From Mycolicibacterium gadium (GTDB lineage Bacteria; Actinomycetota; Actinomycetes; Mycobacteriales; Mycobacteriaceae), in contig NZ_AP022608.1 in the NCBI RefSeq assembly GCF_010728925.1, forward strand, positions 1,488,001-1,552,000: 64,000 nt of DNA. The letters are read 5' to 3'. Below the pieces are notes generated by a model. That model made no database searches and was not told the DNA's origin. It worked only from the letters and a program-made list of their open reading frames with translations. Below, in pieces: positions 1 to 64,000 of the stretch. Positions within the stretch are counted from its first letter, which is position 1. Every line of letters begins with the position of its first letter. Made by a program: the position numbers and the translations under genes.

Positions 1-170
1 TCATCGACCGCGTGGGGCACTACCCGTCACCCACCGTGCTCGTCAACGGCGTCGATGTGATGCGGCCAGACTCTGCCCCGCCCAGCGGGGATGCGTGCCG
101 CTTGGACCTGCCGACCCACGAACGTGTACGGGACGCATTACGGGCCGCCAGCGCACGTCCAACTGGGTAA
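1..170 (+). CDS. C-terminal fragment of a thioredoxin-like / alkylmercury-lyase-like protein (5' truncated by window edge)
   Basis: Reading from base 3 gives about 55 codons to a TAA at 168-170. The peptide contains a segment like YPSPTVLVNGVDV and then CRLDLPT before a short C-terminal helix. That pattern resembles the C-terminal thioredoxin-like part of actinobacterial proteins annotated as alkylmercury lyase-like or thioredoxin-family, which often lie near metal-resistance genes; an ArsR metal sensor and a cation efflux gene follow 1.8 kb downstream. The family call is from memory of the motif only and the N-terminal part is outside the window, so catalytic residues cannot be checked. Confidence 0.45.
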   Translation, partial: IDRVGHYPSPTVLVNGVDVMRPDSAPPSGDACRLDLPTHERVRDALRAASARPTG

Positions 171-634
171 GCGTGGGAGTGGGTGCAGGGTCCAGGCCGA
201 CGGCGCGCATCGCAGCCACCCCGACACCGTGCTGTGCGGCCCACACTGGCCGAACCGTAGGCCCCTACAGTGCCGAGCCAACCGGGCCGCGCAGCACGGC
301 CAACCACACCAGGCAGCACCCGAACGAGCGGCAGCGGTGACCACAGCGACCGCACGACAGCGGCCCGCAGCACCGGCCCCGGGCATAGCCCCCACGAAAG
401 TTCGCCAGCCGCCCAGCGCCCGAGCCTCCCGGATCGGGTTTTCTACCCCCGGCGCAAAGTGAACGCGCGAATGGCGCTGCGGCACGGCGCCACCCGGTTC
501 CAAGCGGGGCCTAGATCAGCTGTGATCTGCGCGAATCGTCGTGGCAACCGGGTCAGTCGTGGCGAGAAGCGTTCACCGCGTAAGTGAACACCCGGCGCGT
601 GGCCGGTTCGGGGTGTGTACGAGGGAGGGCAGGG
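171..634. other. Gene-poor interval, no supported gene
   Basis: About 460 bases between the truncated first gene and the next credible start. Several open frames cross it on both strands, but they are rich in Arg/Pro/His, overlap each other, lack ribosome binding sites and have no recognisable domain, as expected of chance frames in GC-rich DNA. Apart from a purine-rich ribosome binding site at its right end, nothing else is seen. Confidence 0.5.
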
Positions 635-934
635 GTGCCGAGGCTCTACGACGACGCCGCGCGGGCGGCGCGTGATGCGCAGCTGCTGCGGCTGTACCTC
701 GCGGGCCACAGCTACCGCGCAATGGCGGCGCAGCCCGGCCTGGGCCTTTCTCTGCGCGGTGTGGTGAAGGCGGTGCGGCGGCAGCTGGCCGCCGGGGTGG
801 ACCCGGCCACCGCGACGGCTGTCTTCGCTGCCGCGTACCGGGCTGCGTGCGATGGTGACCTGTTGGGCGCGCAGGCGCTGCGTCGCGTGACGGCGCTGGC
901 CGGTAGCGGCATGCAGCCAGAGGTTGTCAGCTAA
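635..934 (+). CDS. Small hypothetical protein with helix-turn-helix-like segment
   Basis: A 99-residue protein starting at GTG 635, chosen because a purine-rich ribosome binding site (GAGGGAGGGCAGG) lies just before it; an ATG 51 bases upstream would add an unlikely Arg/Gly-rich leader. Residues about 10-45 (ARDAQLLRLYLAGHSYRAMA and the following helix) look like a homeodomain-type helix-turn-helix, as in small phage or mobile-element DNA-binding proteins. The rest is Ala-rich helical. No family is recognised. The gene converges on the next one with a few bases of overlap at the stop codons. Location in the accessory segment suggests mobile-element cargo, but that is inference. Confidence 0.55.
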   Translation: MPRLYDDAARAARDAQLLRLYLAGHSYRAMAAQPGLGLSLRGVVKAVRRQLAAGVDPATATAVFAAAYRAACDGDLLGAQALRRVTALAGSGMQPEVVS

Positions 935-1227
935 CGACGGTGCAGAACCTGGTCCACGACTTCGGCGTCCAGTGGGCTGGTGTTCATCGGCGGCCGGTCG
1001 TAGTTGGGGTGCAGGGTGCGCAGTGCCTGCCCCTTGGCGTGCACGGCTTTGACGGTGCGGCCCAGCTGCTGACCCAGACGGGTGCACGTGGCCGTGTCGA
1101 GGGGCTGCCAGTCGTGGGCGGCCAGCCACTCGGCCACCACCAGGGTGTCGGCCTTCGCCCACCTCTGGCGCGGTGCTGGCCCCACCATGTCCTTGCAGGT
1201 GGGGTCTGGTTGGGTGCGCTTCATCAA
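931..1227 (-). CDS. Small hypothetical protein, possible DNA-binding fold
   Basis: A 98-residue protein on the minus strand. Residues about 25-75 (ADTLVVAEWLAAHDWQPLD, then a Thr/Arg-rich helix with GRTVKAVHAKGQALR) look like a SANT/Myb-like or homeodomain-like three-helix segment, as in small regulators on actinobacterial plasmids and prophages. A second ATG directly follows the first, so the true start may be one codon later. It converges with the 635-934 gene. No named family is recognised and there is no catalytic motif. The function is unknown; the gene belongs to the accessory segment. Confidence 0.5.
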   Translation of the reverse strand: MMKRTQPDPTCKDMVGPAPRQRWAKADTLVVAEWLAAHDWQPLDTATCTRLGQQLGRTVKAVHAKGQALRTLHPNYDRPPMNTSPLDAEVVDQVLHRR

Positions 1228-1428
1228 GTTGTCCTAACTCGTGGTTGCTGTTTTCTGTCTAGCCGCGCTGCTGCAGCACTTCAATTCCTAGCGCAAAGCG
1301 CGCTGGGCAGTTGCGGCGCGGCACCGCCGATTTCGCCCGCTCACGAGGCACGATGATGGTGGCGGTGTAGCGCCAGGTTGGACCGCGCGCCCACGACGGG
1401 CGGTACCCACGCGACGAGAGCCAGGCAG

Positions 1429-1896
1429 ATGCCGAAACGCAGCCCCTGGGCGAGCTACCACAAGCGACAGCGGCAGATCGACTCCAAGGTCTTCGACATC
1501 GTGCTGTCCGCGAGCCACCCCTGCACCTGCGGCCACGTGCAGGGCTTCCACTGGAACACCGACGACGGCGAGAACACCGGCAAGTGCGTTGACGCCGAGT
1601 GCCCGTGCGAGGCGTTCGATGAGGACACGTTCGCGGCGGCGCAACTGTCCGCCGGGGTGCTGCCCACCACCACTGCTGCTGCCGCTGAGCAGGACGACGC
1701 CGAGGACGACGCCTTGCGGCGGGCCATGCGCGCCGAGGAGCAGCGGGAGGTCAGCGCCGAGGAGGCATGGGACCGGGCGGTGCACGCGGATCGGCCGCGA
1801 CCAACCGGCAAGCCTCGGCGCGACACCAAGCAGGACCCGGCGGTGCTCGACGCATTGCGCGAACTCAACGGCAGTCCCGACGATCTCACGGGCTAA
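1429..1896 (+). CDS. Hypothetical protein with cysteine/histidine cluster and acidic C-terminus
   Basis: A 155-residue protein. ATG 1429 is preferred over the ATG at 1378 because GAGAGCCAGG precedes it and the upstream codons look non-coding. Residues about 30-70 carry a CTCGHVQGFH segment followed by CVDAECPC, so five or six Cys plus His could form a zinc site. The second half is acidic and Ala/Glu/Arg-rich, probably a helical or disordered tail. Similar small Cys-rich proteins occur on actinobacterial phages and plasmids, but no specific family is recognised. It lies directly upstream of the metal sensor gene without sharing obvious signals with it. Confidence 0.6.
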   Translation: MPKRSPWASYHKRQRQIDSKVFDIVLSASHPCTCGHVQGFHWNTDDGENTGKCVDAECPCEAFDEDTFAAAQLSAGVLPTTTAAAAEQDDAEDDALRRAMRAEEQREVSAEEAWDRAVHADRPRPTGKPRRDTKQDPAVLDALRELNGSPDDLTG

Positions 1897-1971
1897 AGCA
1901 CGCCACCCTGGCTACCGAAAACGACGAGAAGCTCTCTTCCTAACATCGCCCTTAACAGATATCATCGTCCA

Positions 1972-2346
1972 ATGACGATCAATCGCGAGGGCAATACCGC
2001 CACACCACAGCGCGGCGGTCTGGGCACGGACGCAGCAGTTGCCCTGTTCCACAGCCTCTCTGACGGGGCCCGGCTAGCCATCGTGCGCCGCCTGGCACAG
2101 GGCGAAGCGCGCGTTGCGGATATGAACGCCGAACTGGGCCTCGCCCAGTCGACGGTCTCAGCGCATGTCGCGTGCTTGCGGAACTGCGGGTTAGTCACGG
2201 GCCGCCCAGAGGGCAGGCAGGTGTTCTACTCCCTGACCCGACCGGAACTGCTCGACCTTCTGGCGTCGGCCGAAACCCTGCTCGCTGCCACTGGCAACGC
2301 CGTGGCGTTGTGCCCCAACTACGGAACAGGAACCACCGCCAAATGA
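1972..2346 (+). CDS. ArsR/SmtB-family metal-sensing repressor, CmtR-like (Cd/Pb type)
   Basis: A 124-residue winged-helix repressor. The recognition helix region reads LGLAQSTVSAHVACLRNC, followed by the wing GRPEGRQVFYSL, typical of ArsR/SmtB proteins. The CxxxC pair in HVACLRNC matches Cys57/Cys61 of mycobacterial CmtR, and a further Cys near the C-terminus (ALCPNYG) matches its third ligand Cys102, so a Cd(II)/Pb(II)-type site is likely. The stop codon overlaps the start of the efflux gene downstream (ATGA), so the two are translationally coupled: the sensor should repress its own operon until metal binds. Metal identity is inferred from the ligand pattern only. Confidence 0.85.
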   Translation: MTINREGNTATPQRGGLGTDAAVALFHSLSDGARLAIVRRLAQGEARVADMNAELGLAQSTVSAHVACLRNCGLVTGRPEGRQVFYSLTRPELLDLLASAETLLAATGNAVALCPNYGTGTTAK

Positions 2347-2984
2347 GCACCGAGACCCTCCCCGCAGCTGAGGTGGAACGGCTTACCCGCCGGGGCCTGC
2401 GGCTTGCGCAGTTCACCGTGGGCTACAACGTCATCGAAGGGGCTGTCGCCATCACTGCCGGACTACTTGCCGGACTGGTGTCGGTTGTGGGCTTCGGCAT
2501 CGACTCCGGCATCGAGTCAATCGCCGCCGTGCTGGTGGGCATGCGGCTGGCCGCGCGGCTGCGCCACGGGCACGCCGACGAACGCAAGGAGCGCCTGGTG
2601 CTCAAGCTGGTTGCCTCCACGTTCTTCCTGCTAGCTGCCTACGTGACCGTCGAGGGCATCCGCAGCTTGGTCAACGGCGAGGAGCCCGAGCGGTCGTTGG
2701 TCAGCATTGGCCTGCTGGTTGCGTCGATCATCATCATGCCTATCTTGGCGGCAGCGAAGAAGCGGGTGGGCAACCGGCTGCAGGACAACCTAATTCTTGC
2801 GGACGCTGCCCAGACGAGAATATGTGTCTTGCTTAGCATTTCGACGCTTCTGGGCGTCGGGCTGTTCGAACTGACAGGCGCCGCCTGGCTCGATCCGGTG
2901 GCCGGGTTCGTCATAGCCGCTTTCGCGATTCATGAGGGCCGCGAGGCCTGGGCTGGCGAGCTGGTGTGCGATGACGACGATTGA
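2343..2984 (+). CDS. Cation diffusion facilitator-like efflux protein
   Basis: A 213-residue membrane protein starting at ATG 2343, overlapping the stop of the ArsR gene. It shows five or six hydrophobic helices. Helix 2 holds GFGIDSGIES, the usual CDF metal-site region with a conserved Asp; the usual HxxxD of helix 5 is replaced by a segment beginning LADAAQTRI. It lacks the large C-terminal cytoplasmic domain of full-length CDF exporters (about 300 residues), as do other short actinobacterial cation transporters next to ArsR genes. Its role is probably proton-driven export of Cd/Zn-type ions from the cytoplasm, switched on when the upstream sensor binds metal. Substrate is inferred. Confidence 0.8.
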   Translation: MSTETLPAAEVERLTRRGLRLAQFTVGYNVIEGAVAITAGLLAGLVSVVGFGIDSGIESIAAVLVGMRLAARLRHGHADERKERLVLKLVASTFFLLAAYVTVEGIRSLVNGEEPERSLVSIGLLVASIIIMPILAAAKKRVGNRLQDNLILADAAQTRICVLLSISTLLGVGLFELTGAAWLDPVAGFVIAAFAIHEGREAWAGELVCDDDD

Positions 2985-3194
2985 TGCGGCTGGGTCGAAG
3001 GGGCCGCTGCTGCTAGTCCAAGGTATTGGCGTGCACACCGCTCCCCTGTCACCGCTGTTTTCCCAGCCCAAGCACACGGCCCAGTGGGCGCTAGTGCGCG
3101 ACTACCTCGACTGAAACTCCGTACCACTAGCGAACCGCAGGTTTGTCGGACACGCACAGCGCAGCCAGTGGATGCCTTATGGCCGCTCGTGCAC

Positions 3195-3641
3195 CTAGGC
3201 GTCGACGTGGGCGGCGGCGCGCTTCAGCATGAGCACCGCGTCGGCCGCGGTCGTGTGCACGTCATCGTTGAAGGCGTCCAGGTTCGGCCAGTCCATTGCG
3301 TTGGCGGAGTTGGCGAGCCGCACCAGTAGTAACTCGAGCCGATCGACCTGCATTTGCGCCGCGTAAGGCTGCCCACTGTGCCAGTAGCCAGCCGCGGTAC
3401 GTAGCGCCCCTCCTAGGCAGAAGCTGCATGGGGCGGCGACGGGCTCGGTGCGTTCCCGGTAGCCTCCCGCGCCGACGTGCTGGGTGCGCACCCGCACCCA
3501 GTCGCCCGGCGAGTCGACTGAGGGGCGCACCTGGTTACCCTCGGCGTCGCGGCAGTAGGTGCCCTGGGTCCACCCACCGTCAGCCTCGATGAGCGCCAGG
3601 GCGCCCTCGATTACCTCGCGGTCGGTATTCATGTCAGCCAT
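3195..3641 (-). CDS. DUF6197-like hypothetical protein
   Basis: A 148-residue protein. The start at 3641 is chosen because GAAGG precedes this ATG and the sequence upstream (to 3692) looks like promoter DNA. The N-terminal half contains REVIEGALALIEADGGWTQG followed by a CxxC-type pair (PCSFC), the pattern I associate with the DUF6197 proteins of actinobacteria and their phages, whose function is unknown. The second half is helical with an aspartate-rich segment near residues 115-130. It is the last gene of the accessory segment before the modA side. Confidence 0.6.
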   Translation of the reverse strand: MADMNTDREVIEGALALIEADGGWTQGTYCRDAEGNQVRPSVDSPGDWVRVRTQHVGAGGYRERTEPVAAPCSFCLGGALRTAAGYWHSGQPYAAQMQVDRLELLLVRLANSANAMDWPNLDAFNDDVHTTAADAVLMLKRAAAHVDA

Positions 3642-3729
3642 GCCTTCAAAGTACGTAGTGCCGCCACGCGACAACACGAGGCTGACCTCCAAGTTGATGG
3701 GGGTTTACCCCCCTGTAGCCCTACTTCCG

Positions 3730-3748
3730 GCCGCCGCACGCCGGCGGC
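3730..3748. terminator. GC-rich hairpin between modA and the accessory segment
   Basis: GCCGCCG and CGGCGGC pair perfectly around a five-base loop (CACGC). It lies about 30 bases beyond the modA stop codon, so it could end modA transcription. No U-tract follows in either direction, so it would be a tract-less mycobacterial-type terminator at best. Confidence 0.4.
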
Positions 3749-3775
3749 GGCACCTCGGGAACATAGGCAACTAGG

Positions 3776-4537
3776 TCAGGGTTTGGCGAAGCCGGCAGCA
3801 GTCAGCGTCGTCTGACCGGCCTCACCCGTGACGGCGTCGATGAACTTGCGGGCCAGTTCCCGGTGTTCGGAGGACTTGAGCGCGGCGATCGGATAGGTGT
3901 TCACGGCATCGGCGGATTCTGGAAACGGCACGGCAGTGACCTTGTCCCCCGCGCCCGTCGCGTCGGTGACGTACACCAGACCGGCATCGGCCTGGCCCGT
4001 CGTCACCTTGTTGAGCACGTCGCTGACCGACGTTTCCTCGCTCACTGGTGTGATATCTACCCCGGCGGCGTCCTCGACCCGCTGGGCCGCCGAGCCGCAC
4101 GGCACCTGCGGCGCGCACACCACCACGGCGAGTCCGGGCTTCGTCAGATCCCGAAATGACATGATCCGCTTCGGATTTCCCGGTGCAACCGCGATCGTCA
4201 ACGTGTTGGATGCGAAGTTAACCGGTTCGCCGTCCAGCAGTCCAGCCTGAGTCGCCTTGCCCATGTTCTGGGTGTCGGCGGACGCGAAGACGTCAGCCTG
4301 TGCGCCCTGTGTCAGCTGGGTGACCAGATCCGAGGAGCCCGCGAACGAGAACTCCACCGTCGTCCCCGGATTGTCGGCGTTGAACTGCTCACCGATCTCG
4401 GTGAACGCCGACTTCAATGAGGCCGCCGCGAACACCATGATCGTTTGGCTGTCCTCCGGCTCGTCGCCAGATCCGCACGCCGACAACACCAACGCCAAAG
4501 TCGCCGCCGATGCAAACACCTTGGACTGCTTCATCAT
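3776..4537 (-). CDS. modA: Molybdate ABC transporter substrate-binding lipoprotein ModA
   Basis: A 253-residue periplasmic binding protein. The N-terminal signal ends in a lipobox (LVLSAC, lipidated Cys at residue 21), followed by the ModA opening IMVFAAASLKSAFTEIGEQF, which supplies Ser residues of the oxyanion site. The start at 4537 overlaps the stop of the upstream TOBE/Mop gene (ATGA), so the two are coupled. In other mycobacteria modA is followed by modB (permease) and modC (ATPase); here the next bases are a hairpin and then accessory genes on other strands. This copy therefore lacks adjacent transport partners and may be non-functional unless modBC lie elsewhere. Confidence 0.92.
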   Translation of the reverse strand: MMKQSKVFASAATLALVLSACGSGDEPEDSQTIMVFAAASLKSAFTEIGEQFNADNPGTTVEFSFAGSSDLVTQLTQGAQADVFASADTQNMGKATQAGLLDGEPVNFASNTLTIAVAPGNPKRIMSFRDLTKPGLAVVVCAPQVPCGSAAQRVEDAAGVDITPVSEETSVSDVLNKVTTGQADAGLVYVTDATGAGDKVTAVPFPESADAVNTYPIAALKSSEHRELARKFIDAVTGEAGQTTLTAAGFAKP

Positions 4538-4938
4538 TGGCCCCCAGACGTCTCCACGACCACGGTGGTTGCCTTCACGACCGCAACGGCCACACTGCCC
4601 GGCTCGAGCTGCAGTTCCCTTACGGCGTCCGTGCTCATCAACGAGACGATGGTGAACGGTCCGCACTGCATCTCGACCTGAGCCATGACGGTGTCCGTGA
4701 CGACCTTTGTCACCAGTCCGGCGAAGCGGTTGCGCGCCGAACTCGCGACGCTCAGCGGGTCCTTGGGCGCCACACTCGCCTTCGTCCTGGCGAATGCGGC
4801 CAACGCGGCCCCGTCGATCGCTTTGCGACCCGACGCATCGAGGTGAGCGGTCAAGGCGCCGTCATCGATCCAGCGGCGCACGGTGTCGTCGCTGACCCCC
4901 AGGAGTTCGGCTGCTTCACGGACGCGAATTTCCGGCAC
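4534..4938 (-). CDS. Helix-turn-helix plus Mop/TOBE-domain molybdate-responsive protein
   Basis: A 134-residue two-domain protein. Residues 1-50 form an excisionase/MerR-type helix-turn-helix (VREAAELLGVSDDTVRRWID). Residues about 65-130 form a Mop/TOBE fold (SARNRFAGLVTKVVTDTVMA with a matching later strand), which binds oxyanions such as molybdate. It is upstream of modA and overlaps it by four bases, the usual mycobacterial arrangement, so it probably senses molybdate and controls the locus. Function is inferred from domains and position. Confidence 0.85.
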   Translation of the reverse strand: MPEIRVREAAELLGVSDDTVRRWIDDGALTAHLDASGRKAIDGAALAAFARTKASVAPKDPLSVASSARNRFAGLVTKVVTDTVMAQVEMQCGPFTIVSLMSTDAVRELQLEPGSVAVAVVKATTVVVETSGGQ

Positions 4939-5043
4939 GGCGGAAGCGTACCGAACCTTTTCGAGCCAGTAACCGTATCCACGGAGCTAATCCGCGAATG
5001 AATCCGTGCATGCGGCAAAGAATGAAGCGGCACTATCGACCGG

Positions 5044-5049
5044 TAGTCT
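5044..5049 (+). promoter_or_regulatory. Candidate -10 element for a leaderless methyltransferase transcript
   Basis: TAGTCT fits the mycobacterial TAnnnT -10 element and lies eight bases before the GTG at 5058, the spacing of a leaderless mRNA. This supports GTG 5058 as start rather than the ATGs at 4998 or 5022. No clear -35 is seen. Confidence 0.4.
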
Positions 5050-5057
5050 TTTGCTCC

Positions 5058-6155
5058 GTGCCTGAGAAGCCCGCAACAGTCCCACCCGCCCGCGTCGTCC
5101 GCATCATCGAGTCCGCCCGCACCACGCTGCAGAAGGTCAACCGCGCGATGGTGCCCGGCTACATCGCGTTGCTCGAGACGGCGCAGGGGGCCTGGGTGTC
5201 CCAGGCCCTCTACGTAGCCGCCAAACTCGGCATCGCCGACGAGCTCGCGAACGGCCCCAAGTCGGCCGACGAGGTCGCCGCCAAAGTGGGCGGGCACCCG
5301 GACTCGGTGTTCCGCTTGATGCGCATGCTCGCCGGCCGGGATGTGTTCCGCCAACTCTCCGATGGCCGGTTCGAGTTGGCCGCCATGGGCGAAGCATTGC
5401 GCGCCGATGCACCCAATTCCCTGCGGTCGATGGTCCTGTTCATCGGATCTCCGGAGCACTGGGCTGAATGGGGCGAGCTGCTGCATTCGGTGCAGACGGG
5501 TCGACCCTCACCTGAAAAGCTCTACGGCAAGTCGTATTTCGAGCATCTCAACGAGGCGCCCGAGCAGGCTGCGATCTTCAACGACGCCATGTCAGCAATG
5601 GCGAGGTTGGCCAACGAAACTGTGATCCCGGCGTATGACTTCTCCGGCTTCAAGCTCATCGCCGATATCGGCGGAGGTCACGGCAACCTGCTCAGCGCCA
5701 TTCTGCGCTCGGCCCCGACCGCCCGCGGCGTACTGTTCGATCTCCCGTCGGTCGTGGCCGGCGCGGGGCCGGTGCTCGAGGCCGCCGGCGTCGCGAATCG
5801 TTGCGCCGTCGAGGGGGGTTCATTCATGGACCTGGTTCCCGACGGGGCCGATGCCTACGTGATGAAGTCGATCATCCATGACTGGGATGACGAGATCTCC
5901 GAGAAGATCCTGCGCAACGTCCGCACCGCGATCGCGTCGAACGGCCGGCTGCTGCTGCTCGAACTCGTGCTGCCAGAGCGTGCGACCTCGAACTGGGGGG
6001 CCGTGCTCGACATGGAGATGCTCGTCTCCCCCGGCGGCCGGGAGCGCACGCGCGCAGAGTTCGCGAATCTGTTGGCGCGATGCGGGTTTCGGCTCACCCG
6101 TGTCGTCGACACCGCGACGCCGATGATGTCGATCGTGGAGGCCGCTCCGGTCTGA
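5058..6155 (+). CDS. SAM-dependent O-methyltransferase (hydroxyneurosporene / hydroxyindole type)
   Basis: A 365-residue class I methyltransferase of the plant-like O-methyltransferase family. The N-terminal half is a dimerisation winged helix (ARTTLQKVNRAMVPGYIALL, then the region around KSADEVAAKVGGHPDSVFRL). The SAM-binding motif I is IADIGGGHGNLLSAIL (about residues 200-215), and the catalytic His region reads MKSIIHDWDDE (about residue 275). Length fits the family. The acceptor substrate cannot be told from sequence; mycobacteria carry several such enzymes with unknown small-molecule targets. It is convergent with the membrane protein gene that follows, six bases away. Confidence 0.85.
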   Translation: MPEKPATVPPARVVRIIESARTTLQKVNRAMVPGYIALLETAQGAWVSQALYVAAKLGIADELANGPKSADEVAAKVGGHPDSVFRLMRMLAGRDVFRQLSDGRFELAAMGEALRADAPNSLRSMVLFIGSPEHWAEWGELLHSVQTGRPSPEKLYGKSYFEHLNEAPEQAAIFNDAMSAMARLANETVIPAYDFSGFKLIADIGGGHGNLLSAILRSAPTARGVLFDLPSVVAGAGPVLEAAGVANRCAVEGGSFMDLVPDGADAYVMKSIIHDWDDEISEKILRNVRTAIASNGRLLLLELVLPERATSNWGAVLDMEMLVSPGGRERTRAEFANLLARCGFRLTRVVDTATPMMSIVEAAPV

Positions 6156-6161
6156 TCGCCG

Positions 6162-6944
6162 TCAGCGCTTCTTCTCGCGCACCTTGTACGTCGAGGGCCA
6201 CGACTCCCGCGTCTCGTCGCCGACGAGCGGCACGCCCTTGCTGCCGATCCTGATATCGAACGCCTCCTTGCCCGCACCTACCTCACGGTTGGCGTGCTCG
6301 GTCGCGAGGTAAATCAACTGGTCGATCTCCGCCTCGGCGAATGCGACGAACGTGGTGTTTCGCACGATCTCCTCGTCGGGCGGAGCCATCCGCTCGGGAA
6401 GTAGCCGTGACGCCAGCGCCGCGAGGCCCAGCAGCGAGAACGGGACGACCCAGTAGCAGACGAAGGACAGCGGTGTCTTGGTGTCCAGGATGGTCGCCTC
6501 GCCGTACACGATCGGCGGGATGGCCGACGACACTGTCATCCCCGCGAACGCGGCCACCCAGATCCACGTCAGCACCGCCGTGATGCGTTTGAAGACGTCG
6601 GTCTCGATGATCTCTTTCGGTTGGCCGACCTCCGCGAATTCACGGACGAACGGCCTGTGCGCGAGGATGCTGCCGAGCGCCACCAGAAAGATGCCTGCGT
6701 TGCTCAGCGGCTGCATCCACTGCTGCATGAATTGCTCGCTCAGCGTGAAGGTCAGCACCGTCAGCACTAAAAACGTTGCGATGGCGCCTATCTCGAGCGT
6801 GCGGCCCGCCGATCCCTTCACCCGGCCGATCACGAACGACAGCACGGCAATCGCGAACGCGACCAATACCGCGGTATGGAAGGGGACGTTGCCGACCAGG
6901 ACCCAATAGACGATCCACGGCGCGAAGCCCAGAAGAATGCCCAC
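6162..6944 (-). CDS. Multi-spanning membrane protein of unknown function
   Basis: A 260-residue protein with about six hydrophobic helices: three tightly packed in residues 1-70, one near 80-95 and two between about 125 and 185. The C-terminal 70 residues are soluble, beginning with an acidic stretch after RLLPERMAPPDEE. No named domain is recognised. The upstream gap of about 80 bases to the divergent RidA gene should contain both promoters. Nothing in the neighbours indicates a pathway. Confidence 0.7.
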   Translation of the reverse strand: MGILLGFAPWIVYWVLVGNVPFHTAVLVAFAIAVLSFVIGRVKGSAGRTLEIGAIATFLVLTVLTFTLSEQFMQQWMQPLSNAGIFLVALGSILAHRPFVREFAEVGQPKEIIETDVFKRITAVLTWIWVAAFAGMTVSSAIPPIVYGEATILDTKTPLSFVCYWVVPFSLLGLAALASRLLPERMAPPDEEIVRNTTFVAFAEAEIDQLIYLATEHANREVGAGKEAFDIRIGSKGVPLVGDETRESWPSTYKVREKKR

Positions 6945-7024
6945 GGTGGGTCAGTTTAGGTTGTCAGTCAATGGCCCGACTGTAAACCCTTGCCTGAGCC
7001 ACCGGGGCGACTACTTTGTGTGTG

Positions 7025-7390
7025 ATGACGCGCCGCAATGTCTCCTCCGGCTCCGAGTACGAGGCCACGGTCGGATACTCGCGGGCGGTGCGGACCGGCC
7101 CATTCGTCGCCGTCGCGGGCACCACGGGCGCCGGTGACAGTGTCGCGGCGCAAGCACGGGACGCGTTGCGGCGCATAGAAATAGCTTTGCAGGACGCCGG
7201 CGCCTCCTTGGCGGACGTGGTGCGCACACGGATGTACGTGACGGACATCTCGCGCTGGCACGACGTCGGCGCAGTCCATGCCGAGGTATTCGGCGACGTC
7301 ATGCCGGTGGCGACCATGGTCGAGGTGTCGGCTCTGATCGCGCCCGAACACTTCGTGGAGATCGAGGTCGACGCCTACGTGGCTGACTAG
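7025..7390 (+). CDS. RidA (YjgF/YER057c/UK114)-family protein, Rv2704-like
   Basis: A 121-residue single-domain protein of the RidA family, whose classical members hydrolyse reactive enamine/imine intermediates released by PLP enzymes. Visible features are the segment GPFVAVAGTTGAG, the helix LRRIEIALQDAGASLADVVR and the motif RTRMYVTD that carries the family's conserved Arg. ATG 7025 gives the standard length. By order it corresponds to M. tuberculosis Rv2704, marking the start of the conserved sigB region. Deaminase activity is not proven for this subgroup. Confidence 0.85.
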   Translation: MTRRNVSSGSEYEATVGYSRAVRTGPFVAVAGTTGAGDSVAAQARDALRRIEIALQDAGASLADVVRTRMYVTDISRWHDVGAVHAEVFGDVMPVATMVEVSALIAPEHFVEIEVDAYVAD

Positions 7391-7415
7391 GACCTTCCGC
7401 CGCCGCGCTCGGCCT

Positions 7416-7775
7416 CTACTGCTCGAGCGGCGCGAAAACGCCGTCGGCACCCGGCTCGTAACGCGTGACACTGATCACAGCTTCGGTAGGTAGTGGACCG
7501 TACAAATGTGGGAACACCATCGCATCGGGATCGCTCGGCACACCGGGTTCCCAGCGGATCGGAGAGGACAGGCGTGCAGGGTCGATGCGCAGCAGTACGA
7601 GGTCTGAGCGGCCGGTGTAGAGCCGGTTGGCCGGCAGGTGCACCTGCTCGGGCGTGGACAGATGCACGAAACCGTGTGAGGCCAGCGAGTCGGGCCGTAG
7701 CTCACCGCGGTCCTGAGCCGACCGCCAATCCTCGGCGCCGCAAATGTGGACCAGCACAGCCGGCAAGGGTGTCAT
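7416..7775 (-). CDS. DUF952-family protein (Rv2705c-like)
   Basis: A 119-residue protein starting at ATG 7775. It opens with LPAVLVHICGAEDWRSAQ and continues with GFVHLSTPEQVHLPANRLY and DPDAMVFPHLYGPLP, the hallmark blocks of DUF952, a small fold distantly related to ADP-ribosyltransferase-like proteins with no established activity. A longer frame reaches back to 7940 but overlaps the upstream gene's promoter and lacks these features. The order matches Rv2705c. Confidence 0.8.
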   Translation of the reverse strand: MTPLPAVLVHICGAEDWRSAQDRGELRPDSLASHGFVHLSTPEQVHLPANRLYTGRSDLVLLRIDPARLSSPIRWEPGVPSDPDAMVFPHLYGPLPTEAVISVTRYEPGADGVFAPLEQ

Positions 7776-7905
7776 ACCGCGGGTCTGACTCGTGGGCAAC
7801 TCGGCATAACGGTGAGACACGACACACCCGTAAAGCCCTAGGGAACAAGGCCGAAACCGAAAGCGTCTGAGACAGTAGAGATACGCGAGAACCGATGGAG
7901 GTGCC

Positions 7906-8097
7906 ATGACCGCAACGCTCATTAGCCCGGAATTGACCAAGGCTGACCGCTGCGATCGCTGCGGAGCCGCGGCTCGCGTACGGGCGAAGCTCCCGTCGGG
8001 CGGCGAACTGCTGTTCTGCCAGCATCACGCCAACGAGCACGAGGCCAAGCTGGTGGAGCTTGCCGCCGTTCTCGAATCGAGCCCGCTCGAGGCATAA
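7906..8097 (+). CDS. Small zinc-ribbon protein, DUF7455-like
   Basis: A 63-residue protein preceded by GGAGGTGCC. It has CDRCG near residue 16-20 and a second half-site FCQHHANEH near residue 38-46, so Cys/Cys plus Cys/His could bind one zinc ion. This matches the short DUF7455 proteins common in actinobacteria. The function is unknown. A strong hairpin directly follows the gene, indicating a monocistronic transcript. Confidence 0.8.
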   Translation: MTATLISPELTKADRCDRCGAAARVRAKLPSGGELLFCQHHANEHEAKLVELAAVLESSPLEA

Positions 8098-8104
8098 CCC
8101 CGAC

Positions 8105-8141
8105 ACGACGGCCCGCCTGGTTAGGCGAGACGGGCCGTCGT
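8105..8141 (+). terminator. Hairpin terminator after the DUF7455-like gene
   Basis: ACGACGGCCCG pairs perfectly with CGGGCCGTCGT (11 base pairs) around a 15-base loop that can itself pair (CCT/AGG). It starts seven bases after the stop codon. No U-tract, as is usual for mycobacterial terminators. Confidence 0.7.
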
Positions 8142-8160
8142 CAGGAATGCTGGTCTGGAC

Positions 8161-9168
8161 ATGAAAGACCAGTCCCAGCCGTTACCCCTTCCGCCATCAC
8201 GCCATCACATCAGGCATATCGTCCGGCGCACACTCTCGAAGAGTTGGGACGACTCGATTTTCTCCGAGTCAGCGCAGGCGGCGTTCTGGTGCGCGCTGTC
8301 GCTGCCGCCGCTGCTGTTGGGAATGCTGGGGAGTCTGGCGTACATCGCGCCTCTGTTCGGCCCGGAAACGCTGCCTGCCATCCAGGAGCAGCTGGTCGGC
8401 ACGGCGGAACGGTTCTTCTCCTCCAGTGTCGTGGACGAAATCATCGAGCCCACGGTGCGCGACATCGTCAGGGGCGCCAGGGGTGAAGTGGTGTCGATCG
8501 GCTTCGTGATCTCGCTGTGGGCGGGCTCGTCGGCCATCTCGTCGTTCGTCGACTCCATCGTCGAGGCTCACGACCAGACACCACTGCGCCATCCGGTGCG
8601 GCAACGGTTCTTCGCGCTGGGCCTGTACGTGGTGATGCTCGTGGCGGCGATTGCGGCCGCGCCGTTCGTCGCACTAGGGCCGCGCAAGATCGCCGAACAG
8701 CTGCCCCAAAGCTGGGACAACGCACTGGCCTTCGGCTACTACCCCTTGCTGTTCGTCACGCTGGTGGTGGCGATGAACATCCTCTATCGGGTGTCTCTGC
8801 CCGAACCGCTACCGACACATCGGCTTGTCCTGGGGTCGATCCTGGCGACTGTCGTCTTCCTGGGGGCGACATTGGGGCTGCGGGTATACCTTACGTGGAT
8901 CACCAGCACCGGCTACACCTACGGCGCGCTCGCGACGCCGATCGCGTTCCTGCTGTTCGCCTTCTTCCTCGGCTTCGCGATCATGCTGGGCGCCGAACTG
9001 AACGCCGCGATTCAGGAGGAATGGCCCGCGTCCCCAACCCATGCCAAACGGGTTCGGTTGTGGCTCAAGCAGAAGGCCGAGGCGCGCAACGGTCGCGGCG
9101 TACCGCCCGCGCGGGACGACGACAAAGCGCCGGCGGCGGACCCGACCCCCGACGCCGCTACTTCTTGA
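8161..9168 (+). CDS. YihY/BrkB-family inner-membrane protein (Rv2707-like)
   Basis: A 335-residue protein with about six membrane helices. The YihY signature regions are visible: the first helix after AQAAFWCALSLPPLLLGMLG, the helix starting at LWAGSSAISSFVDSIVEAHD, and the last ones with GYTYGALATPIAFLLFAFFL then LGAELNAAIQ, a hallmark of this family. The family was once called ribonuclease BN; that assignment was withdrawn and its transport or envelope role is unsettled. The C-terminal 50 residues are charged and low-complexity. Its 3' end overlaps the convergent DUF3039 gene by 11 bases. Confidence 0.85.
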   Translation: MKDQSQPLPLPPSRHHIRHIVRRTLSKSWDDSIFSESAQAAFWCALSLPPLLLGMLGSLAYIAPLFGPETLPAIQEQLVGTAERFFSSSVVDEIIEPTVRDIVRGARGEVVSIGFVISLWAGSSAISSFVDSIVEAHDQTPLRHPVRQRFFALGLYVVMLVAAIAAAPFVALGPRKIAEQLPQSWDNALAFGYYPLLFVTLVVAMNILYRVSLPEPLPTHRLVLGSILATVVFLGATLGLRVYLTWITSTGYTYGALATPIAFLLFAFFLGFAIMLGAELNAAIQEEWPASPTHAKRVRLWLKQKAEARNGRGVPPARDDDKAPAADPTPDAATS

Positions 9169-9394
9169 GCTGGTCGTAGATCTTCTTGCACTCGGGGCAG
9201 ACGGGCGACCCCGGCTTGGCGGCTTTGGTCACCGGGAACACTTCGCCGCACAGCGCCACGACGTGCGTGCCCATCACCGCGCTCTCTGCGATCTTGTCCT
9301 TCTTGACGTAATGAAAGAACTTGGGGGCGTCGCCGTCGGTGCCGTCGTCGACGCGTTCGTCGGTGTCGGTGCGCTCGATCGTCTGGGTCTGCAT
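9158..9394 (-). CDS. DUF3039-family small protein (Rv2708c-like)
   Basis: A 78-residue protein. The start at ATG 9394 fits the family; ATGs at 9403 and 9469 would add unrelated residues. The segment KFFHYVKKDKIAESAVMG is followed by one Cys in VVALCGEVF and a CPECKK pair, so three Cys and a His may bind zinc. DUF3039 proteins are universal in actinobacteria and of unknown function. It overlaps the end of the YihY gene by 11 bases in convergent orientation. Confidence 0.85.
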   Translation of the reverse strand: MQTQTIERTDTDERVDDGTDGDAPKFFHYVKKDKIAESAVMGTHVVALCGEVFPVTKAAKPGSPVCPECKKIYDQLKK

Positions 9395-9460
9395 GCCAAC
9401 CATTTTGCCTGTAAGAATTCCGACACGTCCAAGAGACGACGAGTGTGGAACAGTGGAGGT

Positions 9461-9862
9461 ATGAAACACGGCCCAGAGCTGAGTTTCGATGATGACGGCC
9501 GACCGATCCTGATCACCCAGGCCGCACCCTCATACGAAGTCCAGCACCGCGAGCGGGTACGCAAGTACCTGGCGTTGATGTTCTGGCGCATTCCCGCACT
9601 CATCGCAGCCGCGGTGGCGTACGGCATTTGGGAGAACGGACTCATCTCCCTGGCGATCCTGGTGGCGTCGATTCCCCTGCCGTGGATCGCAGTACTGATC
9701 GCCAACGATCGGCCGCCGCGTCGTGCCGAGGAACCGCGACGCTACGAGTCCGCGCGCCGAATTCCGTTGTTCCCGACAGCGGAGCGGCCGGCACTGGATT
9801 ATCGCGCGCACTCGACGCGGCAATCGGGTGAAGGTGATCCGCAACGCGATTTCGCGGACTGA
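9461..9862 (+). CDS. DUF3099-family membrane protein (Rv2709-like)
   Basis: A 133-residue protein starting at ATG 9461 after GTGGAGGT. It has two membrane helices (about residues 38-56 and 62-80) and a basic C-terminal tail, the layout of DUF3099 proteins. It lies directly upstream of sigB, as Rv2709 does in M. tuberculosis. Function is unknown. Confidence 0.8.
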   Translation: MKHGPELSFDDDGRPILITQAAPSYEVQHRERVRKYLALMFWRIPALIAAAVAYGIWENGLISLAILVASIPLPWIAVLIANDRPPRRAEEPRRYESARRIPLFPTAERPALDYRAHSTRQSGEGDPQRDFAD

Positions 9863-9946
9863 GGATTTTCTAGCGCATTTCTCAGCACATTCTCAGGTCA
9901 AGATCGAATAACCGCAGATCAGAAGGTGTGAATCACCCGATCCTTG

Positions 9947-9972
9947 GGAACTCCTACGGGCAGATGGGCGTT
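9947..9972 (+). promoter_or_regulatory. SigE/SigH-type promoter of sigB
   Basis: GGAAC (9947-9951), 17 bases, then CGTT (9969-9972) matches the ECF consensus recognised by mycobacterial SigE and SigH. It ends 37 bases before the sigB ATG. Dependence of sigB on SigE and SigH is established in M. tuberculosis; this site is read directly from the sequence. A perfect AGGAGG ribosome binding site at 9999-10004 follows. Confidence 0.8.
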
Positions 9973-10009
9973 ATAGCTCATGACAGTTCGACCCGATCAG
10001 GAGGCCGTG

Positions 10010-10969
10010 ATGGCAAATGCCACCCTTACCCGCATCGAGGGCGATCTGGACGCCCAGAGTCCAGCCGCCGACCTCGTACGCGTCTACTTGAACGGCATTG
10101 GCAAAACGGCCTTGCTCAATGCCGCCGATGAGGTTGAGCTCGCAAAGCGCATTGAGGCAGGCCTTTACGCGCAGCATTTGCTCGCCACGCGTAAGCGCTT
10201 GGGCGAGAGCCGCAAACGTGATCTTGGCGCGGTCGTCCGGGACGGCGAAGCCGCCCGTCGCCACCTCCTGGAAGCCAACCTGCGTCTGGTGGTGTCGCTA
10301 GCCAAGCGCTACACCGGTCGCGGGATGCCGCTGCTCGACCTGATCCAGGAGGGCAACCTCGGCCTGATCCGTGCGATGGAGAAGTTCGACTACGCCAAGG
10401 GGTTCAAGTTCTCGACCTATGCGACGTGGTGGATCCGTCAGGCGATCACCCGCGGCATGGCCGATCAGAGCCGCACGATCCGGCTTCCGGTCCACCTCGT
10501 CGAGCAGGTCAACAAGCTAGCCCGGATCAAGCGCGAGATGCACCAGAATCTGGGCCGCGAGGCGACCGACGAGGAGCTCGCCGAAGAGTCGGGCATCCCG
10601 GTGGAGAAGATCACCGACCTGCTCGAGCACAGCCGCGATCCGGTGAGCCTGGACATGCCGGTCGGTAGCGACGAGGAAGCGCCGCTGGGCGACTTCATCG
10701 AGGACGCCGAGGCGATGTCGGCCGAGAACGCGGTGATCTCCGAATTGCTGCACACCGACATCCGCCATGTGCTGGCCACGCTCGACGAACGTGAGCAACA
10801 GGTCATCCGCTTGCGGTTCGGCCTGGACGACGGCCAGCCGCGCACCCTGGACCAGATCGGCAAGCTGTTCGGTCTGTCGCGCGAGCGCGTCCGTCAGATT
10901 GAGCGCGAGGTGATGGCCAAGCTCCGCAACGGCGAACGTGCCGATCGGTTGCGGTCTTACGCCAGCTGA
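10010..10969 (+). CDS. sigB: RNA polymerase sigma factor SigB (group 2, stress/stationary phase)
   Basis: A 319-residue group 2 sigma factor, nearly colinear with M. tuberculosis SigB from residue 15. Region 1.2 starts at [20 protein letters not shown]; region 2 contains [20 protein letters not shown] and the -10 recognition part [12 protein letters not shown]; region 3 follows; region 4.2 has the helix-turn-helix [19 protein letters not shown]. It lacks the long acidic N-terminal 1.1 region of SigA. ATG 10010 is chosen because AGGAGG precedes it at ideal spacing; the ATG at 9980 would overlap the promoter. ideR follows after a terminator. Confidence 0.97.
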
Positions 10970-10982
10970 GAACGTTTTCGCT

Positions 10983-11012
10983 GAATGCCCGCCGGTCCGC
11001 CGGCGGGCATTC
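10983..11012. terminator. Strong hairpin terminator after sigB
   Basis: GAATGCCCGCCGG and CCGGCGGGCATTC form a perfect 13-base-pair stem with a four-base TCCG loop, 14 bases after the sigB stop. It separates sigB from ideR, so ideR needs its own promoter in 11013-11093. Confidence 0.85.
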
Positions 11013-11093
11013 TCAGTCGCACGTGTCGGGGTGCGTAGCGGCGCAGTTCAAGCCCCTCGGCCGGTAGACTCGGCCTTGACGGAGGGTTGTGAA

Positions 11094-11789
11094 ATGAACG
11101 ATCTGGTCGATACCACCGAGATGTACCTGCGGACCATCTACGACCTCGAGGAAGAGGGCGTGGTGCCGCTGCGTGCGCGTATCGCCGAGCGCCTCGACCA
11201 GAGCGGTCCGACCGTGAGCCAGACCGTCTCCAGGATGGAGCGCGACGGGCTGCTCCACGTCGCGGGTGACCGACATCTCCAGCTCACCGACAAGGGCCGC
11301 GGCCTGGCCGTCGCGGTGATGCGCAAGCACCGGCTCGCCGAGCGGCTCCTGGTCGACGTGATCGGGCTGCCGTGGGAGGAAGTGCACGCCGAGGCCTGCC
11401 GGTGGGAGCACGTGATGAGCGAGGACGTCGAGCGTCGCTTGGTGCGGGTGCTCGACAACCCCACCACGTCCCCGTTCGGCAATCCGATTCCCGGCCTTGC
11501 CGAGCTCGGACTGGCCTCGAGCGAGTCGGGCGCCGACCAGATCAACCTGGTGCGGCTCACCGAGCTGCCCGCCGGCATGCCCGTGGCTGTCGTGGTGCGA
11601 CAACTGACCGAGCACGTGCAGGGTGACGTCGAGCTGATCGGACGGCTCAAGGACGCCGGCGTGGTGCCTAACGCGCGCGTCACGGTCGAAGCCAACGACC
11701 ATGGTGGCGTCATGATCGTGATCCCAGGCCACGAGCAGGTCGAGCTGCCCCACCACATGGCGCACGCCGTGAAGGTCGAGAAGGTCTAG
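11094..11789 (+). CDS. ideR: Iron-dependent repressor IdeR (DtxR family)
   Basis: A 231-residue DtxR-family repressor. It has a winged helix (ARIAERLDQSGPTVSQTVSR), the dimerisation/metal domain, and a C-terminal SH3-like domain (GMPVAVVVRQLTEHVQGDVE). Metal ligands are in place: Met10, the HAEACRWEH block with Cys102, Glu105 and His106, and the RKHRLAERLL helix with His79 and Glu83. With Fe(II) it binds iron boxes, repressing siderophore genes and activating iron storage. GGAGGG precedes ATG 11094; a longer frame from 10938 runs through the sigB end and terminator. Its stop overlaps the convergent DUF4192 gene by four bases (CTAG). Confidence 0.97.
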   Translation: MNDLVDTTEMYLRTIYDLEEEGVVPLRARIAERLDQSGPTVSQTVSRMERDGLLHVAGDRHLQLTDKGRGLAVAVMRKHRLAERLLVDVIGLPWEEVHAEACRWEHVMSEDVERRLVRVLDNPTTSPFGNPIPGLAELGLASSESGADQINLVRLTELPAGMPVAVVVRQLTEHVQGDVELIGRLKDAGVVPNARVTVEANDHGGVMIVIPGHEQVELPHHMAHAVKVEKV

Positions 11790-12823
11790 CCCGCGCGGCG
11801 CCCGAACGCGCGCCGGGCCGGCAAGCGCACGCCCAGCCGATCGGCCAACCGGTATCCGGTCGTGGCCAGGTCACGAATCTGCTCCGGTCGCATCCCCGAT
11901 TGCAGGGCCGTGTCGAGCATGCCCGCCATCCGATGGGTCTCGTCGCACCGTAGCGCCGCATCCAGCGACACTCCTGCCAGCGGCCCATCGCCGCGGGCAT
12001 ATGCCGAGAATGCCAGCAGCACAAGCGCTTCCACCCGCCATGGCTCCGGAAGCGTGCGGGACAACTGCGCCCACAGCGCTTCGGCCTGTCCGGCCGCCTC
12101 ACCGACCGCCAGCGCGTAGAGCGTGTCACGCACCAGCGGGTCGGTCAGGGCACACGCCAGCCGTGCGGCTGCGTCATCGGACAGCGGCTGACCGTCGGCG
12201 ATTTTGACCGCTGCGGCCATGGCCATTTCGACATCGCGTCGCACATCGGCGTCCGACCGGTCGGCATCACAGCTACCGATGGACGCCTCGAGCGCGGCGC
12301 AGCGGGCCGGATCCGCCACTGCGATGACCTCCTGAAGTTCCGCGCGCCGCGCGTAGAGCCTGCGTCCATCCAGGACCGCGGCGACGGCCAACGGCGATGC
12401 GGACGGGTCTTCGACGGTTCCGGCATTCCCGCAGCCGTCGGCACAGTGCCAGTGTCCGCCTGCGGCGACGCGGTCAACGATGTGAGCCGCCAGCAATTCG
12501 ATACCGTGCTCGGCGAGTGTCGCCGACAGAGCGGCGGCCAGGTGGCGGTAGTCGTCGTTGCACATCCGGCAGTTCGCGCCGTCGTCATCGACGATGACCG
12601 CGATCGCCGCGTCTGGTCGAGCACTCGCGGCCACCTCGGCGATGTGCTCCACGGATTCCGTCATCTCACCGGAAAGATCAACGCGCATAACGCATCCCAT
12701 CTCCCCGTGATCGACAGTCACCAAGACGAGAGACTTCTCGGGCACGAAGCCCAGGACTGCGGGCAGGGCGGCGATCAGTACGCCGGGGCGGTTGAGGCTG
12801 AAGTCAGGCGAATGCGGTGTCAT
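11786..12823 (-). CDS. DUF4192-family protein (Rv2712c-like)
   Basis: A 345-residue protein. ATG 12823 is preceded by GTGGGAGC and gives the typical N-terminus with GVLIAALPAVLGFVPEKSLV, the DUF4192 signature. The second half is helical with Ala-rich repeats and TPR-like character (ALVLLAFSAYARGDGPLAGVS). DUF4192 is actinobacterial and of unknown function. The order sigB-ideR-this-sthA is the same as in M. tuberculosis. Confidence 0.8.
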   Translation of the reverse strand: MTPHSPDFSLNRPGVLIAALPAVLGFVPEKSLVLVTVDHGEMGCVMRVDLSGEMTESVEHIAEVAASARPDAAIAVIVDDDGANCRMCNDDYRHLAAALSATLAEHGIELLAAHIVDRVAAGGHWHCADGCGNAGTVEDPSASPLAVAAVLDGRRLYARRAELQEVIAVADPARCAALEASIGSCDADRSDADVRRDVEMAMAAAVKIADGQPLSDDAAARLACALTDPLVRDTLYALAVGEAAGQAEALWAQLSRTLPEPWRVEALVLLAFSAYARGDGPLAGVSLDAALRCDETHRMAGMLDTALQSGMRPEQIRDLATTGYRLADRLGVRLPARRAFGRRAG

Positions 12824-12920
12824 GCTCCCACCGTGGTTCCCGGCGGCGACTCTCCCAGCCATCACAACGTCGCACAGGGCGTCCATGTGGATCAAAGTGC
12901 GATTGGGGATGAAACGGGCA

Positions 12921-13610
12921 CTAGCCGTCGCGGCGCAGCTTCACCACCGCATCCCGGAACAGCGCGTCCAGCGACGAGGTGTCGGCCTGGTCCACCGCTG
13001 GGTCCTGTAGCCAGCTGGCGCTCACCCGCGTGTCGCCGATTTGGGCCGCGAAGGTCAGCACCGTCCGCTCTGATTCCGGAGTCGTCACGGTCTGCTCGAC
13101 GGCGTAGGCGTCATCGGCGTCGACCGGCGGCGCGGGCAGCACCGTCACGTCCACTGTCGATGCCTGCTCGCCCGCGCCCACGTCGAACGACGGGCATGCA
13201 CGCAGTTGCTCCAGCCGACTGCTCAAGGGCGGTACCGGCCGCATCACGACGAGGATCAGCCTGCTCGCGGTCGCGCTGTCGACCCCTTCCACACCAACGG
13301 TTTCGCTGTGCCACAAGACCGGCGGCGTGCAGGTGGGCGGGGTGACGACCTCGCCCCTCGAAACAGCGTCGATGTCCTGCACCACGCGGTCCAGCCCGCC
13401 GTCGTCGAGTTCCGCAGCCGCGTACTGCGGCGGGAAACGGTTGGGTTCGATGAGCAGCTGCGCAACCGGGACCGGGGCCTTTTCCTCTACCCCGGACGCC
13501 GGCTCCGAGGCCCCGACGACGACACGGCTGCATGCAGCCAGCGACGCCGCGACCATCAGCAGCGCGCAGCCGCGCAGGCACCGCGACAGCCTGTCACCCA
13601 TCGGGGTCAT
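12921..13610 (-). CDS. Predicted lipoprotein, DUF5642-like
   Basis: A 229-residue secreted protein. The N-terminal signal ends with ASLAAC, putting a lipidated Cys at residue 27. The mature part has a proline-rich start, a segment IEPNRFPPQYAAAELDDGGL and a probable disulfide pair formed by the Cys in PPTCTPP and the Cys in LRACPSFDVG. It resembles the mycobacterial DUF5642/PknH-sensor-like secreted domains; the family name is tentative. Anchored outside the membrane; ligand unknown. Confidence 0.65.
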   Translation of the reverse strand: MTPMGDRLSRCLRGCALLMVAASLAACSRVVVGASEPASGVEEKAPVPVAQLLIEPNRFPPQYAAAELDDGGLDRVVQDIDAVSRGEVVTPPTCTPPVLWHSETVGVEGVDSATASRLILVVMRPVPPLSSRLEQLRACPSFDVGAGEQASTVDVTVLPAPPVDADDAYAVEQTVTTPESERTVLTFAAQIGDTRVSASWLQDPAVDQADTSSLDALFRDAVVKLRRDG

Positions 13611-13743
13611 CGTCTCACCGCTGCGTCCGCCGACCAGTCAGGCGCGCGTACGGATCCGGGTTTGGTAACGGACGATTAATTTCACGTGGTCTCGACGCCC
13701 GTCGGCGTGCAAGATCCGCGCAACCGGCGTAGACCTTGTTGCC

Positions 13744-15159
13744 ATGGGTTCCATGCTCGAATACGACCTCGTCGTCATCGGTTCTGGCCCCGGTGGCCAG
13801 AAGGCCGCGATAGCCGCGGCAAAGCTCGGCAAGACGGTCGCCATCATCGAACGCGGACGGATGCTTGGCGGGGTGTGCGTGACCACAGGGACGATCCCGT
13901 CGAAAACACTGCGGGAAGCCGTGCTCTACCTCACCGGCATGAACCAGCGCGAGCTCTACGGAGCCAGCTACCGGGTCAAGGAGAAGATAACCCCCGCCGA
14001 CCTGCTCGCCCGCACGTCTCACGTGATCGGCAAGGAGCAGGACGTCGTCCGTTCGCAGTTGATGCGCAACCGCATCGATCTCGTCCAGGGGCACGGCCGG
14101 TTCGTCGACGCGCACACCGTGCTGGTCGAGGAGCCCACCCGGGGCGAGCGCACAACCGTCAGCGGGGATCACGTCGTGATCGCCACCGGTACCAAGCCGG
14201 CGCGCCCGGCCGGCGTCGAGTTCGACGAGGACCGCGTCCTGGACTCCGACGGCATCCTCGACCTGAAGTTGCTGCCGACCACCATGGTCGTGGTGGGGGC
14301 CGGCGTGATCGGCATCGAATACGCCTCCATGTTCGCCGCGCTCGGCACCAAGGTCACCGTGGTGGAGAAGCGCGACAACATGCTCGACTTCTGCGACCCC
14401 GAGATCATCGAGGCACTGAAGTTCCACCTGCGCGACCTCGCGGTGACGTTCCGGTTCGGAGAGGAGGTGACCGCCGTCGACGTCGGCGCCGCTGGCACAG
14501 TCACCACCCTGGCCAGCGGCAAGCAGATTCCGGCCGAGACGGTGATGTATTCCGCGGGCAGGCAGGGCCAGACCGAACACCTCGATCTGGCCAACGCCGG
14601 CCTGCAGACCGATGCGCGAGGGCGCATCACCGTCGATAGCAACTTCCAGACCCGCGTCGACCACATCTATGCCGTCGGGGACGTGATCGGATTTCCAGCA
14701 TTGGCGGCCACTTCGATGGAGCAGGGCCGACTGGCCGCCTATCACGCCTTCGGTGAACCGGCCAAGGGCATGACCGACCTCCAGCCGATCGGCATCTACT
14801 CCATCCCGGAGGTGTCGTATGTGGGTGCCACCGAGGTAGAACTGACCAAGAAGTGCCTGCCGTATGAAGTCGGCGTCTCGCGCTATCGGGAATTGGCGCG
14901 CGGACAGATCGCCGGCGATTCCTACGGAATGCTGAAGCTGCTGGTCTCGACGGACGACCTGAAGCTGCTCGGTGTCCACATCTTCGGCACCAGCGCGACC
15001 GAGATGGTCCACATCGGCCAGGCCGTGATGGGCTGCGGCGGAACCATCGAATACCTCGTCGACGCGGTCTTCAACTACCCCACGTTCTCCGAGGCCTACA
15101 AGGTCGCCGCGCTGGACGTGATGAACAAACTGCGTGCTCTGAATCAATTTCGCCATTAG
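13744..15159 (+). CDS. sthA: Soluble pyridine nucleotide transhydrogenase Sth
   Basis: A 471-residue flavoprotein of the disulfide reductase superfamily, interconverting NADH and NADPH pools in the cytoplasm. The FAD motif is GSGPGG (residues 13-18), the NAD(P) motif [13 protein letters not shown], and the second FAD block is [15 protein letters not shown]. The redox-disulfide region reads [17 protein letters not shown]: Cys45 remains but the second redox Cys is Thr50, as expected for Sth rather than lipoamide dehydrogenase or glutathione reductase. It is nearly identical in architecture to M. tuberculosis Rv2713. The start could also be the second ATG three codons on. Confidence 0.95.
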
Positions 15160-15284
15160 CGATTCCCGCTTCGGCGAGCTGCATTAGGCCGGGGTCGTAC
15201 GTTTGGGTAACGCAACGTGGGCCACACTGGTTGTCACGTTGGGAAAGGCGATCACGCTTTTCACACCGTCGAGGAGGCGCGAAG

Positions 15285-16253
15285 ATGGCGGACGAGGCAG
15301 ATCAACCCGAGCAGCGTTACCAACCGGACCAGACCGGCATGTACGAGCTGGAGTTTCCGGCCCCGAAGCTGACGTCGGCGGATGGCCGCGGTCCGGTGTT
15401 GATCCATGCGCTCGAGGGCTTTTCCGACGCCGGCCACGCCATCAAGCTGGCCGCCCAGCACCTCAGGAACACCCTCGACACCGAGTTGGTGGCCTCCTTC
15501 GCGATCGACGAACTGCTGGATTACCGATCGCGGCGCCCCCTGATGACCTTCAAGACCGACCACTTCACCCACTACGAGGAACCCGAACTCAGCCTCTACG
15601 CGATGCACGACAGCGTCGGCACGCCGTTTCTGCTGCTTGCCGGCCTGGAGCCGGACCTGCGGTGGGAGCGGTTTCTGACGGCCGTGCGACTGCTGGCCGA
15701 GCGGCTCGGGGTGCGCCGGGTGATCGGCCTGGGGGCCATCCCGATGGCCGTCCCGCACACCCGTCCCATCACGCTGACGGCACACTCCAACGACAAGGAA
15801 CTGATCGCCGAACATCAGCCGTGGGTCGGCGAGGTGCAGGTGCCGGGCAGTGTGTCGAATTTGTTGGAGTTCCGGATGTCCCAGCACGGGTACGAGGTCG
15901 TCGGATTCACCGTGCACGTGCCGCATTACCTCGCCCAGACCGACTACCCCGCCGCCGCGGAGGTGCTGCTGGCCGAGGTGGCCAAGACCGGCGGGCTCCA
16001 GATCCCGCTACAGGCGCTGGACGCCGCGGGCGCCGAAATACTGCAGAAGATCAACGAGCAGGTCGAGGGCAGCACCGAGGTGGCCCAGGTGGTGACCGCG
16101 TTGGAGCGTCAGTACGACGCTTTCGCCGCGGCCCAGGAGAACCGCTCGCTGCTTGCCCACGACGAGGATCTGCCCAGCGGCGAGGAGCTCGGTGCGGAGT
16201 TCGAGCGGTTCCTCCGGCAGCAGGACAGGGGCAAAGACGGCGACGCCAAATAG
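15285..16253 (+). CDS. PAC2-family protein (Rv2714-like)
   Basis: A 322-residue PAC2 protein. The core starts at PVLIHALEGFSDAGHAIKLA and includes VIGLGAIPMAVPHTRPI and GFTVHVPHYLAQTDYPAAA, the conserved blocks of the family related to proteasome-assembly chaperone 2. The C-terminal third is a helical extension. GAGGAGG precedes ATG 15285, so the longer frame from 15231 is rejected. M. tuberculosis Rv2714 is the matching, structurally characterised protein; its cellular role is not settled. It is followed after 32 bases by a hydrolase gene, probably co-transcribed. Confidence 0.88.
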   Translation: MADEADQPEQRYQPDQTGMYELEFPAPKLTSADGRGPVLIHALEGFSDAGHAIKLAAQHLRNTLDTELVASFAIDELLDYRSRRPLMTFKTDHFTHYEEPELSLYAMHDSVGTPFLLLAGLEPDLRWERFLTAVRLLAERLGVRRVIGLGAIPMAVPHTRPITLTAHSNDKELIAEHQPWVGEVQVPGSVSNLLEFRMSQHGYEVVGFTVHVPHYLAQTDYPAAAEVLLAEVAKTGGLQIPLQALDAAGAEILQKINEQVEGSTEVAQVVTALERQYDAFAAAQENRSLLAHDEDLPSGEELGAEFERFLRQQDRGKDGDAK

Positions 16254-16285
16254 CGCCCGTCCGGAAGGGCAGCTAAGTTGTCGCA

Positions 16286-17308
16286 ATGGCCGCGCGACCG
16301 ACCAACCTGCGCCCGGTTCGGGAACTCACACCCGAGTTGGAGTTCCGCACTATCCACGGGTACCGGCGCGCGTATCGAGTGGCGGGCTCTGGACCAGCGA
16401 TCCTGCTGATTCACGGCATCGGCGACAACTCCACCACCTGGAGCACGGTTCAGTCGAAATTGGCCCAGCGATTCACCGTCATCGCGCCAGATCTGCTGGG
16501 CCACGGCAAGTCCGATAAGCCCCGCGCCGACTACTCGGTGGCCGCGTACGCCAACGGGATGCGTGACCTGCTGAGCGTGCTCGACGTCGACCGGGTCACT
16601 GTCGTCGGCCACTCCCTGGGTGGCGGCGTGGCGATGCAGTTCGCCTACCAGTTCCCCCAGCTCGTCGAGCGGCTGATCCTCGTGGGAGCCGGCGGCGTGA
16701 CCAAAGACGTCAACATCGCGCTGCGGGTCGCCTCACTGCCGATGGGCAGCGAGGCGTTGGCGTTTCTGCGTCTACCGCTGGTGCTGCCGGCGGTGCACGC
16801 CGTCGGACGTGTGGCCGGAGCGATGTTCGGATCGACAGGTCTGGGCCGTGACATTCCCGACGTGCTTCGGATCCTCGCGGATCTGCCGGAGCCGACGGCC
16901 TCGTCGGCCTTCGCGCGCACGCTGCGCGCGGTAGTGGACTGGCGCGGCCAAGTTGTCACAATGCTCGATCGATGTTATTTGACGCAATCCGTTCCGGTGC
17001 AATTGATTTGGGGAAGTGCCGACTCGGTGATACCGGTCAGTCATGCCCGTCTGGCACATGCGGCGATGCCGGGCTCACTGCTGGAGATCTTCGAGGGTTC
17101 CGGGCACTTCCCGTTCCACGACGACCCAGACCGGTTCGTCGAGGTTCTCGAGCAGTTCATTCTTTCCACCGAACCCGCGGTCTACGACCAGGATTATCTG
17201 CGCGGATTGCTGCGCACCGGCATCGAAGAGGGTGCGATCTCAGGCTCGGCCGACACCCGGGTCGCCGTACTCGACGCGATGGACCACGACGAGCGCAGCG
17301 CCACCTGA
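16286..17308 (+). CDS. Alpha/beta hydrolase (Rv2715-like)
   Basis: A 340-residue alpha/beta hydrolase. The oxyanion strand is ILLIHGIGDNSTTW; the nucleophile elbow GHSLGGG places Ser110; the acid lies in LIWGSADSVIPVSHA and the catalytic His in FEGSGHFPFHDDP. A cap domain spans about residues 145-230. Substrate unknown; such mycobacterial enzymes act on esters or epoxides. It shares the strand and tight spacing of the PAC2 and PhzF genes, matching the Rv2714-Rv2716 order. Confidence 0.88.
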   Translation: MAARPTNLRPVRELTPELEFRTIHGYRRAYRVAGSGPAILLIHGIGDNSTTWSTVQSKLAQRFTVIAPDLLGHGKSDKPRADYSVAAYANGMRDLLSVLDVDRVTVVGHSLGGGVAMQFAYQFPQLVERLILVGAGGVTKDVNIALRVASLPMGSEALAFLRLPLVLPAVHAVGRVAGAMFGSTGLGRDIPDVLRILADLPEPTASSAFARTLRAVVDWRGQVVTMLDRCYLTQSVPVQLIWGSADSVIPVSHARLAHAAMPGSLLEIFEGSGHFPFHDDPDRFVEVLEQFILSTEPAVYDQDYLRGLLRTGIEEGAISGSADTRVAVLDAMDHDERSAT

Positions 17309-17339
17309 AGACGTCGACGCACCTCGGTAGCATCGGTCC

Positions 17340-18026
17340 ATGGCCATCGACGTAACGGTACTGCGGGTATTCACCGACCCCGACGGCAACTTCGGAAATC
17401 CGCTAGGCGTTGTCGACAACAGCACCGTCGAGCCCACCGACCGTCAACGGATCGCCACCCAATTGGGTTACAGCGAAACCATTTTCATCGATCTGCCGCA
17501 AAGCGGCTCCAGCACGGCGCACGCGCGGATCTTCACCCCGGCCGTCGAATTGCCCTTTGCGGGCCATCCGACCGTGGGTGCCTCGTGGTGGCTGCGCGAG
17601 CAGGGTTTCGCCATCAACACCTTGCAGGTGCCCGCGGGCATCGTGCAGGTCACCTACGACGGCGATCTGACGGCCGTGAGTGCGCGTTCGGAATGGGCTC
17701 CGGACTTCGCGATCTATGACCTCGCGTCCGTCGACGAACTGATGGCGGCGGATCCGTCCGACTACACCGATGCGGCCGAGCACTATCTGTGGACCTGGCT
17801 CGACAAAGCCGCCGGAGTGATCCGCTCAAGGATGTTCGCCGCCGATCTCGGCGTCCCGGAGGACGAGGCCACCGGCGCCGCGGCGGTCCGCATCACCGAC
17901 TACCTCAGCCAGGACCTGGAGATCGTGCAGGGTAAGGGGTCGAGAATATCCACCGAGTGGAGCCCCGAGGGCTGGGTGCGGGTCGCAGGGCGCGTCGTCA
18001 ACGACGGTACGAAACAGATCGAGTGA
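17340..18026 (+). CDS. PhzF-family isomerase-like protein (Rv2716-like)
   Basis: A 228-residue PhzF/DapF-fold protein. Family blocks are [31 protein letters not shown] (with the active-site Glu of PhzF), and [20 protein letters not shown]. It is shorter than classical PhzF (about 280 residues). It probably catalyses a proton-shift isomerisation, but the substrate is unknown, and mycobacteria do not make phenazines. Ends ten bases before the convergent nrdR; M. tuberculosis has Rv2717c between these two and it is absent here. Confidence 0.85.
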
Positions 18027-18035
18027 GGGGGCGGG

Positions 18036-18506
18036 TCAGCTCTGGGCCGGCTGTGGAGATTCGCGATGCTCACGCAGCTCCTTGATCTCGCGCTCGAAAT
18101 CCTCTGCCGACGTGAATCCGCGGTAGACCGAGGCAAACCGGAGGTAGGCGACTTCGTCGAGGTCACGGAGCGGACCGAGGATGGCCAGGCCCACCTCATT
18201 GCTGGGGACCTCAGCCGAACCGGTGGCTCGCACCGCGTCCTCGACCTGCTGAGCAAGCAGATTCAGCGCGTCGTCGTCGACCGCCCGGCCCTGGCAGGCG
18301 CGGCGCACGCCTTTGACGACCTTCTCCCGGCTGAACGGCTCCGTGACACCGCTGCGTTTGACGACGGCGAGCACCGCCGTCTCGACCGTCGTGAAGCGAC
18401 GACCGCATTCCGGGCATGATCTGCGGCGGCGAATCGCCTGGCCTTCGTCGGTTTCCCGGGAGTCGACCACTCGGGAATCGGGATGACGACAGAACGGACA
18501 GTGCAT
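18036..18506 (-). CDS. nrdR: Transcriptional repressor NrdR of ribonucleotide reductase genes
   Basis: A 156-residue NrdR. The zinc ribbon has Cys3/Cys6 in MHCPFC and Cys31/Cys34 in SCPECG, followed by the ATP-cone domain ([20 protein letters not shown] to about residue 140). With dATP bound it represses ribonucleotide reductase operons. ATG 18506 gives the canonical MHCPFC start with GGAG upstream; a longer frame to 18659 is rejected. Neighbour of the lexA/chiZ pair as in M. tuberculosis Rv2718c. Confidence 0.96.
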
Positions 18507-18668
18507 CACCGCTCCTTCGCCACACCACCAAACGACCAACCCGAACGCCTCTGAGCGTACCTGCGCGGGAGTTCGCGAGCCCAGGTTCGTGCTGATTGGC
18601 ACATATCCCATCGTGGTGTTACCGAATACCCTTGCGGGGCTGATGTTTTCACCGCCCACAGCGCACCG

Positions 18669-19118
18669 TCAACTGATCGGTGCGATCAGTGTCTGGCCGG
18701 CATGAATCGCCACCGTGTCGAGTTGGTTGAGTTCGCGGATCCGGTCGACAACGCTTCCCACCGGCGCATCGGGCGCCACTCGGCCCGCCACCTGCTGCAG
18801 CGTTTCGCCCGTCTGCACCTGAACCACCGCGAGCCGGTCGGGCACTGGGGCCGATTCGCCGACGACACCGCCGAACTGTGCCACCAGGCCGAGCCACACT
18901 GTGATGCCTGCGGCGACCATTGCCAACAGGACCGTCGTGACCGGGGTGATGGGGCGGCGCCGGCGCGGAGCGCGCGACACGAGGACACCGGAGCTGCGGT
19001 ACCGCACCGGAGCGCCGCCGGGCCGCCGTGACGGCGGCCGCCGCCGTGCACCCGCGGGCCGGACACCCGGCCTGACCACAGGTGTTGCCTGGATTTCCCG
19101 CGTCTCGAGAATCGTCAT
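18669..19118 (-). CDS. chiZ: LysM-domain cell-wall protein ChiZ (Rv2719c-like), SOS-linked
   Basis: A 149-residue protein with a basic, Arg/Pro-rich cytoplasmic N-terminus, one membrane helix ([20 protein letters not shown], about residues 60-80) and a C-terminal LysM domain ([20 protein letters not shown] to the end) that binds peptidoglycan. M. tuberculosis Rv2719c (ChiZ) is DNA-damage-induced, localises to the septum and delays cell division. ATG 19118 follows GGAAGG. It is divergent from lexA and has a LexA box 70 bases upstream, supporting the same SOS role. Confidence 0.9.
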
Positions 19119-19186
19119 CTTCCTGCCTTCCGGTCCAAGGTCGTTCGCTTGTGTGTTCGAACATACTCGCTCAGGTGTTCGATTAA

Positions 19187-19202
19187 TAGAACATGTGATC
19201 GA
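19187..19202 (-). promoter_or_regulatory. LexA (SOS) box of chiZ
   Basis: On the minus strand the site reads TCGATCACATGTTCTA, matching the mycobacterial SOS consensus TCGAAC-N4-GTTCGA at 10 of 12 positions, with the same ACAT centre as the lexA box. It lies 69 bases before the chiZ start. Confidence 0.75.
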
Positions 19203-19301
19203 ACTGTTGCCAAACGATAGCGGCACCCACCGACAAGTTCTGATGCCCGAGTCGTCTCCGGGTCGTCAAGGTCTCACCAGCACGTGGCGATCCGACACGC
19301 C

Positions 19302-19317
19302 TCGAACACATGTTTGA
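19302..19317 (+). promoter_or_regulatory. LexA (SOS) box of lexA
   Basis: TCGAACACATGTTTGA matches TCGAAC-N4-GTTCGA at 11 of 12 positions and, from memory, is the same as the site at M. tuberculosis lexA. It lies 31 bases before the lexA ATG, giving autoregulation. Confidence 0.9.
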
Positions 19318-19348
19318 TTAATCGGCGGCCGCGGGCTAGATTCGCGCC

Positions 19349-20050
19349 ATGGACTCCAGCAGCGATACCCCGGGTGGCGCAGCCGGCACCGGCGGGCGCG
19401 GTGGGCTCGACACCGGGCTCACCGAGCGTCAACGCACCATCCTCGATGTGATCCGCGCCTCGGTGACCAGTCGCGGCTATCCCCCGAGCATCAGAGAGAT
19501 CGGCGACGCGGTCGGGCTGACGTCGACGTCGTCGGTGGCCCACCAGTTGCGCACTCTGGAGCGCAAGGGCTATCTGCGACGCGACCCCAACCGGCCACGC
19601 GCCGTGGACGTGCGCGGGGCGGACAGCGGCCCCCCGGTCGTCGCCACCGACGTCGCAGGGTCGGATGCGTTACCGGAGCCGACGTTCGTCCCGGTGTTGG
19701 GCCGCATCGCCGCCGGCGGCCCGATCCTGGCCGAAGAGGCCGTCGAGGATGTTTTCCCGCTACCGCGCGAATTGGTCGGCGAGGGCTCGCTGTTCCTGCT
19801 GAAGGTGGTCGGCGACTCCATGGTCGACGCGGCGATCTGTGACGGCGACTGGGTGGTCGTGCGTCAACAGAACGTTGCCGACAACGGCGACATCGTCGCC
19901 GCGATGATCGACGGTGAGGCGACGGTGAAGACGTTCAAGCGCACGCGCGGTCAGGTATGGCTGATGCCGCACAACCCGGCGTTCGATCCGATTCCCGGTA
20001 ACGACGCCGCCGTGCTTGGCAAGGTCGTGACGGTGATCCGTAAGATCTAG
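19349..20050 (+). CDS. lexA: SOS repressor LexA
   Basis: A 233-residue LexA. The N-terminal winged helix ([40 protein letters not shown]) binds SOS boxes; the C-terminal S24 peptidase domain has catalytic Ser157 ([11 protein letters not shown]) and Lys194 (EATVKTFKR). The self-cleavage bond is Ala122-Gly123 in GRIAAGGP. RecA filaments trigger cleavage, derepressing chiZ, recA and others; all three have boxes in this window. The stop overlaps the convergent LGFP gene by four bases (CTAG). Confidence 0.97.
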
Positions 20051-22089
20051 CGCGCCTCATCGTCGGTGACGAAACCGTTCACGCGCGCGAGTTCCTCACT
20101 GGCGAACCAGATTTCGGCGCGGGCGTCGTCATATAACGGACTGCTGGGTGTCCAATACACACCAGTCTTGGTATTCGCCTTGACCGGGTAGCCCTCTGGT
20201 GCCTCGTTCGGGTCGTCGAGCGGCACCATGAAAGCAACGCGCTGCGACGGCAGGTCGTCGTCCACCTCGATCCGGGCATGGCGTCCGGTATCGATGAGGG
20301 GGTCGCGCTTGACCGCGGCGGCCGCCGCCGCGGCCGCGATCACCGCTTCGCCGGTCTGAATACGAGTCGGGGCCGTATCGACCGCGTCCGGGTCGTCTTC
20401 ATCGTCGGACTCGCCTTCAGGGGCCGGCGGCTCGTCGTTATCCTTGGCGTCCTCGGCATCCTGCGCGGTCTCCTGAACGCTCGATGCCGACGACGGCGCA
20501 CCCCAAAGGTCTTCCTCCTCGGGCACGGCCTCCGGTGTCATATCCTCGCCCCGGCGGGGCAGTGAGCCCAATTCCTCGCCTGCGTAGCGATCGCCGAACA
20601 TCGCCGCGGCGTACTCGTCGTCGCTGGTCACCCGATCCGGAGCGGCCGCGGTGCTGTACGCGGCATCGGCGTCGCCACTGAACCGGACGTCCTGCATCGC
20701 AAGAGATTCGTCGGGCGCAAAAGGATCGGTCTTGTTGCGGCGCCGCAGCGCGATCGCGAGCACGACGGCTCCGATCACTGCCACCAACGGCACGAGCGCC
20801 AGCAGCCACCACACGTTCGGTTTCCACCACTTGTTGGTGTCGTCCGAATCTGACGCCTGCGGGCTGCCCGGCGTCTCGGGCGCCGACTGCTGACCCGGCA
20901 CCTCGAGTCCGGCCAATTCGGCGGCCAGATTGGCCGGTTCGGTGCTGAAGGTGTTCTTCGTTCGGTCCCACGAAATGACGCCACCGGTGAAGCGCTGCGT
21001 GACGACGTCGCCGGCCTCCGTCTGGTCGGCCATCGGCGCGCCCAGCTCGCCTTTGGCCCCGCCGAGCCGGTCCCAGGCTGCCGCCATGGCACCCCGCACG
21101 ATCACCGCACCGTGATCCGGCGTCCAGAAGATGACCGGCTTGTCCTCGGCCGCGAAGCTGGACATGCGGCTGGCAGTTGACAGCCCGCCATCGACCTCGC
21201 TGGTGAGCGGGAAGCCGAGATCGCCTTCGGGCCCGCCGACGCTCTCGTACTTGGCCAGCACCTGTCCGGTCACGACGTTCGCACCGGTGGCAGGTGTGTA
21301 GAAGATCGCGCCGCCGGCGAAGTTCTGCCTCAGTCCGTCCTTGCCGACCGGGAAGGGCGCTCCGTCGGCGGCGCCCAGCGGCCCCAGCGGTCCTCCGGCG
21401 GCGCGCCGGGCGGCATTGATCGCCGCGGTCGGATCATCGGGAAACTGCAGGTCGCCCAACTGAGCTGCAAGTTCCGGCGGCACGGTGGTGAAGGACTTCT
21501 TGCGAATGTCATACGACAATTCGCCGCCGGTGAACTTCTGCGAGACGGCGTCGCCCTTGTAGACCTCGTCCTCCGCTGGTACGCCGAGTGTGCCCGACGA
21601 ACCACCGAGCTTGTCCCACGCGGCGTTGATCGGCCCACGGACCACACGTGCGCCGGTCGCAGGTGTGAAGAAGATGACCGGCTTGTCCGTCGCGCTGAAC
21701 GTGACGTTTCGACTGTCCGGCGCTCGCCCGGGCCCCTCATCGATGGTGGGGAACCCCAGATCACTGTCGGCTGGGCCACCGAGCGACTCGTACTTCTCCA
21801 AGATGGCACCCTGTACGAAGTGTGCGCCGGTCGCAGGCGTGAAGAAGATCTTGCCGCCAGCGAAGTTTTGGCCGAAACCGGGGCCGGCCGGGTAGACGCC
21901 GCCGTTTTTGGGTCCCAGTGGGCCGCCGTCACCGCCGCTGGCCTCCCACGCCGCGGTTATCGCTGCGTTAGCGTCGGCATCCGGTTGCGCCGCCGTGATC
22001 GGTGCCAACAAGACAGCCATCGACAATGTCAGCAAACTGATTCCGAGCCGATAACGCACCATGCGGCGCCGACTCTGCTGCCCGCTCAT
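20047..22089 (-). CDS. LGFP-repeat envelope protein with transmembrane anchor (Rv2721c-like)
   Basis: A 680-residue protein. A signal peptide (cleavage expected near residue 34, after ITAA) precedes an extracellular part of about six LGFP-type repeats; examples are [20 protein letters not shown] and the degenerate [10 protein letters not shown], each with an [12 protein letters not shown] strand. A single helix at about residues 428-448 is followed by RRRNK and a long acidic cytoplasmic tail. LGFP repeats are linked to cell-wall attachment in Corynebacteriales. ATG 22089 follows GGGAGGG; the 42 extra codons of the longer frame look non-coding. It corresponds to Rv2721c. Confidence 0.85.
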
Positions 22090-22507
22090 TGACCCTCCCA
22101 CAGTCGGCGCAAATTCCATGAAACGTATCGCGCCCGTCAACTGTCCGTCAGAAGACGTTGATAACCAAAGAACACACGCAAACTCTGAGACAGAAAATAC
22201 CTCGGCTATGTGCAAAATCTTCGGATCTTGCCCAGCGAAGCGCCGAATCGAATTGCCCGGCGACCGGATACAAGAAACTCATATCGGAATGAAATCGGGG
22301 TTTATGTGCGCCCGACATCTACGGTGACCATACGCAGCCATCGCTTTTGACTCCCGGCTCGCGAGTTCTGTTGCCGCGGCAGCTATACCGCTATCAACCG
22401 ACGCCGGACAGCGATGTGACGTCAGCCACCATGGCGCGGAATGGGTTTAGCGAACCGCCTAATCGGGGATCTGATGACCACCTGACCCCTCAGCAAGGAG
22501 ACAACGA
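22090..22507. other. 418-base intergenic region between LGFP and csbD genes
   Basis: Divergent promoter region. It holds the SigF-like promoter of csbD at its right end (described separately). The left half is less GC-rich than the surroundings and contains no supported ORF; nothing resembling a tRNA or structured RNA was recognised. Confidence 0.5.
22444..22470 (+). promoter_or_regulatory. SigF-like promoter upstream of csbD
   Basis: GGTTT (22444-22448), 16 bases, then GGGGAT (22465-22470) resembles the mycobacterial SigF consensus GGTTT-N16-GGGTAT with one mismatch in the -10. It lies 37 bases before the CsbD ATG. Confidence 0.6.
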
Positions 22508-22747
22508 ATGTCGGACAAGAACAGCGGACCCGAGGAAGCCATCAAAGGCGTCGTCGAGGGCGTGAAGGGCAAGGTCAAGGAGGTCGCGGGCGCGGTCGCC
22601 GGACGTGACGACCTGTACCGCGAAGGCCAGGCTCAGCAGGACAAGGCCGAGGCCCAGCGCAATGCCGCCCAGAAGGAAGCCGAAGCCGAGGCTGCGCGCG
22701 GCGCAGCCAAGACCGCCGAGAAGCGCCAGGAAGCCGAGCAGAACTAG
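22508..22747 (+). CDS. CsbD-family general stress protein
   Basis: A 79-residue hydrophilic protein preceded by AAGGAG. Residues 10-40 (EEAIKGVVEGVKGKVKEVAG) match the CsbD family, and the rest is an Ala/Glu/Gln/Lys-rich amphipathic or disordered helix. CsbD proteins are among the most strongly induced general stress proteins under alternative sigma factors; their biochemical function is unknown. The SigF-like promoter and the dedicated terminator fit a monocistronic stress gene. M. tuberculosis Rv2722 lies in the same place. Confidence 0.85.
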   Translation: MSDKNSGPEEAIKGVVEGVKGKVKEVAGAVAGRDDLYREGQAQQDKAEAQRNAAQKEAEAEAARGAAKTAEKRQEAEQN

Positions 22748-22754
22748 CTTTACG

Positions 22755-22792
22755 AAAAGGTCCCCGAATCCTCATGGGTTCGGGGATCTTTT
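22755..22792. terminator. Bidirectional Rho-independent-like terminator
   Basis: AAAAGGTCCCCGAA pairs with TTCGGGGATCTTTT over 13 of 14 positions, with a ten-base loop. The A-run on one side and T-run on the other make it a classical intrinsic terminator in both directions, between csbD and the convergent hydrolase gene. Confidence 0.85.
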
Positions 22793-22799
22793 GGCTTTA

Positions 22800-23678
22800 T
22801 CAGGCCAGTGCAGTGAGCAATTCGGCCGCAAGTTCTTTCGGACAGTCGAGAGTCAGAATATGGTTGGCACCGGGGATGAGGTCCGTCCGGACGTCTGGGA
22901 TCAACCGTTGCGCCCTGGCAATCGCTGCGTGCGGACCGCCGCGGTAGATCACTTCGCGATCCCCTATCAAAACCGTTGTCGGCACGGCGATCCGCTGAAG
23001 TGCGTCGTCGGAAAGTACCGTCGGTGGTGTCAACCCGGTGGGGACCGGCTTGTTCGACAGCAGTGCCGTCACGATGAGATCCGCTATGGGGTCGGCCTCC
23101 ACATTCGGCGTACTCGACAGCCACTGCACGAAGTGGCGGGCCCGCTCCGGTGATCGCGAGAGGCTCGCCGAGAATACCCCCTGATAGAACTTGAGAGTAA
23201 TAGGTGCGAATGTCGCTGCTGGACAAAGCAATACAAGACGATGTACAAGTTCGGACGCGTGCAGCGCGAGATTGGCCGCGAGCCAGCCGCCGTAGGAGAG
23301 GCCGACCACCCTTGCCTGCTTGATATCGAGCGCAGCGAACACCCGGCGCAACCATTCCACGAGTTTGACTTTGCCGAGGATCCGTCTGCTGGCAATACTC
23401 TTGTTGCCTTCGATGATCGTGTCCACGCAATAGCACCGATAGGTCGCGCTGAGCGTCTCGATGACCGGACGCCACATGGTCGCGGTGGCCGCCGCCCCGT
23501 GCAGGAGAACAAGCGGCGGCGCCGACTCCGGACCACTCACGATCACATGCGTGGCGCCGAATTCGGTAGTGAGGTCGCGCTCTTCGCAATCGACGGGTCA
23601 GTCGGCGACGACGGCGTCGTATTTGGCGATGAACTCGTCGCGCGCCCGCGGGTGGCGGAAGGGGTCGAGCCGCGTCAT
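22800..23678 (-). pseudogene. Alpha/beta hydrolase gene interrupted by an in-frame TGA at codon 27
   Basis: The open part (22800-23546, 248 residues from an internal GTG) is a plausible alpha/beta hydrolase: LVLLHGAAATATMW, nucleophile elbow GLSYGGW, the acid in VLIGDREVIY and the His in IPGANHILTL. In the same frame, coding sequence continues upstream to an ATG at 23678, giving a family-like N-terminus (TRLDPFRHPRARDEFIAKYD), but codon 27 at 23598-23600 is TGA where TGG (Trp) would fit. So the gene is either a recent nonsense mutant or is translated from a downstream start as a protein shortened by about 44 residues. The catalytic core is intact either way. Sequencing error is possible. Confidence 0.65.
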
Positions 23679-23702
23679 CCGCCGATGGTATCGGCGCCCA
23701 AC

Positions 23703-25118
23703 CTAGAACGTTGAGTATTCGCTCAACGTGGCCGCCAACGGAATCGGCACGCGAGCCTTGATCCTCGTGCCGTCGGCGGTGTGCTCGGTCGCATCAATGC
23801 GACCGTCGGCATGCACCTTGTTGACCAGATCGCCGCGGTCATAGGGAATCGTCACATCCACCGCCGTGTCCGTCGGAGCGATGAGTTCGGCCATCCGCTG
23901 CTGCAGCCGCCCCAGACCGTCACCCGTGTGTGCGGAGACGAACACCGCATCCGGCAGGGCCCGCCGAAGCTGCGCCAGCGCGAGGTCGTCTGCTACGTCG
24001 ATCTTGTTGACCACCACCAGCTCTGGGACCGGTTTGCCGTCATGATCGGTAACCACCTCGTTGACCACTTGGCGCACCGCGTTGATCTGCGCCAGCGGGC
24101 CGACATCGGAGCCGTCGACGACATGCACGAGCAGGTCGGCGTCGACGACCTCCTCCAGAGTAGACCGAAACGCCTCGACCAACTGGGTCGGCAGGTGCCG
24201 GACGAACCCCACCGTGTCGGTCAGGACGAAGGGCCGGCCGTCGGCGAATTCCCCACGGCGCGTTGTCGGTTCGAGCGTGGCGAACAATGCGTTCTCCACG
24301 AGGACACCGGCGCCGGTCAGTGCGTTGAGAAGACTCGACTTGCCCGCGTTGGTGTAGCCGACGATCGCGATCGACGCCACATCGCTGGCCAGCCGGCGGC
24401 TGCGCTGGGTGTCGCGAATCTTCTTCATGTCCTTGATTTCGCGGCGCAGCTTGGACATTCGCTCGCGGATGCGCCTGCGGTCCGTCTCGATCTTCGTCTC
24501 GCCCGGCCCGCGGGTACCCACACCGCCACCGGCTCCGCCGGCCCGGCCCCCGGCCTGCCGGGACATCGACTCACCCCAGCCGCGCAGCCTGGGCAGCATG
24601 TACTCCATCTGCGCGTACGCCACCTGCGCTTTACCTTCGCGGCTCGTGGCGTGCTGGGCGAAGATGTCAAGGATCAGCGCGGTCCGGTCGATCACCTTGA
24701 CCTTGACGGCCTTCTCCAGCGCGTTGAGCTGCGCAGGGCTCAGCTCTCCGTCACAGATCACCGTGTCGGCCCCGGTCGCAAGCACCACTTCACGCAGTTC
24801 CTGCGCCTTGCCCGAGCCGATGTACGTCGACGGGTCCGGCTTGTCGCGGCGCTGCACGAGACCTTCGAGCACCTGTGAGCCGGCGGTCTCGGCGAGCGCG
24901 GCGAGCTCGGCCATGCTGGCGTCGACGTCCGCGGCGCTGCCCTCGGTCCACACGCCGACCAGCACGACGCGTTCCAGCCGAAGCTGGCGGTATTCGACCT
25001 CGGAGACGTCGGAGAGTTCGGTCGACAAACCCACCACGCGGCGCAGCGCCGCGCGGTCTTCGAGGGCGAGCTCACCCGCGCTGGGTGTCTCGTTGACTGG
25101 GAATTTGGGATACGTCAT
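23703..25118 (-). CDS. hflX: GTPase HflX (ribosome rescue/splitting factor)
   Basis: A 471-residue HflX. The N-terminal HflX domain contains DPSTYIGSGKAQELREVVLA; a Gly-rich linker RAGGAGGGVGTRGPGETKIE precedes a coiled coil; the G domain has G1 GYTNAGKSS, G3 DTVGF and G4 NKID. HflX splits stalled 70S ribosomes under heat and antibiotic stress, and in mycobacteria it is linked to macrolide tolerance. ATG 25118 gives the usual N-terminus; the alternative at 25160 nearly touches the dapF stop. Downstream of dapF with a 45-base gap. Confidence 0.95.
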   Translation of the reverse strand: MTYPKFPVNETPSAGELALEDRAALRRVVGLSTELSDVSEVEYRQLRLERVVLVGVWTEGSAADVDASMAELAALAETAGSQVLEGLVQRRDKPDPSTYIGSGKAQELREVVLATGADTVICDGELSPAQLNALEKAVKVKVIDRTALILDIFAQHATSREGKAQVAYAQMEYMLPRLRGWGESMSRQAGGRAGGAGGGVGTRGPGETKIETDRRRIRERMSKLRREIKDMKKIRDTQRSRRLASDVASIAIVGYTNAGKSSLLNALTGAGVLVENALFATLEPTTRRGEFADGRPFVLTDTVGFVRHLPTQLVEAFRSTLEEVVDADLLVHVVDGSDVGPLAQINAVRQVVNEVVTDHDGKPVPELVVVNKIDVADDLALAQLRRALPDAVFVSAHTGDGLGRLQQRMAELIAPTDTAVDVTIPYDRGDLVNKVHADGRIDATEHTADGTRIKARVPIPLAATLSEYSTF

Positions 25119-25163
25119 AAGCGAATACAGACTGGCACGGCCGGTGCTGCCGATGCACATGAA

Positions 25164-26036
25164 TTAACGCTGGGCGGCACGCCACCATTCCTCGGATAGT
25201 TCGCCCTCGGCCACCAGGACTGACGGGCCGCGGAGGTAGCTGGACGCGTCGGTGATCGTGACGGTGACGGCGCCGCCGGGGATGTGCACCCGCAGTGTGC
25301 CGGTGCCCGCACCTCCGTACGCCAGCGCCGCGACGGCAGCAGCGACGGTTCCGGTGCCACAGGAACGCGTCTCGCCGACACCACGCTCGTGCACCCGCAT
25401 GGACACGGCCCCGTCCACCGGAGCCGTCAGCACCTCGATGTTGACTCCTTCGGGGAATTGCGCGCGGTCGAACGACACCGGCGCCGCGACGTCCAACGCC
25501 GCCAGTTCGCCGAACGTCATGACGGGGTCGACGCACGCCAGATGCGGATTGCCCACATCGATCGCCAGGCCCGCGAACGGTCTGCCGCCAACGATCGCCT
25601 CGCCGACACCCAGTTGGTTGGTCTTGCCCATCTCGACGGTGACATCCGCGCGCGTGGCGTCCCAGTCGTGCAGCACGACCGGCCGCGGACCCGCCAGCGA
25701 TCCGACGACGAACTCGTCGCGGCTCTCCAACCCAGAAACGCGCAGGTAGTGCGCGAATACCCGGACCCCGTTGCCGCACATCTGCGCAATCGACCCGTCG
25801 GCGTTGCGGTAGTCCATGTACCAGTCGTCCGGGGCCACGCCCTCGGGAATCCGGTCGAAGACCCCCGCCGAATGCGCCGCGGCCGCCCTGGTGACCCGCA
25901 GGACGCCGTCGGCACCGAGACCCTGGCGGCGGTCGCACAGCGCGGCCACCGCGGCGGGGGGCAGCGTCAATTCGCCGTCGGGGTCGGGCAACACCACAAA
26001 GTCGTTCTGGGTGCCGTGCCCTTTGGCGAACTTCAC
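25164..26036 (-). CDS. dapF: Diaminopimelate epimerase DapF
   Basis: A 290-residue PLP-independent epimerase converting LL- to meso-diaminopimelate for lysine and peptidoglycan synthesis. The two catalytic cysteines are visible in [16 protein letters not shown] (Cys87) and [13 protein letters not shown]. It starts with GTG at 26036, giving the canonical [16 protein letters not shown]-terminus, two nucleotide triplets beyond the miaA stop, so it is coupled to miaA. The longer frame to 26210 lies inside miaA and is rejected. Confidence 0.96.
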
Positions 26037-26040
26037 CTGC

Positions 26041-26949
26041 TCAGGATACGTCCCGCCAGATGCGCAGCGTTTCCTCGACGGTGCCGGCCGCTGCCCCGTC
26101 GAGCCAACTGATGCGGTGGTCGCGACGAAACCACGACCGCTGCCTGCGCACATAACGCCGGGTTCCGACGAACGTCGGTTCGCGTGCCGCCGTCCCGTCG
26201 TTGCCGTCATCGAGGTCGGCGATCACCTGGGCGTACCCGAGTGCCCTGGAGGCTGTCACACCGTTGCGCAGGCCGCGGTCCAGCAGTGCGCGGACCTCCT
26301 CCACCAGTCCATCGCGGAACATCTTGTCGGTGCGCTGCGCCAGACGCTCTTCGAGAAGCGTTGTCTCCCAATCGATTCCGATAATCACGGTGTCCCATCG
26401 AGGAGCACCGATCGCCGGGAAGGATGCGGCGAACGGCTGGCCCGTCAACTCGACCACCTCCAGCGCGCGCACGATACGGCGTCCGTCGGTGGGCAGGATC
26501 GACGCGGCGGCGTCGGCGTCCACCCCTGCCAGCTCCCCGTGCAGGGCGCCGACACCGACCTCGGCGAGGCGTTGCTCGTACTTGGCACGCACGGCCGGGT
26601 CTGTCGCGGGGAAGGTCCATTCGTCGAGCAGTGATTGGACGTACATCATCGATCCGCCGACGACGACCGGCACCGCGCCACGGTCGGCGATGGCCTCGAC
26701 GTCCGCGGCGGCGGCCTGCTGGTAGCGGGCCACGCTCGCCGTTTCGGTCACCTCGAGGACGTCGAGCTGATGATGCGGGATGCCGCGCCGCTCGGCGACC
26801 GTCAGTTTCGCGGTCCCGATGTCCATGCCGCGGTAGAGCTGCATGGCATCGGCATTCACGATTTCGCCGCCGAGGCGTTCGGCCACCGCCAGCGCAAGCT
26901 CGGACTTTCCTGTGCCGGTCGGGCCGACGATCGCGATCGGACGCGTCAT
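26041..26949 (-). CDS. miaA: tRNA dimethylallyltransferase MiaA
   Basis: A 302-residue enzyme adding a dimethylallyl group to N6 of A37 in tRNAs reading U-initial codons. The P-loop is GPTGTGKSE (from residue 9), followed by [18 protein letters not shown] and the tRNA-contacting block [14 protein letters not shown]. MiaB, acting next on the same base, is encoded 5 kb away in this window. The ATG overlaps the stop of the upstream gene by four bases. Confidence 0.96.
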
Positions 26950-27629
26950 GGACGCCAGACGCCCACGAAGTATCCGACACCATAGGGCGCACCACGGTAT
27001 AGCTCCTTGACCGACCGCGGCTCGGGCTCGAGTCCGGCCAGCACCTGGTAGGCCACCCGGCCGACGATCGTGGCCGGCAGCCGAGCGAGCGCCGTCGCAT
27101 CGCCAGTGGCCAGCGCCTCATCGAGGGCGGCCTGTACGGGGATCGAATCCGGGTCGTAGCCGCCGGGCGCGGGCTGGGTCAGGGTGTTCGCGCCGTCGGC
27201 GACGACGAGAACCCCGACGGGGTCGGCGGCCGCGTCGATCTCGGCGCGCAGCCGCCGACCGAGGTCCAGCGCCACGCCGGCACCATGGTCGTCGGCGTAG
27301 ATCCGCACCTCGGTGGTCGCGTCGGGGTTGACCTGCCCGCGCAGCCAGCCGGCCACCAACGCGCACAACGGCAGTTCCGTCGGCGCGCCGGAGTCGTCGG
27401 CCGACAACGCAACCCGCACGTCGACGCCGTAGCCGGCGAACGTCCCGGTGTGCGGGGGTGTCACGCCGCCGTCGGTGCGTCCGGCTCCGACGGCGATCCA
27501 CCGCGCGGGCAGTGCCGCCGCGGCGGTGAACAGCGCCTCACGCAAGCCGGCCAGCTCGGCTGCCCCACCCGAGGCCAGTTCGGGCACCATGACGGGTGCC
27601 GACGGGACGATCGCGATGGCGCTCAGCAC
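26946..27629 (-). CDS. Conserved protein, Rv2728c-like (possible extradiol-dioxygenase-like fold)
   Basis: A 227-residue Ala-rich protein starting at GTG 27629, with TAGCGT six bases upstream, so it may be leaderless. The opening [18 protein letters not shown] and the segment [20 protein letters not shown] resemble class III extradiol ring-cleavage dioxygenase (LigB) subunits, but no metal-ligand set can be named with confidence. It heads an apparent operon with miaA and dapF, matching Rv2728c. Function unknown. Confidence 0.7.
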
Positions 27630-27638
27630 GTGACCACG

Positions 27639-28514
27639 CTAATGCCGCGTCGCACGCTGCCCCGCGTCGGCCGCTTCGCCACGGGCGAGCGCACCGGTCG
27701 CGACGACCATCACCGCGAAGGCGGCGATCAGGGTGAACCAGCCCGCATCTCCCGGGCGCAGCGACTCGCCGAGGATCACCACGCCAAGGGCCGACGCCAC
27801 CACCGGCTCGGTGACGGTCATGGTCGGCAGCGACGCGGTGAGCGAGCCCGCTCGGAAGGAAAACTGCTGCCACGCGGTACCCGCGACCGCGACAATGGCC
27901 CACGCATAGAGCTCCGGTGTGCTGAGCAGCGCGAGAAGCCCGTCATCGAGCCGATCAACCACGCCCTTTGTCAGTACCGCGAACACGCCCCACAACGCGC
28001 CGGACACCACCGCCAACAGCACGGCACTGATCGGACCCTCGAGCATGCTGCCGGCGATCACGCACAGCACCAGCACCGGCCCGAGCACGGCGACCACCGC
28101 TCCCCAGGTTTCGAACGAGGCGCGGGAATGGCCCGCGGTCGGGTTGCCGACGGTGACGATGACCGCGACCGAGGCGGCCAGCAGCGCCGCCCACGTCCAC
28201 TCCCACCTCGTCACCCGGCGGTGTGACAGCCGCGCGTTGATCGGCAGGGCGAACAGCAGCGAGGTCACCAGCACCGCCTGCACCAGCAGCACGGAACCGA
28301 GGCCCAGCGCCGCGGCCTGCAACGTGAAGCCGACCGCCGCGACCAGGCTGCCCAGCCACCACCGGCGATCGCGCAACAACTGCAGAAACAGTGCCGCGTG
28401 ACTGACCTGCTCGTCGGTCACCTCGTGCGCCTGACGTTGGTGCATGACGTCGCCGATCGCGATGAACAGTGCAGCGCCGAGGGCCAGCAGGGCGGCGAAG
28501 TCCGCCTTGACCAT
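27639..28514 (-). CDS. DMT/EamA-family multidrug or metabolite transporter (Rv2729c-like)
   Basis: A 291-residue integral membrane protein with about nine or ten helices arranged as two EamA-like repeats. The second-repeat motif TVTEPVVASALGVVILGESL is the best family marker. ATG 28514 has AAGGAG upstream. Substrate unknown. It ends ten bases upstream of the Rv2728c-like start, so it could be part of the same transcript. Confidence 0.8.
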   Translation of the reverse strand: MVKADFAALLALGAALFIAIGDVMHQRQAHEVTDEQVSHAALFLQLLRDRRWWLGSLVAAVGFTLQAAALGLGSVLLVQAVLVTSLLFALPINARLSHRRVTRWEWTWAALLAASVAVIVTVGNPTAGHSRASFETWGAVVAVLGPVLVLCVIAGSMLEGPISAVLLAVVSGALWGVFAVLTKGVVDRLDDGLLALLSTPELYAWAIVAVAGTAWQQFSFRAGSLTASLPTMTVTEPVVASALGVVILGESLRPGDAGWFTLIAAFAVMVVATGALARGEAADAGQRATRH

Positions 28515-28681
28515 CGGGCTCCTTTCGTCGTCGTCGTTCAGAGCGTAGGCAGATGCATCGTGAAAGCCGTGCGCAAACGGCGGGGCGACCTGTTTGAATA
28601 GCGTGCGGAAGAGACAGCTATTGGGCGCCGCGTCGCGCGGCAGGTGCGCGGAACACCGCGCGGAGGGTACGAGAAACGAAC

Positions 28682-30004
28682 ATGACGATCAGCGAGCCGG
28701 GAGGCCAGGCCTCCTCCCCCAAACCCGCCCCGAGGCCGGGGCCGCCGCGCCCCACTCCGCGCCCCGGCAAGCCGGCACCGACGATCGCTGTGCCCGCCAC
28801 CAGCGACCCGCACCGGTTCGGCAGGGTCGACCCCGACGGCACCGTATGGCTGATCACCGGTTCGGGTGAACGCATCATCGGGTCGTGGCAGGCCGGCGAC
28901 ACCGAAGCGGCATTCGCACATTTCGGCAGGCGCTTCGACGATCTGCACACCGAAGTCGCTCTCATGGAGCGCAGGCTCGAGTCTGGTACCGGCGACGCCC
29001 GCAAGATCAAGGCGGCAGCGGCCGCGCTGGCCGAGACGCTGGCCGACGCCCACGTGCTGGGCGATGTCGACGCCGTGGCCGCGAGGCTGGCCGCCATCAT
29101 CGAACATGCCGACGAAACCGCACAGGCCGACAAGGCCAAGCGCGAAGAGCATCGTGCCGCCCAGATCGCACGCAAGGAAGCGTTGGCGGCGGAGGCCGAG
29201 GAGCTGGCGGCCAACTCCACCCAATGGAAGGTCGCCGGCGACCGCTTGCGCGACATTCTCGATGAGTGGCGCACGATCACCGGCCTGGACCGCAAATCCG
29301 ACGACGCGCTGTGGAAGCGTTATTCCACGGCGCGTGAGGCGTTCAACCGCAGGCGCGGCTCGCATTTCGCCGATCTCGACCGCGAACGTGCCGGCGCCCG
29401 ACAGGCCAAGGAAGCGCTCTGCGAACGCGCCGAGGCGTTGGCCGACTCCACGGATTGGGGTCCGACGGCTGCGGCGTTCCGCGACCTGCTGACCGAGTGG
29501 AAAGCCGCAGGGCGGGCGGCCAAGGACGTCGACGACGCGTTGTGGCAACGGCTCAAAGCGGCCCAAGACAAGTTCTTCTCGGCGCGTAACGCCGCCAACG
29601 CCGAGCGCGACACCGAGTTCCGCGCCAACGCCGAGGCGAAGGAGAAGCTGCTCGCCGAAGCCGAGAAGATCGACACCAGCGACCTCGAGGCGGCCAGGGC
29701 TGCGCTGCGGACGATCGGCGACAAGTGGGACGCCATCGGCAAGGTGCCGCGCGAGCGGGGCGCCGACCTGGAACGCCGACTGCGCGCGATCGAGAAGAAG
29801 GTGCGCGACGCTCCTACCGGCGGTGTGGATCCCGAAGCGAAGGCGCGCGCCGATCAATTCCGTGCTCGCGCAGAACAGTACGAGCGTCAGGCCGAGAAGG
29901 CTGCGGCTGCCGGGCGGGAGAAGGATGCCGCCGAGGCGCGGGCCAACGCCGAGCAGTGGCGACAGTGGGCCGACGCCGCGGCCGAAGCCCTGGGCAAGCG
30001 CTAA
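28682..30004 (+). CDS. DUF349-family coiled-coil protein (Rv2731-like)
   Basis: A 440-residue protein. After a Pro-rich N-terminus (residues 1-40) it has a short beta region ([20 protein letters not shown]) and then three DUF349 helical repeats (for example [20 protein letters not shown] and [20 protein letters not shown]), ending in a charged coiled coil. DUF349 proteins are cytoplasmic; their function is unknown. Its TAA overlaps the convergent stop by four bases (CTAA). Confidence 0.85.
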
Positions 30005-30765
30005 CGCACTGCGGCCCGCACCACCGCCTGTTGCGGCATCACCCGCCGAAACAGAATTGGTTGTGCTGCAACACCGTTCGACTCGAAGGTGGCCAGTACG
30101 AAACGTCGAAACGACGGCCGCAGGATCAGGTGCGGAAGAAATGTCCGGAAGTTCGGCCAGCTCGCGTGATTGATGATGCCGTAATCGTCGCGTTCGCCGG
30201 GTAGCGGCTCGAAGACGGTCGAGTCGGGCAACGCGGTCTTGGCGACGAACCATCCCGCCGTGTCCTCCCATACGCGGAGGAGCCGGCGCGGATCGTCGGC
30301 GTAGAAGAAGTTGAACAGGAACACCGACGACTGGTCATGGTCGACATCGGCGATTCGCCGGACGTTGCAAGCGGCGAGTTCATAAATCCTGGCCGCCTCC
30401 GATTCCAGCCGGTCCTTCAACCGACGGTAAGAGTCACCACCTTTAAGTGTCACCGCGGTTTCAGGGTCGACGGTCTCGATGAGCACCAGCACGTCGAATC
30501 GCGCAGGCGTGATCGCACGCGCACGAAGAAGGTCATGGCCCATCCCGGGCGCGACCAATCGCGCGTCGAAGAGGAGCGCCTGCGTCACGCCGTGCACCTG
30601 CTCCACCTGGGCGATGTCCTCGGACAGCGCGGACAGCAGCGCGGCCTTGCGTCGGCTGCTCGGCAAGAACGGCAGCCGACTGTCCACGGTCGCCGCCAAT
30701 ATCACGTATCCGTGATCGGTCGGTGGCACCAGCCGGGCCGGCATTGTTTCCGTGCGAACAGGCAT
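30001..30765 (-). CDS. Conserved protein of unknown function, divergent from TetR regulator
   Basis: A 254-residue protein. ATG 30765 is chosen because AAGGGA lies six bases before it; an ATG at 30780 is also possible. There is no signal peptide and no membrane helix. It reads as two alpha+beta halves, the first around [20 protein letters not shown] and the second around [20 protein letters not shown], perhaps ferredoxin-like dimeric barrels of the monooxygenase/EthD type, but I do not recognise the family. It is divergently transcribed from a TetR gene, with one 17-base palindromic operator on each side of the shared promoter, so it is very likely that regulator's target. Confidence 0.7.
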
Positions 30766-30785
30766 TTCGAGTCCCTTCATCAGTT

Positions 30786-30802
30786 ATTCAACGCTGATGA
30801 AT
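30786..30802. promoter_or_regulatory. TetR operator copy 1 (palindrome)
   Basis: ATTCAACGCTGATGAAT is an imperfect palindrome (ATTCA...TGAAT). It lies 21 bases before the start of the 30001-30765 gene and is repeated almost exactly 42 bases to the right. Confidence 0.75.
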
Positions 30803-30823
30803 TGAGGCTAGATCAGCCAGGGC

Positions 30824-30829
30824 TATAAT
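30824..30829 (+). promoter_or_regulatory. -10 element of the TetR gene (leaderless)
   Basis: A perfect TATAAT, six bases before GTG 30836 (nine before ATG 30839), the geometry of a leaderless mRNA. Operator copy 2 overlaps its last two bases and the start codons. Confidence 0.7.
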
Positions 30830-30844
30830 TCAACCGTGATGAAT
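30828..30844. promoter_or_regulatory. TetR operator copy 2 (palindrome)
   Basis: ATTCAACCGTGATGAAT differs from copy 1 only in the two central bases (CG versus GC). It covers the end of the -10 box and the TetR start codon, so bound repressor would block its own transcription. Confidence 0.75.
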
Positions 30845-31465
30845 AAAGGGCCTGTGCGTCGCGGCCCCGGGCGTCGCGCAGGCGGCGCCGACACCAGAGC
30901 GCAGATCCTCGACGCCGCCCGGGCGCGCTTCGTCGAGATCGGCTACCGCGCGGCGACGATGCGCATGATCGCCGCCGACGCGGGCGTGGACCCCGCCCTG
31001 ATCAGTTACTTCTTCGGGTCCAAGCAAGAACTCTTCGGTGCGGCGTTCGCACTTCGGGCCAACCCGGTGACTGTCATCGAAGCGCAGATCGCCGGTCCGG
31101 TCACCGATCTGGCGCGTCGGCTGCTGACCGCTCTGGTGCGGACGTGGGACGACCCCGAGAACCGCGCGACTCTGGTGGCCATCGCGCACGCCGGCGGCGG
31201 TGGGGAAAGCCCGGCACTCACAAGGGGTTTCGTCGAAGCGGCACTGGATGCGCCGGTCGTGGCGCGGTTGACCGAGGAAGGCATGGCCACCGCCCAGGCA
31301 CAACGCTGTTCTGCCGTCCTCATCACGCAATTGGTCGGCGTGATCTATGCGCGCTACGTGCTGGAGGTGGCGTCAGTCGCCGCCCTGTCGACAGAGGAGT
31401 TCATCGACGCATACTCGCCCGCGGTGTCCGCCGCGCTGGACGGCCACCTGCCGGCACGCGACTGA
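30836..31465 (+). CDS. TetR-family transcriptional regulator
   Basis: A 209-residue TetR repressor. The N-terminal helix-turn-helix is clear (TRAQILDAARARFVEIGYRA, MIAADAGVDPALISYFFGSK), followed by an all-helical ligand domain with a C-terminal TetR_C-type segment. Translation starts at GTG 30836 or ATG 30839. The two identical-type operators in the 70-base divergent region, one overlapping this start codon, point to autorepression plus control of the unknown gene at 30001-30765. Inducer unknown. Confidence 0.9.
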   Translation: MMNKGPVRRGPGRRAGGADTRAQILDAARARFVEIGYRAATMRMIAADAGVDPALISYFFGSKQELFGAAFALRANPVTVIEAQIAGPVTDLARRLLTALVRTWDDPENRATLVAIAHAGGGGESPALTRGFVEAALDAPVVARLTEEGMATAQAQRCSAVLITQLVGVIYARYVLEVASVAALSTEEFIDAYSPAVSAALDGHLPARD

Positions 31466-31500
31466 CGCTCGTCCAGGCCAGAGATGCGCCGCTCGGCGGG

Positions 31501-32079
31501 TCAGTCCTTGGAATCGTCGTCGAGGCCGTCGAGCAGACCTTTGCGCTGCTGTTCGGCGACATAGCGGCGGCGCTCCTCCTCGGCGGCGAGGTGAACGGCC
31601 GTGCGCACCCACACCGCGCGCGCCCAGTGGTACGTCACCACGATGACCGCCAGCCAGGCGACGATCAGCCCGATACCGGGACCGGGATAGCTGCTGGGCG
31701 CAGTCTGGCGGGACCACACCGCCAACAGGCCGACCAGCGACGCCACCGTCGATCCTGCCAGGGCGATCCACGCCAGCGCCCATCGGCGCGTCAGCAGCGC
31801 CAGCATGGAGAACCCGACGCCGAACACCAAGGCCAGCCACGTGAACACCCGCGACGGCAGGGTGATGCCTTCGCGGACCGCCACATCGCTGCTGATGAGC
31901 ACATCAAGTCCCTTGGCGCCGCCGGTGTGCGGCAGGACGAACGACAGCAGCAGCACGAACACGCCGATGGCGATGACCAACGCCCTTGCGCCGGGATCGA
32001 TTTCACGCGCCACCCGGCGCTCGGCCGCCTCGATGTCGCCCTTGAAACTGTCGAACTCGCCGTTGTCTGGCTTGCTCAC
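31501..32079 (-). CDS. Conserved membrane protein (Rv2732c-like)
   Basis: A 192-residue protein starting at GTG 32079, overlapping the miaB stop (GTGA). Four hydrophobic helices run through about residues 30-150, the first being [20 protein letters not shown]. The C-terminus is charged and helical ([20 protein letters not shown]). The order after miaB matches Rv2732c. Function unknown, though coupling to miaB is conserved. Confidence 0.8.
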
Positions 32080-33668
32080 CGGCTGCACCCGGTCGACATC
32101 TGCGGCTCGGTCGGGGCTCCGATACCGGGCATTCCGAGGCCGACGCCGGTGCGCGGACTTCCCCACGCAGGCGGGGGGCCCACACCGGCGGCGTGCGCGT
32201 CACCCGCCCTGGTGCGCCGATGGGCGGCGATGACGGAGTCGGCGATGAGGTGATGCGGCGCCGCGCCGGTGATCGTCGTCGTGACGACGTCTCCGGGCCG
32301 AATCGGCAGACCGTCCGGGTGGAAGTGCACCAGCCGACCGTCGCGGGCCCGCCCTGACATTCGCGCGGTGGCGGCGTCCTTGCGTCCCTCTCCCGTGGCG
32401 ACCAGCAGCTCGACGGTGCTCCCGATCAATGCGGTGTTCTCCTCGAGTGAGATCCGCTCCTGCAGTTCGATCAATCGCTGATACCGCTCGGCCACAACAT
32501 GTTTGGGTACCTGTTCGTCGAGTTCGGCCGCCGGTGTGCCGGGCCGCTTGGAGTATTGGAAGGTGAACGCGCTGGCGAACCGTGCCCGCTCGACGACGTC
32601 GAGCGTGGCCTGAAAGTCCTCCTCGGTCTCGCCGGGGAAGCCGACGATGAGGTCGGTGGTGATCGCGGCGTGCGGGATGGCGGCGCGCACCCGGTCGATG
32701 ATGCCGAGGTAGCGCTCGGCGCGATACGAGCGGCGCATCGCCTTCAGTATTCGGTCGGAACCCGACTGCAGCGGCATGTGCAGTGTGGGGCAGACATTCG
32801 GCGTCTCGGCCATCGCCTCGATGACGTCGTCGGTGAACTCAGCGGGGTGCGGCGACGTGAACCGCACCCGTTCCAGTCCGTCGATACGCCCGCAGGCGCG
32901 CAGCAGTTTGGCGAAGGCTCCCCTGTCGCGCGGCTGATCAGGGTCGGCGAAGGAGACGCCGTAGGCGTTGACGTTCTGGCCGAGCAGGGTGATCTCCAGG
33001 ACTCCCTGGTCGACGAGTGAGGTCACCTCGGCGAGCACGTCGCCGGGCCTGCGGTCGACCTCCTTGCCGCGCAACGCGGGGACGATGCAGAACGTGCACG
33101 TGTTGTTGCAGCCAACGGACACCGACACCCATGCGGCATAGGCGGACTCGCGGGCTGCGGGCAACGCGGACGGGAACTCCTGCAGCGCCTCGACGATTTC
33201 GACCTGGGCCACCCTGTTGTGCCGCGCGCGGTCCAGCAAGGCGGGCAGCGATCCGATGTTGTGGGTGCCGAACACGACGTCGACCCACGGCGCCCGCTTG
33301 AGCACCGCGTCGCGGTCCTTCTGAGCCAGGCAGCCGCCCACGGCGATCTGCATATCGGGGTCGGCGTTCTTGCGCGGCGCGAGGTGGCTCAGGTTGCCGT
33401 ACAACTTGTTGTCGGCGTTCTCTCGCACAGCACAGGTGTTGAACACGACGATGTCGGCGTCCGAACCGTCGGCCGCCTTGCGATACCCGGCCGCCTCCAG
33501 CAACCCCGCCAGCCGCTCGGAGTCGTGGACGTTCATCTGGCAGCCGTAGGTGCGGACCTGATACGTGCGCGCCGACGAGCCTTCACGCGTAGCGGTGAGC
33601 GCGGCCGTCTGGCGAACGGCACTGTCGGCCATCGCCTGTTGCGTCACCGTCGAAGTCACGCGCCCCAT
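32076..33668 (-). CDS. miaB: tRNA-2-methylthio-N6-dimethylallyladenosine synthase MiaB
   Basis: A 530-residue radical SAM methylthiotransferase, adding the 2-methylthio group to i6A37 made by MiaA. The UPF0004 domain has [16 protein letters not shown] and VGGCLAQ (auxiliary 4Fe-4S ligands); the radical SAM motif is [11 protein letters not shown]; the TRAM domain is near [10 protein letters not shown]. The start could also be ATG 33632, since neither has a good ribosome binding site. The C-terminal 40 residues are a low-complexity extension also present in M. tuberculosis. Confidence 0.95.
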
Positions 33669-33751
33669 GGTACGGACTGGTCAGCATGGCGATCTGAGCG
33701 GATTGACGAGTTCTGAGCACGCCCGGCCTTACCTGGGTAAGGTCTGCACCC

Positions 33752-34537
33752 ATGGAAGCCAGCGGGCCGGAGGTGAAAGAGGTCGATCCGGGTCCGAGCA
33801 GCGTGCCGATGGTCTCGATGGCGGCCGTCAACAAGCACTTCGGCAGCCTCCATGTGCTCAAGGACATCAACCTCACGGTGGAGCGCGGACAGGTGATCGT
33901 CGTGCTGGGACCGTCGGGCTCTGGAAAGTCGACATTGTGTCGCACGATCAACCGGCTCGAGACCATCGACTCCGGAACCATCGCGATCGACGGCGAAGTG
34001 CTGCCCGCCGAGGGCAAGAAGCTGGCGCAGCTGCGTTCCGACGTGGGCATGGTATTCCAGTCCTTCAACCTGTTCGCGCACAAGACAATCCTCGAGAACG
34101 TCACGTTGGCGCCGATGAAGGTGCGCGGGGCGTCCAAGGCGAAGGCCCGCGAGGCCGCCATGGCGCTGCTGGAGCGCGTCGGAGTGGCCAATCAGGCGGA
34201 CAAGTACCCGGCGCAGCTGTCGGGCGGTCAACAGCAGCGGGTCGCGATCGCGCGGTCGCTCGCGATGAACCCGAAGGTCATGCTGTTCGACGAGCCGACC
34301 AGCGCGCTGGATCCCGAAATGATCAACGAAGTCCTCAACGTCATGACCACCCTGGCCAAAGAAGGGATGACGATGATCGTCGTGACCCACGAGATGGGTT
34401 TCGCACGAGGCGCGGCCAACCGCGTCGTGTTCATGGCCGACGGGGCGATCGTCGAAGGGGCCGAGCCGATCGAGTTCTTCACCAACCCGAAGTCCGACCG
34501 CGCCAAAGACTTTCTCGGCAAGATCCTCAAGCACTGA
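33752..34537 (+). CDS. Glutamate-type amino acid ABC transporter ATP-binding protein
   Basis: A 261-residue ABC ATPase of the polar amino acid (GlnQ/GluA) type. Walker A is GPSGSGKST, the signature [14 protein letters not shown], Walker [13 protein letters not shown]. It is first in a four-gene unit (ATPase, binding protein, two permeases) arranged like the gluABCD operon of Corynebacterium. The first 20 residues vary and the start may be the ATG at codon 20. The unit sits between miaB and recX, where M. tuberculosis has no such transporter. Confidence 0.92.
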
Positions 34538-34554
34538 CTCGAAAGGAACGACGA

Positions 34555-35391
34555 ATGCCAGCCATTTCGAAGCGAATCCTGGGGGCGATCGCGCTCGCTG
34601 TCACCATCCCCCTCTCTCTGAGCGCCTGCGGCGGTGGCGATTCCGGCGGCAGCGCCGCATCGGGCGACAAGGAGAAGATCGCCATCGGGATCAAGTTCGA
34701 TCAGCCGGGTCTTGGTCTGAAGAACCCGGACGGCACCTACAGCGGATTCGACGTCGACGTAGCGACGTTCGTCGCCGAGCAGCTGGGTTACACGCCCGAC
34801 CAGATCGAGTGGAAGGAAGCGGTCTCAGCCCAGCGCGAGAACCTCATCGACAACAACCAGGTCGACTACATCGTCGCCACCTACTCGATCACCGACGAGC
34901 GTAAAAAGCGAGTCGACTTCGCGGGTCCCTACCTCGTCACCGGGCAGAGCCTGCTGGTGCAGGCGAACAACACCGACATCACCGGCAAGGATTCGCTCGC
35001 CGGCAAGATCCTCTGCTCCGTGAAGGGCTCGACCCCGGCGCAGAAGATCAAGGATGAGTTCCCCACGGTGCAGCTGCAGGAATATCCGAACTACTCGGCG
35101 TGTATCGAGGCGCTCAAGACGGGCAAGGTTGCGGCAGTGACCACCGACGAGGTCATCCTCGCCGGTTACGCCGCGCAGTCCCCCGGCGCGTTCAAGCTGG
35201 TCGGCGGCACGTTCTCCGAGGAGAACTACGGCATCGGCCTCAAGAAGGGCGACACCGAACTGCTCAACAAGATCAACGACGCGCTGAAGAAGATGGAGGC
35301 CGACGGAGCCTGGGCGGCGGCCTTCGAAAAGAACCTCGGCCCAGCCGGTGTCAAGACGCCGGCGCCGCCGGCCATCGCCGCCACCAACTGA
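34555..35391 (+). CDS. Amino acid ABC transporter substrate-binding lipoprotein (GluB-like)
   Basis: A 278-residue solute-binding protein preceded by GAAAGGA. The lipobox LSLSAC sets the lipid-modified Cys at residue 25. The mature domain shows the family-3 pattern: GFDVDVATFVAEQLGYTP and then DYIVATYSITDERKKRVDFA, which carries the conserved amino-acid-binding Arg. It delivers substrate (probably glutamate, aspartate or related) to the two permeases that follow. Substrate is inferred from operon structure. Confidence 0.9.
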   Translation: MPAISKRILGAIALAVTIPLSLSACGGGDSGGSAASGDKEKIAIGIKFDQPGLGLKNPDGTYSGFDVDVATFVAEQLGYTPDQIEWKEAVSAQRENLIDNNQVDYIVATYSITDERKKRVDFAGPYLVTGQSLLVQANNTDITGKDSLAGKILCSVKGSTPAQKIKDEFPTVQLQEYPNYSACIEALKTGKVAAVTTDEVILAGYAAQSPGAFKLVGGTFSEENYGIGLKKGDTELLNKINDALKKMEADGAWAAAFEKNLGPAGVKTPAPPAIAATN

Positions 35392-35416
35392 CCGGCGGTC
35401 TGCCAGCGGAGCGAGT

Positions 35417-36091
35417 ATGGAGGTCTTCAGAGCCGACGCGTTCTTGAACGCGTTCTGGGTCACCATCCAGTTGACGTTGTTCTCGGCGCTGTGGGCGCTG
35501 GTCATCGGCACGGCACTGGCGGCGATGCGGTTGTCGCCGGTGCCGGTGTTGCGCTGGCTCGGCACCTCTTACGTCAACATCGTGCGCAACACCCCGTTGA
35601 CGCTCATCATCCTGTTCACCTCGCTGGGGCTCTACACATCGCTCGGTATCGACTTCGCCAATCGAAACTCGCCGACCTTCCTGGTGGACAACAACTTCCG
35701 GCTGGCGGTCCTGGGCTTGTCCGTCTACACGGCGTCGTTCGTCTGCGAGACACTGCGCTCCGGGGTCAACACGATTCCGCTGGGACAGGCCGAGGCCGCC
35801 CGGTCGCTGGGACTCACGTTCAGCCAGAACCTGAGATTCATCCTGCTGCCCCAAGCCTTCCGCGCGACGATCATCCCCATGGGGTCGGTGCTCATCGCGC
35901 TGACCAAGAACACGACCATCGCCTCGGTGATCGGCGTGGCCGAAGCGTCGCTGCTGATGTCGGAGTGGGTGGAGAAATCGTCGGCGCTCCTGCTGGTGGG
36001 CAGCCTGTTCGCCGCCGGATTCGTCGCGCTGACACTGCCATTGGGCTTGCTGTTCGGGTGGATGGGCAAGCGACTGGCGGTGGCCAGATGA
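35417..36091 (+). CDS. Amino acid ABC transporter permease (GluC-like)
   Basis: A 224-residue His/Glu/Gln-type permease. ATG 35417 has GGAGCGAG upstream. Five membrane helices; the EAA loop that contacts the ATPase reads GQAEAARSLGLTFSQNLRFI. The gene stops within the start of the second permease (ATGA overlap), ensuring equal amounts of both. Confidence 0.9.
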   Translation: MEVFRADAFLNAFWVTIQLTLFSALWALVIGTALAAMRLSPVPVLRWLGTSYVNIVRNTPLTLIILFTSLGLYTSLGIDFANRNSPTFLVDNNFRLAVLGLSVYTASFVCETLRSGVNTIPLGQAEAARSLGLTFSQNLRFILLPQAFRATIIPMGSVLIALTKNTTIASVIGVAEASLLMSEWVEKSSALLLVGSLFAAGFVALTLPLGLLFGWMGKRLAVAR

Positions 36092-36990
36092 GTGGATCAT
36101 CCGTCCTCTTCGACGCGCCGGGCCCGCGCGCCAAGGTCCGCAACTGGATAGCCACCGGGGTCACCGTGCTGGTCGTCCTTCTCGTGCTCCTCCTTGTCGG
36201 TCTCGAGCTCGGGCGCAAAGGCCAACTGGCGTGGGCGATGTGGGAGCCGTTCACCACGTCGGACGTCTGGGAGAACTACCTGCTCCCAGGCATCGAGGGC
36301 ACGCTCAAGGCCGCCGGGTTATCGATCGTACTGGCGGGAATCCTCGGCGTCGCGTTAGGGGTCGGACGTCTGTCCCCGCACAAGTGGATCAGTTCGCCAT
36401 GCGCGGTGTTCGTCGAGTTCTTCCGCGCCGTGCCAGTTCTGATCATGATGATCTTCGCGTACTTCTTCTATTCGAGGTACGACGTCTTCCTCTCCGAGTA
36501 CTTGACCCTGGCCGGAGTCGTCACCGGCTTGACGTTGTACAACGGCGCCGTAATCGCCGAGATCGTCCGAGCAGGAGTGAACGCGCTGCCCCGTGGACAG
36601 TCGGAGGCCGCGTGGTCGCTCGGTATGCGGTGGGGCCAGACCATGCGGTCCATACTGTTGCCGCAAGCGATTACGTCCATGCTGCCGGTGCTCATCTCGC
36701 AGTTGGTCGTCGTCCTGAAGGACACCGCGTTGGGTGTGGCGATCACGTACCCCGAACTCGTGTCGCGGGGCACGAACGTCGGCGCGGCGTTCACCAACCT
36801 CTTGCCGGCCCTCGTCGTCGTCGCGGTCCTGATGATCATTGTCAACTTTGCGTTGTCGTCGCTGGCTGTGTGGCTGGAGGCACGACTGCGTCGGTCCCGC
36901 CGCGGCACGACACCACTGGACCCGGAGACGATCGAGCAGGAGGGCGCGCCCGGCGCGACGGTGAAGGTGGCAGAACCCGGCGCCGGCTAG
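36088..36990 (+). CDS. Amino acid ABC transporter permease (GluD-like)
   Basis: A 300-residue permease starting at ATG 36088 over the preceding stop. It has a longer N-terminus with an extra helix (about residues 20-45) and the EAA loop GQSEAAWSLGMRWGQTMRSI. The C-terminal 30 residues are polar. It pairs with the GluC-like protein as a heterodimer. The TAG shares a CTAG overlap with the convergent oxidoreductase gene. Confidence 0.9.
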   Translation: MSGSSVLFDAPGPRAKVRNWIATGVTVLVVLLVLLLVGLELGRKGQLAWAMWEPFTTSDVWENYLLPGIEGTLKAAGLSIVLAGILGVALGVGRLSPHKWISSPCAVFVEFFRAVPVLIMMIFAYFFYSRYDVFLSEYLTLAGVVTGLTLYNGAVIAEIVRAGVNALPRGQSEAAWSLGMRWGQTMRSILLPQAITSMLPVLISQLVVVLKDTALGVAITYPELVSRGTNVGAAFTNLLPALVVVAVLMIIVNFALSSLAVWLEARLRRSRRGTTPLDPETIEQEGAPGATVKVAEPGAG

Positions 36991-37811
36991 ATCAGTTCCG
37001 CGCAACGCTCCAACTGCGCCGCGGAGGGTGGCTGATAGAACGACAGCACCGCATGGTCGCACCCGAGACTTTCCAGCTCCGGGAGCCGAGCCAGTTGCTC
37101 CTCTAGGTGACCGCTCTTGGCGGGCAGGACGAACAGTTGAATCGAGCGCCTGATCTCGGCCGGATCTCGGCCGACGTCCGCGCACGCCTCATCGAGCAGG
37201 GCGCTGGTATTGGCCCAGGCATCCACATCGCCGTGGCTTGGAACGTTCCACTCGTTCGCGTGACGGGCGATGACGCGCAGCATCTTCGGCTTCTCGCCGC
37301 CGACGACGATCGGCGGGTGCGGCTGCTGCAGCGGTTTCGGATTGGCCAGCGCGTCGGTCAGCTGATAGTGGCGGCCCTCGAAGGTGACCGAGTCCTCGGT
37401 CCACAGTCGTCGGACGATGGTCAGTGCCTCGTCGAGCATCTCCACACGCACGCCCGCACTTGGGAACTCGATCCCGTATCCGCGGTGTTCTTCTTCATGC
37501 CACCCCGCGCCGAGGCCGAAATCCATTCTGCCGCCGCTGATGTGGTCAACCGTGACCGCCATCTTCGCCAGCATGGCCGGATTGCGGTAGGTCACACCGG
37601 AGACCATGCAGCCGATGCGGGCCCGCGACACCACGCCGGCCATGGCGGCCAGCGACGTCCACCCCTCGTACGTGGGATCCGAGAGATCCGACAGCCCGTA
37701 GAAGTGGTCGTAGTTGGCGACCGAGTGGAAGCCCAACTCGTCGGCCCGCGACCAAAACTCCTGGAGCACGGGATAGTCGAACGTCGGAGCGATCTTCGCC
37801 GATAACAGCAT
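36987..37811 (-). CDS. LLM-class (luciferase-like, probably F420-dependent) oxidoreductase
   Basis: A 274-residue TIM-barrel oxidoreductase. ATG 37811 gives the typical start; the frame continuing to 37838 adds an unlikely Cys-rich leader. Family features are the N-terminal strand, RARIGCMVSGVTYRNPAMLA, the GGRMDFGLGAGWHEEEHRGY block after HIS, and PIVVGGEKPKMLR. This pattern is common to mycobacterial F420-dependent enzymes (TIGR03560-like); cofactor is inferred. Substrate unknown. Confidence 0.85.
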   Translation of the reverse strand: MLLSAKIAPTFDYPVLQEFWSRADELGFHSVANYDHFYGLSDLSDPTYEGWTSLAAMAGVVSRARIGCMVSGVTYRNPAMLAKMAVTVDHISGGRMDFGLGAGWHEEEHRGYGIEFPSAGVRVEMLDEALTIVRRLWTEDSVTFEGRHYQLTDALANPKPLQQPHPPIVVGGEKPKMLRVIARHANEWNVPSHGDVDAWANTSALLDEACADVGRDPAEIRRSIQLFVLPAKSGHLEEQLARLPELESLGCDHAVLSFYQPPSAAQLERCAELI

Positions 37812-37850
37812 GTGCGCAACGTACCCGGCGCAGCACACCGCCTTCGACGT

Positions 37851-38384
37851 CTACACCCGTCGCCGCTCCCGCTCGCCGGCCAACTCGACACTGACCACGT
37901 CGAACGCCATCGTCTGGGGGTAACCACGGCGGGCCAGCATCCCGACCAGCCGGCGTGTGAGCTTGGTGTCGTCATCGTCGCCGAACTTTTCGCGACGCAG
38001 CTTGTCACGGACCAACTGCTCGGCGCGCTGACGTTCCGCACCCGCGTCGATGTCGGCCAGCGCAGCGGTGATCACCTCGTTGTCCACACCCTTGTTGCGT
38101 AACTCGGCGGCCAAGGCGCGCTTGCCTTTTCCGGCATTCACGCGTCGCGAGCGGACCCACTGCTCGGCGAAGTCCACGTCATCGACCAATCCGACTCGGG
38201 TCAGCCGGTCCAGCACCGTGGCGCTGACGTCGTCGGGGTAGCCCCGCTTGGTCAGCTGCCCCGCTAGCTCGGCGCGTGTGCGTGCCCTCGCGGTGAGCAG
38301 GCGCAGACACAGTGCTCGCGCCTGCTCCTCGCGAGACGCCTCAGAAGTCGACTGGGGCGGGTAGGACGTCATCGATCGAGCCAT
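37851..38384 (-). CDS. recX: RecA regulator RecX
   Basis: A 177-residue RecX, three tandem three-helix repeats that bind inside the RecA filament groove and inhibit its ATPase and strand exchange. Visible blocks are [40 protein letters not shown] and [15 protein letters not shown]. Its 5' end overlaps recA by 44 bases (or 32 if ATG 38372 is used), so it is co-transcribed with recA and made in low amounts by translational coupling. Confidence 0.93.
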
Positions 38385-39402
38385 CGGACAAGTCAGCGGT
38401 CACGTCGGCACCGATACCGAGCTTCTCCTTGATCTTCTTCTCGATCTCGTTGGCGACGTCGGGGTTCTCCAGCAGGAAGTTGCGCGCGTTTTCCTTGCCC
38501 TGGCCCAGCTGCTCACCCTCATAGGTGAACCAGGAACCGGACTTGCGGACGAAGCCATGCTCGACACCCATGTCGATGAGCGAGCCCTCCTTGGAGATGC
38601 CCTTGCCGTAGAGGATGTCGAACTCGGCCTGCTTGAACGGCGGCGACACCTTGTTCTTGACGACCTTCACCCGGGTGCGGTTGCCGACCGCGTCGGTGCC
38701 GTCCTTGAGGGTTTCGATCCGCCTGACGTCCAGCCGGACCGAAGCGTAGAACTTCAACGCCTTTCCGCCCGTGGTCGTTTCGGGCGAACCGAACATCACG
38801 CCGATCTTTTCTCGGAGCTGGTTGATGAAGATCGCGGTGGTGCCCGAATTGCTCAGGGCGCCGGTGATCTTGCGCAGCGCCTGGCTCATCAGCCGGGCCT
38901 GTAGGCCGACGTGGCTGTCCCCCATCTCGCCTTCGATTTCGGCCCGCGGCACCAGCGCCGCCACCGAGTCGATGACCAGGATGTCCAGCGCGCCGGAGCG
39001 GATCAGCATGTCGGCGATCTCCAGCGCCTGCTCGCCGGTGTCCGGCTGAGAGACCAGCAGTGAATCGGTGTCCACGCCCAGCTTCTTGGCGTAGTCGGGA
39101 TCCAGCGCGTGCTCGGCGTCGATGAACGCCGCGATGCCGCCTGCAGCCTGCGCGTTGGCGACCGCGTGCAACGCGACGGTGGTCTTACCCGAGGATTCCG
39201 GGCCGTAGATCTCGATGACCCGCCCGCGTGGCAGCCCGCCGATGCCGAGCGCCACATCCAGGGCGATAGAGCCGGTGGGGATGACGGAAATCGGCTGGCG
39301 GACCTCCTCGCCGAGCCGCATCACCGAGCCTTTACCGTGGTTCTTCTCAATCTGTGCGAGCGCCAGTTCGAGGGCTTTCTCGCGGTCAGGGGCCTGCGCC
39401 AT
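38341..39402 (-). CDS. recA: Recombinase RecA (no intein)
   Basis: A 353-residue RecA, needed for homologous recombination and for LexA self-cleavage. Walker A is GPESSGKT, with the conserved loops L1 ([20 protein letters not shown]) and L2 ([18 protein letters not shown]) and the C-terminal acidic tail. ATG 39402 is chosen over 39417 because GGAGACC precedes it and [12 protein letters not shown] fits the family. Coding is continuous through VKVVKNK, where M. tuberculosis RecA has an intein. The promoter has a PafBC-type element and a LexA box. Confidence 0.98.
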
Positions 39403-39453
39403 GGGGTTGGTCTCCATCCTCGTCCGTGATCGGTTTTCGATCGGTTGGCCGTG

Positions 39454-39476
39454 ACGCTAGAGGTCCGTACCGACAA
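39454..39476 (-). promoter_or_regulatory. PafBC-type (RecA-NDp) promoter of recA
   Basis: On the minus strand: TTGTCGGTA, eight bases, then TAGCGT. This fits TTGTCRGTG-N8-TANNNT, the LexA-independent DNA-damage promoter recognised with PafBC, with one mismatch. The -10 is 52 bases before the recA ATG. Confidence 0.85.
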
Positions 39477-39514
39477 GTCGGCGTGACCAGCATCCCGCGC
39501 TGCCACCACAGTAG

Positions 39515-39530
39515 ACGAACACCTGTTCGA
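39515..39530 (-). promoter_or_regulatory. LexA (SOS) box of recA
   Basis: The minus strand reads TCGAACAGGTGTTCGT, 11 of 12 matches to TCGAAC-N4-GTTCGA. It lies upstream of the PafBC-type promoter, so recA has two damage-inducible controls, as in M. tuberculosis. Confidence 0.9.
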
Positions 39531-39646
39531 TTCAAGCTGACACGCCGAGTTCTGATCAGTTGTGCCGAGTCGAGGATTCTGCATCTCCTCGCCGGACGGC
39601 GCGCGCGCGCCTATGGTGGGGTCATCCCGGCTGAAACGGGGCAATC

Positions 39647-39976
39647 TTGCACGAAATGGCGATCACCCAGAGCGTCGTCGAGGCGGTGTGCGAGCACGCT
39701 GCGGGCCGTCGAGTGCACAGCGTCAAACTCGAGGTCGGTGCGCTGTGCGCCGTCGTCCCCGACGCGATGATGTTCTGCTTCGAACTCGCCACGGAGGGCA
39801 CCGCCGCCGAAGGCGCCAGCCTCGAGGTCGAGCTGCGTTCAGGCGAGGCACGATGCCGCACCTGCGACACCGGTTTCGCACTGAACGACTTGATCTTGTT
39901 GTGCCCCTGCGGAAGTGCCGATGTCGACGTCGTCGCCGGCCGAGACCTGAAGATCCTGTCGATGGAAGTGAGTTGA
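39647..39976 (+). CDS. hypA: Hydrogenase nickel-insertion protein HypA (TTG start)
   Basis: A 109-residue HypA. The essential N-terminal MHE (nickel ligands His2 and Glu3) is only obtained by starting at TTG 39647; GAAACGGGG lies upstream. The zinc site has Cys70/Cys73 (CRTC) and Cys86/Cys88 (CPC). HypA works with HypB to deliver nickel to the large subunit. It is the first gene of the hydrogenase cluster, divergent from recA, with hypB two bases downstream. Confidence 0.93.
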   Translation: MHEMAITQSVVEAVCEHAAGRRVHSVKLEVGALCAVVPDAMMFCFELATEGTAAEGASLEVELRSGEARCRTCDTGFALNDLILLCPCGSADVDVVAGRDLKILSMEVS

Positions 39977-39978
39977 GC

Positions 39979-40746
39979 ATGTGTGCAACCTGTGGGTGCG
40001 GCGACGACGGAGCGACGATCACGCTCCCGGGACACGACCATCCCCATGACCACCCTCACGAGCACGATCACCCGCACACCGAGACCATCACGCTGGAGCA
40101 GAAGGTGCTCGCGAAGAACGACGTGCTGGCCGAACACAACCGGCAGTGGCTGGCCGACCGCAGGATCCTGGCGTTCAACATCACCAGTTCACCGGGCGCC
40201 GGGAAGACCACCCTGCTCGAGCGCACCATCCGCCGGCTGGGCGAGCAGCATCAGGTCTCGGTGATCGAAGGTGATCAGGAGACGCTGCTGGACGCCGATC
40301 GCATCACCGCCGCTGGGGCCCGCGCGGTACAGGTCAACACCGGCGCGGGTTGCCACCTGGACGCCGAGATGATCGACCGAGCGCTTCACACCCTGGAGCC
40401 CGACAGCGATTCGTTGCTGTTCATCGAGAACGTCGGAAACCTGGTCTGCCCCGCGCTCTTCGATCTCGGTGAGCACAGCAAGATCGTGGTCATCTCGGTG
40501 ACCGAAGGAACCGATAAACCGCTGAAGTATCCGCACATGTTCGCCGCAGCGGGACTGGTCCTCATAAACAAGATCGACCTGCTGCCGTACGTCGAATTCG
40601 ATCTCGATCTTTGTGCGCAGCATGCGCGTTCAGTCAATCCGGACGTCGAGATCTTACCCCTCTCCGCTACCAAAGGAGACGGAATGGACGCCTGGTTCCA
40701 GTGGATTGACGCGCGCGCAAATGAACTGCGTATGACCGTCGCTTAG
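39979..40746 (+). CDS. hypB: Hydrogenase nickel-insertion GTPase HypB
   Basis: A 255-residue HypB. The N-terminus has the high-affinity nickel motif CATCGC (Cys2, Cys5, Cys7) and a His-rich stretch (HDHPHDHPHEHDHPH, residues 19-33) that may store nickel. The G domain has the P-loop SSPGAGKTTL (residues 70-79), the Cys-His block GAGCHLDAEM that forms the metal site at the dimer interface, and NKID. ATG 39979 follows the hypA stop closely. Both metal-storage features are present, suggesting efficient use of scarce nickel. Confidence 0.95.
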   Translation: MCATCGCGDDGATITLPGHDHPHDHPHEHDHPHTETITLEQKVLAKNDVLAEHNRQWLADRRILAFNITSSPGAGKTTLLERTIRRLGEQHQVSVIEGDQETLLDADRITAAGARAVQVNTGAGCHLDAEMIDRALHTLEPDSDSLLFIENVGNLVCPALFDLGEHSKIVVISVTEGTDKPLKYPHMFAAAGLVLINKIDLLPYVEFDLDLCAQHARSVNPDVEILPLSATKGDGMDAWFQWIDARANELRMTVA

Positions 40747-40862
40747 ATGTGATTGACAACACACTTTCGCGGGAGTAGACCGAAGTATAGCGACGCGCAA
40801 GTGGGCCGAAGGGCGACTCCTGCGCCGCAGGGACCCCAGCCCGGTCCCGGAAAGCCGCAAGC
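40747..40862 (+). promoter_or_regulatory. Probable promoter and structured leader of the hydrogenase structural genes
   Basis: The 116 bases between hypB and hhyS are the longest gap in the cluster. TTGACA (40753-40758) is followed after 17 bases by TAGACC, a moderate sigma-A-type promoter. The leader then contains two hairpins: CCTGC/GCAGG with a three-base loop, and GGGACC/GGTCCC (40830-40848) with a seven-base loop, ending 14 bases before the ATG. No known riboswitch consensus was recognised. Confidence 0.45.
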
Positions 40863-41918
40863 ATGCTAAGTGAAGCTGCCAAAAAAGCGGAAGACACATT
40901 GATCCATGTGCTGTGGATCAACGCCGGCCTCAGTTGTGACGGCGATTCCGTGGCATTGACAGGCGCCACCCAACCAAGCATCGAGGAGATCGCGCTCGGA
41001 GCACTTCCCGGTTTACCCCAAATCGCAGTGCACTGGCCGTTGATCGACTTCGAGTGCGGACCGACGGGTGGCGCGGACGATTTCCTCGAATGGTTCTTCA
41101 AGGCCGACCGCGGCGAGTTGGAACCATTCGTACTGGTTGTCGAGGGGTCGATCCCCAACGAGGACCTGCATCAGGAGGGGTATTGGTGCGGCTTCGGCAA
41201 TGACCCGGCAACCGACCAGCCGATCACCACCAGTGAGTGGCTCGACCGACTAGCGCCCAAGGCGACCGCGATCGTGGCCGTCGGTACGTGCGCGACGTAC
41301 GGCGGCATTCACGCGATGGCTGGCAACCCGACCGGCGCGATGGGTGTGCCGGACTACCTCGGCTGGGACTGGAAGAGCAAGGCGGGCATACCCATCGTGT
41401 GTGTGCCGGGTTGTCCGATTCAGGGTGACAATCTCTCCGAGACGCTGACCTACCTGCTGTACATGGCCACCGGACAGGCGCCGATGATCCCGCTCGACGA
41501 CGCGCTGCGACCCCAGTGGCTGTTCGGCAACACGGTGCACGAGGGGTGCGACCGCGCTGGCTATTACGAGCAAGGCGATTTCGCGACCGAATACGGCTCG
41601 CCGAAATGCATTGTGAAACTTGGCTGTTGGGGACCGGTCGTCAAGTGCAACGTGCCCAAGCGCGGTTGGATCAACGGTGTCGGCGGCTGCCCGAACGTCG
41701 GCGGCATATGCATCGGATGCACGATGCCGGGCTTCCCTGACAAGTTCATGCCCTTCATGGACGAGCCCCCTGGCGGAAAGCTCTCGACCACCGCGTCCGG
41801 CCTGTACGGCTCGGTCATTCGCAATCTGCGCCACGTCACCGGAAAGACCGTCGACAAAGAACCGAAGTGGCGGCACCGGGGCAAGGAACTGACCACAGGA
41901 GCGAAGCGCACCTGGTAG
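40863..41918 (+). CDS. hhyS: [NiFe]-hydrogenase small subunit, group 1h (HhyS)
   Basis: A 351-residue electron-transfer subunit. There is no Tat signal peptide, as expected for group 1h. The proximal-cluster ligands are Cys25, Asp28 (SCDGDS in place of the usual CxxC), Cys143 (GTCATYG) and Cys184 (PGCP): the 3Cys-1Asp ligation described in the structurally solved actinobacterial-type hydrogenase. The medial/distal cluster ligands are in CIVKLGCWGP, GGCPNVGGICIGC and the HEGCDRAG region. This type oxidises trace atmospheric H2 in the presence of O2. The same gene pair lies next to recA in M. smegmatis (Hyd2/Hhy), from memory. Confidence 0.93.
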   Translation: MLSEAAKKAEDTLIHVLWINAGLSCDGDSVALTGATQPSIEEIALGALPGLPQIAVHWPLIDFECGPTGGADDFLEWFFKADRGELEPFVLVVEGSIPNEDLHQEGYWCGFGNDPATDQPITTSEWLDRLAPKATAIVAVGTCATYGGIHAMAGNPTGAMGVPDYLGWDWKSKAGIPIVCVPGCPIQGDNLSETLTYLLYMATGQAPMIPLDDALRPQWLFGNTVHEGCDRAGYYEQGDFATEYGSPKCIVKLGCWGPVVKCNVPKRGWINGVGGCPNVGGICIGCTMPGFPDKFMPFMDEPPGGKLSTTASGLYGSVIRNLRHVTGKTVDKEPKWRHRGKELTTGAKRTW

Positions 41919-41946
41919 GTGCGCAACGCAGGAAAGGCAAAACTCA

Positions 41947-43743
41947 ATGACAACCACAGTTCCCGGCCCTCAGCACACCAAGAAGGATCCGAGCACGCTC
42001 GTCGACATGTCGTGGGATCCGATCACCCGCATCGTCGGCAGCCTCGGCATCTACACCAAGATCGACTTCGAGAATCGCGAGGTCGCCGAGTGTCACAGCA
42101 CGTCCTCGATCTTCCGCGGCTACTCGATATTCATGAAAGGCAAAGATCCCCGCGACGCGCACTTCATCACGAGCCGCATCTGCGGCATCTGCGGCGACAA
42201 CCACGCCACCTGTTCGTGCTACACGCAGAACATGGCGTACGGCGTCAAACCGCCCAACCTCGGCGAGTGGATCGTCAACCTCGGCGAAGCCGCGGAATAC
42301 ATGTTCGACCACAACATCTTCCAAGAGAACCTGGTAGGCGTCGACTACTGCGAGAAGATGGTCTCCGAAACCAACCCCGGTGTGTTGGCCAAGGCCGAGA
42401 ACACGTTGGCGCCGAACTCCGACGCACACGGCTACCGCACGATCGCCGACATCATGCGGGCGCTGAACCCGTTCACGGGCGAGTTCTACCGCGAGGCCCT
42501 CGTCGTCAGCCGCTGGACGCGAGAGATGTTCTGCCTCATGGAGGGCAAGCACGTCCATCCCTCCACGCTGTATCCCGGTGGCGTGGGCACCGTGGCCACG
42601 ATTCAGCTGATGACCGACTACATGACCCGGCTGATGCGCTACGTCGAGTTCATGAAGAAGGTCGTGCCGATGCACGACGATCTGTTCGACTTCTTCTACG
42701 AAGCGCTTCCCGGCTACGAGAAGGTCGGCTTGCGTCGCACGCTGCTCGGATGCTGGGGCTCGTTCCAGGATCCGGAGGTCTGCAACTTCGCGTACAAGGA
42801 CATGGAGCGCTGGGGTAACGCGATGTTCGTCACTCCGGGTGTCGTGGTCGACGGAAAGCTGGTCACCCACTCGCTGGTCGACATCAATCTCGGCATCCGA
42901 ATCCTTTTGGGCAGCTCGTATTACGACGACTGGACCGATCAGGAGATGTTCGTCCGCAACGATCCGCTGGGCAATCCGGTCGATCGCAGGCACCCGTGGA
43001 ATCAGCACACCAACCCACGGCCCCAGAAGCGCGACATGGACGACAAGTACAGCTGGGTCATGTCGCCGCGCTGGTTCGACGGCAAGGATCATCTCGCGCT
43101 CGACACCGGTGGCGGTCCGCTGGCCCGGTTGTGGAGTACCGCGCTGGCCGGGCTCGTCGACATCGGTTACGTGAAGTCGACCGGCGGCAGCGTGCAGATC
43201 AATCTGCCCAAAACGGCGCTCAAGGGCCCCGTTTCGCTGGAGTGGAAGATCCCCGAACACGGGAGCAACACCCTGGAACGCAACCGGGCGCGGACCTACT
43301 TCCAGGCCTACGCGGCCGCGTGCGCGTTGCACTTCGCCGAGCAGGCGCTGATCGAGATCAGGGCGGGCCGAACGAAGACGTGGGAGAAGTTCACGGTGCC
43401 GGACGAGGCCATCGGCTGCGGCTTCACCGAGGCGGTGCGTGGTGTGCTCAGCCACCACATGGTGATTCGGGACGGCAAGATCGCGAATTACCACCCTTAT
43501 CCCCCGACGCCGTGGAACGCCAACCCACGCGACAGCTACGGCACCCCTGGACCGTATGAAGACGCCGTTCAAGGGCAGCCGATCTTCGAGGAGAACGATC
43601 GGGAGAACTTCAAGGGCATCGACATCATGCGAACGGTGCGCAGCTTCGATCCGTGTCTGCCGTGCGGGGTGCACATGTATCTCGGTGAGGGCAAGACGCT
43701 CGAGAAGCTGCATTCACCGACCCAGTCCGTTACTGGGGAGTGA
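41947..43743 (+). CDS. hhyL: [NiFe]-hydrogenase large subunit, group 1h (HhyL)
   Basis: A 598-residue catalytic subunit. The two NiFe-binding motifs are RICGICGDNHATC (Cys79, Cys82) and DPCLPCGVH (Cys570, Cys573, His576). A 22-residue tail follows His576 and should be removed by the endoprotease encoded at 47563 after nickel insertion. With HhyS it splits H2 into protons and electrons. The gene begins 28 bases after hhyS and is followed by hhyE three bases later. All conserved active-site residues seen are intact, so the enzyme should be functional. Confidence 0.96.
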   Translation: MTTTVPGPQHTKKDPSTLVDMSWDPITRIVGSLGIYTKIDFENREVAECHSTSSIFRGYSIFMKGKDPRDAHFITSRICGICGDNHATCSCYTQNMAYGVKPPNLGEWIVNLGEAAEYMFDHNIFQENLVGVDYCEKMVSETNPGVLAKAENTLAPNSDAHGYRTIADIMRALNPFTGEFYREALVVSRWTREMFCLMEGKHVHPSTLYPGGVGTVATIQLMTDYMTRLMRYVEFMKKVVPMHDDLFDFFYEALPGYEKVGLRRTLLGCWGSFQDPEVCNFAYKDMERWGNAMFVTPGVVVDGKLVTHSLVDINLGIRILLGSSYYDDWTDQEMFVRNDPLGNPVDRRHPWNQHTNPRPQKRDMDDKYSWVMSPRWFDGKDHLALDTGGGPLARLWSTALAGLVDIGYVKSTGGSVQINLPKTALKGPVSLEWKIPEHGSNTLERNRARTYFQAYAAACALHFAEQALIEIRAGRTKTWEKFTVPDEAIGCGFTEAVRGVLSHHMVIRDGKIANYHPYPPTPWNANPRDSYGTPGPYEDAVQGQPIFEENDRENFKGIDIMRTVRSFDPCLPCGVHMYLGEGKTLEKLHSPTQSVTGE

Positions 43744-43746
43744 TAT

Positions 43747-44715
43747 ATGGCCTCGACTGGACACCAGAGCCCGGAGGCACTCGACGACGAAACGCGATGG
43801 CGTTCAGCAGGTGATCGGATTCAGACCCTGCTGGACGCCAGTACGGGCAGCGGAACGATCGTGCGGGAGCGGACCGAGCAGCTCGCCGCCGAGCTGACGG
43901 ACCTCTACGGGGCAGCGCTCCAGCGGATCGTCACCATGGCTTCCGAGTCGGCACCCGAGCTGGTCGAGCGGTTCGCCGCCGACGACCTCGTCGCCAGCCT
44001 CATGCTCGTGCACGGACTGCACCCGCACGGCGTCGAGCGCAGGATCGAGGATGCTCTGGACAGTGTTCGACCGTATCTGGGTTCGCACGGCGGCGACGTC
44101 GCGCTGCTCGGTGTGGTCGACGGCCGAGACGGGCCGGTGGTTCGCCTGCAGTTCGCGGGCAGCTGCAAGAGCTGCCCGTCATCGGCGGTCACCCTCGAGT
44201 TCGCCGTCGAGGACGCCGTGCGTGCCGCCGCCCCCGAGATCGCCTCGATCGAAGTCGTGGCTGCGGCCGAGAGCGCGTCTGGCCTGATCTCGGTGGATTC
44301 GTTGATGAGCCGCGTCCACACGAAGGACACCGTGGACGGCGCGGGCGCCGCCTGGCGCCCCCTTCCTGAGATCGCGGATCTCGATCCCGGCGAGGTCGGC
44401 GGCTTCCTGGTCGCCGGCGTGCCGATCCTGGCCTGCCGAATCGGCGATGATCTGTTCGCGTACCACGACCGGTGCGGTCGGTGTGAGGACTCGATGGCCG
44501 GCGCTGCGCTGCACCGTCCGATGGGCGCACCCATTGGACAGGCGGTCCTGCGCTGTCCGCGCTGTCACGCACATTTCGATGTGGTGCACGCAGGCGCGGG
44601 GCTGGATGACACTGCCGAACCGTCCGCTCGAACGCATCTCGATCCGATTCCCCTGCTCCGTCGCGATGGCGTCCTGTCGGTCGCGGTGCTCGCCGAGGCC
44701 ACCGGGGTGCCGTGA
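43747..44715 (+). CDS. hhyE: Hydrogenase-associated Fe-S protein: NifU-like domain plus four-Cys Rieske-like domain (HhyE-like)
   Basis: A 322-residue protein. Residues about 100-175 form a NifU C-terminal-like domain (RPYLGSHGGDVALLGVV) with CxxC at Cys140/Cys143. Residues about 205-300 form a Rieske-like fold, but the usual CxH...CxxH ligands are replaced by Cys243/Cys246 (CGRC) and Cys270/Cys273 (CPRC), with His274 and His276 next to the second pair. This suggests a four-Cys rubredoxin-like iron (or zinc) site instead of a 2Fe-2S Rieske cluster. In M. smegmatis the corresponding Fe-S protein HhyE is proposed to relay electrons from the hydrogenase. Four bases separate it from hhyL; it overlaps the next gene. 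Confidence 0.82.
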   Translation: MASTGHQSPEALDDETRWRSAGDRIQTLLDASTGSGTIVRERTEQLAAELTDLYGAALQRIVTMASESAPELVERFAADDLVASLMLVHGLHPHGVERRIEDALDSVRPYLGSHGGDVALLGVVDGRDGPVVRLQFAGSCKSCPSSAVTLEFAVEDAVRAAAPEIASIEVVAAAESASGLISVDSLMSRVHTKDTVDGAGAAWRPLPEIADLDPGEVGGFLVAGVPILACRIGDDLFAYHDRCGRCEDSMAGAALHRPMGAPIGQAVLRCPRCHAHFDVVHAGAGLDDTAEPSARTHLDPIPLLRRDGVLSVAVLAEATGVP

Positions 44716-45371
44716 TGGCAGATGTGAGCGCTTTCGACGTGCTGACGCGCATCCGGGCCAACAAGCCCTCCACGCAGCCGGCCGGTGAACGATGTGAGAT
44801 GTGCGCCGAACCGATCGCCGACGAGCACCAGCACGTCGTCAATGTCTCAGCGCGCCAGCTGATGTGCACGTGCCGCGGCTGCTATCTGTTGTTCACCGAC
44901 CCACACGCCAAACTCCGCTACCGCGCGGTGCCCGATCGATATCTCAGCTTCTCCGATTTCTCGTTGGACCGTCGCGCATGGGAAGCGCTCCAGATTCCCG
45001 TCGGCTTGGCGTTCTTCTTCCACAACTCCGACATGGGCAAGACCGTGGCCTTCTACCCGGGCCCGGCCGGAGCCACCGAGTCGGAACTGGACCTCGACGC
45101 CTGGAGCGAGATCAGCGGCGCCGACAGCCGACTGGGCTTGCTAGCCGACGATGTCGAAGCGCTGCTGGTTCGGGTGCCCGATCGAGACCACGTGGATCCC
45201 GAACTCAATGCCCCCGCCGAGTGCTACCTGGTCCCCATCGACGCCTGCTATGAGTTCGTCGGCAGACTGCGAATGTTGTGGCGGGGCTTCGACGGTGGCC
45301 ACGAGGTCCGGGAGTTCGTCGACGAGTTCTTCGAGCGGGTCAAGGCGCGCAGCAAGGTGGCGTCCGCGTGA
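44715..45371 (+). CDS. DUF5947-family hydrogenase-associated protein with Cys cluster
   Basis: A 218-residue soluble protein starting at ATG 44715, overlapping the hhyE stop (TGATG). Near the N-terminus are Cys27/Cys30 (RCEMC), His38/His40 and then Cys51/Cys53/Cys56 (CTCRGC), enough to bind zinc or an Fe-S cluster. The rest is alpha/beta with no catalytic signature; AWEALQIPVGLAFFFHNSDM and the C-terminal REFVDEFFERVKAR helix are the most distinctive parts. I recognise it as the DUF5947 type found in hydrogenase clusters. Possible roles are cluster assembly or electron transfer; nothing is proven. Confidence 0.75.
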   Translation: MADVSAFDVLTRIRANKPSTQPAGERCEMCAEPIADEHQHVVNVSARQLMCTCRGCYLLFTDPHAKLRYRAVPDRYLSFSDFSLDRRAWEALQIPVGLAFFFHNSDMGKTVAFYPGPAGATESELDLDAWSEISGADSRLGLLADDVEALLVRVPDRDHVDPELNAPAECYLVPIDACYEFVGRLRMLWRGFDGGHEVREFVDEFFERVKARSKVASA

Positions 45372-46036
45372 GCAATTTGACGTTCACCGTCGTGGACGTG
45401 GTCGCCGAACAGTTCTCGGTCACGCCACGACTGACCGCGCGCATCGGCATCACGGCCGGCGACACCGAGCCGATCCAGGCGATTGCCCTGCGATGCCAGA
45501 TCCGCATCGAACCGCTTCGCCGGCCCTACTCCGACGAAGAAGCCGCTGGCCTGATCGATCTGTTCGGGCCGCGCGAGCGGTGGGTCAACACTCAACGCAC
45601 GTTCCTCTGGCAACACAGCACCGCGATGGTTCAAGGCTTCACCGGCGTCACCGAGGTGTCCCTGCCGCTGGAGTGCACCTACGATTTCGAGGTCGCGGCG
45701 TCGAAATACCTGCACGCATTGCGCGACGGCGCCATTCCCCTGCTGTTCCTGTTCAGCGGAACGGTGTTCGTGCCGGGCGAACGTGGCTTCTCGGTTCGTC
45801 AGGTGTCCTGGGAATGCGAAGCCCAACACGAGATGCCGGTCGCGGTGTGGAACGACCTCGTGCGGATCCACTATCCCAACGCGGGGTGGGTACGACTCGG
45901 GCACGACACCGTATCCGCACTGGCGGCCTACAAGTCGGCCCGTGGGATGCTCGACTTCGAGGACGCCGTCACCTCCTTGCTCGCGCAAGCCCCGCAATTG
46001 ACCCCGCCGACCCCTGCGCCCGAGGAGGTCCGGTGA
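45368..46036 (+). CDS. DUF6084-family hydrogenase-associated protein
   Basis: A 222-residue protein starting at GTG 45368 inside the previous stop (GTGA). It has no membrane helix and no Cys cluster. Strands dominate the first 140 residues (for example LTFTVVDVVAEQFSVTPRLT, VTEVSLPLECTYDFEVAASK), suggesting a beta-sandwich, followed by a helical C-terminus. I recognise it as the DUF6084 type in actinobacterial hydrogenase operons. Function unknown; constant coupling to its neighbours suggests a subunit or assembly partner rather than a regulator. Confidence 0.72.
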   Translation: MSNLTFTVVDVVAEQFSVTPRLTARIGITAGDTEPIQAIALRCQIRIEPLRRPYSDEEAAGLIDLFGPRERWVNTQRTFLWQHSTAMVQGFTGVTEVSLPLECTYDFEVAASKYLHALRDGAIPLLFLFSGTVFVPGERGFSVRQVSWECEAQHEMPVAVWNDLVRIHYPNAGWVRLGHDTVSALAAYKSARGMLDFEDAVTSLLAQAPQLTPPTPAPEEVR

Positions 46037-47424
46037 AACCCACCTGGGATCGAGCGCGTGCCATCGCCGATGCGGTGCTCTACGAGGGGTACCTGCTCTA
46101 TCCGTACCGAGCGACGTCGTCCAAGAACCAATCCCGCTGGCAGTTCGGCGTGGTCGGACCACCGGGTGCGTCGGACGCGGGCATCGGCGAGGAAGACAGC
46201 ATGTCGGGGCAATTCCTGGTCGACGGTGACAGCGAATTGACCCTCGTCGTGCGTTTCCTGCAGCTGCAGCACCGCCGCGCCGAACGCAATATCGGCGGCG
46301 GAACCTTCGAGCCGGTCGACGAATTGACCAGTGGCTCGCAGACCTGGGTCACCTGGGACGAGGCGGTGGAGCGCGAACTGTCGTTCGGCCCCTTCGATCT
46401 GACCGGCCTCGTGCGGCCGCGCACCCTGGCCATCGAGGTCGCCGAGGGCAGTGAGGCCGAGAACGTGGACGGCGGTCGACTGGTCCGCACCAGATCCGCC
46501 GTCCGGGCCGATCTGACCGTCGCCGTCGAGCGCGAGGCAACCGACCTCTACCGGGTCAGCGTGACGGTGCACAATGCAGGTGCGGCCGCAAGAAACAAGG
46601 AACAAGCCATCGCCACATCGATGATCGGTACCCATATCATTGCCGAAGTGGTTGGCGGAGAGTTCATCTCACTGCTCGAATCGCCGGACTCCGCGGCGGA
46701 CGCGGTTTCGCGCCTGGTCCAGCACCGCTGCTTTCCAGTGCTCGCCGGACGGCCCGGGGAGCGTGACCTGCTGCTGATTTCGCCCATCATTCTCTACGAC
46801 CACCCGGAGATCGCCGAACAGAGCGAGGGCGCGCTGTACGACTCGACCGAGATCGACGAAATCCTCACCCTTCGCGTGATGACGATGACCGATGAGGAGA
46901 AGGCGCAAGCACGCGCCACCGACCCACTGGCTGCGGCGATAATCGACAGATGCGATTCGATGTCGCCGGAGGCCCTGCAGCAATTGCACGGCATCCTGCG
47001 CAATCCGCACGCGCAAGAACCCGGGCTCCCGCCGCGACTCGATGCACTGGATGAGCAGATGAGGTCTGCCGGGCTGATCCCTGAGATCCCAGAGGGCGTC
47101 GATTGGTGGGATCCGGTAGCCGACACCGCCGTCCGCCCCGACGTCGATGCCGTCCTGGTGAACGGCGTGCGGGTGTCCGCGGGCAGCAGAGTCCGCCTGC
47201 GGCCGTGTCGCCGCGCCGACGCGCAGGACATCTTCTTCGCGGGCAAGAGCGCCCGCGTCACTTCCGTCCACGAGGACGTCGACGGCCAGCAGTACGTCGG
47301 CGTCATCGTGGAGGACGATCCAGACGTCGAGATGCCCGACTCGTACGGCCGATACCTGTACTTCACGCCGGACGAGGTCGAACCGATCGACGCAAGAGTA
47401 GTCAGTCCAGATAGGAGTTCATGA
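46033..47424 (+). CDS. 463-residue hydrogenase-cluster protein of unknown function
   Basis: The start is GTG 46033, overlapping the DUF6084 stop (GTGA), with GAGGAGG upstream. The N-terminus has a well-conserved-looking motif, LYEGYLLYPYRATSSKNQSR, then WQFGVVGPPG. A mainly beta middle region follows (residues 60-250), then a helical part, and an SH3-like C-terminus (VRLRPCRRADAQDIFFAGKS, YVGVIVEDDPD). It is soluble, without Cys clusters or nucleotide-binding motifs. I know similar proteins only as unnamed members of actinobacterial hydrogenase clusters. Its size and central position suggest a scaffold or partner of the enzyme complex. Confidence 0.7.
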   Translation: MKPTWDRARAIADAVLYEGYLLYPYRATSSKNQSRWQFGVVGPPGASDAGIGEEDSMSGQFLVDGDSELTLVVRFLQLQHRRAERNIGGGTFEPVDELTSGSQTWVTWDEAVERELSFGPFDLTGLVRPRTLAIEVAEGSEAENVDGGRLVRTRSAVRADLTVAVEREATDLYRVSVTVHNAGAAARNKEQAIATSMIGTHIIAEVVGGEFISLLESPDSAADAVSRLVQHRCFPVLAGRPGERDLLLISPIILYDHPEIAEQSEGALYDSTEIDEILTLRVMTMTDEEKAQARATDPLAAAIIDRCDSMSPEALQQLHGILRNPHAQEPGLPPRLDALDEQMRSAGLIPEIPEGVDWWDPVADTAVRPDVDAVLVNGVRVSAGSRVRLRPCRRADAQDIFFAGKSARVTSVHEDVDGQQYVGVIVEDDPDVEMPDSYGRYLYFTPDEVEPIDARVVSPDRSS

Positions 47425-47543
47425 TGGATGTAATTGGTTGGTTGGCAACCGGTGTCGTGGCCGTCGTCGTTGTCGGCGGGGTGGTGATCGGACTCCGCTC
47501 CATCCCGGACGTGCGACGGTACATGAAGATACGCAACATGTAG
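47421..47543 (+). CDS. 40-residue single-pass membrane protein, DUF6893-like
   Basis: A very short gene with GGAG upstream, starting at ATG 47421 (or 47424) over the previous stop. The peptide is one hydrophobic helix (GWLATGVVAVVVVGGVVIGL, residues 6-25) and a short basic tail (RSIPDVRRYMKIRNM), so the tail should face the cytoplasm. It matches the small DUF6893 proteins. Since neither hydrogenase subunit here has a membrane anchor or signal peptide, it is a candidate anchor for the enzyme complex or electron relay; that role is inference. Confidence 0.7.
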   Translation: MMDVIGWLATGVVAVVVVGGVVIGLRSIPDVRRYMKIRNM

Positions 47544-47562
47544 TCAGGAGTTCCTCAACCAG

Positions 47563-48054
47563 ATGACAGCCCGCATCCTGGTCGCCGGAATCGGCAACAT
47601 CTTCCTCGGAGACGACGGCTTCGGCCCCGAGGTGATGCGTCATGTCGTCGGTCGGGACCTAGGCGCCGATGTGCACCCGGTGGATTATGGAATCAGGGGT
47701 ATGCACCTCGCCTATGACCTCCTCGAGGAGTGGCACGCGCTCGTCCTCGTCGATGCACTGCCCGATCGCGGAACACCCGGGACACTCCACATATTCGAGG
47801 CTGACCACGAAACCCTCTCATCCACCGCCGGTCTCGAAGCGCACAGCATGGACCCGGCGGCCGTGTTCGCCACACTCAGGGCACTGGGCGGGACTGCACC
47901 CAAGACAATCGTCATCGGCTGCGAAGTCGAGAACATCGAGGAGGGCATGGGTCTGTCGGACCCGGTCGCCGCGGCGGTGCCGGTGGCGGTCGCGGCCGTC
48001 TACGACGTCCTGGCCGACCTTGCCGTCCGCTCGCCGGCACCTGCGGAAGGCTGA
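47563..48054 (+). CDS. Hydrogenase maturation endoprotease (HyaD/HupD/HybD family)
   Basis: A 163-residue protease that removes the C-terminal tail of the large subunit once nickel is in place. The family opening GIGNIFLGDDGFGPEV supplies Glu23; Asp64 (VLVDALPDRG) and His94 (EAHSMDP) complete the nickel-recognition triad seen in HybD. Its substrate should be the 22-residue tail of HhyL. It lies between the small membrane protein gene and hypC. Confidence 0.92.
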   Translation: MTARILVAGIGNIFLGDDGFGPEVMRHVVGRDLGADVHPVDYGIRGMHLAYDLLEEWHALVLVDALPDRGTPGTLHIFEADHETLSSTAGLEAHSMDPAAVFATLRALGGTAPKTIVIGCEVENIEEGMGLSDPVAAAVPVAVAAVYDVLADLAVRSPAPAEG

Positions 48055-48058
48055 AGCG

Positions 48059-48337
48059 ATGTGTCTCGGGATCCCAGGACAGGTGGTCCGGATGCTGGAG
48101 GGCTACGGTGATCAGCTGGCCCTGGTGAATGTCGCGGGCGAGAACCGCAAAGTGAACATCGGCATGCTGCCCGAGGAGACATTCGACGCCGGTGACTGGG
48201 TGATCATCCACATGGGATTCGTCGTCGAGAAAACCGACAAAGCAGGTGCCGACGCCGCGATGGCCGGACTGGAGATGATGGGCAGGGGCGGCGAACCAGG
48301 AGAAACCCCCGGCCAGATCGACAGGGCGTTCCCATGA
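48059..48337 (+). CDS. hypC: HypC/HupF-family maturation chaperone, copy 1
   Basis: A 92-residue HypC. The N-terminal MCLGIPG holds the essential Cys2, which carries the Fe(CN)2CO unit with HypD and docks on the large-subunit precursor. The C-terminal 25 residues (GGEPGETPGQIDRAFP) are an extension not seen in copy 2. Its TGA overlaps the hypF start by four bases. Confidence 0.93.
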   Translation: MCLGIPGQVVRMLEGYGDQLALVNVAGENRKVNIGMLPEETFDAGDWVIIHMGFVVEKTDKAGADAAMAGLEMMGRGGEPGETPGQIDRAFP

Positions 48338-50622
48338 CCGGCCGACGCAGGCTCCGTGTCTGCGTACACGGCGTCGTTCAGGGAGTCGGGTTCCGGCCGT
48401 TCGTCTACGCGTGCGCGGCCGCGTTCGGCCTGTCCGGATCCGTACGCAATGACAGTTCCGGTGCCGTGATAGAGATCGAGGGTGGCGCCGACCAGATCGA
48501 CGACTTCCTCACCCGCCTACGTGACCGACCGCCGCCGCTGGCGGTGATCGAATCGATCGAGACCGCCGATGTCCCGGTTGTCGGCGGAACCGGCTTCACC
48601 ATCGCGGATACGTCCCGATCAGCCACGGGCCGCACACTGGCCTCCCCCGACGTCGCCATGTGTGCCGAATGCGCCGCCGAGCAGAGTGATCCGACCAACA
48701 GGCGTTACCGGCACGCATTCGTCAACTGCACCAACTGCGGCCCGCGATTCACCATCATCGCGTCGCTACCCTACGACCGCGCGTCCACGACCATGGCGCC
48801 CTTCATGATGTGCGCCGACTGTGCCGCCGAATACCACGATCCAGCTGATCGGCGATTCCACGCCCAACCCGTGTGCTGTCCGAAATGCGGACCCACGCTG
48901 CACTACCGGGCCCGCGACGGTCGGTCGGCCGAATCCGAAGCCGCGCTGCGGCAGGCGCGGCGACTGCTGAGCGACGGCGGTATCGTCGCCGTCAAGGGCA
49001 TCGGCGGATATCACCTCGCCTGCGATGCCGCCAACGAGCGCGCGGTGAAAGAGCTGCGCATTCGAAAGCGGCGTGGCGACAAACCGTTCGCGCTGATGGT
49101 CGCGGACATGACGACCGCACGCACCATCGCCGAGATCGATGACGGATCGGCGCGGCTGCTGGCCGGTGCGCAACGGCCGATCGTGCTGATGCCGCGCCGC
49201 GACGATGCCGCGGTCGCCGACGCCGTGGCCCCGCACAATTCGGACCTTGGCGTCATGCTCGCCTACACGCCCTTGCATGCGCTGCTGTTCGGCCTACCTG
49301 GTGACGAACCGGGCCCCGTCGCACTCGTGATGACATCGGGCAACCTCGGTGGAGAGCCGATCTGCTACGCAGACGGCGATGCGCTGGAACGACTTTCGCA
49401 GCTGGCCGATGCATGGCTGATGCACGACCGGGAGATCCTGGTTCCGTGCGACGACTCCGTCGTGCGGGTCGTCGACCAAGCCGAATTGCCGATCAGGCGC
49501 TCCCGCGGATACGCACCGCTGCCCGTCGCGCTGCCGGTTGCGCTGCCGCCCACCCTCGCGGTCGGCGCCGACCTGAAGAACACACTGGCAGTGGCAGACG
49601 GGAAGTACGCGTGGCTCAGCCAGCACATCGGCGATATGGACGACCTGTCGACGTTGGCGGCCTTCGACTCGGCACGAGGCCACCTGCAGGCACTCACCGG
49701 CGTCGAACCGGAAGTGCTTGTCGCCGATGCCCATCCGCTGTACCGGTCCGCCGCATGGGCGCACCGAAACTCTCGAGGTCGGCCCGTCCGGACGGTCCAG
49801 CACCACCACGCTCATATCGCCTCGGTCATGGCCGAACACGGCCTGGACGGCTCGCGACCGGTACTCGGATTCGCATTCGATGGAACCGGCTACGGGCCCG
49901 ACAATGCCGTGTGGGGCGGCGAGGTGCTCCTTGCCGATTACAAGGGCTACCGGCGGCTTTCACACCTGCGGTATGTGCCGTTGCCCGGGGGGGACGTCAG
50001 CGTCCTGCGACCGTACCGGATGGCTCTGGCGCACCTGTGGGCGGCGGGAATGGCCTGGGACGAGGACCTCGCGCCCGTACGGGCATGCCCGACGGATGAG
50101 CGGCGCGTACTGGCCCACCAGCTAGAGACCGGCCTGGGTTGCGCGCCGACGTCCAGTATGGGACGGCTCTTCGACACCGTTGCGTCGTTGGTCGACGCGC
50201 GGCAGGTTGTCGCATACGAGGCGCAGACGGCCATCGAGCTGGAGGGGATGTCCCGCGACGCGGCCTGTGGCACAGCCACTTACGACTTCTCCATCGACCT
50301 CTCCCAATCACCTGCGATGATCGATCCGACACCTGTCATCAAGGCGGTCGTCGACGACGTCCGATCCGGAATGACCGCAGGTGTGGTCGGCGCACGCTTC
50401 CACCGAGCCGTAGCGGATTTGATCGTGCGCTTGGCCACCACCGTGGTGACCGATTACCCCACTGTCGCACTGTCGGGGGGCGTGTTCCAAAACGCATTGC
50501 TACTACGCCTGGCCCTGCGCGGCCTGCGGGACAGGGGATTCGACGTGATCACTCACCGTTTCGTGCCACCGAACGACGGCGGGATCGCACTGGGCCAACT
50601 ATTGGTGGGGAATTCCTCATGA
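48334..50622 (+). CDS. hypF: Carbamoyltransferase HypF
   Basis: A 762-residue HypF making the cyanide ligands from carbamoyl phosphate. In order: acylphosphatase domain (GVVQGVGFRPFVYA), two zinc fingers (Cys110/113/132/135 and Cys160/163/182/185), the YrdC-like domain (VKGIGGYHLACDAANERAVK) and the Kae1-like domain (QHHHAHIASVMAEHG, FDGTGYGPDNAVWGGE, ALSGGVFQNALLL). It passes the carbamoyl group to the C-terminal Cys of HypE. Length is standard. Confidence 0.96.
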   Translation: MTGRRRLRVCVHGVVQGVGFRPFVYACAAAFGLSGSVRNDSSGAVIEIEGGADQIDDFLTRLRDRPPPLAVIESIETADVPVVGGTGFTIADTSRSATGRTLASPDVAMCAECAAEQSDPTNRRYRHAFVNCTNCGPRFTIIASLPYDRASTTMAPFMMCADCAAEYHDPADRRFHAQPVCCPKCGPTLHYRARDGRSAESEAALRQARRLLSDGGIVAVKGIGGYHLACDAANERAVKELRIRKRRGDKPFALMVADMTTARTIAEIDDGSARLLAGAQRPIVLMPRRDDAAVADAVAPHNSDLGVMLAYTPLHALLFGLPGDEPGPVALVMTSGNLGGEPICYADGDALERLSQLADAWLMHDREILVPCDDSVVRVVDQAELPIRRSRGYAPLPVALPVALPPTLAVGADLKNTLAVADGKYAWLSQHIGDMDDLSTLAAFDSARGHLQALTGVEPEVLVADAHPLYRSAAWAHRNSRGRPVRTVQHHHAHIASVMAEHGLDGSRPVLGFAFDGTGYGPDNAVWGGEVLLADYKGYRRLSHLRYVPLPGGDVSVLRPYRMALAHLWAAGMAWDEDLAPVRACPTDERRVLAHQLETGLGCAPTSSMGRLFDTVASLVDARQVVAYEAQTAIELEGMSRDAACGTATYDFSIDLSQSPAMIDPTPVIKAVVDDVRSGMTAGVVGARFHRAVADLIVRLATTVVTDYPTVALSGGVFQNALLLRLALRGLRDRGFDVITHRFVPPNDGGIALGQLLVGNSS

Positions 50623-50638
50623 GGAAGGGAGGCCGCTG

Positions 50639-50955
50639 ATGTGCTTGGCGGTTCCGGGAAAAATTGTCAGCATCGACGACCGTGATGGCACTTTGATGTC
50701 CGTTGTCGATTTCGGCGGGATCAAGAAGGACGTCTGCCTGGAGTACATCCCCGACGCGGAAGTGGGCCAATACGTCGTCGTCCATGTCGGTTTCGCGCTT
50801 CAACGCCTCGACGAGGAATCAGCGATGCGGACACTCGCCGAATTCGAGCACCTCGGGGTGCTCAGGGAGGAGTTCACCGATGGTTTCGAACTGGCCGCCC
50901 AGCAGGCCGGCCTCGACAACCCCAACTCGACCAACGGAAATACTGAGGTAATGCC

Positions 50956-50959
<4 letters not shown>
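50639..50959 (+). CDS. hypC: HypC/HupF-family maturation chaperone, copy 2
   Basis: A 106-residue HypC starting MCLAVPG with Cys2 intact. It differs from copy 1 in most of the body and has its own C-terminal tail ([20 protein letters not shown]). It overlaps the hypD start by four bases (ATGA), so it is the likely HypD partner, with copy 1 perhaps being the large-subunit chaperone (as HybG or HupF are in other systems). That division is inference. Confidence 0.92.
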
Positions 50960-52048
<1,089 letters not shown>

Positions 52049-52056
<8 letters not shown>

Positions 52057-53128
52057 TACGCCCGCGGATACCGGCGCCAAGATCGACATGGAATCGTGGG
52101 TTTGTCCCGCCCCCCTGCGGAACTCGCCCAACATCGTGATGGGACACGGCGGCGGTGGGGCGATGTCGGCCGAACTCATCGAGCACCTGTTCCTGCCGGC
52201 GTTCGGCCCCGCGGCCGATGCGGCAATGGGCGATTCCGCGGTGCTGGAGGTCGGCAATGTGCGGCTGGCATTCTCGACGGATTCTTTCGTCGTCAAACCG
52301 CTGGCCTTCCCGGGCGGCACGATCGGTGATCTCGCAGTGAACGGCACGGTCAACGATCTGGCGATGGCTGGAGCACGGCCGATGGTGCTCTCCACTGCGT
52401 TCATTCTCGAAGAGGGCACTTCCCTGGATGAGCTCGCACATGTCGCCCAGGCGGTGGGAACCGCGGCGATGGCGGCAGGCGTCAAGTTGGTCACCGGCGA
52501 TACCAAAGTGGTCGATGCCGGCCACGGGGACGGCGTCTACATCAACACAGCGGGCATCGGTCTGATCGACGAGCGAGCGGACATCCGGCCGCAGCGCGCC
52601 ACGGCGGGCGACGTCGTGATCGTCAGCGGGGACATCGGAGTACACGGTGTCGCGGTGATGAGCTGTCGAGAAGGATTGGAGTTCGGTACCACCGTCGCGA
52701 GCGACACCGCCCCACTGCACGGGCTGGTCGCCGCGATGATCGACACGGGCGCCGACATCCACGTGCTGCGCGATCCGACCAGGGGTGGCGTCGCGGCGAC
52801 GCTGAACGAGATCGCCAAGACGGCCCGGGTCGGAATCTCGCTGGACGAACGGGCATTCCCGATTCCGGCCGAGGTGCGCGATGCATGCGGTCTGCTGGGT
52901 CTCGACCCGCTCTACGTGGCCAACGAAGGCAAGCTGGTCGCGTTCGTGCCACCGGCAGACGCCGATCGAGTGCTCGCCGCCATGCAAACACATCCGCTCG
53001 GCGGCCATGCCACGGTGATCGGTCGCTGTGTCGCCGAGCACCCCGGGATGGTGTCCGCCAAGACAGCACTGGGCGGCACCCGCGTCGTCGACCTGCCCAT
53101 CGGCGAACAACTACCGCGGATCTGCTGA
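52049..53128 (+). CDS. hypE: Carbamoyl dehydratase HypE
   Basis: A 359-residue PurM-like ATPase that dehydrates the thiocarbamate to thiocyanate. The N-terminal [19 protein letters not shown] and the ATP-binding [14 protein letters not shown] are clear, and the C-terminus is PRIC, whose terminal Cys receives the carbamoyl group from HypF. GTG 52049 overlaps the end of hypD with GGAGG before it. The next gene follows directly. Confidence 0.96.
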
Positions 53129-53824
53129 ATGAGCGGGCACGAGACCTTTGCCTGCTACGCCTTCCCGCCGAACGAACTGGGCTATTGCGGACCCGCTGAT
53201 GTTGCTCATACCGAGTTGGCCTCATATGCGCGCGAATTCGACGGTGCGTGGCCGTATCTGCAGGCCATTGCCGATGCCGCGGGGATTGCCGATCCGCTCG
53301 ATGACGACGTCGTACGCAGCTATTGGATCGGCGGATCCTTGCTGGACAAGGTCGACCCCGCCGAGTTGTTGTCACGTCTGCGTAGCGCCTTCGCCGGCCA
53401 GGTCACCGGACTGCTGGGCGATCTAGGAGAGCACGCGCACGCATTGGCGCACCACAGCTTTCACGTGTTCGTCGTCTACCCGTGGATCCGTTTCCTTGAT
53501 CGCGATCCGGCGACGCCGGTGCGGGTCATGCAGGATTGCCGGATTCGCTGGGGCACCGTCGACTCAGTAACGGGCGAGGAAGCCGAGATAGTCTGTCGCC
53601 CCTTGTCATTCGACTCCGGTGAGCTGACGCTGGCAGATCCGCGCGTCGAATCGGTGCGCTGGAGCAAGAACGGCGAATCCTTGGGCCCACCGCCGGCTCC
53701 CGGAGACCTGGTATCGGCACACTGGGACTGGGTGTGCGGGGCGCTGAGCGACGCTGATGCGGACGCGTTGGCCGTAGCGACACAGGTGACACTCGACCTG
53801 GTCAACGCCGCCAGACGGGCCTGA
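53129..53824 (+). CDS. DUF6390-family hydrogenase-associated protein
   Basis: A 231-residue soluble protein directly after hypE. The N-terminus HETFACYAFPPNELGYCGPA, with two Cys, is the most conserved-looking part; a His-rich segment LGEHAHALAHHSFHVFVVYP lies near the middle. I recognise it as the DUF6390 type, known mainly from hydrogenase clusters. The His/Cys content would allow metal binding; it might take part in maturation. Function unknown. It is the last gene of the cluster. Confidence 0.72.
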   Translation: MSGHETFACYAFPPNELGYCGPADVAHTELASYAREFDGAWPYLQAIADAAGIADPLDDDVVRSYWIGGSLLDKVDPAELLSRLRSAFAGQVTGLLGDLGEHAHALAHHSFHVFVVYPWIRFLDRDPATPVRVMQDCRIRWGTVDSVTGEEAEIVCRPLSFDSGELTLADPRVESVRWSKNGESLGPPPAPGDLVSAHWDWVCGALSDADADALAVATQVTLDLVNAARRA

Positions 53825-53827
53825 GGG

Positions 53828-54022
53828 TCACCACTGGTCGCGCGGGACGTCGAAATCCGCGCACAGCGCGCGCCAGACATCACGCGGGTCGACGCCATCC
53901 TCGATGGCCTGCGCGGGCGTGCGCCCGTCGAGACCAGTCAAGACGTGGTCAACGAGCAACGACGCGCCGCGCACCGACCCGAACTGTCCCTCGACGAGTT
54001 CGTTGAATTCCGTCAACCGCAC
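53828..54022 (-). CDS. DUF3046-family small protein (Rv2738c-like)
   Basis: A 64-residue protein starting at GTG 54022, giving VRLTEFNELVEGQFG and then LVDHVLTGLDGRTPAQAIED and VWRALCADFDVPRDQW, characteristic of DUF3046. In M. tuberculosis it lies immediately upstream of recA; here the whole hydrogenase cluster separates them, which shows where that block sits relative to the shared gene order. Function unknown. Confidence 0.88.
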   Translation of the reverse strand: MRLTEFNELVEGQFGSVRGASLLVDHVLTGLDGRTPAQAIEDGVDPRDVWRALCADFDVPRDQW

Positions 54023-54032
54023 GTCGCCCAAC

Positions 54033-55205
54033 CTACGCCGTCGGCCCGACCGCTTCATGGCACACCCGTACCGGATCGTCGACGTCGGCCAGGGTGGCGC
54101 CTGCGTCTCGCGCGGCCTCACGATACGACGGTGACGACAGCACCTCACGCACCGCGGCCGACAATCCCTCGGCGGTCAAAGGGCGAACCAGCACCCCACT
54201 ACCTTGGCGCACAACGCGATTGGCGATCTCCCATTGGTCACCACCGCCGGGCACCGCCACGAGGGGTACACCCGCGAGCAGTGACTTGGACACGATGCCG
54301 TGCCCGCCACCGCAGATCACCACGTCGGCGCTCGACAGCAGTACGTCCTGGCGACCCAGCCCGACCGCGGCCCACGGCGGCACCGGCGCAGCGGGGCCGC
54401 CCAGCCGCGACACCACGACCCGCGACCCCTCGGGAAGGGCCTCGCCGGGGATCAGGGTGTCCAGGGCAAGTTCGGCCAGACCGTGGGCACCGGTCGCCGC
54501 CGTCGACGGCGCGACGACCACCAGCGGGCCGGAGCCGGGCGGAATCGGCAGTTCCGACGACGTGGGTTCGAAGTGCAGGGGCCCGACGATCACCGCCTCG
54601 GACGGCCAGTCGGGGCGCGGCATCTCCAGGGCGGGCAGCGTGGCGATCAGCCGTCGCCGCGGGCCCGGGTCGACTGCGGGCAAACCGATTTCAACCCGCG
54701 CCGCCTGCCGCTGCCGCAGTCCCTCGCGCCATGACCGGGCGGACATCGCCCGTAACACCGTGTCGCGGACCTTGCCGCGGATGCCGACGCCGGGCGCCAG
54801 CCCGCTGCCGATCGGCGGAAGGCCCTTCGACGGTCGATACAGCGGCTGGGGGTTCAGTTCGACCCAGGGCAGGCCAAGAAGGTCGGCGGCGAACGCGCCG
54901 GCGACGGTGATGACATCCGACACCACCAGGTCCGGTGCCAGCTCGGTCAGCTGTGGTCCGTTGAGCACCGCCATCCGAGCCGCCCGTTGGTTGATCTTGG
55001 CGCCTGCGTCGGCGTCGTCGTCGGCTTCGGTCGCGTCCAGGCCGAGGAGTTCAACCGCGTCCACGCCTGCCGATCTGGCCACGCCCAGCCGCTGTGCGCC
55101 GGTCAAAAGTCTCGGTGAATCCCCGTTGGCCAGAAAGCGAAGGCACAGCGCAATGGCCGGAAAGGCGTGCCCGGGATCGGGTCCGGCAACGACCGCGACG
55201 CGCAT
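54033..55205 (-). CDS. Glycosyltransferase family 1 / UGT-like (Rv2739c-like)
   Basis: A 390-residue GT-B fold protein. ATG 55205 gives RVAVVAGPDPGHAFPAIALC, the usual N-terminal start. The C-terminal nucleotide-sugar region reads DVVICGGGHGIVSKSLLAGVP followed by PGGGDQWEIANRVVRQGSGV, the PSPG-like block of UGT/glycopeptide glycosyltransferases. Donor and acceptor are unknown. It corresponds to Rv2739c. Confidence 0.85.
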   Translation of the reverse strand: MRVAVVAGPDPGHAFPAIALCLRFLANGDSPRLLTGAQRLGVARSAGVDAVELLGLDATEADDDADAGAKINQRAARMAVLNGPQLTELAPDLVVSDVITVAGAFAADLLGLPWVELNPQPLYRPSKGLPPIGSGLAPGVGIRGKVRDTVLRAMSARSWREGLRQRQAARVEIGLPAVDPGPRRRLIATLPALEMPRPDWPSEAVIVGPLHFEPTSSELPIPPGSGPLVVVAPSTAATGAHGLAELALDTLIPGEALPEGSRVVVSRLGGPAAPVPPWAAVGLGRQDVLLSSADVVICGGGHGIVSKSLLAGVPLVAVPGGGDQWEIANRVVRQGSGVLVRPLTAEGLSAAVREVLSSPSYREAARDAGATLADVDDPVRVCHEAVGPTA

Positions 55206-55246
55206 TGGGCCTACCATGCCATAGCGCTGCCCCATAGTCTGAAGGC

Positions 55247-55687
55247 ATGACCGACCAGGCATCTGGAGTACGACCCGACCTCGACAACGTCCGTGTCGTA
55301 GAGACGTTCCTCTACGCACTTCAGGACGAGGACTTCGACACCCTCGACCGTTCGCTGGCGGACACCATCGAATGGCAGAACGTCGGATTCCCTACCATCA
55401 GGGGCCGCGAACGCATCGTCGGCATGATGAGACGGGGCGAAGGCCGCATGGGCTTCGAGGTGAAGATTCATCGCATCGCCGCCGAAGGCAACGCGGTGCT
55501 GACCGAGCGTACCGACGCCGTGGTGTTCGGACCGCTGCGCATTCAGTTCTGGGTGTGCGGAACCTTCGAGGTGCATGCGGGGCGGATTACCCTGTGGCGA
55601 GACTATTTCGACACACTGGACTTCCTGAAGGGGACCGTCCGGGGAGTCGCCGCCACGGTGTTCCCGTCCTTGCGCGCGACCATGTAG
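55247..55687 (+). CDS. ephG: Limonene-1,2-epoxide hydrolase-family protein EphG (Rv2740-like)
   Basis: A 146-residue SnoaL/LEH-fold enzyme. The Asp-Arg-Asp-type active site can be seen in the segments IRGRERIVGMMRR and RITLWRDYFDTLDF, with the pocket strand ADTIEWQNVGFPT. M. tuberculosis Rv2740 is an epoxide hydrolase able to act on steroid and fatty epoxides, with known structure. Divergent from the glycosyltransferase. Confidence 0.88.
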   Translation: MTDQASGVRPDLDNVRVVETFLYALQDEDFDTLDRSLADTIEWQNVGFPTIRGRERIVGMMRRGEGRMGFEVKIHRIAAEGNAVLTERTDAVVFGPLRIQFWVCGTFEVHAGRITLWRDYFDTLDFLKGTVRGVAATVFPSLRATM

Positions 55688-55717
55688 CCTGCCGCATTGC
55701 TATCATTCGGGCTCGAT

Positions 55718-56134
55718 ATGAGCACCGAACCCGCGCGCACACGGCCGAACTTCGTCGAATACATCGGCTACTGCTACGGCAGAGCGCTGCCGGCCTCCAT
55801 GCACGACTGGGTGCGCAACGACCTGGCCGGCAAGGGCGCCACCGTCCGCATGATGATTCGCGTCTTCATTCCGGCATTCGTCATCCTGATCCCGTTCTGG
55901 TTCATTCCGACCACGTTGGACGTGCACCTGTCGATGACGCTGCCGATCCTGATCCCATTCGTGTTCTTCTCACACGCACTCAACAAGGTCTGGCGACGAC
56001 ACATGTTGCGAAAGCACGGTCTGGACCCGAACCTCGTCGACGCACTCTCCCGCCAGAAGAACGCCCACGTCCACGAGGCGTATATCGAGCGCTACGGGCC
56101 GCGCTCAGGACCGTCGAGCTCGCACGACGTCTAG
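55718..56134 (+). CDS. DUF5313-like membrane protein
   Basis: A 138-residue protein starting at ATG 55718. Two adjacent membrane helices (about residues 45-65 and 70-90: RVFIPAFVILIPFWFIPTTL) follow a soluble N-terminus with NFVEYIGYCYGRALPASMHD. This is the DUF5313 layout of Corynebacteriales. A TATCAT at 55701-55706 may be its -10. Its TAG overlaps the pspM stop (CTAG). Confidence 0.75.
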   Translation: MSTEPARTRPNFVEYIGYCYGRALPASMHDWVRNDLAGKGATVRMMIRVFIPAFVILIPFWFIPTTLDVHLSMTLPILIPFVFFSHALNKVWRRHMLRKHGLDPNLVDALSRQKNAHVHEAYIERYGPRSGPSSSHDV

Positions 56135-56949
56135 GCCCGGCGCAGGTGGCCGAGTTCGTCGAAGGCCTGCGCCCATCCGAGCAGCCGATCGGTCGCGTTC
56201 GACAACTCGTTGCGGTAGCGCTGTTGGGTCATCGGTGAGCTCGACATCGATCCGGTGTTGGCCGCTGACACCAATTGCGCTGCCGCGGTGACCATTTCGT
56301 TGTACTGACGGCTACCCTGCTGCAGTTGAGCGGTGAAGGCCTGAATCGTCGGCGCCAAATGCGCGCGCGCCTGCGGTGCGGAGCTGATCGTGCGCTCCAT
56401 CGACACCACCTCGTTCGCGGTCGCGGTCATCGTGGCGGCTGTCTGGTTGGCCGCGGCCGTCAGCTCACGAAGCTCGTCGGCGGGCAACAGCCGACCGCGC
56501 TCCATCACCCCGAGAAGCGAGAACAGACCGCGTTCTGAGGCGGCCAGCGCGGCCATCGGCTGGCGGGCGGCCGAACCCCACGCGGGCAGCCGTCGAGCGG
56601 AACGGGAACGCTGCGGCGGCAACGGTTCACCGCGCAGCCAGCGGTAGCGGAGGAACGACAGCGTCGCCAGGAATGCGGCGCCGACCGCGATGGGAGCCGG
56701 GATGAACAGTGCCCAGAACGGGGTTTCCCACGCCGACAGCAGTCCGGTGACACCGATCCAGAACAGCGACGACACCGTGAAGAACACGCCGAGCCGCAGT
56801 GCCCAGCGTCGCTTGCGCAACAATTTGGCGCGCGGATCCGCTGCGGCGTTGAGCTTTTCGGCCACCACATCGGACCACTCCGCGGCGGTGTCCACACCGC
56901 GCTGCACCAACGAGCGCCACGCCTCCGGTCTACTGGCTCGCGAATTCAC
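56131..56949 (-). CDS. pspM: PspA-partner membrane protein PspM (Rv2743c-like)
   Basis: A 272-residue protein with two membrane helices (about residues 50-70 and 78-98) and a long helical cytoplasmic part. It is the third gene of the clgR-pspA-pspM envelope-stress operon; M. tuberculosis Rv2743c binds PspA at the membrane. The fourth gene of that operon in M. tuberculosis (Rv2742c, PspN) is absent here, and a convergent DUF5313 gene occupies the place. Confidence 0.85.
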   Translation of the reverse strand: MNSRASRPEAWRSLVQRGVDTAAEWSDVVAEKLNAAADPRAKLLRKRRWALRLGVFFTVSSLFWIGVTGLLSAWETPFWALFIPAPIAVGAAFLATLSFLRYRWLRGEPLPPQRSRSARRLPAWGSAARQPMAALAASERGLFSLLGVMERGRLLPADELRELTAAANQTAATMTATANEVVSMERTISSAPQARAHLAPTIQAFTAQLQQGSRQYNEMVTAAAQLVSAANTGSMSSSPMTQQRYRNELSNATDRLLGWAQAFDELGHLRRA

Positions 56950-56967
56950 ACCTGTTCCTCACGGAAG

Positions 56968-57780
56968 TTACTGCGACAGTGGGTTTTCCGGTGCCGCTTG
57001 GGGGTTGACAGCCGGCGCGGCCGGCGCGGCTGCGGCGTTACCGCCCGCCGGCAACTGCTCACCGCGCATGGACGCACGGATCTGCTCGAGCCGCGAGTGT
57101 CCGGCCATCTGCACACTGGCCGACTGCACCTCCATCATCCGGCCCTGCACGGAGTTCTGAGCCAGCTCGGCGGACCCGATCGCGTTGGCGTAGCGCCGTT
57201 CGATCTTGTCGCGCACCTCGTCGAGGCTCGGCGTGCTACCCGGCGCGGCGAGCTCGCTCATCGACCGCAGCGATGCACTGACCTGTTCCTGCATCTTGGC
57301 CTGCTCGAGTTGGCTGAGCAGCTTGGTGCGCTCGGCGATCTTCTGCTGCAGCATCATCGCGTTCTGCTCAACGGCCTTCTTGGCCTGCCCGGCGGCCTGC
57401 AGCGCCTGATCGTGCAGGGACTTGAGGTCCTCGACGCTCTGCTCCGAGGTCACCAGCTGCGCGGCAAACGCCTCGGCAGCATTGGTGTACTCGGTGGCTT
57501 TGGCGGCATCGCCGGCGGCGGTCGCCTGGTCGGCCAGCGTCAGGGCCTGGCGGACGTTGACTTGAAGCTTCTCGATATCGGCGAGCTGGCGGTTGAGCCG
57601 CATCTCCAGCTGACGCTGGTTTCCGATGACCTGGGCGGCCTGCTGAGTCAGCGCCTGGTGCTGGCGCTGGGCCTCCTCGATGGCCTGCTGGATCTGCACC
57701 TTCGGATCGGCGTACTCATCGACCTTGGAGCTGAAGAGCGCCATCAGGTACTTCCACGCCTTGGTGAACGGATTGGCCAT
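56968..57780 (-). CDS. pspA: Phage shock protein A homologue (35-kDa antigen, Rv2744c-like)
   Basis: A 270-residue PspA/IM30 protein, almost entirely coiled coil, starting with [20 protein letters not shown], the membrane-binding amphipathic helix, followed by [20 protein letters not shown]. The C-terminus is a Pro/Ala-rich tail. It stabilises damaged membrane as an ESCRT-III-like oligomer. Eighteen bases separate it from pspM and about 100 from clgR. Confidence 0.95.
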
Positions 57781-57885
57781 CGGTTCATTCCGCCTTCGTG
57801 TCTGTCGTTGTCTCGGCCCTGGGCCGCCGGCTTCCCGTGCTGCCCAATCTATCGGGTCGATGACTGTTGTCGCACCTACACTGGC

Positions 57886-58218
57886 TCAGGCGACCGCCAT
57901 CGACACGACCTGCGGAATGACGACCTTCGTCGAGGCGTCGATGTTGGCCGAACCGATCGACTCGCGCTCGAACGCCGCAAGTTCTTGGCGACCCATCTCG
58001 TCACCCGCGTCGGACAGCACCCGCGACAGCGGCACGTCCAGCGCGCTGCAGATGGCGCTGAGCAACTCGCTCGACGCCTCCTTGCGGCCACGCTCGACCT
58101 CGGAGAGGTAACCAAGGCTGACCCGGGCGGAGTCGGACACCTCGCGCAGGGTGCGGCCCTGCTCGGTGCGGGCGCGGCGCAGCACGTCGCCGATCACCTC
58201 GCGCAGCAATGCCGTCAT
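57886..58218 (-). CDS. clgR: Transcription activator ClgR (XRE family, Clp gene regulator)
   Basis: A 110-residue regulator. The helix-turn-helix is [20 protein letters not shown], followed by [20 protein letters not shown]. It ends in VVSMAVA, a hydrophobic C-terminus of the kind recognised by ClpP proteases, which degrade ClgR. In M. tuberculosis it activates clp genes and the psp operon and is SigE-dependent; a matching SigE-type promoter lies upstream. Confidence 0.95.
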
Positions 58219-58265
58219 ACGTGCTCCCCTTTCGAGAGGTCCGTCGCTGGGGCTTTGTACTAGGG

Positions 58266-58293
58266 CAACGCCGCGGGCATGCGGGTGGTTCCC
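58266..58293 (-). promoter_or_regulatory. SigE-type promoter of clgR-pspA-pspM
   Basis: On the minus strand: GGGAAC, 17 bases, CGTTG. This matches the SigE consensus exactly at both elements, ending 47 bases before the clgR ATG. It explains envelope-stress induction of the operon. Confidence 0.88.
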
Positions 58294-58346
58294 GGATACC
58301 GCAAATAGCCGCCGTTCGAGGCGAAACCGCTGTACAACGGACTGAA

Positions 58347-58943
58347 TCAGTTAGCGGCGGGGCGTGCGCGCGAATCGCGAATAGCCGAGACGACATAGTC
58401 GATGCCGGTGATCACCGTCAGGATGACGGCCGCCCCCATCACCACCCAGGCCCCGGTGAGCCAGGGGCCCGACAGGGGCAGCACGAACAAGCCGATCGCC
58501 ACGCCCTGGACGAGGGTTTTCAGCTTCCCGCCCCGGCTGGCCGGAATGACGCCGTGGCGCAGCACCGCGAAGCGCAGAACTGTGATGCCGATCTCGCGCG
58601 TCATGATCACGACGGTCACCCACCACGGCATCTCGCCGAGGATCGACAGACCGATCAACGCCGCACCGATGAGGGCTTTGTCGGCGATCGGGTCGATCAG
58701 GGTGCCGAATTCGGTGACCATTCCATAGCTGCGGGCCAGTGCACCGTCGAACCGATCCGTGATCACCGCGACGGTGAACACGATGAATGCGGCTATCCGC
58801 CAAAACGTTTCGTGGCCGTCGGCGACGAACAGGACGACCAGGAACACCGGGACCAACGCCAGCCGGACACCGGTGAGCACATTGGCGATGTTCGCGACCC
58901 GGGCGCGCGGCACCACGGGATCGGTCGTGGGTTCGCCCGGCAC
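58347..58943 (-). CDS. pgsA3: CDP-alcohol phosphatidyltransferase PgsA3
   Basis: A 198-residue membrane enzyme, probably CDP-diacylglycerol-glycerol-3-phosphate phosphatidyltransferase. The CDP-OH-P motif is complete: [20 protein letters not shown] followed by IDPIADK. GTG 58943 is preferred because TATTCT (58950-58955) lies six bases upstream on the minus strand, giving a leaderless transcript; the GTG at 58982 would almost touch the divergent argA start. Confidence 0.9.
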
Positions 58944-58949
58944 CGCAAC

Positions 58950-58955
58950 AGAATA
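58950..58955 (-). promoter_or_regulatory. -10 element of pgsA3 (leaderless)
   Basis: TATTCT on the minus strand, six bases before GTG 58943. It fits TAnnnT. Confidence 0.5.
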
Positions 58956-58970
58956 TCGGTTGCTGTGACG

Positions 58971-58976
58971 GATACT
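58971..58976 (+). promoter_or_regulatory. -10 element of argA (leaderless)
   Basis: GATACT, eight bases before GTG 58985. One mismatch to TAnnnT. The divergent pgsA3 -10 is only 15 bases away, so the two promoters overlap. Confidence 0.4.
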
Positions 58977-58984
58977 CTCCACGT

Positions 58985-59494
58985 GTGAGCGCAGATCCCG
59001 GATCGGTCGCCATCCGGCGGGCCAGAACTTCGGATGTGCCTGCGATCAAGGCTCTGGTCGACATCTACTCCGGCAAGATCCTGCTGGAGAAGAACCTGGT
59101 GACGCTCTACGAGGCCGTCCAGGAGTTCTGGGTCGCCGAGCTCGACGGCGAACTGATCGGGTGCGGCGCCCTGCACGTCCTGTGGTCGGACCTCGGCGAA
59201 GTGCGCACAGTCGCGGTGCACCCGAAGGTCAGGGGTCAAGGGGTCGGGCACGCGATCGTCGACCGGCTGCTGGACGTGGCCAGGGATCTGCACCTGGAGC
59301 GCATCTTCGTTCTGACCTTCGAAGTCGCATTCTTCAGCCGTCACGGCTTCCAGGAGATCGACGGCACGCCGGTCACGGCTGAGGTCTTCGAGGAGATGTG
59401 CCGCTCGTATGACACCGGCGTGGCCGAGTTCCTCGATCTGTCCTACGTCAAGCCGAACATCCTCGGCAACACCCGAATGCTGCTCACTCTGTAG
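58985..59494 (+). CDS. argA: Amino-acid N-acetyltransferase ArgA (Rv2747-like)
   Basis: A 169-residue GNAT enzyme for the first step of arginine synthesis (glutamate acetylation). The acetyl-CoA loop is VRGQGVGHAIVDRLLDVA, after LSDLGEVRTVAVHPK-like strands. It is the short, stand-alone form typical of mycobacteria, without the kinase-like regulatory domain of E. coli ArgA. Starts at GTG, probably leaderless. Its end overlaps the convergent peroxiredoxin gene by 11 bases. Confidence 0.92.
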   Translation: MSADPGSVAIRRARTSDVPAIKALVDIYSGKILLEKNLVTLYEAVQEFWVAELDGELIGCGALHVLWSDLGEVRTVAVHPKVRGQGVGHAIVDRLLDVARDLHLERIFVLTFEVAFFSRHGFQEIDGTPVTAEVFEEMCRSYDTGVAEFLDLSYVKPNILGNTRMLLTL

Positions 59495-60011
59495 CGAGTT
59501 TCAGCAATTCGTCGACCGACCATTGGTCGTCGGCATGGATGCCGTACTTGCAGGCGCGGATGGTGCCATCCGGCTCGATCAAGAAATCCGCGGGATTGCC
59601 AAGGTGATCCTCCCCCGGGGCGAGGGCACCGAAGACCGAGGTGGAGTGTCTGATTCCACGGACGGCGGCTCTAACCGCACCTAGATGTAACACGGAGCGC
59701 AGTGACGACTCGACGCCGAACTCCTTGTACAGCTTGCGTTCCGGATCGGCTACCATCGCGAACGGGACATCAGCAACGTATTGCCGAAGCCGGTCCGCGG
59801 CAGAGTGGAACACGACGAGCTCAGTGACCCCGGCGTTCTCGATCTCATCGCGCCGACGTGCTACGTCTCGAAGATGAAGGTTGCAGATCGGGCACCCCGC
59901 GAAACGTCGGAATTGCAGGTGAACCAGCCGCTCCGGCGCAGGCACGCTTACGTGAGTGTCTGTGACAGTGCTCAGCGTTCGAGCCTTGACCTTGTCGCCC
60001 GCGGTGAACAT
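59484..60011 (-). CDS. Peroxiredoxin-like (AhpC/TSA thioredoxin-fold) protein
   Basis: A 175-residue thioredoxin-fold protein. The peroxidatic region is FRRFAGCPICNLHLRD with Cys40 and Cys43 (CPIC), like the PRX-like 2 group, and later MVADPERKLYKEFGVE. It likely reduces peroxides or acts as a disulfide oxidoreductase in the cytoplasm; a partner is not visible. It is not part of the M. tuberculosis order here as far as I recall, so it may be a local insertion. Confidence 0.85.
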   Translation of the reverse strand: MFTAGDKVKARTLSTVTDTHVSVPAPERLVHLQFRRFAGCPICNLHLRDVARRRDEIENAGVTELVVFHSAADRLRQYVADVPFAMVADPERKLYKEFGVESSLRSVLHLGAVRAAVRGIRHSTSVFGALAPGEDHLGNPADFLIEPDGTIRACKYGIHADDQWSVDELLKLATE

Positions 60012-60054
60012 CCCAACGCTTCCGTTTAGCCGGACTCCATGCTAACCGCGACTC

Positions 60055-62532
60055 TCACTCCTCGTCGTCGTCACCCGCGTCGCCGCCGCGGATCAACATG
60101 AGCGTGCCCGCCAGCTCGTCGGGCTTGACCAACACCTCGCGCGCCTTGGATCCCTCGCTGGGGCCGACGATGTTGCGGGTCTCCATCAGGTCCATCAGCC
60201 GGCCCGCCTTGGCGAAGCCCACCCGCAACTTGCGCTGGAGCATCGACGTCGAACCGAACTGACTGGACACGACCAGCTCGACCGCCTGCAGGAACACGTC
60301 CATGTCGTCGCCGATGTCCGGGTCGACGTCGGTGCGCTCGCTGGTGGTCTTGGCCGCGGTGACGCCCTCGGTGTATTCCGGCTCGGCCTGGGACTTCGTG
60401 GCTTCGACGACGGCGTGGATCTCCTCGTCGGTGATGAACGCGCCCTGCAGACGGATTGGCTTGTTCGCGCCCATCGGCAGGAACAGCCCGTCACCCATGC
60501 CGATGAGCTTCTCGGCGCCCTGCTGGTCGAGGATCACGCGGCTGTCGGTCAGCGACGACGTGGCGAACGCCAGGCGCGACGGAACGTTGGTCTTGATGAG
60601 CCCGGTGACGACGTCCACCGACGGCCGCTGCGTGGCGAGCACCAGGTGGATGCCCGCGGCGCGGGCCTTCTGCGTGATACGCACGATGGCGTCCTCCACA
60701 TCACGTGGTGCGGTCATCATCAGGTCCGCGAGCTCGTCGACGATCGCGAGGATGTAGGGGTACGGCTTGTACTCACGCTGGCTGCCCAGCGGCGCGGTGA
60801 TCTCCCCCGACCGAACCTTTTTGTTGAAGTCGTCGATGTGCCGCACGCGCGACGCCTGCATGTCCTGGTAGCGCTGCTCCATCTCCTCGACCAGCCACGC
60901 CAGCGCCGCGGCCGCCTTCTTGGGCTGCGTGATGATGGGGGTGATCAGATGCGGAATACCTTCGTAGGGCGTCAGTTCCACCATCTTCGGGTCGATCAGG
61001 ATCATCCTGACCTCCTCGGGAGTCGCGCGCGCCAGCAGCGACACGAGCATCGAGTTGACGAAGCTCGACTTGCCCGAGCCGGTCGAGCCGGCCACCAGCA
61101 GGTGCGGCATCTTGGCGAGGTTGGCCGAGATGTACTCGCCCTCGATGTCCTTACCGAGGCCGATCACCAATGGGTGGTGGTCACTACGGGTACCCGGGTC
61201 GGTCAAAACGTCTGCCAGCCGGACCATCTCCCGATCGGTGTTGGGCACCTCGATGCCCACGGCGGACTTGCCCGGGATCGGCGCGAGCATCCGGACGCTC
61301 TCGGTCGCGACGGCGTAGGCGATATTGCGTTGTAGCGCCGTGATCTTCTCGACCTTGACGCCGGGGCCAAGCTCGACCTCGTAGCGGGTGACGGTCGGCC
61401 CGCGTGTGCAGCCGGTCACCGTGGCGTTCACCTTGAACTGCTCGAGCACCTCGGTGATCGACTCGATCATCCGGTCGTTGCCGGCGCTGCGCCGCTTCGG
61501 CGGATCGCCCGCGATCAACAGGTCGAGCGACGGCAGCGTGTACGGCCCCTCGACGACGCGGTCGACGATCTTGGGCTTGGCCGTCTTCTTCTTGCGTGCG
61601 CTGGCGGCGGGCTCGGGAATGGTCGGTGTCTCGTCCTCGATCGGGTAGTTCTCCATCGGCGTGCCGCCGTTGAACGTCGCCGGCCCCCCGGCTCCGGAAG
61701 GCCAGGCCGTCGCCTCGTCGTCGCCGTAGCCGGCGGGGTCGTCGTAGTACCCGTCGGAGAAATCGTCGGAGCCGGCGACGACGGTTTCTTCGTCGTAGTA
61801 CTCGTCATCGTCGTAGTACTCACCGCGGAACGAACGCGTGGACCACATGCTCCGAACCGCTTCGGGCACTTCGCGAATCGTCGTGCCGGTCACCAACAGC
61901 AGACCGAACAGTGCACCGATCACCAGCAGCGGCATCGCGATCCACACGGTCAGCCCGTCGGACAACGGGCCGCCGATGGCGAACCCGATGAAGCCGGCGG
62001 CGTGCTGTCGGGCGACGGGGTCGGCAGGCGATCCCGCCCACAGATGCCACAGCCCCAGGACGGGCAGCACGATCATCGCCGTGCCGAGCATCAGGCGCGG
62101 CCGGGAGTCGGGGTTGGGCTCGGTGCGCATCAGCACGACGGCGGCGGCGGCCAGTGCGATCGGCACCAATGCGACCGAGGAGCCGATCAGCACCCGCAGG
62201 AAGGTGTCGATCCACGCGCCGACGGGCCGGGCCGCGTCGAACCATGAGCTCGCAGCGATCACCACGGCGATGCCGAGCAGGGCCAGCGCGATGCCGTCGC
62301 GGCGGTGACCCGGCTCGAGCTCGCGGGCCCGGCCGACGGACCGCGCCGTCGACCCGGCTCCCTTGGCCAGCATCAGCCACCCCGCCCGCACCCCACGGCC
62401 CACGGTGGCGCCGGCCGCCGACACCGGTGACGGACCCCGCCGCGGCGTCGGCTTGCGCTTCTGGGCGGTCCGCGCGCCGGACTTTGACCTGCTAGAGCGG
62501 CTGCCGGAACGCGCGGCGGTCTTACTAGGCAT
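60055..62532 (-). CDS. ftsK: DNA translocase FtsK
   Basis: An 825-residue FtsK/SpoIIIE translocase. A basic N-terminus leads into about four membrane helices (residues 75-230), then an acidic linker with Tyr/Asp-rich repeats (EYYDDDEYYDEETV), the RecA-like motor with Walker A AGSTGSGKSS and Walker B LAIVDELADL, and the C-terminal winged-helix gamma domain (LVVSSQFGSTSMLQRKLRVG variant) that reads KOPS sequences. It moves chromosome termini to the right daughter cell at the septum. Length is normal. Confidence 0.96.
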   Translation of the reverse strand: MPSKTAARSGSRSSRSKSGARTAQKRKPTPRRGPSPVSAAGATVGRGVRAGWLMLAKGAGSTARSVGRARELEPGHRRDGIALALLGIAVVIAASSWFDAARPVGAWIDTFLRVLIGSSVALVPIALAAAAVVLMRTEPNPDSRPRLMLGTAMIVLPVLGLWHLWAGSPADPVARQHAAGFIGFAIGGPLSDGLTVWIAMPLLVIGALFGLLLVTGTTIREVPEAVRSMWSTRSFRGEYYDDDEYYDEETVVAGSDDFSDGYYDDPAGYGDDEATAWPSGAGGPATFNGGTPMENYPIEDETPTIPEPAASARKKKTAKPKIVDRVVEGPYTLPSLDLLIAGDPPKRRSAGNDRMIESITEVLEQFKVNATVTGCTRGPTVTRYEVELGPGVKVEKITALQRNIAYAVATESVRMLAPIPGKSAVGIEVPNTDREMVRLADVLTDPGTRSDHHPLVIGLGKDIEGEYISANLAKMPHLLVAGSTGSGKSSFVNSMLVSLLARATPEEVRMILIDPKMVELTPYEGIPHLITPIITQPKKAAAALAWLVEEMEQRYQDMQASRVRHIDDFNKKVRSGEITAPLGSQREYKPYPYILAIVDELADLMMTAPRDVEDAIVRITQKARAAGIHLVLATQRPSVDVVTGLIKTNVPSRLAFATSSLTDSRVILDQQGAEKLIGMGDGLFLPMGANKPIRLQGAFITDEEIHAVVEATKSQAEPEYTEGVTAAKTTSERTDVDPDIGDDMDVFLQAVELVVSSQFGSTSMLQRKLRVGFAKAGRLMDLMETRNIVGPSEGSKAREVLVKPDELAGTLMLIRGGDAGDDDEE

Positions 62533-62629
62533 GCTGTAAGACTAGTCGCAATGGCCCCACAATCACCATCAGCCACACGGGTCACAGAAAGGTATCAATC
62601 CCTGAGCTGATACGTCGTAGCGTGCCGGG

Positions 62630-63079
62630 ATGACCGAAAAGACGCAGCTAGCGGGACTTCCGACTGCGAGCAAGGTGCTTTGCGCCGTATACGCGCTGAC
62701 TTCCCTCGTGGCCCTCGTCGCGACCTGGAGCCAGAATCTGGCCTATTGGGACGCCCCGAACTTCATAGCGGCGTTCGCCAACGACACCAAGGTGACCCCG
62801 GCCGCCCGGTCACTGACGGTCGATCTGTTTCTGCTCGCCTTCCCCGCGGTGATCCTGATGGTGGCGGAAGCGCGAAAACACCGCGTCAGGTACGTCTGGG
62901 CCTACGTCCTGGCCGGCGCCGTCACGGCGATCAGCGTCACCTTCCCGCTGTTTCTGATCGCTCGCGAGTTGCGAATCGCGCAGACCGACCCCACCGTGTT
63001 GCGACGCGGCGACACGATTCCACTGGCAATCCTCGGAATCGCCACCGCGGCGATCGTGATCTGGGTCGATGTGGGCTGA
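62630..63079 (+). CDS. DUF2834-family membrane protein
   Basis: A 149-residue protein with four membrane helices. The DUF2834 pattern is visible: TWSQNLAYWDAPNFIAAF in the first loop, then SLTVDLFLLAFPAVILMVAE with a cytoplasmic RKHRVRYVWAYVLAG. The family has no known function. It follows ftsK divergently, with about 100 bases for both promoters. Confidence 0.75.
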   Translation: MTEKTQLAGLPTASKVLCAVYALTSLVALVATWSQNLAYWDAPNFIAAFANDTKVTPAARSLTVDLFLLAFPAVILMVAEARKHRVRYVWAYVLAGAVTAISVTFPLFLIARELRIAQTDPTVLRRGDTIPLAILGIATAAIVIWVDVG

Positions 63080-63163
63080 GCACCGGGTAGGCGCGATTTA
63101 GTTAGGTTCGCTGAGTAGGGTGATCACCGTTCCGGCCAGCACTCACCGAGGAGTTCACCGCCC

Positions 63164-63478
63164 ATGCCCGTCGTCGTCGTCGCAACCATGAAAGCAAAAC
63201 CCGAGTCGGTGGACACCGTCCGGGACGCATGCAAGCAGGCCATCGAGGCGGTGCATTCCGAACCCGGCTGTGACCTCTACGCACTGCACGAGGCCGACGG
63301 CACCTTCGTCTTCGTGGAGCAGTGGGCCGACGCCGATGCCTTGACGGCCCACAGCCAGGCGCCGGCCGTCGCAACACTGTTCGGCACCGTCGGCGAGCTC
63401 CTCGACGGCGCACCCGACATCAAGATGTTGCAGCCGGTCGTCGGGGGCGATCCCTCGAAGGGTGCACTGCGTCCGTAA
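63164..63478 (+). CDS. Antibiotic biosynthesis monooxygenase-domain protein (Rv2749-like)
   Basis: A 104-residue ABM-fold (dimeric alpha+beta barrel) protein: [40 protein letters not shown] and [12 protein letters not shown]. Cofactor-free oxygenases and small stress-related proteins share this fold. The TAA overlaps the start of the SDR gene (TAATG), suggesting joint function in oxidising an organic substrate, as with Rv2749-Rv2750. Confidence 0.85.
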
Positions 63479-64000
63479 TGCGTGCCCTCGACGGCAAGGT
63501 CGCGTTCATCACCGGTGCCGCCCGAGGTCAGGGCCGCGCCGAGGCGGTCAGGCTGGCCGCCGACGGCGCAAGCATCATCGCCGTCGACATCTGCGACCAG
63601 ATCGCATCGGTGCCCTATCCCCTGTCGACGCCAGACGATCTCGCGCTGACGGTGAAGCTCGTCGAGGACACCGGCGCGCGAATCGTGGCGCAGCAGGCCG
63701 ATGTTCGCGATCGCGCGGCGCTGAATGCCGCCCTTCAGGCCGGGCTCGACGAGTTCGGCCGCCTCGACATCGTCATCGCCAATGCGGGTATCGCGCCGAT
63801 GGAAACCGGTGACGCCGGCTGGCGCGACGTCGTCGATGTCAATCTGACGGGCACGTACCACACCGCCGAAGTCGCGATCCCCACGCTGATCGAGCAGGGC
63901 GACGGCGGCTCGATCGTGCTCATCAGCTCCGTCGCGGGCCTTGTCGGCATGGTCAGCGGGGACCCTGGTGCCATGGGCTACACAGCGGCAAAGCACGGCA
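63478..64000 (+). CDS. SDR oxidoreductase, mycofactocin-coupled type (Rv2750-like), 3' truncated by window edge
   Basis: The first 174 codons of a short-chain dehydrogenase. The nucleotide motif is [18 protein letters not shown], with the acidic residue in IIAVDIC that selects NAD; then the NAG block [23 protein letters not shown] with the catalytic Ser, and the YxxxK in GYTAAKHG at the window edge. The GARGQGR-type loop is typical of mycofactocin-dependent SDRs that hold NAD tightly; this is inference. Starts over the previous stop. Confidence 0.88.

Follow-up and report, generated by a model that had tools for sequence, protein, structure and literature searches.

Relatives of the operon

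The hydrogenases to which soils are said to owe their uptake of atmospheric H2 include the group 1h enzymes (PMC7174314). The same paper describes the subunits of these enzymes as lacking an anchor and reports that the enzyme gains affinity when it is associated with the membrane. Their route to the membrane and on to the quinone pool was described as open in 2019 (PMC6883350), in 2020 (PMC7174314) and in 2026 (PMC13332983), with no anchor known as of 2026 (PMC13332983).

Several described systems can be compared with the locus studied here. The hof operon on megaplasmid pHG1 of Cupriavidus necator H16 comprises hofK and hofG, PHG066-069 and the protease PHG070. It has the order found here: small subunit, large subunit, NifU-like gene, DUF5947, DUF6084, a homologue of a 463-residue protein (ORF463; about 33% identity) and protease. 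It also has a homologue of the DUF6893 microprotein, a 33-codon ORF at pHG1 66753-66854, placed 3′ of the protease and absent from the gene table consulted. Its HhyE is short and without CxxC, in contrast to the three CxxC motifs of the HhyE described below. PHG066-69 are listed as ORFs of unknown function in an excerpt of PMC4377017. By description only, the hhy operon of Mycobacterium smegmatis (MSMEG_2722-2718 and following genes) is of the same kind, with hhyE and a downstream PHG067 homologue (PMC6883350, in part), and hhaABC of Thermomicrobium roseum is among the closest known systems. Huc (group 2a) is another high-affinity hydrogenase whose operon encodes a NifU-type E protein, HucE, and its own membrane-reaching part, HucM. 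Such an operon occurs in the present genome but has no homologue of DUF5947, DUF6084, ORF463 or DUF6893, which speaks against these proteins as partners of high-affinity hydrogenases in general. The family of HucM is not that of DUF6893, the DUF1641 and DUF6893 matches being the only family matches on the two proteins.

Organization of the locus

The window analysed is a stretch of 64,000 nucleotides from Mycolicibacterium gadium, and all features given below lie on its forward strand. hypB, encoding the nickel incorporation GTPase (39562..40746; TIGR00073, E=4e-84), is given as the longest ORF, and its match to HypB models begins only at residue about 140-176. The cis-regulatory hya RNA (RF02992; 40789..40860; 85.2 bits against a gathering threshold of 56.8) stands directly 5′ of hhyS (40863..41918; Pfam PF14720 and PF01058), which encodes the small subunit. 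The group 1h large subunit is encoded by hhyL (41947..43743; PF00374), and its nearest solved relative is HofG (5aa5) with 1076 bits, the next solved hydrogenase reaching 161 bits. hhyE (43747..44715; PF01106, E=2e-19) encodes a NifU-domain protein.

Four ORFs follow hhyE and are all intact. The DUF5947 protein, the homologue of PHG067, has 219 residues from a GTG start (44712..45371; E=7e-74; 247.7 bits against a curated Pfam cut-off of 25), or starts at an ATG at 44715. The DUF6084 protein has 222 residues (45368..46036; E=3e-90; 302 bits against 25). ORF463 (46033..47424) matches no Pfam family over its cut-off. The DUF6893 microprotein has 40 residues (47421..47543; PF21833, E=3e-15; 56.5 bits against 24.6), with an alternative ATG at 47424. 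The maturation protease (47563..48054; TIGR00072, E=9e-35) comes next, then hypC (48059..48337; TIGR00074 over cut-off, scanned as 48062-48337) and hypF (48334..50622), so named for the acylphosphatase-like N-terminus and carbamoyltransferase part read from its sequence and for its match with the annotated hypF positions in loci L101 and L104. With its HofG/HhyL-like large subunit, small subunit, NifU-type E protein and maturation genes, the locus is a group 1h (Hhy/Hof) operon. In itself it is an unremarkable orthologue of an operon already described, and its interest lies in the comparison.

Gene overlaps

The overlapping run behind hhyE, noted in an earlier sequence-only reading, was confirmed: with the first start codons the four junctions from hhyE to DUF6893 are all -4, and with the second ones the hhyE/DUF5947 and ORF463/DUF6893 junctions become -1 (TGATG). 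hhyE itself has no upstream overlap because the gap between hhyL and hhyE is 3. In a survey of 125 loci, mostly mycobacterial and therefore not independent, overlaps of 1-11 bases were found in 98/113 cases for hhyE/DUF5947, 95/113 for DUF5947/DUF6084 and 106/112 for DUF6084/ORF463; L001-L020 and L105-L138, too short, were excluded. Outside Mycobacteriaceae (33 loci), the corresponding figures are 20/25, 14/25 and 22/27, the tolerance for start choice differing slightly between the surveys (8 and 11 bases). Since they are kept in most surveyed loci, the overlaps along hhyE, DUF5947, DUF6084 and ORF463 exceed chance. That between ORF463 and DUF6893 is not conserved (29 of 86 loci of the 125-locus survey), and DUF6893 sits 3′ of the protease in other loci.

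It had been argued that strict coupling means fixed stoichiometry. This argument fails on the known heterodimer HhyS/HhyL, whose genes overlap in 0/106 loci, against 19 of the 20 loci where ORF463 and the maturation protease adjoin; HypC/HypF overlap in 40/74.

Distribution of the module

DUF5947 was found in 23 of the 24 sampled Actinomycetota genomes having a near-complete HhyL among the matches listed and in 1 of 266 having none, where short fragments may be missed; the Fisher table excludes six genomes with only HhyL fragments. Each of the 12 plasmid records whose HhyL reaches 71.7% identity or more carries the module, which is missing from all 112 other records that gave a hydrogenase match. 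Three of these 12 being second copies of the same operon, 9 distinct operons were compared. The order hhyL-hhyE-DUF5947-DUF6084-ORF463 is conserved while the hyp genes move and invert, and the module also co-occurs with group 1h in Alpha- and Betaproteobacteria. In one genome (G085), hhyL, hhyE, DUF5947 and DUF6084 are deleted together. One genome (G141) has HhyL among the matches listed and no DUF5947 match, its contig ending soon after; another (G290) has DUF6893, the protease and hyp genes and no HhyL among the matches listed. One operon type (L103, L141, L142, L175) has neither DUF6084 nor a findable DUF6893. Widespread occurrence without hydrogenase genes was not seen in the sets searched, a single orphan ORF463 (G502) having been found, and the genes can be described, as first supposed, as a hydrogenase-specific module.

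Properties of the encoded proteins

The 40-residue protein consists of one hydrophobic helix followed by a basic tail ending in RRYMKIRNM. No other segment of the operon is as hydrophobic as this helix (19-residue hydropathy mean of 2.46, the next being 1.87), which is long enough to span the membrane. In 62 out of 62 distinct DUF6893 sequences, the C-terminal tail is fixed, with RY at -8/-7 and Met as last residue. Of 31 DUF6893 matches, 28 lie next to hydrogenase genes. It is not a chance ORF, its pattern giving 101 matches in 126 loci and 0 in the same sequences reversed. Nor is it a mycobacterial oddity: it is present in other Actinomycetota, and homologues of 32-40 residues, each with one hydrophobic helix, occur in the operons of Cupriavidus, Methylocystis and Streptomyces. 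These homologues are apparently new, and are absent from the gene tables consulted for several operons.

Residues 19-255 of ORF463 match a region of the N-terminal half of the DISARM helicase DrmA (7s9v/7s9w) in predicted fold, with a weak profile match as well; this half is described as a chassis in an excerpt of PMC9142583. The PADLOC DrmA matches are confined to profile positions 76-310 of 1018; the jelly-roll region of DrmA is recognized, whereas neither its RecA domains nor any helicase family match was found over the whole 463-residue protein. ORF463 further differs from DrmA by its size and by its location in a hydrogenase operon. Its C-terminal SH3-like domain (about 370-454) is nearest to PetP of cytochrome b6f. 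Both matches are remote and do not reveal a function. The invariant stretches 18-35 and 251-276 lie where the model of the lone protein is unreliable, as would be expected of partner-binding segments.

Among the four proteins, invariant Cys/His ligands are found in DUF5947 only, DUF6084 in particular having none. The C5H2 set comprises C28, C31, H39, H41, C52, C54 and C57; the last three are present in 117/117 loci and the first four in 116/117, the odd one being a gap, and the set is kept in 9/9 distinct plasmid operons. The AF2 model of the protein has a pLDDT of 86. Its secondary structure, together with weak local matches, points to a site resembling a zinc finger, which may be read as a treble clef. 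The restriction of the ligands to one protein argues against all four genes as the missing electron module. Nor is the idea itself new: the genes, and DUF5947 as a possible electron acceptor, are already in print, MSMEG_2717/PHG067 being named as candidate acceptor in a passage of PMC6883350, beside the mention of PHG066-69 cited above.

hhyE had been called a relay gene, a description that now appears doubtful. HhyE is without any CxxC in 8 of the 9 distinct plasmid operons (C. necator, Methylocystis and six Streptomycetaceae) and in 8/115 of the locus survey, a set overlapping the plasmid one. According to a passage of PMC6688271, strains Kam1, SolV and V4 have no hhyE, yet the SolV group 1h enzyme oxidises H2 (PMC7174314, in part). 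Since CxxC is not kept across the family, HhyE is hardly a universal Fe-S relay of group 1h.

Possible roles of the module

In the reading that we consider the most likely, though with less than even confidence, the four genes would form a dedicated accessory module through which the soluble HhyS/HhyL core docks at the membrane's inner face. In keeping with the positive-inside rule, DUF6893 would span the membrane a single time, its basic tail lying in the cytoplasm, where this tail, a candidate binding element, may plug into the assembly of HhySL and accessory proteins. ORF463, with its jelly roll and SH3-like domain, and DUF6084 would be cofactor-free scaffold proteins, tied to HhyS by DUF5947, a putative small metal protein of zinc-finger-like topology. 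With HhyS at the membrane, electrons of its distal cluster would pass to menaquinone, directly or via DUF5947. HhyE may help to load or brace HhyS, its metal sites being dispensable in parts of the family. The observed co-occurrence with HhyL, gene order, DUF5947 ligand set and DUF6893 helix with its fixed tail argue for such docking, together with the predicted folds of two module proteins and the DrmA and SH3 matches of ORF463. Against it, C. necator has the whole set, DUF6893 homologue included, and its group 1h enzyme is reported to be cytoplasmic (PMC7174314, in part). The same source reports that SolV is devoid of the P. methylaliphatogenes operon's hypothetical proteins, here taken to be partly those of the module, and that its enzyme is still membrane-associated and was purified as HhyS and HhyL only. 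The operons without DUF6084 and DUF6893, and G290 with its DUF6893 and no HhyL among the matches listed, also count against docking.

The composition of the native SolV enzyme would agree with subtype-specific assembly factors, a possible but tentative explanation: HhyE would deliver Fe-S clusters, DUF5947 would act as a zinc-finger chaperone, DUF6084 and ORF463 would retain the apo-subunits up to the protease step, and each of them would depart before the enzyme becomes active. HyaE/HyaF and HoxO/HoxQ of group 1d would presumably be analogous. The block does lie between the structural genes and the protease, which it overlaps almost wherever they adjoin, DUF5947 weakly resembles zinc-finger regions locally, and an assembly role is offered as an alternative for HhyE in a passage of PMC6883350. 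However, the membrane helix of DUF6893 is left unexplained, the loss of HhyE cysteines in many operons would be odd for a cluster donor, and in native gels HhyE was found at the position of HhyL and HhyS (Cordero 2019, quoted through that passage). It is rather unlikely that DUF5947 is instead the electron acceptor, its C5H2 set binding iron or an Fe-S centre between HhyS and the quinone pool while the others position it. That it is the sole accessory with a conserved Cys/His set, and one proposed in print, speaks for it; but the suggested zinc-finger-like site, the SolV strain respiring H2 though accessory proteins are reported missing (PMC7174314, in part), the direct reduction of menaquinone in HucS by Huc (a passage of PMC10017518) and G141, with HhyL among the matches listed, no DUF5947 match and a contig ending soon after, all speak against it. 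Finally, short overlaps also join annotated hyp genes, such as hypC/hypD and hypB/hypF in L104, as expected if the genes were compactly packed neighbours without a joint role. This is very improbable in view of how closely the genes accompany group 1h, in Alpha- and Betaproteobacteria too, and of the joint deletion in G085.

Concluding remarks

Returning to the docking module, the missing membrane anchor of group 1h may be imagined, as a possibility open to doubt, to be DUF6893: a single-helix subunit of 32-40 residues, whose fixed Met-ending tail would plug into a scaffold of ORF463, DUF6084 and DUF5947 carrying HhySL. Menaquinone would then be reached with neither a cytochrome b nor a stalk of the HucM type, and the scaffold would re-use a jelly roll related to that of a DISARM helicase. 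The data argue against a universal role of HhyE as Fe-S relay, as well as against deducing stoichiometry from gene overlap. They narrow the question to single removable genes, those of the DUF6893 microprotein and of DUF5947 with its ligand set kept throughout. DUF6893 could be the long-sought anchor tying the air-hydrogen enzyme to the cell membrane.

Organization of the operon and gene overlaps

The source genome consists of one contig of 5.96 Mb, of which the window covers positions 1,488,001-1,552,000. The genes are arranged in the order hypB, hya RNA, hhyS, hhyL, hhyE, DUF5947, DUF6084, ORF463 (encoding a 463-residue protein), DUF6893 (encoding a 40-residue predicted membrane microprotein), maturation protease, hypC and hypF. 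The large subunit belongs to group 1h/5, its best solved relative being HofG (5aa5), and the nearest relatives returned for DUF5947 are mycobacterial, with 94-96% identity (Mycolicibacterium tusciae and a Mycobacteriaceae MAG). Immediately 5′ of hhyS lies the hya RNA (RF02992; 40789-40860, plus strand, 85 bits), for which seven other hydrogenase-bearing loci gave no match at the gathering score (L101, L102, L104, L139, L144, L151, L182). The longest ORF of hypB spans 39562-40746 on the plus strand; its N-terminal ~140 residues are not covered by HypB models and the true start is probably further inside.

The sequence-only reading placed the four genes behind hhyE at 44715-47543, each overlapping its predecessor by one to four bases. 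Coordinates and overlaps are correct, two junctions permitting two starts (overlap of 4 or 1). However, the idea that such overlaps denote subunits in fixed stoichiometry is not supported. In the locus survey, hhyS and hhyL overlap in 0/106 cases, as against 19/20 for ORF463 and the protease and 40/74 for hypC and hypF; outside Mycobacteriaceae, the counts are 0/24 for hhyS/hhyL and 20/20 for ORF463/protease. Overlaps are conserved, yet they are no marker of subunits.

Gene order is strict when only profiled genes are counted: where both genes are present on the same strand, DUF5947 follows hhyE in 113/113 loci and DUF6084 follows DUF5947 in 113/113. The hyp genes shift position and strand across loci. 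A second operon type (L103, L141, L142, L175, L205) has ORF463 5′ of hhyS and no DUF6084, and keeps DUF5947. On a plasmid of M. intracellulare subsp. chimaera (NZ_CP012886.2, 15006-39545), the hhy operon is directly followed by genes annotated as NADH-quinone oxidoreductase A-N.

Co-occurrence with group 1h hydrogenase

Among 296 Actinomycetota genomes, DUF5947 was found in 26, DUF6084 in 27, ORF463 in 29 and DUF6893 in 26. With presence of HhyL defined as an identity of at least 65% across 500 residues or more, 24 genomes have it, and 23 of these carry DUF5947. Six further genomes have only HhyL fragments among the matches listed (DUF5947 in two); the other 266 include a single carrier of DUF5947 (G284), in which the gene lies at one end of a 6.9 kb contig. 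With the six fragment genomes excluded and kinship ignored, the association has a Fisher p of 8e-32 (290 genomes). DUF5947 is absent from all 12 genomes in which every large subunit listed has 35-45% identity; one of them (G311) has DUF6084, ORF463 and DUF6893, on a contig beginning within DUF6084. Within Mycobacteriaceae, DUF5947 is present in 31/101 genomes. In the plasmid collection, 124 records have an HhyL match, and the 12 at 71.7% identity or more are exactly the carriers of DUF5947 and ORF463; ten of these also have DUF6084. The module extends to Cupriavidus and Methylocystis. No homologue of the four proteins was found in the source genome's own Huc-type operon (L182, 8842-16633), which encodes HucM-like (DUF1641), HucS, HucL, HucE, a TPR protein, an NHL-repeat protein and HypF.

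Some genomes depart from this pattern. G141 carries HhyL without any DUF5947 match. Its contig (L164) ends in DUF6084, and there a single open frame runs from HhyE through an Asp/Arg-rich stretch into DUF6084 with no DUF5947 in between, reflecting either a true deletion or misassembly at the contig end. G290 has DUF6893, the protease and hyp genes, with no HhyL match. In G085, of the same genus, a fragment of hhyS (~43 residues) and scraps of ORF463 persist (L168, 7293-7909); hhyL, hhyE, DUF5947 and DUF6084 are gone, and an intact DUF6893, the protease and hyp genes are retained. This locus is the leftover of a deleted hhy operon. An intact orphan ORF463 occurs beside a two-component system in G502, a 99% complete genome with no HhyL match (L204, 6272-7549), with 50 of 55 invariant residues kept and five changed. 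ORF463 appears as two separate matches in L152, L155, L158, L166 and L167; the first of the two genes spans only ~330 residues in L152 and L155, so that separate genes can apparently encode the two domains of ORF463.

The DUF6893 microprotein

The strongest hydrophobic segment of the operon is in DUF6893, whose profile matches 103/125 surveyed loci. All 62 distinct tails have RY at -8/-7 and Met at -1; since the profile was made from such sequences, the motif is partly selected for, but no such selection acts on how far it lies from the stop codon. With a looser pattern there were 101 matches in 126 loci and none in reversed sequences. Copies occur in 8/9 distinct plasmid operons, seven via the profile and that of Methylocystis via pattern and reading; none was found in the S. 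cattleyicolor operon. Five of the eight come with gene tables (C. necator, Methylocystis, M. intracellulare, Kitasatospora and S. fungicidicus), and in these the gene is unlisted; as PLSDB tables are incomplete, it may be annotated elsewhere. In all four cases inspected, the start follows a purine-rich stretch. The 296 genomes gave 31 matches: 28 adjoin hydrogenase genes or remnants (one through a weak hypC match only), two fall within long unrelated frames, and the last is on a 4.3 kb contig free of hydrogenase genes.

Metal ligands of DUF5947 and HhyE

DUF5947 carries C28, C31, H39, H41, C52, C54 and C57 in 17/17 diverse members. Over 117 loci, C52, C54 and C57 are always present and the other four are absent once, as a gap; in the wider alignment of 121 rows, C28 is nearly invariant (at least 90%) and the other six invariant. 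The motif is intact in 9/9 distinct plasmid operons. In contrast, HhyE, which has three CxxC in the window, has none in 8/9 of these operons (C. necator PHG066, Methylocystis and six Streptomycetaceae). In the locus survey, 100/115 HhyE have three CxxC and 8/115 none; the two scored in L175 both lie outside the matching part. The portion of PMC6883350 available mentions truncated HhyE proteins retaining the NifU-like domain, and not the loss of the cysteines of that domain. In the AF2 model of DUF5947 (pLDDT 86, pTM 0.80), the ligands lie at a turn, a hairpin (40-44, 49-53) and a short helix (55-59). This predicted region reads as zinc-finger (treble-clef) like, matches to solved structures being local and weak, and zinc is at least as likely as Fe-S.

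Possible role of the module

The gene block is already known, though unexplained: earlier studies describe PHG066-069 (PMC4377017), MSMEG_2717 as a possible acceptor (PMC6883350), hhaABC of T. roseum (PMC6776052) and conserved hypothetical genes in R. equi, M. smegmatis and C. necator (PMC13332983). In the literature searched, no paper naming DUF5947 or DUF6893 was found. To our reading, the distribution and tail of DUF6893, the ligand contrast between DUF5947 and HhyE, the DrmA-like region of ORF463 and the overlap control are new.

Several roles may be envisaged. The four proteins might be assembly factors, a serious possibility that would account for the NifU domain, for why the genes precede that of the protease, and for the finding that the enzyme purified from strain SolV has two subunits. 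That strain lacks hhyE (PMC6688271) and reportedly the hypothetical proteins encoded in the operon of P. methylaliphatogenes (PMC7174314), which shows that not all of the module is required for catalysis. An electron relay through DUF5947 seems improbable, and ranks third. Ahead of both, we tentatively place a module that would dock the hydrogenase and anchor it at the membrane. Docking and anchoring would account for the membrane helix, the invariant tail of DUF6893 and the position behind hhySL, as well as for the membrane association that the affinity of group 1h enzymes is reported to need (PMC7174314).
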